The position numbers were made by a program, and so were the translations under genes. A stretch of 35,379 bases of DNA from the IMG/VR virus record IMGVR_UViG_3300032285_000304, positions 1-35,379 of that record; one strand, written 5' to 3'. Shown here one piece after another: positions 1 to 35,379 of the stretch. Within the stretch, counting starts at the first letter, position 1. Each line of letters begins with the position of its first letter. The notes beneath the pieces are model-generated. The model was not told the DNA's origin. It saw nothing but the letters and a program-made list of their open reading frames with translations, and made no database searches. This stretch comes from a virus.

Positions 1-564
1 AGCCTGCCGCGCCATACCCCACCAATCCTCGCCTGAACCTGACTTACCTAGCCTGCCGAAACCCACCCCAACGTAACTCGCCGATCCGCGCCTCGCCCGA
101 CCTGCCGTAACCCGCCTGACCGGACCAGACCCATCCTCGCCAACCTCGCCATACCTCGCCTGCCACACCAGACCGCAACCTTCCACGCCAATCCTAACCC
201 GGCCAGACCTGACCTAGCCTGCCGTGCCGCAACCCACCGCGCCCAACCTCACCCAATCACGCCTTGCCTGCCGTGCCGAAACCCGACTCACCGTTCCATA
301 CGCAAACCCACCCAACCCCGCCTGCCAGACCTTCCCCGACCCACCGCGCCTCACCACGCCTAATCAGACCACGCCTGCCGAACCCTTCCTCGCACTACCA
401 ATCCAGTCCTCGCCTCGCCTCTCCCCGCCTGCCGCGCCAAAACTGACCCAACCATCCTTACCGCGCCTTGGCTTGCCTGCCTTGCCAAAACACAACCTAC
501 CGAACCTTCCCATGCCTTCCACAACCAACCCCGCCTGCCGCGCCTAGCCGAGCCACGCCGAGAC
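1..564. repeat. Degenerate period-5 (NNCCN / GGNNN) low-complexity array
   Basis: This non-coding stretch has a CC dinucleotide recurring about every 5 bp almost from start to end; for example CC starts at 7, 12, 17, 22, 27, 32, then 81, 86, 91, 96, 101 and 125, 130, 135, 140. Small slips of one base keep the average near 5. The bases between the CCs vary. C greatly exceeds G: I count 27 C and 10 G in the first 60 bases. On the minus strand it reads as GGNNN repeats, a spacing that could support two-tetrad G-quadruplexes. It lies just 3' of the leftward early operon, so read-through RNA would be G-rich. Open frames through it are low-complexity Pro/Ala/Leu products of the repeat and are not believable genes. 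Its function is unknown; its left boundary lies at or beyond the window edge. Confidence 0.85.
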
Positions 565-586
565 CGCGTAGCTCGTTTGCTACGCG
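565..586 (-). terminator. Hairpin ending the leftward early operon
   Basis: A perfect 8-bp inverted repeat (CGCGTAGC/GCTACGCG) with a 6-base loop starts 4 bases past the stop codon of the last leftward gene and separates it from the period-5 array. There is no T-run after it in the leftward direction, so it may be an imperfect terminator or a 3'-end stabilising structure. Confidence 0.5.
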
Positions 587-590
587 AAAC

Positions 591-1046
591 TCAAAGCGCG
601 TCGATGCTCATCACGATGTCAACGAACTCTTCGTAGCCAGCGTAACGCGCTCGCCAAAGTTTGATCTCTCGCTTGGCACGTTCCAGAACTTCGTTCCGCA
701 TTCCTTCATGCGCCATCGCAACTTCGATAGCCTCGTAGTGAGGACCATCGTTGGTGACGTGAACGAAAGCGCGTGTCTCAAGATTGACAGGCTGGTCATC
801 AATCTCGGCGACAACAATTGCACCGATCAGCTTGCGAGCCTGAAACAACCGAAAGTTATCGGCAGCAGTTTCATCGTCCCACTCAAAGCAGGGATGCAAA
901 GGCGACCGAGGATTTTCAGCATCATCGACAACCGCACGAGGTGTGATTGCGCCATGCTGGTCTTTGATTTTTTTCAGGCGTTCAGCTGCGATTTGCGCTC
1001 CAATCGGAAAACGCGAGTCAGCCTTCCACTCATAAATCATGCTCAT
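591..1046 (-). CDS. Conserved phage hypothetical protein (151 aa)
   Basis: This is the last gene of the leftward early unit. The central segment (about residues 48-80: SPLHPCFEWDD, then AADNFRLFQARKLI) looks like a conserved small phage protein seen in alphaproteobacterial phages and prophages; its function is not known to me. The C-terminal half is rich in charged helix. The ATG at 1046 is preceded by AAAGGGGA at good spacing. A UUCG hairpin lies between this gene and the one upstream, and another hairpin follows its stop. No catalytic motif is visible. The family resemblance is from memory and moderate. Confidence 0.85.
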   Translation of the reverse strand: MSMIYEWKADSRFPIGAQIAAERLKKIKDQHGAITPRAVVDDAENPRSPLHPCFEWDDETAADNFRLFQARKLIGAIVVAEIDDQPVNLETRAFVHVTNDGPHYEAIEVAMAHEGMRNEVLERAKREIKLWRARYAGYEEFVDIVMSIDAL

Positions 1047-1062
1047 GGATTTCCCCTTTGTT

Positions 1063-1088
1063 TGTGCCGGGGCCGAAGCCCCGACACA
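1063..1088 (-). terminator. UUCG-tetraloop hairpin between cistrons
   Basis: Read leftward, this is a stem of about 11 bp with one mismatch, whose core is GGGGC-TTCG-GCCCC, the very stable C(UUCG)G tetraloop. It follows the stop at 1102 by 13 bases and ends just before the ribosome-binding site of the next gene. It is followed by AACAAA and not by a T-run. The core recurs at 3238-3253 and 3431-3448. Confidence 0.5.
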
Positions 1089-1101
1089 GTTTCAGTATAT
1101 C

Positions 1102-1737
1102 TCAAGCAGCTTTCTTTTGCTTGTTACGAATGTCATCAATCGCTTTCATTTCAGCAGCCGATGCAACATGGAAGCGTCCATATTGACCGTCCTTCTCGGG
1201 TCGCCATTCGCCAACACCAACCGCAAAGCCTGCGGTCTGCATCAAGTTTAAGATTTGCTCGGCAGACATAACGTTCGCGTTGAACTTCACCGAGATCGTC
1301 GTCCACCAATTCTTAAACTCGCCGCGATAGCGAATATCGGCGGTCCCCATCCCAACGCGCACCATGTCTTCGCGCATCTGTGGTTCGTCGCCTTCGATCA
1401 CCGCAAACTCGCCATCGACGTGGAAAGCTTGTCGCGCTGCAACCTTGGTCATCGAACCGATGCTGGTGCAGGCCGTGACCGCCGCTGCCTTGAACCCGAT
1501 GATCGGGAAGCCGTAGCTCCCATCTTCGAGAACATAGAGCGATTCGCGGAAGTCGCGCTCGGGGTCTTTCGCTTCCTTGCCCGCCGAAGCTTTCTTCATT
1601 TGCTTGTCAAGCATTTGCTTCTTCGCCTTTTCCGACCAGCGATGCACGATCAAGGGCGTGTCGCCGATAAGCGTGACGTTGACCGTTTCGATCTGAAGCG
1701 GGGGAAGCGTAACCGTAGTCGTTGAAGTCGCAGCCAT
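1102..1737 (-). CDS. Conserved phage protein with TPLIVHRWS motif (211 aa)
   Basis: The N-terminal beta-strand-like segment ends in GDTPLIVHRWSEKAKK (about residues 26-41), the middle has YGFPIIGFKAAAVTA, and the C-terminal part has a glycine-rich GFAVGVGEWRPEKDGQYG stretch (about residues 170-187). This combination is typical of a conserved protein in siphovirus and podovirus early regions. The layout is faintly like RAMP/Cas7 folds (a strand ending in TPL.. and a late glycine-rich loop), but I cannot support that assignment. The start has a strong AGGAGAAAATC ribosome-binding site. It sits between the DUF1376 replication-type protein and a conserved small protein, each separated by a hairpin. 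Confidence 0.85.
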   Translation of the reverse strand: MAATSTTTVTLPPLQIETVNVTLIGDTPLIVHRWSEKAKKQMLDKQMKKASAGKEAKDPERDFRESLYVLEDGSYGFPIIGFKAAAVTACTSIGSMTKVAARQAFHVDGEFAVIEGDEPQMREDMVRVGMGTADIRYRGEFKNWWTTISVKFNANVMSAEQILNLMQTAGFAVGVGEWRPEKDGQYGRFHVASAAEMKAIDDIRNKQKKAA

Positions 1738-1761
1738 GATTTTCTCCTATGCTCTGCGTTT

Positions 1762-1778
1762 GCCCGGAACCGCCGGGC
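1762..1778 (-). terminator. GC hairpin between cistrons
   Basis: A perfect 6-bp stem (GCCCGG/CCGGGC) with a 5-base loop lies 9 bases past the stop of the DUF1376 gene and upstream of the next ribosome-binding site. The leftward sequence after it is AAACGC, so it lacks a classical U-tract. Confidence 0.4.
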
Positions 1779-1787
1779 GCGGATGGC

Positions 1788-2516
1788 TCAGAGGTTTCTG
1801 AGTTGCATTCGTTTGCGCCAGTAATCGTTGTTCGATAGCTGGGCGTCTGGAATATTGCGGAGGTCTTTCTCCTGCTTGGCAGGGGCGGTGACCGTAGGAT
1901 CATCCTCCCACCGGCGGTCCTTCAGCCAATTGACCGGCGAGGGAATAAACTTTGGGTCTTCCGAGAACTTGTAGGTCCTGAGCTTTTCGAGGATCACCTC
2001 GGGTTGCTCCTGCCTGACCGCGTCAACAAAAGCCCGTTCTGCGGCGGCGATTGCGACCTTCCGAGGATAGGCTTCCCAGAAATGCTTGAAGCATTCCTTC
2101 AAGGACTGCTCGGTATTAGAGTTACTATCTATATTATTGTGGTTGTGGAGGGCATTGCTTGGGGCATGCTCCAAGGATGCTTGTGGCAATGCTTGAGACC
2201 CCCATCTCGCTGTAGCGGCCTTCTTAGCCCTCTCGGTAAACCGCTCTTTTGTGACGATCTCTTTTTTAAGCTCACGTTCGATGCGGGAGTGCTTCCACCC
2301 ATGCTCGAAAAATGCTTGTAGCATCTGTTTGATCTCGTCCCACTCGGCTTTCGACCGACCTGCGATCCGGGCCAGACGCACATCGTCGTCCGGCAATGAG
2401 CCGTGCTGCCAGTAGTGGCTGATCAAGCGAAGGTAGGAGACGTGTTCGGCATCCGACAAATGTGTCGTATCGCGCCAGTAATCACCCCAATACATGGGCA
2501 TAAAAGGAAGGCTCAT
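1788..2516 (-). CDS. DUF1376-domain phage replication-type protein
   Basis: The N-terminus (MPMYWGDYWRDT, then LSDAEHVSYLRLISHYW and GSLPDDDVRLARIAG) is a clear DUF1376 domain at about residues 5-60. A basic linker and an Asn/Ser-rich low-complexity segment follow. The C-terminal part has FWEAYPRKVAIAAAERAF and FIPSPVNWLKDRRWEDD, a segment shared by many phage replication-initiation or replisome-organiser proteins. It probably binds DNA and helps start phage replication; this follows from family and context only. I chose the ATG at 2516 because AGGA lies 7 bases upstream and the DUF1376 core starts directly after; an in-frame extension to 2582 is not needed. Confidence 0.9.
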   Translation of the reverse strand: MSLPFMPMYWGDYWRDTTHLSDAEHVSYLRLISHYWQHGSLPDDDVRLARIAGRSKAEWDEIKQMLQAFFEHGWKHSRIERELKKEIVTKERFTERAKKAATARWGSQALPQASLEHAPSNALHNHNNIDSNSNTEQSLKECFKHFWEAYPRKVAIAAAERAFVDAVRQEQPEVILEKLRTYKFSEDPKFIPSPVNWLKDRRWEDDPTVTAPAKQEKDLRNIPDAQLSNNDYWRKRMQLRNL

Positions 2517-2604
2517 TTCGTGTCCTGAACTTGCACGAAGAGCCAGCCTTGTGATAATACTAAGGCTAAGTCCAACGCGCATCTCATCTGCGTGTTTGGT
2601 TCCA

Positions 2605-2638
2605 GAAGCCCCGGAAGGTTCGCGCCATCCGGGGTTTC
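2605..2638 (-). terminator. Long GC hairpin after the HTH gene
   Basis: An 11-bp stem (2605-2615 with 2628-2638, one G-T pair) encloses a 12-base loop. It begins 13 bases past the stop of the leftward HTH gene at 2652. The leftward flank is TGGAACC. A TTTCGTTATTTG stretch lies on the other side, so a rightward terminator is also possible. Confidence 0.5.
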
Positions 2639-2651
2639 GTTATTTGTGACG

Positions 2652-2876
2652 TTACTCCGACTCAGGCTTCTCAGCAAGCGCCGTCTGCTGCTTTTCGAGC
2701 ATGAGTTCGAACATGGTTAGCACCGGCTTAGGGATCGGGCTTTCACCCGCCAACCATCGGAACAAAGTTCGGGGATTGCACCCGCAGGCCGCGATGGCCT
2801 CCTTGTTCGACAAATTCAAATCCCAAAGCAAGATTGAGAGATGCTTGGCCTCAGCCTTCCGATCTGAAGCGCTCAT
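2652..2876 (-). CDS. Small helix-turn-helix DNA-binding protein (74 aa)
   Basis: Residues about 20-60 (LSNKEAIAACGCNPRTLFRW, then LAGESPIPKPVLTMFELM) fit a helix-turn-helix of the Cro/XRE or small phage-regulator type, with the recognition helix near NPRTLFRWL. The protein is little more than this domain and is probably a transcriptional regulator. It is translationally coupled to the upstream gene: the TGA of that gene overlaps its ATG (TGATG). Its targets are unknown; the palindromic sites at 3187, 3784 and 3816 are candidates by proximity only. Confidence 0.85.
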   Translation of the reverse strand: MSASDRKAEAKHLSILLWDLNLSNKEAIAACGCNPRTLFRWLAGESPIPKPVLTMFELMLEKQQTALAEKPESE

Positions 2877-3160
2877 CAGTGATGGCTCGACATCAGGAAC
2901 TGAGTCGCGGATTGCACCGTGTAAAAGTGCCGGACATCGTCATAGTTGCTGATGGCGCGGTATTGCATCCCGTCTCGGTTTTTCACCCCGATCTTGTAAA
3001 TGTGGCCGACCGTCTTGCCGAAATAGTAAACCGTCTGCGATCCGTCCTCATTGGCGGTCACTTCGATCACTTGGTGAGGTGTTTCACGTGAAACATCCTG
3101 CTTGGGCTTGTCATCCATGACGATCCCCAACTGGTTAGCAATGTGCCTTGGCAAAGTCAT
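2876..3160 (-). CDS. Unrecognised 94-aa protein carrying a parS site in its coding sequence
   Basis: I do not recognise the family. The product has a basic N-terminus (MTLPRHIANQLGIVM), a VSRET peptide near residue 25 that is the direct translation of the embedded parS site, and a middle part rich in beta-type residues. The ATG at 3160 is preceded by AAAGGGGAATA and is preferred over an upstream in-frame start at 3289 that would run through the operator region and the hairpin. Its stop overlaps the start of the HTH gene. The palindromic site at 3187-3199 lies just upstream, so expression is probably controlled from there. Confidence 0.85.
   Translation of the reverse strand: MTLPRHIANQLGIVMDDKPKQDVSRETPHQVIEVTANEDGSQTVYYFGKTVGHIYKIGVKNRDGMQYRAISNYDDVRHFYTVQSATQFLMSSHH
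3080..3095. other. parS centromere-like site (exact 16-bp match)
   Basis: The sequence TGTTTCACGTGAAACA is a perfect 16-bp palindrome and matches the bacterial chromosomal parS consensus TGTTNCACGTGAAACA, in the form used by Caulobacter and other Alphaproteobacteria. It lies inside the 94-aa gene and is translated as VSRET. No parA or parB gene is visible in the window, so if it works it would be bound by the host ParB. By chance a given 16-mer is expected far less than once in 35 kb. I saw no second copy. Confidence 0.85.
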
Positions 3161-3186
3161 ATTATTCCCCTTTATGTAAGTTAGAT

Positions 3187-3199
3187 TGGCATAATGCCA
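3187..3199. promoter_or_regulatory. Operator-like palindrome, site A
   Basis: TGGCATAATGCCA is a perfect palindrome with a one-base centre. It sits 27 bases upstream of the ATG at 3160 and just downstream, in the leftward sense, of a TTGACT -35-like element. Two close relatives (TGGCATGACGCCA and TGGCGCTATGCCA) lie upstream of another leftward gene. The consensus is TGGCRTNAYGCCA. It is probably the binding site of a phage or host dimeric regulator. Confidence 0.5.
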
Positions 3200-3203
3200 C
3201 GAA

Positions 3204-3223
3204 AAGTCAATTTTTTTTGACTT
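3204..3223. promoter_or_regulatory. Inverted repeat AAGTCAA-T6-TTGACTT upstream of the 94-aa gene
   Basis: Perfect 7-bp arms flank a run of six T on the plus strand. Read leftward, one arm supplies a TTGACT -35-like hexamer facing the 94-aa gene, with operator A between it and the start. I see no convincing -10 hexamer. It may be a promoter/operator element; related GTCAA/TTGAC arms occur at 4560-4577. Confidence 0.35.
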
Positions 3224-3237
3224 AATGTCAGAAAGGA

Positions 3238-3253
3238 AGGGGCCGAAGCCCCT
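3238..3253 (-). terminator. UUCG-tetraloop hairpin after the 50-aa gene
   Basis: Leftward, AGGGGC-TTCG-GCCCCT forms a 6-bp stem 4 bases past the stop codon of the small gene at 3258-3410. It is followed by TCCTTTCTG, which is T-rich but not a proper T-run. It is the second copy of the GGGGCTTCGGCCCC core. Confidence 0.55.
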
Positions 3254-3257
3254 CCAA

Positions 3258-3410
3258 TCACAGACGCTCTTTTGCGACTTGGTCAACAATAGCCTTCAAG
3301 CGGGCAACAATCTCTTCATCTTTCACGCCGCAAGCTCGGTAAAATGAAACATAACCGGTCATGGCAGGAATGGTCCTGATGATCTCATTAAGTGTTTCTG
3401 TAGCATTCAT
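3258..3410 (-). CDS. Small hypothetical protein (50 aa)
   Basis: Translating leftward from the ATG at 3410 gives a 50-residue protein that starts MNATETLNEIIRTIPAM and ends with a charged helix closing in VAKERL. The start has an excellent ribosome-binding site (TGGAGGTTATT before ATG), the stop at 3258 is followed at once by a UUCG hairpin, and the frame fills the gap between two other leftward genes. These three signals make it a real gene despite its size. It is predicted mostly helical; I do not recognise it. Confidence 0.75.
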   Translation of the reverse strand: MNATETLNEIIRTIPAMTGYVSFYRACGVKDEEIVARLKAIVDQVAKERL

Positions 3411-3430
3411 AATAACCTCCATTGGAAAGT

Positions 3431-3448
3431 GAGGGGCCGAAGCCCCTC
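3431..3448 (-). terminator. UUCG-tetraloop hairpin after the 93-aa gene
   Basis: Leftward, GAGGGGC-TTCG-GCCCCTC is a perfect 7-bp stem starting 3 bases past the stop codon at 3452. It is followed by ACTTTCC and then the ribosome-binding site of the 50-aa gene. It is the third copy of the core in this operon. Confidence 0.55.
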
Positions 3449-3451
3449 CGG

Positions 3452-3733
3452 TTAGGCGTTCGCTGTTTCGATGCGCTTGCAGTAAATGGTCTCGACCAAG
3501 GTGGTCTTTGAGCAGGCGGCGACCTGTTCGGCGGTCAAGAGGGCCTTAGCCAGCTTCGTGTCGAGCGTAGTGCGCTCCGAAAGGCCGACCTTGATCATCG
3601 CTGTTTCGCCAATGATCTCTTCGCGGCCTGTGGCCTTGATCTCGGCTTTGACTTCGTTGAGGGCGAGGGTGAGGCCGTCGATCTGGGCCTTGATTTCGGC
3701 GTAGCGGTCGGCGAGGGCTGCAAGGTTGCTCAT
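3452..3733 (-). CDS. Conserved small phage protein (93 aa)
   Basis: The first 40 residues (ALADRYAEIKAQIDGLTLAL, then NEVKAEIKATGREEI) form a likely coiled coil or helical hairpin. The second part (ERTTLDTKLAKALLTAEQVA, then ACSKTTLVETIYCKR) resembles small proteins found next to RusA and exonuclease genes in many phages. The role is unknown; a DNA-metabolism accessory is a guess. Two operator-like palindromes (3784-3796 and 3816-3828) lie in the 95-bp gap before its start, and a UUCG hairpin follows its stop. It therefore appears to be a separately regulated unit inside the leftward block. Confidence 0.85.
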   Translation of the reverse strand: MSNLAALADRYAEIKAQIDGLTLALNEVKAEIKATGREEIIGETAMIKVGLSERTTLDTKLAKALLTAEQVAACSKTTLVETIYCKRIETANA

Positions 3734-3783
3734 CTAAGTTCTCCGTTTCTCCCCGGCGTGTGTATCTTGCCGGTGTCCTTTTG

Positions 3784-3796
3784 TGGCATGACGCCA
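3784..3796. promoter_or_regulatory. Operator-like palindrome, site B
   Basis: TGGCATGACGCCA fits the TGGCRTNAYGCCA motif. It forms the core of a longer imperfect inverted repeat, TCCTTTTGTGGC / GCCACAAAGGA (3776-3803). It lies 51 bp upstream of the 93-aa gene. Its centre is 32 bp from that of site C, about three helical turns, so dimers bound at both would be on the same face. Confidence 0.5.
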
Positions 3797-3815
3797 CAAA
3801 GGATGCAAGCGAAAC

Positions 3816-3828
3816 TGGCGCTATGCCA
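3816..3828. promoter_or_regulatory. Operator-like palindrome, site C
   Basis: TGGCGCTATGCCA (TGGCATAGCGCCA on the minus strand) is the third copy of the motif. It starts directly after the stop codon of rusA and 32 bp centre to centre from site B. It could also form a short hairpin in the rusA 3' end. Confidence 0.5.
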
Positions 3829-4191
3829 TCAATTTTCTGCTTTTTCTTCGTACGTCTTTAGGAGGATCATGCATTCAGGGCCGGATTTGACCCACCGAAG
3901 GGTCATTTCTTGGCACAAACAGTCATCATCAATCAGTTTTGCGGCCTGCAAAAGGTCCGACACAGCCTTTTCGAGGTTCCCAAGGTCGCGGCGGCGCTTG
4001 TCCGGGGCGACGACTTCGACCAGCATTGTATATGGCCCAGCCACCCGCTTGCCCTTAGCCTGCCCTGCAAGGCCCCACAAAGCCGCCTTACGCCAGTCGG
4101 TGTAGGTTTTAGCCCGGTGCACCCCGCCCGTTTTATTGGTCCTCCACAGGCGGTTTACGCTTGGTGGATAGGGCAGCACTAATCTTAGCAC
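3829..4191 (-). CDS. rusA: RusA-family Holliday junction resolvase
   Basis: It resolves Holliday junctions made during phage recombination or replication. The family core is present: LPYPPSVNRLWR at residues 6-17, then RRRDLGNLEKAVSDLL (about 66-81) and LIDDD (86-90). The length of 120 residues is normal. In E. coli RusA the catalytic acids are D70, D72 and D91 in an RRDLDN motif; here the second position is glycine (DLGN), which occurs in some phage relatives as I recall but may lower activity. The start is GTG at 4191 with GGGAGG at good spacing upstream, so the gene overlaps the upstream HTH gene by 59 bases. Confidence 0.92.
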   Translation of the reverse strand: MLRLVLPYPPSVNRLWRTNKTGGVHRAKTYTDWRKAALWGLAGQAKGKRVAGPYTMLVEVVAPDKRRRDLGNLEKAVSDLLQAAKLIDDDCLCQEMTLRWVKSGPECMILLKTYEEKAEN

Positions 4192-4339
4192 GATGGGCCT
4201 CCCGAGCCTTTATTAAGGCCCTCATGACGGCTGGTTCCGTGGCGACCAGCAACCGAGCGATACTGTAAGTGTTATGGCCTTCGCGAAATAGCCTCAAAAC
4301 CTTGTCCGGGTCTGGCTTAAGCGGCAATTTCGGGTTCAT
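4133..4339 (-). CDS. Small HTH-like protein (68 aa)
   Basis: From the ATG at 4339 the product begins MNPKLPLKPDPDKVLRLFRE. It then has GHNTYSIARLLVATEPAVMR (about residues 21-40), which reads as a helix-turn-helix like those of small phage regulators. The C-terminus is basic (STKRKPPVEDQ). It overlaps the regulator upstream by 23 bases and rusA downstream by 59 bases, so the three are co-translated. A longer frame to 4507 is an antisense-style extension over the upstream gene and is not used. Target unknown. Confidence 0.75.
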   Translation of the reverse strand: MNPKLPLKPDPDKVLRLFREGHNTYSIARLLVATEPAVMRALIKAREAHRAKISAALSTKRKPPVEDQ

Positions 4340-4529
4340 CGGCGAAAATGTCCGGGCGAAGCTGGCTCTTCTCAATCCCGGTGATCCGGGACACCTCTTT
4401 AAGGTGCCGCAGCGGAACACGCTTCCAAGAGCAGACTGCGGCCCGTGTAACGCCCAGCTCGCGGGCGATTCGGGCCGGGAGGCCGTGCGTGGCATGAATG
4501 GCGACAAGAACTTGATCTCGGTGTTTCAT
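4317..4529 (-). CDS. Cro/YdaS-like transcriptional regulator (70 aa)
   Basis: The product is essentially one helix-turn-helix: GLPARIARELGVTRAAVCSW (about residues 16-35), then KRVPLRHLKEVSRITGIEKS and LRPDIF. The pattern W-K-x-V-P-x-x-x-L-x-x-V-x-x-x-TGI-x-x-x-x-LRPDI is typical of YdaS/Cro-type proteins. It is the first gene of the leftward early unit, facing the divergent promoter region, the usual position of a Cro-like switch protein. I place the start at 4529, where GAGAAAG precedes the ATG; an ATG at 4556 has no ribosome-binding site. No partner repressor is visible nearby. Confidence 0.88.
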   Translation of the reverse strand: MKHRDQVLVAIHATHGLPARIARELGVTRAAVCSWKRVPLRHLKEVSRITGIEKSQLRPDIFADEPEIAA

Positions 4530-4559
4530 AAAATCTTTCTCGCAGTTTTCGGACATTGT

Positions 4560-4601
4560 GTCAATTCTGGACTTGACGGCGTAAAGTCTAGCATTTACAA
4601 C
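4560..4601 (+). promoter_or_regulatory. Divergent early promoter/operator region
   Basis: A rightward promoter is suggested by TTGACG (4573-4578), a 17-bp spacer, and TACAAC (4596-4601), 36 bases before the first rightward gene. Overlapping it are two inverted repeats: GTCAA/TTGAC (4560-4577) and GACTT/AAGTC (4570-4588), which would suit binding by the Cro-like protein encoded just to the left. A leftward promoter must also lie here, but only a weak TTTACG/CACAAT pair with 19-bp spacing is visible. Confidence 0.4.
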
Positions 4602-4636
4602 AGGGGCAGATGATCTGGAACTAAGGAGATACCAAT

Positions 4637-4951
4637 ATGTTTACATTGCTTGCCACCCCGGTCGCTGCCTGCACCTACACCCTCGACCAATACGAGATGC
4701 CAAACGGCATCGTTGTTTCGGGCGAACTTTACATCGAAGTTTGCGAGTGGATGGACGACGAGCTTTACATCGACTCTATGAACCTCAACATTGAAGACGA
4801 AGACGGCAACATCATCGGCACATGGAAAGGCGACTGCGACAAGAACGCGACCCTCCAGAAGGTTGCCGAAGACATTCAAAACGACAAGCGCATTTGGGGT
4901 TTTATTTACGATGAAGCCATGCAAACGGCTGAAGACAACGCAGCTTACTAA
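4637..4951 (+). CDS. Hypothetical early protein (104 aa)
   Basis: First gene of the rightward early unit, with a strong AAGGAGA ribosome-binding site. The protein is acidic (many Asp/Glu, e.g. EWMDDELYIDSMNLNIEDED) with one helical C-terminal stretch. There is a hydrophobic start (MFTLLATPVAAC) that could be mistaken for a signal peptide but lacks basic residues. I do not recognise it. As the first product of an early operon, an acidic host-takeover or DNA-mimic role is conceivable, but nothing in the sequence proves it. Confidence 0.8.
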   Translation: MFTLLATPVAACTYTLDQYEMPNGIVVSGELYIEVCEWMDDELYIDSMNLNIEDEDGNIIGTWKGDCDKNATLQKVAEDIQNDKRIWGFIYDEAMQTAEDNAAY

Positions 4952-4962
4952 GGGGAACTAAA

Positions 4963-5586
4963 ATGAAGATGTCCGAATCAATTACCGCTATCGCTCCGGC
5001 CCTCGTCAAAGCGCAGGCTTTGCTTGAGGGAGCGGTCAAAGACAGCAGCAATCCAGCCTTTCGCTCCAAATACGCAGACCTTTCTGCGGTGCTGGCGGTC
5101 ATTCGTCAGCCATTGGCTGACAACGATCTATGCGTCATTCAATCTCCGGTTCGCGCTGATGGCGGCGTGGAAGTCGAGACGCTTATTCTGCACAAAACAG
5201 GCGAGTGGATCAGCCAAAGCTGCTTTATCCCGATCAACAAGTGGGATGCCCACGGAACCGGAAGCGGGATCACGTATGGACGGAGGTATGGTCTTATGGC
5301 CATTTTCTGCATCGGCACAGAAGATGATGACGGCAACACCGCCGTCGAGCGTGGACCAGCCCCTCCGGCAAAGAAGGCTGCGCCGCCTACACCGCCAACG
5401 CCGTCCGCGCAGGATCAGGCCGCACTAATGGGCAAGGCTCGCGCTGCGGCTCAGAGTGGCATGAATGATTTCCGTGCCTTTTATAAGGCGCTGAAGCCCT
5501 CCGACCGAGACTTAGTTCAAGGCGACTTTCTTGAAGAAATGAAAGAACTCGCAACAAAGGCTGATGCAGCCAAGGAGGCCGAATGA
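4963..5586 (+). CDS. ERF-family single-strand annealing protein
   Basis: It anneals complementary single strands in phage recombination and works with the exonuclease encoded 250 bp downstream. Family motifs are clear: NPAFRSKYADLSAVL at about residues 30-44, GSGITYGRRYGL at 100-111, and EDDDGN at 120-125. The last 80 residues are a Pro/Ala linker and a variable helical tail, as usual in Erf proteins. The ATG at 4963 follows AAGGGGAAC. The stop overlaps the next start (ATGA). Confidence 0.92.
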   Translation: MKMSESITAIAPALVKAQALLEGAVKDSSNPAFRSKYADLSAVLAVIRQPLADNDLCVIQSPVRADGGVEVETLILHKTGEWISQSCFIPINKWDAHGTGSGITYGRRYGLMAIFCIGTEDDDGNTAVERGPAPPAKKAAPPTPPTPSAQDQAALMGKARAAAQSGMNDFRAFYKALKPSDRDLVQGDFLEEMKELATKADAAKEAE

Positions 5587-5837
5587 GCAGGATGGCTGAT
5601 CTCCACAACGACATTCGTCAAGCCGAGGCTTTGATGAGTGATGAGCAAACTCTCGCGCATCGCATTTGCGAAACATTCGCTAACATCGTGCGTAAGCAAG
5701 ATGACCGGATCAAAGAACTCGAAGACACCGTCGAAGCATTATTGAATGGCATTGAGACGCACGGCGCTGAAAAGTGGATGCCGCATCGGGTTGAACGCGC
5801 AAAAGAAATGCTCGCAAAAAACAAGTGGAGCTTCTGA
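5583..5837 (+). CDS. Small helical protein between annealing protein and exonuclease (84 aa)
   Basis: It starts in an ATGA overlap with the Erf gene and ends in a TGATG overlap with the exonuclease gene. Residues about 36-56 (RKQDDRIKELEDTVEALLNG) form a probable coiled coil. I do not recognise the family. The tight coupling suggests it is made in proportion to the two recombination proteins and may be an accessory to them. Confidence 0.8.
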   Translation: MSRMADLHNDIRQAEALMSDEQTLAHRICETFANIVRKQDDRIKELEDTVEALLNGIETHGAEKWMPHRVERAKEMLAKNKWSF

Positions 5838-6454
5838 TGGAACAGCGCACCGAAGAATGGTTTGCCGCCCGCCTCGGCAAAGTGACCGCCAGCCGCGTGG
5901 CTGACATCATTGCAAAGACCAAAAGCGGTTATTCAACCAGCCGTGCAAATTACATGGCTGAACTGGTTTGTGAGCGCCTGACAGGGTCGAAGGGGGACTC
6001 CTATCAGAACGCCGCAATGGCGTGGGGGACAAATACCGAGCCAATGGCAAGAGCCGCCTATGAGTCACGCACGGGCGAGCTTGTCGAGGAAATCGGGTTT
6101 GTCCTCCATGCTACAATCCAAAACGCTGGGTGCAGCCCTGACGGCTTTGTGGGTGAGGACGGCCTCGTCGAAATCAAATGTCCAAACACATCGACCCACA
6201 TCGATACGCTGCTTTCAAAGACCGCACCCACTAAATATATGGCACAGATGCAATGGCAAATGGCCTGCACTGACCGAAAGTGGTGTGACTTTGTAAGCTT
6301 CGACCCGCGTATGCCGGAACACATGCAATTCTTTTGCATCCGGGTTGTTCGCGACTTAGATATGATCACCGAACTGGAACGAGAGGTTGAAAAGTTCCTG
6401 TTTGATTTGGAAACCAAGATCAGCCAGCTAACGGCAAACTACGGAGAAAAGTGA
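5837..6454 (+). CDS. YqaJ/lambda-type exonuclease (PD-(D/E)xK recombinase)
   Basis: It resects double-stranded DNA ends to make single strands for the Erf protein. From the ATG at 5837 the order is typical: QRTEEWFAARLGKVTASR (residues 3-20), MAWGTNTEPMARAAYE (about 61-76), CSPDGFVGEDGLVEIKCP (about 99-116) with catalytic D102, E112 and K114, and MQWQMACT (138-145). The length of 205 residues is normal. GGAG lies 7 bases before this ATG, and the TGATG overlap with the previous gene supports it over an ATG 12 bases upstream. Confidence 0.93.
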   Translation: MEQRTEEWFAARLGKVTASRVADIIAKTKSGYSTSRANYMAELVCERLTGSKGDSYQNAAMAWGTNTEPMARAAYESRTGELVEEIGFVLHATIQNAGCSPDGFVGEDGLVEIKCPNTSTHIDTLLSKTAPTKYMAQMQWQMACTDRKWCDFVSFDPRMPEHMQFFCIRVVRDLDMITELEREVEKFLFDLETKISQLTANYGEK

Positions 6455-6455
6455 G

Positions 6456-6722
6456 ATGGCATACGAAACCAAAGACCTGACCGGCACTCTTTTTGACAAC
6501 AACCGCAAAGAGAAAGACACCCACCCAAACAAGACGGGTTCTTGCAAGATCGACGGCAAGGAATATTGGATCAGCGCATGGGTTAAATACGACGATGCTG
6601 GTCGCGAGCGTTTCTCTTTGGCTTTTAAGCTCAAAGAAGAAAAGGCCGACAAGCCTCGCATTGAGCAGCCCAAGGGCGCCGTTGCTCGCCCGGTCGAAAT
6701 TGACGACGATATTCCTTTTTGA
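6456..6722 (+). CDS. Small ssDNA-binding-like protein with SSB-type C-terminal tip (88 aa)
   Basis: The protein ends in EIDDDIPF, matching the acidic DDDIPF tip by which bacterial SSB recruits RecO, PriA, exonuclease I and other partners. The N-terminal 60 residues (YETKDLTGTLFDNNRKEKD, later YWISAWVKYDDAGRERFSLA) read as a small beta barrel. It lies one base after the exonuclease stop. I infer a phage single-strand DNA-binding or SSB-mimic role within the recombination module. The tail is seen directly; the fold is inferred. Confidence 0.82.
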   Translation: MAYETKDLTGTLFDNNRKEKDTHPNKTGSCKIDGKEYWISAWVKYDDAGRERFSLAFKLKEEKADKPRIEQPKGAVARPVEIDDDIPF

Positions 6723-6730
6723 GGTGCGGC

Positions 6731-7237
6731 ATGGATATTCTGACCCCAAAGGGACAGGAATCTAAGCGCCAAGAGGACAGAGCAATCGAGTTATGGCATA
6801 AAGCTTATCCTAATCTTAGATACTGTGAGACACCAAAAGATAAACCAGCGGCAGTTGATGCAATTATTATTAAAGGCGATCAAATTCACGCGGTAGTTGA
6901 AACAAAGTGCCGACCGCAATTGAACATGACCATCTTTGCAATAGAGCATAAAAGCCGCTGGCTTGTGACCGACGAGAAGATAAGAAAGGCCCAGCAAATT
7001 GCAGAAGCTCTTCAAGTTCCTTTTGTCGGCTTTTTATACATGCCGGAAACCGATGCGCTCCTTTTCACGACACTTTGGCATCCGGCATCGGGATGGACGG
7101 TAGACATACAAGTAAAAGAAACCCAGACGCAGGCCACCATCAACGGTGGTAAAATCGTCAGACGAAACGCATATATTGATATGTCCCGAGCTAAACTGAT
7201 TATGGGAGATGACTTTGAGCAACCTACCACTGAGTGA
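6731..7237 (+). CDS. PD-(D/E)xK nuclease-like protein (168 aa)
   Basis: Residues 40-60 read AAVDAIIIKGDQIHAVVETK, a good fit to the PD-(D/E)xK core (D43, E57, K59) shared by resolvases and restriction-type nucleases. An acidic helix near residue 20 could supply the other ligand. The C-terminal half has no motif I know. It may process recombination or replication intermediates, in keeping with its neighbours. The ATG at 6731 follows GAGGT; a TTG at 6719 is less likely. Confidence 0.75.
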   Translation: MDILTPKGQESKRQEDRAIELWHKAYPNLRYCETPKDKPAAVDAIIIKGDQIHAVVETKCRPQLNMTIFAIEHKSRWLVTDEKIRKAQQIAEALQVPFVGFLYMPETDALLFTTLWHPASGWTVDIQVKETQTQATINGGKIVRRNAYIDMSRAKLIMGDDFEQPTTE

Positions 7238-7529
7238 ACAATACCGTTTGATTGCAAAAAAATGGGTCGAGGCAAAGGCTGCTGCCGACATTTTGGAAGA
7301 GTCCAAAACGGCAGTCTTATCCCAACGCATGATGGCAACCGGGGAACAGACTATTTCAAAAGCTGAAATGACGGTTAAGGCATCCTCGGAATGGCACGAA
7401 TATCTGACTCAAATGGTCGAAGCCCGCCAAAAGGCAAACATGCTCAAGGTGCAGCTTGAATATATTCAAATGCAATTCAGCGAATGGCAATCCAGCGAGG
7501 CAACACGCAGAGCGGAGATGAAACTATGA
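7209..7529 (+). CDS. Coiled-coil hypothetical protein (106 aa)
   Basis: Nearly all-helical, with long runs such as WVEAKAAADILEESKTAVLS and MVEARQKANMLKVQLEYIQM. I do not recognise a family function; similar coiled-coil proteins occur in phage early operons. The GGGAG sequence is only 1 base from the ATG at 7209, so translation may instead start at TTG 7215, which has better spacing. It overlaps the previous gene by 29 bases. Confidence 0.72.
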   Translation: MTLSNLPLSEQYRLIAKKWVEAKAAADILEESKTAVLSQRMMATGEQTISKAEMTVKASSEWHEYLTQMVEARQKANMLKVQLEYIQMQFSEWQSSEATRRAEMKL

Positions 7530-7783
7530 CTATACATTCTTTTGAACTTGCGGACGATGCCACACTTGATCTCAAAGACGAGCTGATGGATATCATCGAT
7601 AAGAAATCAACGGTGCAAGGCATCATGGCGTTGACGTGCGCTTTAACAGAGGTGATTGCCCAAACTGCTCCATCAAAGAAAAGTGCAATTGAAGGCATAG
7701 CAGCGGTAACAGCAACCCTAACGGCTTCAATAAACGCTTATGATTTGGAAGGTTTATGCCGTTGGAATGAGACTTATCAATGA
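7526..7783 (+). CDS. Hypothetical protein (85 aa)
   Basis: It starts at the ATG in an ATGA overlap with the previous gene and has GGAG upstream. The product is a small, mostly helical protein (LKDELMDIIDKKSTVQGIMA, then ALTCALTEVIAQTAP). No motif is recognised. It is joined by ATGA to the HNH gene, so it is part of the same translational chain. Confidence 0.72.
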   Translation: MTIHSFELADDATLDLKDELMDIIDKKSTVQGIMALTCALTEVIAQTAPSKKSAIEGIAAVTATLTASINAYDLEGLCRWNETYQ

Positions 7784-8127
7784 AGCGCAAGCGCATCACC
7801 GCGAAGATGCGGGTGGACATTTTTATGCGCCACGGTGGCACATGCCATTTGTGTAATATGAAAGTGATCCCCGGAGAGGATTGGGATGTTAGTCATGAAA
7901 TACCTCTTGAGTGCGGGGGTGCTGATGATGAATCAAACTGGCTGGTTGCCCACCGCAAGTGCCATCGCACTCATACTGCTACTGTGGACATTCCTCAGAT
8001 TGCCAAAGTCAAACGCATCAGACAGCGCCACATAGGTGCTAAACAGTCACGGAGTCCTCTACCCGGCGGTCGCCGGTCGCAATGGAAAAAGAAAATGGAT
8101 GGTTCTGTAGTAAGGAGAGATTCGTGA
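7780..8127 (+). CDS. HNH endonuclease
   Basis: The zinc/HNH core is clear: CHLC (residues 22-25), WDVSHEIPLECGGADDESNW (35-54) and AHRKCHRTHT (57-66). The basic C-terminus (GAKQSRSPLPGGRRSQWKKK) is usual in phage HNH proteins of this size. As a free-standing gene in an ATGA chain, it is more likely a phage DNA-processing nuclease than a homing element. Small phage HNH proteins often help packaging when beside a terminase, but none is visible here. Confidence 0.9.
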   Translation: MKRKRITAKMRVDIFMRHGGTCHLCNMKVIPGEDWDVSHEIPLECGGADDESNWLVAHRKCHRTHTATVDIPQIAKVKRIRQRHIGAKQSRSPLPGGRRSQWKKKMDGSVVRRDS

Positions 8128-8462
8128 GACTTTTGATCACTATGAACATGGCATCTGCGAGCAACAATGCCGTTCACCAGCTTACCGTTGATCACCCCGC
8201 TCCCACATTGGAAGAGTTCATGGAGGAGATTAACGATTTTGAATTTATTATGGCGCACCAATACTATCGGGTAAAACAACTTGATGGCGAAGTTGTTTGG
8301 AGAGACAGGGGTGACATCATAATAAATACTGCACACATTGGTAAGGTGCAGGAGTTCATTGAATTTGAATCGAAGGAAACAAAATATGACGAATCATACG
8401 GATATTCTGAAGCAAGCAGCCAACATTTTGGGGGACAGAGGCCGCCGGTACGGAAGCGTTGA
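8124..8462 (+). CDS. Hypothetical protein with GTG start (112 aa)
   Basis: The GTG at 8124 overlaps the HNH stop (GTGA) and has a strong AAGGAGAG upstream. An in-frame ATG at 8082 lies deep in the HNH gene and is rejected. The product has a Glu-rich middle (APTLEEFMEEINDFEFIMAH) and a beta-like C-terminal part. The last 25 residues overlap the next gene by 77 bases and look less protein-like (EASSQHFGGQRPPVRKR), so the reading frame may once have ended earlier. No function is recognised. Confidence 0.68.
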   Translation: MRLLITMNMASASNNAVHQLTVDHPAPTLEEFMEEINDFEFIMAHQYYRVKQLDGEVVWRDRGDIIINTAHIGKVQEFIEFESKETKYDESYGYSEASSQHFGGQRPPVRKR

Positions 8463-8775
8463 AGAGGGATTTGAACGCTGCTCAAAGCTCGCAAGCATCA
8501 TTTTGAATAAACACATCACAATCTACGATGTTGCAATCATTATGGCTGCGATAAAGCTTTCCAGAATTACATCAACACCAACGCTTGATGATAATTACAT
8601 TGACGGCATCAACTATCTGGCTTTTGCTTCGCAGTTCAGCACTTCTGAAGAGCAGGCAAAGGTTGCAATTGAAGAGGACATCGCTGCAATGGCTCGTAAG
8701 TTTGCGCCGAAGCGTTCTGACTTTGTCGATATTCCGCAAATCGTACCCACCGAGATGCCGAAGCCACAGGAATAA
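8386..8775 (+). CDS. DUF6378-type phage protein (129 aa)
   Basis: The protein starts ILKQAANILGDRGRRYGSVE, has FERCSKLASIIL and YDVAIIMAAIKLSRI in the middle, and DDNYIDGINYLAFA further on. This order is that of a small phage family that I recall as DUF6378; function unknown. The ATG at 8386 follows AAGGAA. It is the last gene before the intrinsic terminator at 8781. Confidence 0.85.
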   Translation: MTNHTDILKQAANILGDRGRRYGSVEEGFERCSKLASIILNKHITIYDVAIIMAAIKLSRITSTPTLDDNYIDGINYLAFASQFSTSEEQAKVAIEEDIAAMARKFAPKRSDFVDIPQIVPTEMPKPQE

Positions 8776-8780
8776 AAATA

Positions 8781-8808
8781 GGGTGGCGGGGAAACTCGCC
8801 GCCTTTTT
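8781..8808 (+). terminator. Rho-independent terminator inside the rightward early unit
   Basis: A 7-bp GC stem (8782-8788 with 8797-8803, one G-T pair) with an 8-base loop is followed by TTTTT. It begins 6 bases past the stop of the DUF6378 gene and 17 bases before the GcrA gene. It is the only hairpin noted in the window that has a proper T-run. Confidence 0.8.
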
Positions 8809-8824
8809 CAACTGGAGATTTATT

Positions 8825-9292
8825 ATGACTACAAAAAAAGAATTGAATGACCGTGACTACGAAATCATCAAGCTTTGGGAATCTGGCCTCACAGGCAGTC
8901 AAATTGCTAAAGAGTTGCTAACCACACGCAGCGCAATCCTTGGCAAGCTGCGCCGCCTCCGTTTAGACGGCTATGTTTCCTATAAAATGAACGTCAAAGT
9001 TGATTTGAAATCAGCTACCAAGAAAGAAATTAAAGAGGCTAAGTCTTACAATCTACACAGAAAAAGCATTCGAGGTGTCCATCCTCCCATGCCGCTGCCA
9101 AAGCCAAAACCGATCAAACACGAGCCAATCAAGTTTATGGACCTGACGCCGTTATCATGCCGATATGTGGTCAACGAAGGCCATGCCTCGACGTTTCTTT
9201 TCTGCGGAAAACCAAAGGTCAAAGGTTCCTATTGCGATGATCATGCTAAGATTTGCTATATCCCATCGAAACATAAAGGGCAGGCCGCATGA
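8825..9292 (+). CDS. GcrA-family cell-cycle regulator homologue
   Basis: Host GcrA binds sigma70 and methylated GANTC promoters and drives the alphaproteobacterial cell cycle. This 155-residue protein keeps the layout: helix-turn-helix (LWESGLTGSQIAKELLTTRS at 17-36, then AILGKLRRL), a basic/proline linker (PPMPLPKPKPIKHE), and a C-terminal C-x14-C-x9-C-x2-H motif (C112, C127, C137, H140: CRYV, FCG, YCDDH). The ATG at 8825 follows TGGAGA. It starts after a strong terminator, so it probably has its own promoter or relies on read-through. It could redirect host GcrA-dependent promoters. Confidence 0.88.
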   Translation: MTTKKELNDRDYEIIKLWESGLTGSQIAKELLTTRSAILGKLRRLRLDGYVSYKMNVKVDLKSATKKEIKEAKSYNLHRKSIRGVHPPMPLPKPKPIKHEPIKFMDLTPLSCRYVVNEGHASTFLFCGKPKVKGSYCDDHAKICYIPSKHKGQAA

Positions 9293-9564
9293 TAAATCGA
9301 GACGAATTTATTAAGAGCGGATGGCACTGGTCTTTTGGCTGGTTGCGCCGATCAGAACTCGATGAAGAAGGTGCCTATTGCTACGAGGATGGCGATGGCG
9401 ACCTAATTTACACCCAACGCCAAGATCACCACCTGATCTGTTATTTGGATTGCTGGAGAGATCGCAAAACTGGCGAAAAATATTTAACGCTAAACCCTTC
9501 TCCTGTCTCAGAAAAAGCCATCGAATGCGCGAAAAAAATGGATCAGCGGATGAGTAAGTTTTAA
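9289..9564 (+). CDS. Hypothetical protein (91 aa)
   Basis: It is joined to the GcrA gene by an ATGA overlap. The product is rich in Trp, Asp and Glu (WHWSFGWLRRSELDEEGAYC, then YEDGDGDLIY). No family is recognised. Coupling to the GcrA homologue suggests a shared regulatory role, but this is a guess. Confidence 0.75.
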   Translation: MINRDEFIKSGWHWSFGWLRRSELDEEGAYCYEDGDGDLIYTQRQDHHLICYLDCWRDRKTGEKYLTLNPSPVSEKAIECAKKMDQRMSKF

Positions 9565-9622
9565 CTTACAAAGTGTATTGGTCTGCAACTAATAAGCAAA
9601 TGAAAAAAAATTGAGGTATGGT

Positions 9623-10345
9623 ATGATTGTCTATTGGTCACCGTTCACATCATTTAATCCAGCTATAACGGCTCTTTCTTATGAAATGCCAGAGCCAATG
9701 TTGCCGATCTTGCTAAAAGAAAAACTTCAAAGCCAATCCGCTGATGAGTTAAACGGCAATCGATACAAAAACTGTCCAGCTTTTGGCGACTCTTTCAAAA
9801 ATGTTTTTGGGCTAAAGCTAACGCACGACTATAGTTTAAGCATCAATGAAGATAGGTTTTCGTCTCAAGACTACGACCAAAATTTTTTTGATTACTTTGT
9901 GGATGTCCGATCTGTTGAAAACAGAATGATTGGGCTAAACATTTACAACCTATTTATATCAGAACACAGTTTAGATATGTCCTTAACAGGGTCTTATTTT
10001 TCCGATAATGACTTCAACAATTCTGCGCGTTTAATTCCCGGACAATTCAATATCGGGAAATGGATTAGGCCGATTGAATGCGCGTTTATGTTTAGGGATG
10101 GTTTAAATTCAATCAAATTAAACAAAGGCGACATATATGCTTATGTGCGCTTTGATATAGATGAACCAGTTGAGATTAAACGCTTTGAGATTACGCCAGA
10201 AATATCATCTCTGGTGAAAGAAAATCTAAATTTTAGAAAATACAAAAAGGGAGCATGGCCTCTCAGCCAATACTATGAGGCTTATAAAAAAACGTTACGG
10301 CATAAGACATTAATAAAAACCGTTAAGGCTCTGACCCTAGACTAA
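9623..10345 (+). CDS. Conserved aquatic-phage hypothetical protein (240 aa)
   Basis: The sequence starts MIVYWSPFTSFNPAITALSY, has NCPAFGDSFKNVFGLK near residue 50 and PGQFNIGKWIRPIECAF near residue 140. Proteins with this order are common in marine and freshwater phages, with unknown role, as I recall. The gene is clearly AT-richer than its neighbours. GAGGT precedes the ATG at 9623. Its stop overlaps the stop of the last gene of the opposing late operon by 4 bases, with no terminator between. Confidence 0.82.
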   Translation: MIVYWSPFTSFNPAITALSYEMPEPMLPILLKEKLQSQSADELNGNRYKNCPAFGDSFKNVFGLKLTHDYSLSINEDRFSSQDYDQNFFDYFVDVRSVENRMIGLNIYNLFISEHSLDMSLTGSYFSDNDFNNSARLIPGQFNIGKWIRPIECAFMFRDGLNSIKLNKGDIYAYVRFDIDEPVEIKRFEITPEISSLVKENLNFRKYKKGAWPLSQYYEAYKKTLRHKTLIKTVKALTLD

Positions 10346-11022
10346 GACCAACTGACCAAAATCTTGCCCGGAGCGCCAGCGCCGCCAACGCCAAATGCGG
10401 GTGTTCCGGGTGTTCCACCAGCGCCCACGACTAAGGTTACGGTTGATCCAATTGCAGGGCCAGACGAAGGCGTGAATGAACGCTCAACATATGAGCCACC
10501 GCCGCCGCCACCACCCGATTGAGTGAATGAATATCTGCCGCCTGAATAGAAGGCTGCGCCACCACCACCGCCGCCGGGGGCATTACCATCTCCCCCATTC
10601 CCGCTAGTTCCTGTGCCGCCCGCGCCTCCATTTGGAGAGCTGCCACCGCCGCAATTCCCGTATCCAGTTGAACCATTATTGCCGCTTGTATTTGTTGTTC
10701 CACCAGAGGCTGTTCCACCATCACCCGGTGTGCCATTATTTCCACGATAAAGGCCAACACCGCCACCACCGCCACCACCAGCGGTTAAAACGGATGAACC
10801 TAAACTCATTACTGTATTTCCACCGGGACCGCCGCCTGTGCCGCTTTGTCCGTCATTCCCTTGACCACTGCCCCCAGCGCCACCGCCACCCCAACCTTTG
10901 AAGACAATCGTGTTATAAGCGGGAATCTTAAATGTATATGTTCCAGCAGACGTATAGGTCTGTGAGCCAGCAACAACGCTGACCCCGCCGAGAAGAAGAT
11001 TATTGAAAGTTCCCGGAAGCAT
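10342..11022 (-). CDS. Glycine-rich tail-fibre adhesin (226 aa)
   Basis: After a 50-residue beta-type N-terminus (YTSAGTYTFKIPAYNTIVF), most of the protein is glycine-rich runs broken by short Ser/Asn/Thr stretches. This is the pattern of phage adhesins with glycine-rich motifs, as in T-even gp38-like proteins, where polyglycine helices form the receptor-binding tip. It directly follows a fibre gene with a TAATG overlap, so it probably caps that fibre. It is one of two such adhesins in the window. The start at 11022 is set by the overlap. Confidence 0.82.
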   Translation of the reverse strand: MLPGTFNNLLLGGVSVVAGSQTYTSAGTYTFKIPAYNTIVFKGWGGGGAGGSGQGNDGQSGTGGGPGGNTVMSLGSSVLTAGGGGGGGVGLYRGNNGTPGDGGTASGGTTNTSGNNGSTGYGNCGGGSSPNGGAGGTGTSGNGGDGNAPGGGGGGAAFYSGGRYSFTQSGGGGGGGSYVERSFTPSSGPAIGSTVTLVVGAGGTPGTPAFGVGGAGAPGKILVSWS

Positions 11023-12362
11023 TAGCGAACCCCAGCAAGGCAACTCACTGCAATACGGAGAGGCGAAAGTTGGTAAACGCTATACGTCAAAATATTGAGG
11101 TATCCAGACGTTGTATCGAAGGTTGGAGCAGCACCACCAGCAAACTTATAAGCAGTGTCATAAGTTAATGTTCTGCCTGTGGTTCCAGCCATGCCTGTCG
11201 ATGAAACAGATTGAGATACGCTAACAGTATAAGTACCAACCGTTCCGCTACCTGTCCCAAACGCTGTAATTGTTGTTCCAGACGTCACACCAGAACCAGA
11301 AATAACGGTGCCAACTGCAAGGGTTCCAGAAGAAACCGACGAAACAGTTAAAGTAACATCACTAATTGACCCGGTAAAAGAAGTTGATGCCGGAGCGCCT
11401 TCAGTCACAAGGATAAGGCCGCTTTGACCAATTTTAGGATTGGTTGGGTTCATCAACTGACGATTGCCGTTGATCGTGACAGAGAAGTTATAACCCTGTG
11501 CAAAATCTGGAGTGATTTGAGCCGCGTCTGTAAGAGCAACATATGCAGCAGAGTTCCATGCCGAATAAACAGGCAAAAGCTTGTCGCTGGTGGTGCCTGT
11601 AATTGTAGTCGCAGCAACTGTCTGCGAATCACTGACGGTATAAGTACCAGCACCGCCTGTTCCAGTGCCAAGCGCGGTGATCGTTGTCCCAGCGGTTACG
11701 CCAGTGCCGGAAAGGGTCATGCCGACTACCAACGATCCTGATGCAACCGCAGTAACGGTCATCGTGGTAGTAATGATGGAGGCGGTAACAGAAGCTGTCA
11801 GGTTTCCTGCGTTAAACTCAGCCGCCGTAGCTTTGGCAGACGAGTTAATTTTTGGAAGTGTAACAGCGCCGTTTTGAATTGCTGCCGTATTAACGCTGTC
11901 AGCCGCTGGAATGTTATTGACTGCATAAATGCCGCCAGTTTTATTGCTGTAAACCAGCGCACGGGTTCCACGTTCGACAAGAACGCTGGTTCCACCTACA
12001 AGGCCAATATAAACTTTCCAAGGACCGCCTGTTGAATCTGTGGTGTTATTGTAGACAATCCATTGGCCTCCAACATTAAGTGGGACAGTGAATGTCACAT
12101 CGTTTGACATTGCGCCGCTGATTTCCAAAATCAAAGAGCGATAGTCGCCCCATGTTGGAGACGATCCATCGTTTGGCGCAGTAAGCGGACGAGTTGCCGG
12201 AGTTCCCGGAGAAGCACCAGCAGCATTTAGGCTGGTGACACCACCAAAAGCTTGATCGATCCAACCAAAGTCATCATTGAGAGGACCATCCCAAGTATTG
12301 ACGTAGGTGCCGTGGTTTGGCTTTTCGAGGTTTTTATTTGGCGTTAGCGTATAATCAACCAT
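11022..12362 (-). CDS. Tail fibre protein with duplicated beta insertion modules (446 aa)
   Basis: The N-terminus ([20 protein letters not shown], then [12 protein letters not shown]) is typical of fibre proteins that anchor to the tail. A C-terminal beta domain ([20 protein letters not shown], later [19 protein letters not shown]) is typical of fibre tips. Two related modules of about 66 residues (190-257 and 329-394, both with [24 protein letters not shown]-like and GTYTVS motifs) are present, and the second interrupts the C-terminal domain between VTEGAP and GRTLTYD. The coupled downstream gene is a glycine-rich adhesin. Confidence 0.85.
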
Positions 12363-12365
12363 CGA

Positions 12366-14828
12366 TCAGCCCTCAAGATTACGGTTTGCGACAGCAAGCG
12401 CCTTAACGACATGTTCGTCAGGCGCATTCAAAATGCTTTCGGTTTGTTTTCCAATGTTCTTTTTAGCAGCATCTGCCATACGAACAAGGCGATCAGCAGC
12501 GGCATCGTGGGAACCAATACGGCCACCTGTAGCGCGACCAGTACGATTTCCCGGACCCGAAATTGTCAAGGGTGGTAACTGATCGGGCGGGTTTGAGCTT
12601 GTTTCTTCTTCAGCCTGTTTTTCTTGATCAGCCCGAATTGTTTGGACTGCTGTATTAAGCCTGAAAATTGCTTTAGCAGTGACCGGGTCAGCATCCATCA
12701 AACGAGACAACCGAACGTGATCGGCTGGCTTGTCGGAAAGCATCAACTTGACGGCTCGGTCGGCAACTCTACGGCTTTGGAGACCAGCTGCGCCTCCAAT
12801 CGTGCCTGCTGCAACTGTCCCAAGCAAAACCGCGCCCAAATCTTTAGGCGGGAGGAACATGGATTGTTGCAGGCCGGTGACCAAGTTCTCGACCGTTGGC
12901 GCAATAAATCCAGCGCTGCCAGCACCAATTGCGGAAATGCCTGTTTTGCCTAAAACGCTTGTGCTTTGGACAGGTTTAATCTGCTTCGAGATCAGACGTG
13001 CATTTTCAGATAGGATGCGACCACGAACCATATCGTAATCGCGACCAAGGATGATGCGAGCATTTCGTTGAAAATCAGGGTTTCCAACAAACTTGTTGGC
13101 AACACTGGTCATTCCATTTTCTCCAGACAAATTAGATGAAAGTTCATTCATCCAACCTGTTTTGAACAGTTTTTGTGCTTCTGGCGAAAGCTGTCGAAGG
13201 TTCTGGATAGCTTCATCGCGAGAAATGGAATCCATTCTTTTATAAAATTCCATACCGGCTTCTGGCGCTGTATCTCGTCCAAACAACTCACCGGAAGAAG
13301 CACGGACTTTAGGATATTCGGTAACAGCAAAATCAAGGTCATCGACCAAGTTTTTGCGGGCATCCTTCATCGAAGAAGCTTTGAGCGTGTCATAGGATTC
13401 CGTCCCAGCCATTTCAGCCTTACGGATTTGCAAATCCATGTCGCGCTTGACCAAGTCCCAGAAAGCAAGGTTTCCGGGAGTGTCAATTGCTTGGCGACCG
13501 GCTGACATTACAGGCTGTCCAGCTGCATCATATTCAATGAGCTGAGGTGCAACCTCAGGAGAAGATTTAGGTTTAACAACCTTCCACTGTGCCGGAACTT
13601 CCATATTCATGACACGGTTAACTGAGTTTTGAACAAACTCGTTATTCAAAACATCCTGACCAAACATGCCACGCGGAATGCCATATGCTTCAGGAATCTC
13701 ATGGAGCGCGTCATAAATAGCGGTTTGGGCTTTTTCGCCAGCTTCTTTAGTTATGCGAGCAACATACCCAGCATCAATCGGTCCACGATTGACCTGTTCA
13801 AGAAACGCATTAGTTCTTTGCTGCGCTTCAGGAAGCCGAACTTTGACCGTTGTGCCGGGAACATTGCTGACTTCAGCATTAAAATCTTCAAGTAATTGTT
13901 GTCCGGTTTTACCAGACTTGCCAGCCTCTTCGCTCAGATATTGGCGAAGCTTTGATTTTTCGCCAAAATAATCGACAAGGCGATATGGCTCTCCGCTTTG
14001 AACAGCAGCTTCAAAGGCTTCTTTGTTGAATTGCCCCGAACGAATGTCGGCAGCAATAGCAGCAGAAACTCCCTCTTCAGCAGCTTTCGATGGGAAAGCA
14101 ACGTTTCTCAGTTTGCCGCCAATCGCTTGAGCGCCAATTGTTCCCAAAACGGATGCGGCTGGTTCGAGATATTTCTCAGCAGCTGAACCCGGAGCAAAAA
14201 AGCCAGTGCGCTCTTGGAGCTTCTGCGCTTCCTGACCAATTGTTGAGCCAAGATAGCCAGCGCCAAAACGGCCTGCGGTAGCTAGTAACCCGCCGCCACC
14301 CGGAGCAACCCCAGTGCCCATGCGGATTTTTTGACCAAATTCTTCTTCTTCCGGCGTTTGTGGCTCTTTAGCCAAGGCCGGAATATTGGCCTTCATTTTC
14401 TCTTCAATCCCAGAGGCTGTTGGAAATGGAATGCCATAGATTTTATTAACTTCACCGCGCTGTTCTTCAGGCGATTGAAAATCTTTGCTGACATCACGAA
14501 ATGTCTGCATTAGCTCTTCAGCGGTTCTACCTTTTGGAAGAAGGCCAAACTTCTCAAGAGGACGCGCAATTGCATATTCTGCAATCTTTTCTTTGCCCAA
14601 ATCCCAGAGCTGCCCAAGTGAGCCCGGAGTTCCGGCAACATCTCCCAATCCAAGTGGAACGTTGCGAACAATTTGTTCTTTTCTTTGCTCGGGCGTTAAA
14701 GGCTGCGTTGGAATTTCCCGCTTTGCCGAAGCTGCAATGTCAGCCTCGGACAAAGGTTCGCGACCATCTACCTTAGATGTCGGAGCAGACAGGATATCTT
14801 CTTCGGAGAGAGGGCTATAGTCGACCAC
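12366..14828 (-). CDS. Large internal virion (ejection) protein (820 aa)
   Basis: A long, mostly helical protein with several Gly/Ala hydrophobic segments (e.g. GAGSAGFIAPTVENLV and VLLGTVAAGTIGGAAGL in the last third) and a Ser/Glu/Pro-rich N-terminus. Its place just downstream of the 1384-residue SleB-bearing protein is that of the inner-core proteins ejected into the host by podoviruses. No enzymatic motif is visible. The start is GTG at 14828, with GGAGG placed in the last codons of the upstream gene. Exact homology is inferred from context. Confidence 0.8.
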   Translation of the reverse strand: MVDYSPLSEEDILSAPTSKVDGREPLSEADIAASAKREIPTQPLTPEQRKEQIVRNVPLGLGDVAGTPGSLGQLWDLGKEKIAEYAIARPLEKFGLLPKGRTAEELMQTFRDVSKDFQSPEEQRGEVNKIYGIPFPTASGIEEKMKANIPALAKEPQTPEEEEFGQKIRMGTGVAPGGGGLLATAGRFGAGYLGSTIGQEAQKLQERTGFFAPGSAAEKYLEPAASVLGTIGAQAIGGKLRNVAFPSKAAEEGVSAAIAADIRSGQFNKEAFEAAVQSGEPYRLVDYFGEKSKLRQYLSEEAGKSGKTGQQLLEDFNAEVSNVPGTTVKVRLPEAQQRTNAFLEQVNRGPIDAGYVARITKEAGEKAQTAIYDALHEIPEAYGIPRGMFGQDVLNNEFVQNSVNRVMNMEVPAQWKVVKPKSSPEVAPQLIEYDAAGQPVMSAGRQAIDTPGNLAFWDLVKRDMDLQIRKAEMAGTESYDTLKASSMKDARKNLVDDLDFAVTEYPKVRASSGELFGRDTAPEAGMEFYKRMDSISRDEAIQNLRQLSPEAQKLFKTGWMNELSSNLSGENGMTSVANKFVGNPDFQRNARIILGRDYDMVRGRILSENARLISKQIKPVQSTSVLGKTGISAIGAGSAGFIAPTVENLVTGLQQSMFLPPKDLGAVLLGTVAAGTIGGAAGLQSRRVADRAVKLMLSDKPADHVRLSRLMDADPVTAKAIFRLNTAVQTIRADQEKQAEEETSSNPPDQLPPLTISGPGNRTGRATGGRIGSHDAAADRLVRMADAAKKNIGKQTESILNAPDEHVVKALAVANRNLEG

Positions 14829-14830
14829 TG

Positions 14831-17800
14831 TTACCTCCGAACGTTCGGGAAGTAGCGAAGGATGCCATTACCAAATCGTTTTTCGATCAGGAACTTTTCA
14901 TCGGGTGTCAGTTTATCACCATTCTGCGTGATATACTGGAACCAATTGATCTCGCGACCCGTTGTAGGGTCTTTGATTGCATCCCCACCGCGAGTGACCG
15001 GCGTGAGGAACATATTTGAGATCGACTTGCGATCAGCTTCAAGCTGCGGCCCGTGATCCTTTGTGAATGCTTCTTGGATCATTGAGGAAGCAGGAACAGC
15101 CATGCTTGGATTAATACGCTGGGCGCGAGCCATCCAATCACGAGCGTAGTCAGCCATGTCGGCCTTAGCGCGGTTTTGGACAACAATTGATGCAAAGTTG
15201 TCAGCGATGCCCGGACGCGAAAGCGTGATGTTCGGAATCATATTGCCGATAGCTTCGTATGCGCCAAGCGTCTGACCGGCCTTCGAAGCATTTGCAGATT
15301 CATTTTTCATCTGCTCAACGAGCTTTGTGATCTTTTCAGCATTCTTGATGTCAGCATCATTGAACTGCTTACCCTGACCAAGACCTTCGCTGATGTAATT
15401 AACCCAGCTTCCAAGCGTCTTGATTACAGGCGCACCCGGACCAGTCACTCCGGGGCCTTCCGTTGGGAGATCAGCAAAAGCCGAACCAAGCTGCATAACC
15501 AAAGGTTGCTGACGCAAAGCAGCCGCGCCTTCAGCAGATGCAACATCTGCCATATTTTTAGCGCCAGCCGTGTTAGTCCCAATCAATGAATTCATCTTAG
15601 TTTTAATTTCAGGCGCAGTTTCGTTGCTGACCCTGAAAATTTCATTGGTTGGAACCAGCTTGCGTTCTGGAGCCGCAGGAGCAGCCGCCGGAAGCGCAGC
15701 TGGAGCCGCAGCCGGCGGTTCAGCAGGCTGCGCAGCAGCAGGACGGGCAGACGGCACAACACCACCAGCAGGAGCCGCAGCCGGAGCGCCAGCGGCAACG
15801 CCAGCACCTTTTTGGACAAGTTCGCCCTTTTCATTAAGGAGACCAGAGCGACGAGCCTGTTCCTCAATTTGCTGGAGAGCATTTGGAGACAGGTTAAGAG
15901 CCTTGCGACCCCGCCAGAACTCACCAAAATCCATGAGCTTCTTGTTGCCCTTGCCATCCGAAAGAATGACGTTCGTGAGATTGCCGCTGGCATCACGAAT
16001 GAGCGAAGCGTCAATTGTTGCCATTTCCGTGGCAGCTTCACGGGCCTTGCTTTCAGCAATTTCCTGCTGAGATTTTTCGAGGCCAGCATAGGCTTGAGCG
16101 CCAGCGCCCAAACCTTGAAGCAACGCGCCGCCAAAATAACGGCTAGGCGAAGCACCCATTGCACCCAGACCGACGAGGGTCGGGATCAGTATTTGCTTCA
16201 GGTTAACTTCTTCTTCGTTAGTTTCAGGGTTGACCTTTGTAGGCAGATAAGAGGCAAGTCCTGTTGCCTTCTTAGGTGCGCCACGGAAGTCGCGTTCTGT
16301 TTCCTGCCCTTCAACCGACTCCGTGCGAGCGCGACGAGGAGCGCCGCTGTCGACGTCCTTATAGAACTTGGTTGCGCCGATCATCTGGCCTTCACGGCCT
16401 TCAGCCCAGCTTGGGACTGCCGAACGGTCGCCCAGTGTGCGAGCAAGAGCTTCTTGAGCGCGGGGAGCATAAAAATGTGTAGCGCCACCCGTTGGGTCTT
16501 CGCCACCTTCTCGAATGTGCTCCCATGCTGCCTTAGCCGCCTTATACTTTGGATTGTCCTCCGTATATTTCATTGGATAGTTAGCGGCATCAGGGTTGGA
16601 CCATGCCTCAAATTGTTTAGGAGCTGTCACAACGCTTTTGATATCATCGCCCCAGCGGCCTGAAGCACGACGATTGGCAAGAACGCCAGCAATAGCCTTT
16701 GCCTCTTCTGGATCACCGCTGCCTTCGCCTGCAATTGTGCGGATGGCAAACTCGTCATCGCTCAGATCTGGAACATTTGCGCGGGTCGCAAAAGCCATGC
16801 GAGGCGCAAGACCGCCAGTGGAATAGTGAGCTTTATGGGCAGCATCTTCTGTTGCGCGTTCATAATCAACCATCTTAAGGCCACGGTGTTCCGCGACCGC
16901 TTCGGGATGATGCTTTTCGACCTGTTGAGCCATCAAGCCAATTTGGGTGCGACCATCGCCAAAGTCATAACGATAGACCGGCTGACCATCGAAAAGCTCA
17001 CCAATTTTTTCTTTGTGATGCTTAACGCGCTCATCGGAAAGCATGGCAAGGAATGGCAAAACTTGCGCCACACCAGAACCAATTGAACCAAGAGAACCAA
17101 GAACACTTGCACCTTCAGCCGCAGCACCCGCAGCGCCAGCCGCAGCGCCAGCCGCTTCAGCACCACCACCAAGAGCGCTGGTCAAACCACTCAAACCGGA
17201 ACCAATCGAGCCAAGACCTTTAGCGGCAGTCAATCCTGAAGCAGCAGCCATCAAAGGATTTGGACCCTGCTGTTTACTTGGGTCTCCCGGACCAGCATCC
17301 GACTTCTTTAATTCATGCTTTTCATCACCAGCATCGACTGCATCTTGAATTGGGTCATCGCTGAGACCGTATGGGTTTACACCACCACGGGTGGAATAAC
17401 CACGACGAGAAAGGATCAAGCCACCACGAGCCGCAGTAAGCTCAAGCGGATTTGGATTAAAAATATTTTCATCTTCACCAACACGGGTTTTAGCAGCGTC
17501 GCCTCCACCGCCACCACCAGCGCCTGCTCCAGTGTCCTTTGCTGGGGCATTTCCAGAACCAGTTGACGTATCATCTGTAGTTTTCTTGGGCGTTGGCTTC
17601 ATTTTGTTAGCCACCCAATCCCAGCCTTTGCCCGCATTTTCGCCAAGCGAAGCCATCGTATTGATGGTTGAGGCAGCATCTTTAAGCTGATTAGGCGTGG
17701 TTGGAATTTTACCAGCCTTGAACTTAATGTCGCTCGGAGGCTTCAAACCACCCGGAATTGGAAAACGACCGCCGTAAGGATCATTGATAGGCTCATTTCC

Positions 17801-18985
17801 GAACAGGCCAGCATACATGCCAGCACGTTGGCCCATGATCTCATTAACGCCCGGCAGGCCCCCAGCGGCATAACCGCCAGCCGCAAAAGCCTCGCCCTGC
17901 ATGTCAGGCATAACAGCGCCGCCCATAGAGTTCATGGGATCAAGGCCACCGCCGTATTCACGATGCTTGCGGGCCGAGTCATCGGTCGCTTTCTCGTAAT
18001 CAACAGTCTTATAGCCACCAGCCAAGCCAACGGCTTCTGGGTGCTTTTTCTCGACATCCTGCGCCATAAGACCCATGTGGGTCTGTGGGTCGCCCTTGTA
18101 TTTGTAGGTGTAGATCGGCTGACCATCGCTGGTCTTACCAACAACCCGCACATCTTCCTTCAGGCGGCGGTCCGAGAAGAAAGACGATGGCCCCGTGGTC
18201 GTGGTGGTCGAGCCGGACAGAGCCCCGGTGCCCATCGCGATATTGGCGAGGAACTGGGCCTGTTGATACGGGAAGCCGCGTTCTTGCAGAAATTGCTGGT
18301 ATTTAGCCGTCAGATCGGCCTGCTGGGTGGCCTGCTCCTGCTGCCCGGCCTGCATCTGGGCCGCAGCGCCCTGTAAAGCCGCACCCTGCGCCCCTGTGCC
18401 CAAAGCTGCGTATTGTTGGCCTGCCTGCATCCTACGGGCAAGGTCAGCCGCCACAACGCCCTGTTGGCCCTGTGCCGTATTTACGGCCTGCTGGTAGCCT
18501 TGAGCAAACAAAGGCGAGATTGCTTGGGCCGTGCCAAGGGTCTGCTGACGGGCCAAATTTGCCCGCTCTAAGCCCAAACGGTCGCCGCCAAAGCCGCCAG
18601 AACGGATGGCATTTGAGGCCAGATTTGACCGTTCTTGCCCCTGCTGCTGCTGGAGGGCCGTCAGGGTTGGGTTAATAACCGATTGAATATAAGGATTCTG
18701 ATATTGGGCAATCTGTTCAGGCGTCAAACGTCCGACATCTTGCGCTCCGCCTAATGTAAGGCCAGCAGCCGTGTTGTAATACGGTTGGGCGGCATTTGCG
18801 GCAGCGTTCGTGCCCGCAATACCCGCCTTCTGAGTAGGTGACAGGTCAGCGACAAACTGACCTGTGTAGGCTTGGAACGGTTGAGATGCGACACTCTCTG
18901 CTCGGGCATTTACAGCGTTATACCGCGCCATAACCTCTGGCGGGATTTCGGTCTTTTGCGTTGTAGTAGAGCTGCCGCCACACAT
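14831..18985 (-). CDS. Giant internal virion protein with two S74-like motifs and a SleB-type wall hydrolase (1384 aa)
   Basis: Residues 1-260 are Gln/Ala-rich helical sequence. Two S74-like segments follow: FSDRRLKEDV...MGLMAQDVEKKHPEAV (about 270-335) and LSDERVKHHKEKIG...IGLMAQQVEKHHPEAV (about 650-715). A SleB/hydrolase_2 domain (about 740-878) has the AGEG catalytic glutamate, the ANRRASGRWGDD motif and THFYAP. An Ala/Pro-rich linker (about 1057-1110) leads to a helical C-terminus. It probably sits in the virion and degrades peptidoglycan during genome entry. S74 domains normally end tail spikes and cleave themselves off, so two internal copies are odd. ATG at 18985. Confidence 0.85.
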   Translation of the reverse strand: MCGGSSTTTQKTEIPPEVMARYNAVNARAESVASQPFQAYTGQFVADLSPTQKAGIAGTNAAANAAQPYYNTAAGLTLGGAQDVGRLTPEQIAQYQNPYIQSVINPTLTALQQQQGQERSNLASNAIRSGGFGGDRLGLERANLARQQTLGTAQAISPLFAQGYQQAVNTAQGQQGVVAADLARRMQAGQQYAALGTGAQGAALQGAAAQMQAGQQEQATQQADLTAKYQQFLQERGFPYQQAQFLANIAMGTGALSGSTTTTTGPSSFFSDRRLKEDVRVVGKTSDGQPIYTYKYKGDPQTHMGLMAQDVEKKHPEAVGLAGGYKTVDYEKATDDSARKHREYGGGLDPMNSMGGAVMPDMQGEAFAAGGYAAGGLPGVNEIMGQRAGMYAGLFGNEPINDPYGGRFPIPGGLKPPSDIKFKAGKIPTTPNQLKDAASTINTMASLGENAGKGWDWVANKMKPTPKKTTDDTSTGSGNAPAKDTGAGAGGGGGGDAAKTRVGEDENIFNPNPLELTAARGGLILSRRGYSTRGGVNPYGLSDDPIQDAVDAGDEKHELKKSDAGPGDPSKQQGPNPLMAAASGLTAAKGLGSIGSGLSGLTSALGGGAEAAGAAAGAAGAAAEGASVLGSLGSIGSGVAQVLPFLAMLSDERVKHHKEKIGELFDGQPVYRYDFGDGRTQIGLMAQQVEKHHPEAVAEHRGLKMVDYERATEDAAHKAHYSTGGLAPRMAFATRANVPDLSDDEFAIRTIAGEGSGDPEEAKAIAGVLANRRASGRWGDDIKSVVTAPKQFEAWSNPDAANYPMKYTEDNPKYKAAKAAWEHIREGGEDPTGGATHFYAPRAQEALARTLGDRSAVPSWAEGREGQMIGATKFYKDVDSGAPRRARTESVEGQETERDFRGAPKKATGLASYLPTKVNPETNEEEVNLKQILIPTLVGLGAMGASPSRYFGGALLQGLGAGAQAYAGLEKSQQEIAESKAREAATEMATIDASLIRDASGNLTNVILSDGKGNKKLMDFGEFWRGRKALNLSPNALQQIEEQARRSGLLNEKGELVQKGAGVAAGAPAAAPAGGVVPSARPAAAQPAEPPAAAPAALPAAAPAAPERKLVPTNEIFRVSNETAPEIKTKMNSLIGTNTAGAKNMADVASAEGAAALRQQPLVMQLGSAFADLPTEGPGVTGPGAPVIKTLGSWVNYISEGLGQGKQFNDADIKNAEKITKLVEQMKNESANASKAGQTLGAYEAIGNMIPNITLSRPGIADNFASIVVQNRAKADMADYARDWMARAQRINPSMAVPASSMIQEAFTKDHGPQLEADRKSISNMFLTPVTRGGDAIKDPTTGREINWFQYITQNGDKLTPDEKFLIEKRFGNGILRYFPNVRR

Positions 18986-18986
18986 A

Positions 18987-19472
18987 TTAGTGTTCCTTTA
19001 CCGATCCGGTCGTTCCACCATAAAGGAAAAACGCTCCGCTTGGCTTTCCAAACTGCCGCTCGTAAAGCTTTGCCTTGGCTTGCGTTCTATGATCCGAAAG
19101 AATGCCAATCAACAACGGTATCCCGAGGACGTTGGCTGCTTCTTTAGAGAACTCACACAAGCGCCGAGCGCGGCCTCCACTTGCGGCCCTGAAGTCGCGG
19201 TGGATAAAGATTCCACGCTCTTCCAAAACCTTTGCATCACTATACCACATGGAGCCGATCCTGAGTAGAACTCCACCCTCAATTCTACCACCCGGCTCAC
19301 CAATAATTCCAATGAGGCCATTCTCTTGGTTCAGGGCTTCCCAAACTTCACCAAGAATCTTCTCGGTTGAAGGAGGAACCACTCCAAGCTCTTCCCACAT
19401 ATCCAGAGCAATCTCCATGATCCCATGAATATCGTCCGGCGTTCCAATTCGAACATTAACTTCCTCTGCCAT
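18987..19472 (-). CDS. GNAT-type N-acetyltransferase
   Basis: The protein has the GNAT layout: VRIGTPDDIHGIMEIA at the start, an IGIIGEPGGRIEGGVLLRIG strand pair, and the acetyl-CoA loop HRDFRAASGGRARRLCEFS (about residues 92-110). The length of 161 residues is normal. Its substrate is unknown. Acetyltransferases encoded among virion genes occur in several podoviruses and may modify a virion or host protein. Start: ATG at 19472 with AAGGGGG upstream; stop one base before the giant protein's ATG. Confidence 0.82.
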   Translation of the reverse strand: MAEEVNVRIGTPDDIHGIMEIALDMWEELGVVPPSTEKILGEVWEALNQENGLIGIIGEPGGRIEGGVLLRIGSMWYSDAKVLEERGIFIHRDFRAASGGRARRLCEFSKEAANVLGIPLLIGILSDHRTQAKAKLYERQFGKPSGAFFLYGGTTGSVKEH

Positions 19473-19481
19473 AAGACCCCC

Positions 19482-20072
19482 TTAGTCTTTTTTAGGCCCC
19501 GGTAACTTTCTCAAAGTGTCTACGGTTTTGCGACGCATTTTTTTGACAAATGCATCCAAAATCATGTGCCCATGATCCATATCTCCGTTGCCGAGGCGGG
19601 CAACGTCTTTTGGATCGATTACATATTCGCCACCAGCCGCCACAATTGGAACAGCCGCAACCGGACCGCCTTCGGCCTTACCGGGCAGTCCAAGCTGAAC
19701 ATCGTTTCCCGGCGTCCCCTTCATATTAGGGATTGGGCTGAAGATGGTGTTCGCCACCTTAAACCCGGCCATCGTGTTCCCTTCTCCCATAGCCGAGATG
19801 ATGTCGGCTGGGATGACGTAAGAACCAGAAGGAACGTGCATAGGAAGGTGGTCTGTCCTCCCAGCAACAGGACTGTGGATCGGCCCGACATGCACTTTCT
19901 CCGTGCTACCCTCTCCGGGGTTGCCCATGAAAGCTGTGCCACCGCCAGCACGACCTTCGCGGGCCTTATTCAAAGCAATGGCAACTGCCTGCTTTTGCGG
20001 TCGGCCTGAATGGATAAGCTCACTGATGTTGGAGCTTACAGTTGTTTGGGAGGAACCCTTTTTCAGCGGCAT
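19482..20072 (-). CDS. Conserved phage structural-region protein (196 aa)
   Basis: The first 45 residues ([20 protein letters not shown], then [20 protein letters not shown]) are a well-known signature in phage genomes, which I recall as DUF6496. The rest contains a repeated-looking pattern of short beta segments ([18 protein letters not shown]). It is probably a minor virion or assembly protein. I use the ATG at 20072, preceded by GAGGAAATC, over an ATG at 20132 inside the previous gene. Confidence 0.82.
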
Positions 20073-20079
20073 GATTTCC

Positions 20080-20490
20080 TCATGGATTTGGCGTGTAAGA
20101 TACAACGCAGGACATGCCCGTACCCGCGACAATGACTAGGCCGTTTGTATAGCGGATGCGAACATCCCGATATGGAACAAAAGCCGAGGCATTGGCTGGC
20201 AGAGACCCGTAGATCAAATTAGATGCCGCAATACCACCAGTTGTTGCGCTATCATAAATCAAAACCTGATTAGACCCAGAAGTAGCGGGTATGGATATAC
20301 TTAGAAAAATTCCAGCACCCACTACAGCCTGTGCAGTAGTCGCAATTACGGTTGCCGATGAATTGGTCGGAATTGAATTGGCAACAATTAGTGTGTTGTC
20401 AGCCGTGGATTGAAGAATTTTATTCAATCCGTTGATAGCAACAACGCCATTTTTTTGGGTTGTTAGAATGTCATCAAGTGATGCGGCCAT
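20080..20490 (-). CDS. Small phage structural protein (136 aa)
   Basis: It begins [20 protein letters not shown], a start seen in small proteins of phage tail regions, and continues as Ser/Thr/Ala-rich beta sequence. Its ATG overlaps the stop of the 847-residue protein (TGATG). A tail or head-tail accessory role is inferred from position only. Confidence 0.8.
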
Positions 20491-23033
20491 CAGTATTTCC
20501 CATCAGGCTGAAAGCGATAACGCATGTTTCCGAGACGCCAGAACGATCCAATGTCTTGGCTTTCAATTTTAATGGAAACCAAACGACCTCTAAAACGAGG
20601 GGTCACATAAGTTGTGGCTTGGGTCAATGTAAATGGCCCATAAGAATTTGGAGTCTGACCGGGATAGTCAGCCGTATAAAATGTAAGCTTTATGTTTGCC
20701 GTTTGGTTGCCATCGTAATAGCCCCATTTCATGTCAGGCCATACTTGGTCAATAAAAGTTTTTACATCGGCTTCATTCAACGCAAAATAACCCGTCTGAA
20801 ATGACGAATACATTGGCGTTCCATCAGCATCAGATGATGTTTCATGCTGATAAATATAATTGTTGGTTCCAGCACCAATTGGTGGTCCAAGCACAGATTC
20901 ATTTGTCCACGCGGTGCGAGAAACATATGGGTTTTCAGTGCTGTTAGTTCCGAAATCCCATTGATCCAACCAAACATTATATTTGATGTAGTGGCTTACT
21001 TCGCCGCCGTTTGCTTTTGTTGGAAAGTCCCAGCGAATTTCGCCAAAGCGGGAATTTGCACCAAAACGAATTCGGTCAAGCGCGTTTGTGTCAAGGTCTT
21101 GGAAAATAACATCCCAGATCGGGCATCTGATGGGTTCAACGCCATTACCAGAAAGTTTATAAAACTGGCTCTGGCCCATCCAATAAACAGTGCCAGCCAT
21201 TGAACCAGCAGCTTTTCTGCCAATCAGACCGCAACCTGTGCCAAGTTCGTTGAACTGATAAACGTATGGCAATCCAACATATTGCATCGCCCACAGACCA
21301 AGATCAGTCCAAAGCAAACCCTGTTGACCAGCTTGAATGCCTTGAACAATCCGTGATCCTTTTGGGATGCGATAACCACCAGCCTGATTAGTTAGCTGCA
21401 AAATCCAAGAATTGTAATTATCAACATCGCACCAACGCACTTGCATCGGGTCTTGTATGCCTGTGTATGTTGAGCCCCATGTAATAATTTGACGCTGCGG
21501 CATAGCGACAAACATGCCAGCATTGATCGGAGGAGCTTCTGGAATAACAAGGGCAATAAGATTACCGCTTGTTGGGTTCCATTGATAAATTGGTCCATTA
21601 AGCGGACATGCAATTAGCGTTTCGCCCCAGTTATCAAGTGTCCAATCTGAGGCGTTAATAGGCGTTCCGGTATTTGCAGTAGGCGCTGTTCCGGTGCCGT
21701 ATCCGCCAAGACCATAAGCATTGATGCCATATCCTGTACCCTGCGGAATAGGGCCAAGACCATTATAATACAAAAACTGAACTTGACCGCCATTTTCATA
21801 AGCGGTCAAAACAGTTGAACTTGCAGAGGCAGAAACAGAAGCCGATATTGTAAACACACTGTCTGAAACAATAGCTGTGACGATGTAATTGCCATCCAAA
21901 GTGATTCCCGTGTCCCCAATTGTAGTTGGAACAAGAACAGGAAACGACAGGCCAACGTCCAAGTTATGATTTGGCAGTGTCACATTTACAAAATCGCTTC
22001 CGGCTGTCGCCGTATAAAGCGGAACATCGCCATAGTTATTGAGCAATCCACCGGAAACATATGCTGAAGTTGTGGTGCTTCGAAATGTAACGCTATTGGT
22101 GGTGGATGAATAAACGACATAATTCCCATTATAACCGGAAGGATTAATTCCAGTGATATTAACAATACTGCCAACAGGGAAGGTATAAGATGTTGAGAAT
22201 GTGATTGTTGCAAACGTTCCCGTTCCAGATGCGCCTGTCACACTTATAGGTGATGCAACAGTGGAAAAAAGAGCGTTATCAGGATTTCCTGTCAGGTCTG
22301 TAGCATAGATCGAATATGTGTCCGCGCTCGCGCCCGAATTGTAAATTTGGTACAAACCAAAAAGCACAATACCGCCAACAGCAATCTGTGTTTTTATGTA
22401 AACAGAATCATAGTTGTCAGTATTGCTGCCAACATCCGTAACAATAACTTCGTTTCTGTTAATAGTAGTTTGAAACTTTACACTTGTATTTCTAAGTGTT
22501 GTTTGTGGCGTAATGTCCTGAGATGTTTTTGTGGCGTTTTTGATGACCAACAAAGAGCCACCACCGCCAGCTACAGTTCCCCCAGAAATATATGAAGCGG
22601 TTGTTGTGCCTGCATACGAAACACTATTGAGAGTTGATGCAGTTACAACATACGATCCATTATAGTTTGTCGGAATTATTCCACTAACTGTTATGGAATT
22701 TCCAACCGTGAATTTGAAAGGAGTTGAAAGGGTAAGTGTAACAACAGAACCTGTTCCAGAAGCACCCGAAACAGTTGCTGGAGCAATTCCATCTGCACCA
22801 ACGCCAAGATAGGCTTTTGCGTTTGTATCTTCCCAGCCCCAAAGGCAGCGGACCTTTGAGCCGATGCTGTTGCCAAAAAACTTAGTCCAACCGCCAAGCT
22901 TTTGAACAAGGCCACCCAACGTCCGGTCTGAAATAAACCGAACTAACTGGCTGTATGAAATAGCCGCCTCGTTGAGGGCAGGGGTCTTGTTTTGATCAAC
23001 GCCCGGAACAAGTTTGAATGAAGCATGGGGCAT
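20490..23033 (-). CDS. Tail-tubular-B / P22 gp10-like nozzle protein with beta inserts (847 aa)
   Basis: Size, position after an adaptor gene, and the C-terminal half (RQIITWGS, VRWCDVDNYNSWILQLTNQA, GTVYWMGQSQFYKLSGNGVE, then RFGEIRWDFPT) fit the beta-propeller nozzle or stabilisation protein of podovirus tails. The N-terminal half carries extra domains: residues 88-155 and 263-330 are two copies of one module (GASGTGSVVTLTL / GASGTGTFATITFS and YNGSYVVTASTLNSV / YNGNYVVYSSTTNSV), and 345-400 is a diverged third. The inserts may face outward. RBS and ATG at 23033. Confidence 0.82.
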   Translation of the reverse strand: MPHASFKLVPGVDQNKTPALNEAAISYSQLVRFISDRTLGGLVQKLGGWTKFFGNSIGSKVRCLWGWEDTNAKAYLGVGADGIAPATVSGASGTGSVVTLTLSTPFKFTVGNSITVSGIIPTNYNGSYVVTASTLNSVSYAGTTTASYISGGTVAGGGGSLLVIKNATKTSQDITPQTTLRNTSVKFQTTINRNEVIVTDVGSNTDNYDSVYIKTQIAVGGIVLFGLYQIYNSGASADTYSIYATDLTGNPDNALFSTVASPISVTGASGTGTFATITFSTSYTFPVGSIVNITGINPSGYNGNYVVYSSTTNSVTFRSTTTSAYVSGGLLNNYGDVPLYTATAGSDFVNVTLPNHNLDVGLSFPVLVPTTIGDTGITLDGNYIVTAIVSDSVFTISASVSASASSTVLTAYENGGQVQFLYYNGLGPIPQGTGYGINAYGLGGYGTGTAPTANTGTPINASDWTLDNWGETLIACPLNGPIYQWNPTSGNLIALVIPEAPPINAGMFVAMPQRQIITWGSTYTGIQDPMQVRWCDVDNYNSWILQLTNQAGGYRIPKGSRIVQGIQAGQQGLLWTDLGLWAMQYVGLPYVYQFNELGTGCGLIGRKAAGSMAGTVYWMGQSQFYKLSGNGVEPIRCPIWDVIFQDLDTNALDRIRFGANSRFGEIRWDFPTKANGGEVSHYIKYNVWLDQWDFGTNSTENPYVSRTAWTNESVLGPPIGAGTNNYIYQHETSSDADGTPMYSSFQTGYFALNEADVKTFIDQVWPDMKWGYYDGNQTANIKLTFYTADYPGQTPNSYGPFTLTQATTYVTPRFRGRLVSIKIESQDIGSFWRLGNMRYRFQPDGKY

Positions 23034-23036
23034 TTA

Positions 23037-23789
23037 TTATCCCCGAGTTGGAGTAGCAAACGGAGAAGGAGACTGAGACGACCAGCCAGAAGCCTCGAAC
23101 TTCTTTCTTGCTTCTTCGACCGCAGCGCCCTTCAATAGTGCCTGATATTGCCCCTCATAGCTTTGAGCCATTTGAGGGTCATCATTTTGCCGTCCAAAGT
23201 TGCGCTGATATGCGCTGATGTAGACCATTGAAACCATGATAAAGAGATCGGGCAAGTTAAGACTGATAAATGTTGTTGGGTTCGACTCTGACAAACTGGC
23301 AGGTCGATATGTTCCAACAAGCTCAACCGTGTAACTTGCATTAGGATATGGGCCAACCAAAAAGGTATAGTCATCGAAGGGAACCCAATATTTAGGGATG
23401 TCCTGATACGAGGACGAGCCATAAACCTGATCTAGAAACTCCTTCGTCGTAGGAAGAAGAGGGTTTCTGGTTCCGTTATCTGGGTTTGAAGTCCCTGCGG
23501 GGGTGATGACGTTAATCTGTTCCGGCACCACAAGGGTTCCATAAGGGAACGTATCGGCTGGAACGCTCAGAACCCGGCTACCTACGGTTAAGCTATAAGC
23601 AGTCGTAGACCCTGATGTGAACAGGAAGTCGAGATCGCGATACATGCGATTCTCGGCGTAGGTAATCATCTGCGGAAGTACAATCTGGAAAGCAGAATCA
23701 GTTGGTTCCACGACCGCCATAGTCGAAATCTGGGCGACATAACTTGTCGTGCCAGATACCGTGCCATTATATGACAAACCTGTGGTCAT
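23037..23789 (-). CDS. Adaptor / tail-tubular-A-like connector protein (250 aa)
   Basis: Beta-rich sequence with QIVLPQMITYAENRMYRDLD near residue 35, FPYGTLVVPEQINVITP, and a helical C-terminus (QRNFGRQNDDPQMAQSYEGQ). The layout is that of the adaptor proteins that form the ring between connector and nozzle in podoviruses, and its neighbour downstream is the nozzle-like protein. GGAG precedes the ATG at 23789. A second, different adaptor-like protein is at 34045-34737. Confidence 0.78.
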   Translation of the reverse strand: MTTGLSYNGTVSGTTSYVAQISTMAVVEPTDSAFQIVLPQMITYAENRMYRDLDFLFTSGSTTAYSLTVGSRVLSVPADTFPYGTLVVPEQINVITPAGTSNPDNGTRNPLLPTTKEFLDQVYGSSSYQDIPKYWVPFDDYTFLVGPYPNASYTVELVGTYRPASLSESNPTTFISLNLPDLFIMVSMVYISAYQRNFGRQNDDPQMAQSYEGQYQALLKGAAVEEARKKFEASGWSSQSPSPFATPTRG

Positions 23790-23823
23790 GGGAAAACTCC
23801 GCTACCCCGCTGTTATACCACCA

Positions 23824-24342
23824 TCACGCAGCTTTTGCCATCTGGAGGCCGACAGCTTTAACTTCTTCCACACGGCGACCCCAGCCCTTGCCAAAGGTTC
23901 CCCAAGTCGGCAGCTTCTGGAGAAAGTCGAGGCGCATGTCGCAAATGGCATCAACGGTCTGTTCTGAGTCGCAAGCCAAAATAGCATCCATCGACTTGGG
24001 GCCGATCACGCCATCGTCAGGCACCCCAGCGATACGCTGGAGATACTTAGCGGCACGGCCAGTGCCAGAATTAACCGCCAAGTCGTACGCTGCATAATCC
24101 ACGCCAGATGGAAGTTGATCGCCTTTGATCTTGTCCCAATAGTTCTTTTTATACAAAGGTTTAACAGCATCTGGCGTCAAGGCCCGCATCTCTGATTCGT
24201 CAACTTCTCTGCCGACAAACTCTTCCCAAACCTTTTTGGTCACGCCAAGATTTGTCATGCCGCCCGGGTCTTTTGGATTGTTCACATAACCGCCCTCATG
24301 TTTGAGGACCATCTGGAAGGATTTTTCCCAATTCTCGTTCAT
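23824..24342 (-). CDS. GH108-type endolysin (N-acetylmuramidase)
   Basis: It cuts peptidoglycan at the end of infection. The N-terminal domain has the family motif KHEGGYVNNPKDPGGMTNLG (residues 14-33) with catalytic E16. The second half (DLAVNSGTGRAAKYLQRIAG, then DDGVIGPKSMDAI) is the C-terminal peptidoglycan-binding domain. At 172 residues it is of usual length. The start is the ATG at 24342, overlapping the holin stop (TGATG). No signal sequence is present, so it needs the holin. Confidence 0.93.
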   Translation of the reverse strand: MNENWEKSFQMVLKHEGGYVNNPKDPGGMTNLGVTKKVWEEFVGREVDESEMRALTPDAVKPLYKKNYWDKIKGDQLPSGVDYAAYDLAVNSGTGRAAKYLQRIAGVPDDGVIGPKSMDAILACDSEQTVDAICDMRLDFLQKLPTWGTFGKGWGRRVEEVKAVGLQMAKAA

Positions 24343-24866
24343 TTGCCGAGTTCCTTTGATGTCAGCGCATCCGTCTTGGCCTTCGAGCCAGCCGACGAGC
24401 CATAATAGAAGTTTACAACACCCGTCCAAGCCGTGCCGAGAGCGCCAAGCATCATCAGCAAGGCTTCTGTGCCGTTTTTGGGCATCCCGTTGACGAGCAT
24501 CCAGACAAGGATGCCAAAGAAGCCGACTGTGATGGCGACAGCCAAGACTTTCGGCACCCAGTCCTTTGTCTCCATCTGCATCTTGCGGGCGCTGTCACGA
24601 TCTGCGGCGCTAATGCGTTCCAGATCAATGTCCAGTTCCTTCATGCGGGTCTTGAAGTCGGCGTCGATCTTTTTAATGTCCGAAAGCTGTTCGGGCGTGG
24701 CGCTGCCAAGAGCCTTTGATAAATCTTCTTCAGTGCCCTCTTCGTGCCCCAGCAGCACATTGGACAGGGTTTTGACAGCCAAGCCAGCCATCGGGCCACC
24801 CAGTGCGGTGGCGAGGGTTGGTGCAACCTGACCCAGAAGGGGGCCAAAACTTTTCAAAAGGTCCAT
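24339..24866 (-). CDS. 3TM-type holin
   Basis: The protein has a hydrophobic Gly/Ala N-terminus (VAPTLATALGGPMAGLAVKT, about residues 14-33), a charged middle (about 45-100: TPEQLSDIKKIDADFKTRMK), and two transmembrane segments (VLAVAITVGFFGILVWMLV, about 107-125, and LLMMLGALGTAWTGVVNFYY). This fits the family annotated as GTA/phage 3TM holin. It is coupled to the endolysin. GGAGG precedes the ATG at 24866. Confidence 0.9.
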   Translation of the reverse strand: MDLLKSFGPLLGQVAPTLATALGGPMAGLAVKTLSNVLLGHEEGTEEDLSKALGSATPEQLSDIKKIDADFKTRMKELDIDLERISAADRDSARKMQMETKDWVPKVLAVAITVGFFGILVWMLVNGMPKNGTEALLMMLGALGTAWTGVVNFYYGSSAGSKAKTDALTSKELGK

Positions 24867-24875
24867 TTCAGCCTC

Positions 24876-25349
24876 CTATTTGATCGACAAGCTGATCGTT
24901 ACGATCATGCCAATGACAAGCATCACAACAACAAGAGCAGCCATGCCAAAAACTTTAAGCTGATGCATGTTTTCTTCATGCTCTTTTTGAGCAGCTATTT
25001 GGGCTGCTTTCTGTTGTTTATGGATGTGAATGATCTCGCGTTGGACCTCTTCCCATCCACGCAATCCATATTGAGCAATGAAGGCATTTTGCACTTCATA
25101 AAACCAAGCCTGCGCCTGTTTGCGCTTGACCACAATGTCCATAGCCATCTCTTCAACAGAGACGCCGGAGAACAGTTTGGGTTTGGGAGGGGCCGCAGAT
25201 AGTTGCGTTAGCTTGGCGACAGAGCCGTAAAGCTTGGCAACATCACTCGCCATGCCTTCAATTTCTTTGCCAACTTTAATGCCGCCCTTGATGGCCTCGT
25301 AGGCCATTTTTGCGCCACCAAAGATGAGTGAGATGGTGGCGGGGTCCAT
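24876..25349 (-). CDS. Membrane-anchored protein of the lysis region (157 aa)
   Basis: A soluble N-terminal part with hydrophobic helices, a basic/Gln-rich helix (HIHKQQKAAQIAAQKEHEEN) and one C-terminal transmembrane segment (VFGMAALVVVMLVIGMIVTI). Similar proteins sit beside holins in podoviruses from aquatic sources, as I recall. It may be a tail-anchored lysis accessory; no spanin lipobox is visible. Its ATG overlaps the previous stop (TAATG). Confidence 0.8.
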   Translation of the reverse strand: MDPATISLIFGGAKMAYEAIKGGIKVGKEIEGMASDVAKLYGSVAKLTQLSAAPPKPKLFSGVSVEEMAMDIVVKRKQAQAWFYEVQNAFIAQYGLRGWEEVQREIIHIHKQQKAAQIAAQKEHEENMHQLKVFGMAALVVVMLVIGMIVTISLSIK

Positions 25350-25570
25350 TATTTGTCTGCCTTTGCATCCAGCTTGTCAAAAATCTGCTTGAGAATGGCC
25401 TTAACTTCAGTGATGTCAGCGCGATAATCGTCTTTGGCGACATATTCTTTGGGCAGCTCCGCAACACGGTCTTCCAATTTTTGGATTTTGCGCGTGGTTG
25501 TATTCAATACATACACCGCGAGAAACCCTGCGATGGAAACGACCATGTTGAAGAGCTGCTGGGTGTCCAT
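25349..25570 (-). CDS. Small membrane protein with coiled coil (73 aa)
   Basis: One N-terminal transmembrane segment (about residues 7-23: NMVVSIAGFLAVYVLN) is followed by a charged coiled coil (TRKIQKLEDRVAELPKEYVA, then a second helix). This layout is common in lysis-region accessory proteins and could be an i-spanin-like or antiholin-type protein; a matching outer-membrane spanin is not visible. It is coupled on both sides by TAATG overlaps. Confidence 0.8.
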   Translation of the reverse strand: MDTQQLFNMVVSIAGFLAVYVLNTTTRKIQKLEDRVAELPKEYVAKDDYRADITEVKAILKQIFDKLDAKADK

Positions 25571-25758
25571 TATTGAACCGTTTCCTCTGGTTCGGTGCCA
25601 TCAATGGCGTCTTTGGCTTCAGCCACAACCTGTTCACCCTGTGCCTTAATGGCAGAGATGATTTCGTTCACTTCCGCAAATGGGCGCTGGCCCAGAGCGT
25701 TCAGAACCAAGTTCCACTGAGCCAGTGTCAGCTTGATGTCGATTGGCAGATTTTCCAT
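25570..25758 (-). CDS. Small conserved phage protein (62 aa)
   Basis: The pattern LTLAQWNLVLNALGQRPFAE and VNEIISAIKAQGEQV is a recurring small phage protein near lysis and tail genes; function unknown to me. It is soluble, helical and acidic at the C-terminus. Its ATG overlaps the TctC-like stop, and its stop overlaps the next start, each as TAATG. Confidence 0.8.
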   Translation of the reverse strand: MENLPIDIKLTLAQWNLVLNALGQRPFAEVNEIISAIKAQGEQVVAEAKDAIDGTEPEETVQ

Positions 25759-26714
25759 TAACTTCCCCTCTGAAATTCAGAAATTCGACGGACAATCTTT
25801 TGGTCCGTCGATACCATTGATCTTACTATTTCTTGCGTCTCATTCCAAGAGAGCGGGGACGGAACGACCCCTATTTTGGTGGCATCGGCCTGATATTCGG
25901 GGTCTGTGACAGTCCGCTCAAACAAAGTGCGAAGATACGCAAGGCGAAGCTCTGGTACGCCGGGAGGTGCCGCAAATGGGCGCGACAAAATCAAAAGGCG
26001 TTCAAACGCTTCAACCAGCTTCCGGTCTTCTTCTGTCGCGGCCAATTCCATCGCAGTCGTGACAAATTGAAGGCTCTTATGACGAATGCGCCCATTGCCA
26101 TATTGGATCAATGGCAGGATCGTCGTGTCAGTCAGCCAAGCGGGGCTGGTCGTGCGGATGCCAGTCAGGCTGTAGGCAACCAGATTGATCTCACCACGCT
26201 CAAAAGCCAGCTTGGCCTGTGTGCTGTCGGCATAGCCGACCACTTCCTTCATATCCCAACGCAGGACGCTGTTGATGAGGCGAACATGATTGATGGATGA
26301 GCCACCCTCTATGCCAGCCACCAGCGGGTCTGATCCGGCCTTTGACCAGAACACAAAAGGTTCGCGCCGACCATCGACCGCAGAACCTAGCCAGCCAAAT
26401 TTGCTGATGTCGTATTTGACACTCTCACCTTTGGCGAGAAACTGAACGGGGACGCGGCTGTCGAGGGTTCCGATCTCTGTGCCATCTTTTGGTGCCACGT
26501 TGTAAAGGTAATTGGCAGCAGAGACGCCAGCAGCGCCCGGAACAGCTTTGATCGTGACAGGTTGGCCCGAATACTTCTTTAAGTGCTGTGCAAAAACACG
26601 CGCATGGATCATATACCCACCGCTGACCGTGTGGACAATGATCTTTAGCTCTTCAGCCGCCGCGCCAGCAGTTAAGATTAGCCAGATTAAGGTACAGTAT
26701 AGGAACTGGGCCAT
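25758..26714 (-). CDS. Bug/TctC-family periplasmic solute-binding protein
   Basis: Bacterial members bind carboxylates for tripartite tricarboxylate transporters. The N-terminus MAQFLYCTLIWLILTAGAAA is a hydrophobic signal-like peptide with a likely cut before EELK. Family sequence follows: RVFAQHLKKYSGQPVTIKAV, then PGAAGVSAANYLYNVAPKDG (about residues 59-78), the conserved segment of Bug proteins, and a long C-terminal lobe (about 318 residues total, normal). It overlaps the PP-loop gene by 28 bases and is joined to the lysis genes by TAATG, so it belongs to the phage operon. No TctA/TctB membrane genes are present. An ATG at 26729 is an alternative start. Confidence 0.87.
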   Translation of the reverse strand: MAQFLYCTLIWLILTAGAAAEELKIIVHTVSGGYMIHARVFAQHLKKYSGQPVTIKAVPGAAGVSAANYLYNVAPKDGTEIGTLDSRVPVQFLAKGESVKYDISKFGWLGSAVDGRREPFVFWSKAGSDPLVAGIEGGSSINHVRLINSVLRWDMKEVVGYADSTQAKLAFERGEINLVAYSLTGIRTTSPAWLTDTTILPLIQYGNGRIRHKSLQFVTTAMELAATEEDRKLVEAFERLLILSRPFAAPPGVPELRLAYLRTLFERTVTDPEYQADATKIGVVPSPLSWNETQEIVRSMVSTDQKIVRRISEFQRGS

Positions 26715-27475
26715 GTCGGCACATCCCATGTATTGAGTTCATTTGGCTGCTGTCCAGCAACCCATGACCTCATGCTGTACCATTTGCCATTTGGCAACAT
26801 GCAATTTGCTTTAGCAGTTGCACCAGCTTCTGCTGGCGTTTTTCCTTCATTGAGTTGTTTTTTAAACCAAGATGTTTTGTCAGATTTTAATTTATCTGAA
26901 GTTTTTGGATACCGAACCAAGTCAATTAGCTCTTTTGGCATTTCAGCCAATGCGTAAGCTTGATTGTAATCCATATCCAAAAGTGTAAATTCAACGCTCC
27001 CGCGAGTTGCATTCGCGATAAAAAGTTCACGGGCTACCCACGAGCCGGGACGGCGCGTCTCCCCAATTGTTCCACCATTACCAAAACCATCATTTTCCCA
27101 CTCATGCGACAAGCAAATACGATCAAATTCAAAATTATTGATCTTTGGAATAGCATAACGAGCGAAATACCCCGCTGTATTGTTTGGCAACATAGGGTCT
27201 TGGGCAAGAAGCTCTTCCACAATAGGTTCTTGGATAAATGTGAAATTGCGAACATTCTCATTAAGCCATGAAGAAATTGCAGTTAATTTTCCCACTTGAT
27301 CTGGAGAAAAATCTTCGCGAGCAAAAGTGCGAATTTCATAATTTAAGAATAGGCTTTGGTCAGTATTGCCAAGATCAAAATTGATGGCCGAAATCTCATC
27401 GGAAGTCTCAGTCAGAAGCTTCCAAAGCAGATAAGTTGAGTCCATGCCACCAGTTAAAGTTACAAGCGTTTTCAT
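26687..27475 (-). CDS. PP-loop (N-type ATP pyrophosphatase) family protein
   Basis: The first 21 residues hold a PP-loop (LTGGMDSTYLLWKLL, with TGGMDST in place of SGGxDS), the ATP site of enzymes such as QueC, asparagine synthetase and tRNA-modifying ligases. Later parts (FDRICLSHEWENDGFGNGG, KANCMLPNGKWYSMRSW) do not show the zinc-binding cysteine cluster of QueC, so I do not call it QueC. Substrate unknown: a nucleotide or small molecule to be adenylated. The gene looks AT-richer than its neighbours. The ATG at 27475 overlaps the upstream stop (TAATG). Confidence 0.82.
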   Translation of the reverse strand: MKTLVTLTGGMDSTYLLWKLLTETSDEISAINFDLGNTDQSLFLNYEIRTFAREDFSPDQVGKLTAISSWLNENVRNFTFIQEPIVEELLAQDPMLPNNTAGYFARYAIPKINNFEFDRICLSHEWENDGFGNGGTIGETRRPGSWVARELFIANATRGSVEFTLLDMDYNQAYALAEMPKELIDLVRYPKTSDKLKSDKTSWFKKQLNEGKTPAEAGATAKANCMLPNGKWYSMRSWVAGQQPNELNTWDVPTWPSSYTVP

Positions 27476-27858
27476 TATGCTGTCCGATCCAAAATAATGT
27501 CCCACTCTTGTGAAATGTCATCCCAAACAGCCGCATACCCATTTGGAACTTCTGGTTTTGAAATTGGAGCTTCCCATTTGCCAGTTTCTGTATTCAAAGT
27601 CCAAGACGCAGGAATTTCAGAACGCAAAAAAACGTCTGCGCTTGGAACATAAAAATCTCCAGAACTAGCAAAAACACCACGAAAGTTGCCGTTGTAACTT
27701 GTTTGCTTCCAAAAAGTATTATCTCCAAAAATGGATTGGCAGAATGTAATTCCAATAGGTTCGCTTTCTGGAAACTCAAGATTTTCAATGTCATCGTTGT
27801 TTACAACGATAACTCTTAAAACCATGTTGTTTTCATCAAGTTCAGCAAAATGCGCCAT
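27475..27858 (-). CDS. Tail-associated conserved phage protein (127 aa)
   Basis: MAHFAELDENNMVLRVIVVN at the start and KQTSYNGNFRGVFASSGDFY in the middle are typical of a small protein found next to fibre genes in many aquatic phages, especially cyanophages. It may be a fibre accessory or chaperone; function unproven. It lies 8 bases downstream of the glycine-rich adhesin. Confidence 0.82.
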   Translation of the reverse strand: MAHFAELDENNMVLRVIVVNNDDIENLEFPESEPIGITFCQSIFGDNTFWKQTSYNGNFRGVFASSGDFYVPSADVFLRSEIPASWTLNTETGKWEAPISKPEVPNGYAAVWDDISQEWDIILDRTA

Positions 27859-27866
27859 ATTTCACC

Positions 27867-28931
27867 TTACTGATATTGATAGCGGATAATGACGATACCG
27901 GAACCACCTGTGCCACCATTATATTGACCAGTAAATCCACTTTGATGGCCGCAACCACCACCGCCGCCGCCAGTATTATTCGTTCCATTGCCACCGTTTG
28001 TGTTGCCAGTTCCCTGCCCACCACCACCAGAGCCACCAGCGCCACCAGCATTGCCGATACCGTAAAGACCGCCACCGCCACCGCCACCGTAATAAACAGA
28101 TGAACCAGAAATAGAGGAAGCAACGCCAATACCGCCAACGCCACCCGCCGTTCCAGACGCATTACCGCCAGTTGCACCCGCGCCGCCGCCACCACCTGAC
28201 CCATAGCTAGGCGATACGTCAGCACCAGAACCGCCGCTATTCCCGTAAGATGTCCATCCAGAATATGTGTTTTTATTGGAAGTGCCGGGATTGCTGGAAT
28301 AGTTACCACCACCACCACCAGAACCGCCAGCAACCCCGTTGCCAGCGCCATAAGCACCACCACCACCGCCGCCTTTTGCAACAAAGCTTGCGGTAAACGA
28401 TGAGTCCCCACCATTTGATCCAAGCGTACCAATAGTTCCGGGTTTGCTATTGCCCGGTCCACCCGGCCCACCAGCACCAACAGTAATTGCATAAGATGTA
28501 ACTGAAGCGGCATATGCGCTATTTGTTAAAACTTGACCAGCACCACCACCGCCTGTGGTTCGAGCATAACCGGGGGCAACGCTATTTCCAGCGCCACCGC
28601 CGCCACCAGCAACAACAAGAATTTCAAGGTTATTATTGACATTACCAAGAGAAGAAACTGTAAATGTTCCAGACCCCGTAAAGGTATGAATTTTATAATT
28701 GCCACTGGTCGTAATCGTCCCGCCCGTTGCAACGATAAATGTCTGGTTTGCAGTTGGCCCCGTGCCATAAAACGCATTCATGCTGATTGCGCCGGACGAA
28801 AATGTGAACGGCCCAGCGGTGGACGTATAGTAAGTCGTCCCGCGATATGCGTTCAAATTATTCCCGCGACCAAACAACGTGTTGATGTCATTGATTGAAA
28901 TAGCGCCGGATGATGGAAGATAAGTAGCCAT
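27867..28931 (-). CDS. Glycine-rich tail adhesin (354 aa)
   Basis: The N-terminal 70 residues (SGAISINDINTLFGRGNNLN, later SGAISMNAFYG) are a common attachment segment of phage glycine-rich proteins. A beta segment (YKIHTFTGSGTFTVSSLG) leads into about 230 residues dominated by glycine runs, the hallmark of adhesin glycine-rich motifs. It ends GGSGIVIIRYQYQ. It is coupled to the upstream fibre by TAATG, matching the arrangement of the other fibre/adhesin pair. Long open frames on both strands here come from the GGN codon bias. Confidence 0.85.
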   Translation of the reverse strand: MATYLPSSGAISINDINTLFGRGNNLNAYRGTTYYTSTAGPFTFSSGAISMNAFYGTGPTANQTFIVATGGTITTSGNYKIHTFTGSGTFTVSSLGNVNNNLEILVVAGGGGGAGNSVAPGYARTTGGGGAGQVLTNSAYAASVTSYAITVGAGGPGGPGNSKPGTIGTLGSNGGDSSFTASFVAKGGGGGGAYGAGNGVAGGSGGGGGNYSSNPGTSNKNTYSGWTSYGNSGGSGADVSPSYGSGGGGGAGATGGNASGTAGGVGGIGVASSISGSSVYYGGGGGGGLYGIGNAGGAGGSGGGGQGTGNTNGGNGTNNTGGGGGGCGHQSGFTGQYNGGTGGSGIVIIRYQYQ

Positions 28932-31900
28932 TACTTAGCCTCCAACTCCTTAACGCGGGCAGACAGTTCCTTCACGGCTTCAATCAGGACGCCGACAAGG
29001 TTGCCGTAAGCGACCGACAGATGCTCTTCACCTTCGTGAACAACTTCTGGCACTACTTCCTGCATTTCCTGCGCGATGACACCAACACCAGCCTTGCCAC
29101 TGTCGATGCGGTCGTAGCGAACGCCGCGCATCTTTTCGACAAGAGCCAGAGCATTGTCGATGGTGCTGACGTTTGTCTTCAGACGGGCATCTGAGTAGGC
29201 GGTGACGTTGCCAGACGCTGTAAGGTTTCCTGACGCATCAAGATACATACGGTCTGTGCCGTTGTTCCAGTACAAAGTTCCAAGATACATATTGTTTCGG
29301 AAAGAACTGTATCCCGTATACGAATATGTAACGGCAAGACCAGAGCCAAGACCCAAACCTGTTGTAGATGGAGCAGTTGTTGTCCCAAGCAGAAGATTGC
29401 CAGATGTATCAATCCGCATACGTTCAGCGCCTGAGGTATACATAAGGATCGGATAACCATCAGATGTCCCTATTGTATATTGCCCACCAGTTGAATAACC
29501 GCCATAAACAGCACCAGTTGATAATGCACCAAAATCAATATAGCCCGCTGTGTTTTGAGCGCGGATCAACGTGTTGGTTGCGGAAGCAGTATAGACATTC
29601 AACTTTGTTCCCGGCGAAGCGGTGCCAATCCCCACGTTGCCGGAGCCATCAATCGTCAAAGCTGTACCAGAAGACAAGCTGTAAGTGCCAGAATTGGCAA
29701 TCTTAAACTTATTGCTGTCAGCCTGATCAATACCCAAGTTCCAAACAGTCGTACCAAGACGAAGGAATGACAGCATCCCATTATAGGAGTTGCTGTTCGG
29801 ACTGATGATAACCTGACGGCTCGTCGCAGCAGAGCCAGCATAAACAGCAAATGTTCCATATGTGGCAGGATCACTGACACCGATACCCACATTGCCGGAG
29901 GTATCAATACGCATACGCTCCGACTGAGATGCTGTTTTGAAGATGATCGCATCCGTAGTGCCAACACCAGATGTCGATTGCAGCGTCAGCGTCGAAGAAA
30001 CCGCCGTGCCGCCATTGACTGTAGGGGCAGTGATCGATGTAACTGTTGGTGTTGCCGAATAAGACGGCGCAGCACCAACGCCACCAGAAACAAGGACGGA
30101 GCCAGTGGCAACGTCAGCAAGTTTGGATAGCGTTGTTGAGCCAGATGCATAAATCAAATCGCCAATCGTATAGCTGGCGATACCTGTGCCACCAGAGGCG
30201 ACACCAAGAGCATTGGTCAAGCTCAATGTGCCAATCGTGACAGTGCCACCAGATGCAATACTCATTGCAGTGGTGGCACCGTTATTGCCAACTTTGAACA
30301 GGATGCTGTCAGTTGTGCCAACGCCAGAAGTCGATTGCAGCGTCAGGCTTTGCGAAGCATTTGTTCCGCCAAGTATTAGAGGGCTGGTGACAGATGTTGC
30401 AAATGTTGGGTTGGCGGTGGTGCTGATTGTCACGCCGCCCGTCGATGCGGACACGCTGATATTTGTGCCAGCGACAAGGCTGGTGACACCAGTATTGGCA
30501 ATTGTGATTGAGCCAGAGCCGTTGGTGACAGAGATGCCCGTGCTGGCAGTCAATGTGCCAAGAGCATAGTTGCTGCCCGAAGTGCTGCCGATCAGGAGCT
30601 GCCCGTCAGTCGGCGTCGATGTGAGAGCCGTGCCACCGTTAGCAATCGGAAGAGTGCCGGACACATGCGTGGTCAAGCCAACCTTGCCGTAGGACGGGGC
30701 AACACCGACACCGCCCGAAAGCAGGACGTTGCCAGTAGCAATATCAGCCAGCTTCGACAGCGTTGTTGTGCCAGAGGCGTAGATCAGGTCGCCAATCGTG
30801 TAAGACGAGATGTTCGTGCCGCCGTTGGCAACAGGCACAACGCCAGACAATGAAGTTGCGCTGACCTGTGACCATGTTGGCGCAGCAGATGCGCCGCCCG
30901 ATGTCAGGACATAGCCGCTGGTTCCGTAGGTAGCGCCGCCAATGCCAAGCTGACCAGCAGGGCCAAAGCGAAATGCTTCGACAATAGAGTTGCTGCCAAT
31001 TGGCGTTGTGTAAATGCCAGCGTAAGTGCCTTGCGCGGTATCAGTGAAGTTTTCAGCCGCCGAAAAAGCAATATAGCCTGTCGATGCCGTGCCAAATGCT
31101 GTCGCGCCATAACCACGCGCAGTAAACTGGGCAAGGAAGTCATTGGCCTGTGTTGCAGTTGGAGACGCTGCTGTGCCACGCGCATGACGCGCAGTAAAAA
31201 CGCCGTAAGCACCAGTTCCGTAAGCATCCTGCGTGATGCGGGTGTTAGCAGCATTTGCACCAACAATATAAATGTCCGTGCCAGCGGGAAGCGTTCCAGT
31301 GGGCGTTGTGGTCTGAGTATTGGCAACAACCGTCAACTGCGTTTGTGGCGACCCAGTGTTGATACCCAAACGGTTATTGGTGTTGTCCCAGAAAAACTTG
31401 GTGTTGCTCTGACTATATGTTCCAGAAGCGCCAGCAAACACTACAGAGCCTGTCGTGAAAGCAGTTGCTGTGCCTGTGCCGCCGTTTGCGACCGGAAGCG
31501 TTCCCGTCACGCCAGCAGTCAGCGAAAGTTGACCGAAAGCAGGGTTGGAAGACGCGCCAGTGGAGAGCAGCGGATAGCCTGTCGTGCCGGGAGCAGCAAA
31601 GGCCACATTGCCTGTACCGTTGCCGAGCATAACATTGTACTGGGTCAGCGTGGTCAGGCCAGTGCCGCCAAGTGTCGTTGGCACAGTGCCGAGACTGATG
31701 ACAGAACCAACCTTTGTCAGTGGCGAGGTTACAGTAACGCTGGAGGACGATGATGTCTGCGTCCAAGTCAAAGATGTGGAACCGACCGTAATCGTTCCAG
31801 TTGCGGTCATCACCCAGCCAGTTGAAGCGTTGGCAGAGCCACCAGTGACAAATGTCGAAGCACCCGTTTCGATGTAATTCGGGCCTGTGCCAACCGTGTT

Positions 31901-33535
31901 AAAGTCGGATGCGCGGGTCAAAACCCACGCAACAGAGCCAGAACCCTGATTGGTGACAACGTAAATGCCGTTTTGAGCGGCTGTAGTCTGGTCCTTAACA
32001 AGGACGCGAGTGCCGTTCGTAACGTCTGTGGCTGTGAAAGTGTAGCCATCAATCGTCAGGGCAGCCAAAGCGCCAGAATTTGTCAGGGTAGCGCCAACAC
32101 CACCTGTTCCGTTGCTGTATGTAGCCGTCAAATTTGCTGTCGTGCCATAGCCAGAAGCCGTGTGGAACGTCTGATTGGAGACGGTCGCCACTTGGTTATC
32201 AACATACTGCTTGGTCGAAGCCTGAAGGGCAGCAGTTGGGTCTTGCGTCAGCGTGACAGTTGTCAGGCCAGCCAATGTTGTGGCCGTGCCGCCAAGAGAA
32301 ATGCTTGTGCTGCCAATCGTGACGCTGCTGTTGGTCAGGCCAGCGTTCGGGATTGTGGCAGCAGCAGTGAAAGCGCCAGTGCCATTGCCGTAGACGTAGC
32401 CAGTAAGCGTTGTTGCGCCCGTACCGCCATTGGCGACAGGAAGCGTCCCGCTGACATGAGTTGTCAGTCCAATCTTGCCCCATGAAGGAGCAACGCCAAC
32501 GCCACCAGAAATAAGAGCGTTTCCGGTAGCCACATCATTAAGCCGCGCCAAAGTAGTAGAGCTATTGGCATAAAGAATGTCGCCTGTGGTGTAGCTGCTG
32601 TAGCCTGTGCCGCCCTGCGTTTCAGAAAGTGGCGTGGTCAATCCCGATAGACTTGTAATATCGCTATTAGCGCCAGAAGCGGCAGCGCCAAGATTGCTAC
32701 GAGCGCCAGAAGCTGTGGTAGCTCCAGTGCCGCCATAAGACACACCAATGGCAGTGCTGTTCCATACACCAGAAGCAATTGTGCCAAGATTTGTCGCCCC
32801 TGTTGATGTGAGGGTCGTAAATGTGCCGGGAGCTGGTGTTGAGCCGCCAATGGTCGTGCCGTTAATCGTGCCGCCAGTGATCGCAACAGCAGACGCATTT
32901 TGGGTAACAATCGAGCCAAGACCTGTCACTGAAGTGTAGGGGATGACGATTGGCACATTGGACGCGGCAGAAAGCTGACCGCTGGCAAGAACCGTGTACT
33001 GCGGGACGGTCGATGCCGAACCATAAGTACCAGCAACAACGCCAGTAGGCGCAATCTGGCCCGATGGAACAGAAAGTGTTGCCCAGATCGGAGCAGCGGT
33101 ACTGCCTTGTGCTGTAAGAACCTGACCGTTTGAGCCGCCAGTAAGGGCCGCCCATGACGTTGTGTCACGATAAAGGATGTTGCCCTTTGTCGAGCCGATG
33201 ACATCCAAAACCTGACTGACTGTCGCATCTGTCGGAGATGCCGAGCCAACAGTGACATTGGCCTTCACCGTTCCAGCAGCCATTGGAGCCAAGAAAGAAT
33301 TAGTAACGCCCTGCGGATTCAAAGAAATTGTGACCGCAGTTCCAGCCGTATTGGCATTGATCGGCGCAGTTCCAGTGATGGATGCGATGCCGGGAGCCGG
33401 ATACGCCGAACTAATATAAGTCGCGATCTGGCTTGTTGTAATTTTAACAGACGCTCCGCTCTGAACGCCTTCAAGCTGCTCAGTTCCATTGAGGCCAGTT
33501 GCTGCGGGAAGGTTTGGAATCTGAATGGAGGACAT
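28931..33535 (-). CDS. Long tail fibre with C-terminal S74 chaperone domain (1534 aa)
   Basis: The N-terminus (SIQIPNLPAATGLNGTEQLE, then GVQSGASVKITTSQIATYI) is a common fibre attachment segment. The shaft has recurring units of about 60-70 residues built around GDLIYASGTTTLSKLADIAT, SGGVGVAPSYGKVGLTTHVS and GTLPVANGGTG. The C-terminus (about 1448-1534: SDARLKTNVSTIDNALALVE, YDRI, GVIAQEMQEVVPEVV, then a coiled coil) is an S74 intramolecular chaperone with the S-D-x-R-x-K self-cleavage site. It trimerises the fibre and is then cut off. Expected role: host receptor binding. Confidence 0.92.
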   Translation of the reverse strand: MSSIQIPNLPAATGLNGTEQLEGVQSGASVKITTSQIATYISSAYPAPGIASITGTAPINANTAGTAVTISLNPQGVTNSFLAPMAAGTVKANVTVGSASPTDATVSQVLDVIGSTKGNILYRDTTSWAALTGGSNGQVLTAQGSTAAPIWATLSVPSGQIAPTGVVAGTYGSASTVPQYTVLASGQLSAASNVPIVIPYTSVTGLGSIVTQNASAVAITGGTINGTTIGGSTPAPGTFTTLTSTGATNLGTIASGVWNSTAIGVSYGGTGATTASGARSNLGAAASGANSDITSLSGLTTPLSETQGGTGYSSYTTGDILYANSSTTLARLNDVATGNALISGGVGVAPSWGKIGLTTHVSGTLPVANGGTGATTLTGYVYGNGTGAFTAAATIPNAGLTNSSVTIGSTSISLGGTATTLAGLTTVTLTQDPTAALQASTKQYVDNQVATVSNQTFHTASGYGTTANLTATYSNGTGGVGATLTNSGALAALTIDGYTFTATDVTNGTRVLVKDQTTAAQNGIYVVTNQGSGSVAWVLTRASDFNTVGTGPNYIETGASTFVTGGSANASTGWVMTATGTITVGSTSLTWTQTSSSSSVTVTSPLTKVGSVISLGTVPTTLGGTGLTTLTQYNVMLGNGTGNVAFAAPGTTGYPLLSTGASSNPAFGQLSLTAGVTGTLPVANGGTGTATAFTTGSVVFAGASGTYSQSNTKFFWDNTNNRLGINTGSPQTQLTVVANTQTTTPTGTLPAGTDIYIVGANAANTRITQDAYGTGAYGVFTARHARGTAASPTATQANDFLAQFTARGYGATAFGTASTGYIAFSAAENFTDTAQGTYAGIYTTPIGSNSIVEAFRFGPAGQLGIGGATYGTSGYVLTSGGASAAPTWSQVSATSLSGVVPVANGGTNISSYTIGDLIYASGTTTLSKLADIATGNVLLSGGVGVAPSYGKVGLTTHVSGTLPIANGGTALTSTPTDGQLLIGSTSGSNYALGTLTASTGISVTNGSGSITIANTGVTSLVAGTNISVSASTGGVTISTTANPTFATSVTSPLILGGTNASQSLTLQSTSGVGTTDSILFKVGNNGATTAMSIASGGTVTIGTLSLTNALGVASGGTGIASYTIGDLIYASGSTTLSKLADVATGSVLVSGGVGAAPSYSATPTVTSITAPTVNGGTAVSSTLTLQSTSGVGTTDAIIFKTASQSERMRIDTSGNVGIGVSDPATYGTFAVYAGSAATSRQVIISPNSNSYNGMLSFLRLGTTVWNLGIDQADSNKFKIANSGTYSLSSGTALTIDGSGNVGIGTASPGTKLNVYTASATNTLIRAQNTAGYIDFGALSTGAVYGGYSTGGQYTIGTSDGYPILMYTSGAERMRIDTSGNLLLGTTTAPSTTGLGLGSGLAVTYSYTGYSSFRNNMYLGTLYWNNGTDRMYLDASGNLTASGNVTAYSDARLKTNVSTIDNALALVEKMRGVRYDRIDSGKAGVGVIAQEMQEVVPEVVHEGEEHLSVAYGNLVGVLIEAVKELSARVKELEAK

Positions 33536-34035
33536 TATAGCGGCCCTGTCTGTGGAACGGTTGTGTTATTGTATGGCAAGCCCGGATCGTTGTCACCGGG
33601 AGCATTAGGATCAGTGCCCGGCTGCTCATTAAGGCCACCCGGCGGCTCACCAGTTTGCTGCGTGACACGGGTGTCATCAGCCTGCGTAATGCGGGTATCA
33701 CCACCCGGAACCGGAAGACCAGTTGTTGGATCAATTGTATTTTGACCAGATGTGACGCGAGTATTTGATTCCGCTGCCACAAAGTCTTGCAGACGAGGCT
33801 GGTTAATTGGCATTGGATCGGCAGGCACAACAATAGCGCGAAGCTGCTCTTGCGGTGTGTCGTAACATGGATTGCAAACCAGCAATCGAATGTTCATCAT
33901 CGACGCGCCGCGCCAATCATATTGCCAGCGCAAATTGACATGGTTGTATCGAAACCCGCAACGGTCACATATTGCATGTGCCTGTGGGTTTCTGGCGCTA
34001 GTCCTCGCCCTACCAGCCTGAGAAGCGTAAGCCAT
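33535..34035 (-). CDS. Zinc-ribbon structural-region protein (166 aa)
   Basis: Two CxxC knuckles, CDRC (about residues 23-26) and CNPC (about 54-57), frame NHVNLRWQYDWRGASMMN. After RAIVVPADPMPINQPR comes a long Pro/Gly/Thr/Asp-rich tail (TDPNAPGDNDPGLPYNNTT) that looks disordered. Proteins with this knuckle pattern are conserved next to connector genes in alphaproteobacterial podophages, as I recall. Role unknown; a virion or assembly protein is likely. Confidence 0.82.
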   Translation of the reverse strand: MAYASQAGRARTSARNPQAHAICDRCGFRYNHVNLRWQYDWRGASMMNIRLLVCNPCYDTPQEQLRAIVVPADPMPINQPRLQDFVAAESNTRVTSGQNTIDPTTGLPVPGGDTRITQADDTRVTQQTGEPPGGLNEQPGTDPNAPGDNDPGLPYNNTTVPQTGPL

Positions 34036-34044
34036 TCACGCCCC

Positions 34045-34737
34045 CTATCGGAAATAGCCTGAGATCATTGGCGAAATATACTGCTGTGCAGTTTCAATGT
34101 TCTGCATAGCGGCAATTTGATATGACTCATCAGCCATAGGCTTGAGGATCGCAACTTTATCCGGCGACCAAATGATCGCAAGTCGCTCGGCAAGACCGTA
34201 AGCAAAAGCCTCCAGCCACAAATATGGAATTTCCACCTGTTGCCCGCTTTGAAGATCAGCATCCTGCAACTGCCGAACGCGATAATACTTCAAATATTGC
34301 GCTGAAGTTCCATCAGGCACAGGCCACAAAGTTACCGTTGGCGAAATGAGGCGATCAAACCAGAAAGTCGTTGTAAAGCCTTGCTGCTCTTTGTTCGGAT
34401 AAGAAGCATATTCTGTGCGGCTGATTGGTAAAATGATCCGATCAATTGGCGAACCCGATCCATTATCTATCTCCATATAAGCATCAAGCATGACAACAGT
34501 GTTTGATGGAACACTGTAAGTTGCTTGACCTTGAACTAACGGGACCGTTTGAAGGTCAACTGCCCAAAGGTTAACGCCTTGGTTTGCCCAACGAGACAAC
34601 ATCATATTGGAGGCCATGCGAGCGGCTTCCATATGCTCTTGAAGAACAGCCGTGTTCCTTACCCCGATGAGATTGTACGCATAAAGCGTCATCTCACCGA
34701 GGGAAGGATTGAACGTGTATGTGCCGCTCGTAGACAT
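34045..34737 (-). CDS. Head-tail connector/adaptor protein, gp4/tail-tubular-A type (230 aa)
   Basis: The helical N-terminus (LYAYNLIGVRNTAVLQEHME, then ASNMMLSRWANQGVNLW) and the beta part (YSVPSNTVVMLDAYME, SPTVTLWPVPDG, YLKYYRVRQLQDAD) are characteristic of adaptors that bind the portal in podoviruses. AAGGGG precedes the ATG at 34737. It is near the right end of the window, consistent with portal and capsid genes lying just outside. Confidence 0.85.
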   Translation of the reverse strand: MSTSGTYTFNPSLGEMTLYAYNLIGVRNTAVLQEHMEAARMASNMMLSRWANQGVNLWAVDLQTVPLVQGQATYSVPSNTVVMLDAYMEIDNGSGSPIDRIILPISRTEYASYPNKEQQGFTTTFWFDRLISPTVTLWPVPDGTSAQYLKYYRVRQLQDADLQSGQQVEIPYLWLEAFAYGLAERLAIIWSPDKVAILKPMADESYQIAAMQNIETAQQYISPMISGYFR

Positions 34738-34746
34738 CTAAACCCC

Positions 34747-35370
34747 TTAGAGGCTACCGTCATTCTTGATGAGAACACCACCAATGTTAATGCTAACAAC
34801 CGCAGCGGTTGCAGCACTTGACGCAACTTGGAAACGAAGGTCCGTTTTTTCCGCATATGGGAATGGGAAATGGCGCTGAACTTCGTAGGTCGTGTTGAAT
34901 GGTGTTTGAACAATCAACTGCTGAACACCAGCAGATGAGTTTGTAATAGCACGGTAAGTTGTGTAGTTCGCGCTGTTACCGTTGAATGACGAATAAGCAC
35001 CGTAACGGTAGCCATAGAATGTGTAGCCAGCCGGAACGGTATAAACAGCCATCTGAGAACGGCCAAGACTTGATGTGGTCCCGTTAAAAACGCCTGTGTT
35101 AATCTGGCCGTAGACAACGCCGCCGTTTGACAAAGAAACGACACCAGTTGGATTTGTTGTGCTACCAGTGGAGACGAACAGGGAGTTAATGCGGAAGTAT
35201 TGATTTACAGTTGGGACATTAGTTGTTCCATTGAGAACCAAAACTTCAGAGATGACATTATAATTGGCATCAAGACCAACAATAGTAACCGAAGCCGTAT
35301 CGCCTACCGCTGTGCTGACAAGCTGCATAGTCAAGGCAGAGCTTGGAAATACATATTCTGTTGTTGCCAT
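34747..35370 (-). CDS. Beta-rich virion structural protein (207 aa)
   Basis: Ser/Thr/Val-rich sequence of alternating beta type throughout (ALTMQLVSTAVGDTASVTIV, then GQINTGVFNGTTSSLGRSQM) with a conserved-looking middle (TVPAGYTFYGYRYGAYSSF). It lies between the adaptor and the window edge, where capsid or decoration proteins would be. I do not recognise the exact family. A GGGAG ribosome-binding site precedes the ATG, 9 bases from the edge. Confidence 0.78.
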   Translation of the reverse strand: MATTEYVFPSSALTMQLVSTAVGDTASVTIVGLDANYNVISEVLVLNGTTNVPTVNQYFRINSLFVSTGSTTNPTGVVSLSNGGVVYGQINTGVFNGTTSSLGRSQMAVYTVPAGYTFYGYRYGAYSSFNGNSANYTTYRAITNSSAGVQQLIVQTPFNTTYEVQRHFPFPYAEKTDLRFQVASSAATAAVVSINIGGVLIKNDGSL

Positions 35371-35379
35371 GTTCTCCCA

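Follow-up and report, generated by a model that had tools for sequence, protein, structure and literature searches.

A predicted TctC-type solute-binding protein and a putative PP-loop ATPase are encoded by a conserved gene pair in phages

The window analyzed here, a whole virus record of 35,379 bases, carries a gene for a putative PP-loop ATPase and, overlapping its end, a gene for a predicted secreted solute-binding protein of the TctC/Bug type. These two genes almost certainly represent a conserved viral pair. Judged from sequences and structural models, they form a phage-specific two-gene module in a cargo slot between fibre and lysis (or fibre and neck) genes. No published description of the pair was found in searches covering an open-access library.

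On the minus strand, the genes run in the order fibre, glycine-rich protein, 127-aa protein, PP-loop protein, TctC-like protein, three small proteins, 175-aa protein, GH108 endolysin, and structural genes (Table 1). This order bears out the preliminary description of the DNA, made from the sequence alone, which had placed a PP-loop enzyme and a secreted TctC/Bug-type protein between the fibre and lysis genes; both reading frames are open and intact, folds are predicted for both products, and both families are conserved in many other phage contigs. The overlap of the two genes and the TAATG coupling of the TctC gene to the following 62-aa gene were likewise found as described, and a further TAATG couples the 127-aa gene to the PP-loop gene. 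Promoter-like sites were near the shuffled expectation and terminator-like sites slightly above it in our scans, none of them decisive, and a tRNA scan found no tRNA genes.

Table 1. Features of the window from the tail fibre to the endolysin
Feature	Position	Strand	Basis
Long tail fibre, 1534 aa	28931..33535	(-)	
Glycine-rich protein (Gly_rich_2), putative fibre tip/adhesin	27867..28931	(-)	
127-aa protein, phrog_7759 family	27475..27858	(-)	
Putative PP-loop protein (N-type ATP pyrophosphatase) of the QueC-like superfamily, 262 aa; P-loop reads TGGMDS, zinc site lost	26687..27475	(-)	
Predicted TctC/Bug-type (TTT family) solute-binding protein, 318 aa from ATG 26714, predicted Sec signal peptide	25758..26714	(-)	
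Predicted signal peptide MAQFLYCTLIWLILTAGAAA, mature start EELKI	26655..26714	(-)	script and inspection
Overlap of PP-loop 3' end and TctC 5' end, 28 nt	26687..26714	(-)	
62-aa protein; its start overlaps the TctC stop (TAATG)	25570..25758	(-)	
175-aa protein (phrog_1544), holin-like position	24339..24866	(-)	
Endolysin, GH108 and peptidoglycan-binding domain	23824..24342	(-)	

Elsewhere in the window, positions 8585-9292 (+) encode a GcrA-type cell-cycle regulator (Pfam, 1.2e-18), the presence of which would agree with an alphaproteobacterial host. The endolysin type varies at the same place among related contigs, here denoted by L numbers (window 23824-24342, L005:7224-7955, L024:8021-8617), as a modular exchange. 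Also, a glycine-rich protein sits between TctC and the lysis genes in L001 (L001:7172-7966), with similar ones in L002 and L008.

The TctC-like frame starts at ATG 26714 or 26729 and stops at 25758, which corresponds to a length of 318 to 323 aa. Its AF2 model (pLDDT 86, pTM 0.80) retains the binding fold with good confidence, the structure prediction having been proposed beforehand as a check. Compared with the 11 solved TTT binding proteins listed, the model gave Z scores of 19.7 to 24.8, versus 13.4 for the best other binding protein, and the top 17 chains in a Foldseek search were all of the TTT type. The window protein alone matches Pfam TctC weakly (4.6e-4; 20.2 bits versus a curated cut-off of 27); it matches alphaproteobacterial paralogues at E 5e-50, and a mixed viral and bacterial profile matches TBP at 4e-11. 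A hydrophobic N terminus and an A-x-A-type site recur in the viral TctC copies (script and inspection, no dedicated predictor), and by script and inspection no lipobox was seen at the N terminus of the window protein. Since the single-sequence Pfam matches are weak, the names TctC and, for the neighboring protein, QueC-like PP-loop rest on fold, profile, and family evidence. By its predicted fold, its sequence relationship, and its predicted export signal, the frame can be assigned to a secreted TctC/Bug-type binding protein.

The glycine loops are mostly retained in the alignment of viral TctC proteins. Five positions (D114, R116, E136, T220, and E238) are invariant or almost so among the viral proteins and variable or different in 31 bacterial copies, and where the bacterial GGGYD motif has its Asp the viral ones carry another residue. 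Together, the fixed positions and the loss of this Asp suggest that the viral copies may share one ligand, distinct from that of their bacterial relatives. A search of 17 viral records, mostly fragments, found no TctA (the search control was positive in five genomes), in line with the initial remark that transporter genes are missing. Because none was found in these records, the viral TctC is filed as an orphan binding protein and not as a transport system.

TctC-like proteins were found in IMG/VR phage contigs of several backbones, namely that of the window (L001, L005, L002, and others), a second (L015, L016, L031, L032), a third (L029, L030), and also in T4-like neck regions (L017-L022, L064-L072). 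The claim that such a protein is a rare phage cargo calls for amendment: 50,697 phage records contained no match to queries made with three proteins of the TctC type, one of the second lineage, and two PP-loop proteins, yet the gene is recurrent in IMG/VR. A dN/dS of 0.06 to 0.10 indicates strong purifying selection on TctC, and the range over both the TctC and PP-loop families is 0.06 to 0.16.

A careful tree split 18 viral TctC rows from 31 alphaproteobacterial rows with support of 100/100, and in a quick tree 30 viral rows, some of them second or third copies, formed one clade with support of 99; both trees are unrooted, and their bacterial rows are the best matches found only. The phylogeny suggested at the outset thus gives the viral copies a clade of their own, with homologues not confined to bacteria. 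Six alphaproteobacterial genomes hold 87 to 150 TctC paralogues each at E 1e-10, the best of them 34 to 39% identical, and these numbers agree with the expansions in PMC5994714; bacteria commonly carry orphan TctC proteins (PMC5994714, PMC11452294). Among 289 genomes sampled from the same class, no bacterial TctC relative was better than the strict limit of E 1e-50. Furthermore, a pattern-based scan of genome contigs gave relatives only 27 to 35% identical, and those on plasmids were at most about 33% identical. A fresh acquisition from bacteria was rejected, as the 289 genomes, the genome contigs, and the plasmids gave only distant relatives. Judged by these comparisons, the viral TctC is an apparently long-standing viral lineage of its own and not a recent host gene.

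The AF2 model of the PP-loop protein (pLDDT 86, pTM 0.87) matched ThiI (Z 12.6), QueC (12.4), argininosuccinate synthase (12.3), LarE (11.9), and Cap9 (11.3), within a range of Z 11 to 12.6, and QatC was also among the fold similarities. Alone, the window protein matches Pfam QueC weakly (0.02); matches occur in 8 of 15 family members, at best 2.2e-7, and QueC gave the only PADLOC matches of note. The phosphate-binding loop reads TGGMDS in the window and SGGxDS or NGGLDS in nearly all relatives. The C(x)8CxxCxxC zinc motif is absent from the window protein and its close relatives, and distant members (L022, L029-L032, L062, L064, L069, L070) keep a C-xn-CxxCxxC variant cluster. Neither YxQxHxxE nor VPxRN, the canonical QueC motifs (PMC13329287), was found in a pattern search of the PP-loop members (0/21). 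A search of six alphaproteobacterial genomes, run without a positive control, gave no PP-loop relatives. The window protein is accordingly described here as a predicted PP-loop ATPase of the QueC-like superfamily, with an HUP-type fold and an N-terminal PP-loop; synthesis of preQ0 is not indicated by its sequence. DNA 7-deazaguanine modification was considered and set aside on a search for QueD alone, which found none in the 17 viral records.

The same pair was looked for in related phages. Profiles built here defined a core PP-loop family (E below 1e-60) on 24 contigs, and TctC adjoins the PP-loop gene in 22 of them; for one of the 22 (L028/L004, a single 58-kb contig) the genes lie at opposite ends and the adjacency is inferred. 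In the two exceptions, L024 and L088, the PP-loop gene stands without TctC. L024 has lost TctC except for its opening codons (L024:4769-4860), and its PP-loop gene is intact. Three orientations of the pair occur: same-strand (window, L029-L032, L062), head-to-head (L064, L069, L070, L080, L082), and tail-to-tail (L022, L072). On the T4-like contig L070 (L070:4938-10879), genes of alternating orientation run TctC, two 2OG-Fe(II) oxygenases, PP-loop, TctC, PP-loop, TctC. Furthermore, there is a second type of pair, in which a different PP-loop gene (about 405 aa, SGGxDS) overlaps a second TctC lineage (L066:5054-7197, L068:5873-7967), with Pfam TctC matches of 2.4e-13 in L066 and 8.3e-11 in L068, above the Pfam cut-off. 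A relative of this second pair is present in L017 and L018; the secreted protein of L017 alone has no Pfam match and is weak by hhalign, with TctC matches only in its relatives L066-L068. TctC and PP-loop protein distances correlate (r 0.82, Mantel p 0.0005), which shared phage ancestry alone could produce.

No TctC adjoins the weaker PP-loop relatives (L033, L034, L095-L099), and several T4-like contigs carry TctC beside 2OG-Fe(II) oxygenases and not beside a PP-loop gene. Two contigs show three clustered PP-loop-like genes after fibre/glycine-rich genes, without TctC (L033:6339-8556, L094:4007-6711). A further one (L092:4004-6199) carries a PP-loop gene, a 149-aa gene, and then a gene for an exported ABC-type binding protein (SBP_bac_6, 2.4e-11).

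The two genes differ in base composition, as the preliminary description had stated: GC is 0.42 and GC3 0.35 in the PP-loop gene, against 0.53 and 0.57 in TctC. Its suggestion of separate acquisitions was not supported as far as fresh ones from bacteria are concerned: the pair is old and conserved in phages, and the contrast appears to reflect an allelic swap. Compared with L001/L005, the 127-aa and PP-loop genes (GC 0.39 to 0.42) are 55 to 61% identical, TctC 90 to 91%, and the fibre 79 to 85%; the identity changes abruptly at about 26680-26720, where the genes overlap, marking a recombination junction. The simplest reading is that the 127-aa and PP-loop genes were probably replaced as a block by a diverged allele through homologous exchange with a lower-GC relative. 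Since this swap left TctC in place, tight co-adaptation of the PP-loop protein and TctC seems not to be required, and the swap argues somewhat against it.

The 127-aa family (phrog_7759) is present in cyanophages, pelagiphages, and others, and in many aquatic phages its gene closes the fibre module. Three of four cultured phages inspected have 2OG-Fe(II) oxygenase genes adjoining or near the 127-aa gene; in the fourth none was annotated. Genes after TctC in relatives encode a glycosyltransferase (L014, L062), a DUF6065-like protein (L013, L016), and, by inspection, a methyltransferase-like protein (L013). These differing enzymes near the 127-aa gene and after TctC mark the pair as one occupant of a variable cargo site.

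The conservation of the pair as a separate viral lineage, together with its two predicted functions, suggests that during infection these uncultured phages control how some small molecule is taken up and processed. We tentatively favor, while holding it short of probable, a mechanism of capture, import, and activation. The pair would be expressed late, together with structural and lysis genes; the exported TctC would bind a small periplasmic solute, probably one with a carboxylate group, and pass it to a TctAB-type carrier of the host. Orphan TctC proteins that share membrane partners have been proposed for bacteria (PMC11452294). The PP-loop enzyme in the cytoplasm would then act like QueC, NadE, or GuaA and adenylate the solute or a product formed from it there, so that it could be amidated or conjugated for infection. 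This mechanism is consistent with the TTT fold, the viral clade, the signal peptides recognizable across viral copies, the purifying selection, and the frequency of orphan TctC proteins in bacteria (PMC5994714, PMC11452294). The adjacency in 22 of 24 contigs, the varied gene order, the alternation in L070, the second pair type, and the distance correlation also speak for it. Against it stand the lack of TctA in the 17 viral records, most of them fragments, the exchange of the PP-loop gene with the 127-aa gene while TctC stayed unchanged, and the part of the distance correlation owed to shared phage ancestry. Moreover, the PP-loop gene persists in L024 and L088 where TctC is missing, TctC genes of several T4-like contigs lie beside 2OG-Fe(II) oxygenases instead, and late import would leave a lytic phage limited time for a payoff.

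A bolder version, which we regard as doubtful, sees a dedicated capture-and-activate system evolved by aquatic phages, where every exported binding protein has a PP-loop enzyme of its own as partner. It would comprise at least two TctC lineages and perhaps the ABC-type one in L092, and the infected cell would import a specific outside molecule used solely by the phage enzyme.

Alternatively, the genes may be independent neighbors, TctC being a lone nutrient-scavenging auxiliary gene like cyanophage PstS, a known phage-borne binding protein (PMC6359870), and the PP-loop gene belonging with the 127-aa gene to the fibre module, for example to modify fibre or surface components. The joint swap of the 127-aa and PP-loop genes with TctC left behind, the PP-loop genes lacking TctC in L088 and L024, and the 2OG-Fe(II) oxygenases near the 127-aa gene of cultured relatives all fit such an arrangement. 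However, a shared slot does not easily explain the adjacency in 22 of 24 contigs, the three orientations, the L070 pairs, and the second pair type, and we consider independence unlikely, though not negligibly so.

Control of superinfection or of a receptor, with the exported protein occupying or blocking a periplasmic or envelope component and so excluding competing phages, appears improbable. The protein is predicted to be secreted, its gene holds a late position next to the lysis genes and the fibre genes, the latter a site of host-range functions, and the residues fixed in the viral clade differ from those of bacterial paralogues; but the binding-protein fold and glycine loops are kept, no lipobox was seen, and the PP-loop partner would be left unexplained. 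Somewhat more improbable still is a QueC-like protein-modifying pair, in which the PP-loop protein couples a small molecule to the exported TctC or to the fibre as Cap9 and QatC do. Those two each have as target a partner that their own system encodes (PMC13279940, PMC13329287), the fold resembles QueC, Cap9, and QatC, and distant members keep the QueC-type cysteine cluster. The window protein, however, has neither this cluster nor the canonical QueC motifs, the TctC N terminus is a predicted cleaved signal peptide, and no QueD was found in the 17 viral records.

Recruitment of the TctC fold as a tail or adhesin part of the virion is very improbable: the location between fibre and lysis genes would suit it, but the viral copies have signal peptides and those of L029 and L030 lie away from fibre genes. 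An artefact of assembly, or a fusion of bacterial DNA with a phage contig, could account for the composition step at the PP-loop/TctC border and is nevertheless practically excluded, since the gene order recurs across many viral contigs that were assembled independently; on these contigs host capture by chimera was likewise rejected.

The pair presents a solute-binding protein as a long-standing viral lineage repeatedly linked to ATP-dependent enzymes. Were this link functional, phages would control which substances the infected cell takes up and their fate there, beyond boosting host nutrient pathways. Furthermore, as a defined protein that can be purified, the viral TctC offers a way to find out what is bound by orphan TctC proteins, of which some Alphaproteobacteria have hundreds.

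Compared with known systems, the viral TctC resembles the TTT binding proteins (TctC/Bug) in its predicted fold, signal peptide, glycine loop after the first strand, and PGA(A/G) motif, and the orphan TTT members in the absence of adjacent membrane genes. It differs from bacterial members by its own clade, the replaced Asp of GGGYD, and the five fixed positions. The PP-loop protein shares with QueC, Cap9, and QatC the PP-loop fold with an SGGxDS-type motif, and distant viral members the C-xn-CxxCxxC cluster, whereas the window protein lacks the cysteine cluster, YxQxHxxE/VPxRN occur in none of the 21 members, and QueD was not found in the 17 viral records. Two reports mention TTT-like genes of viral contigs in passing: one has a tctA domain match from a SUP05 viral contig (PMC4164917), the other an island of a myovirus with genes for "tricarboxylate transport" (PMC8115048). 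The passages found describe no TctC/PP-loop pair. Cyanophage PstS and other phage-borne uptake genes provide the parallel of a phage-encoded periplasmic binding protein thought to aid uptake by host machinery (PMC6359870); PstS belongs to another fold family and ligand class, whereas the viral TctC is paired with a putative PP-loop ATPase.
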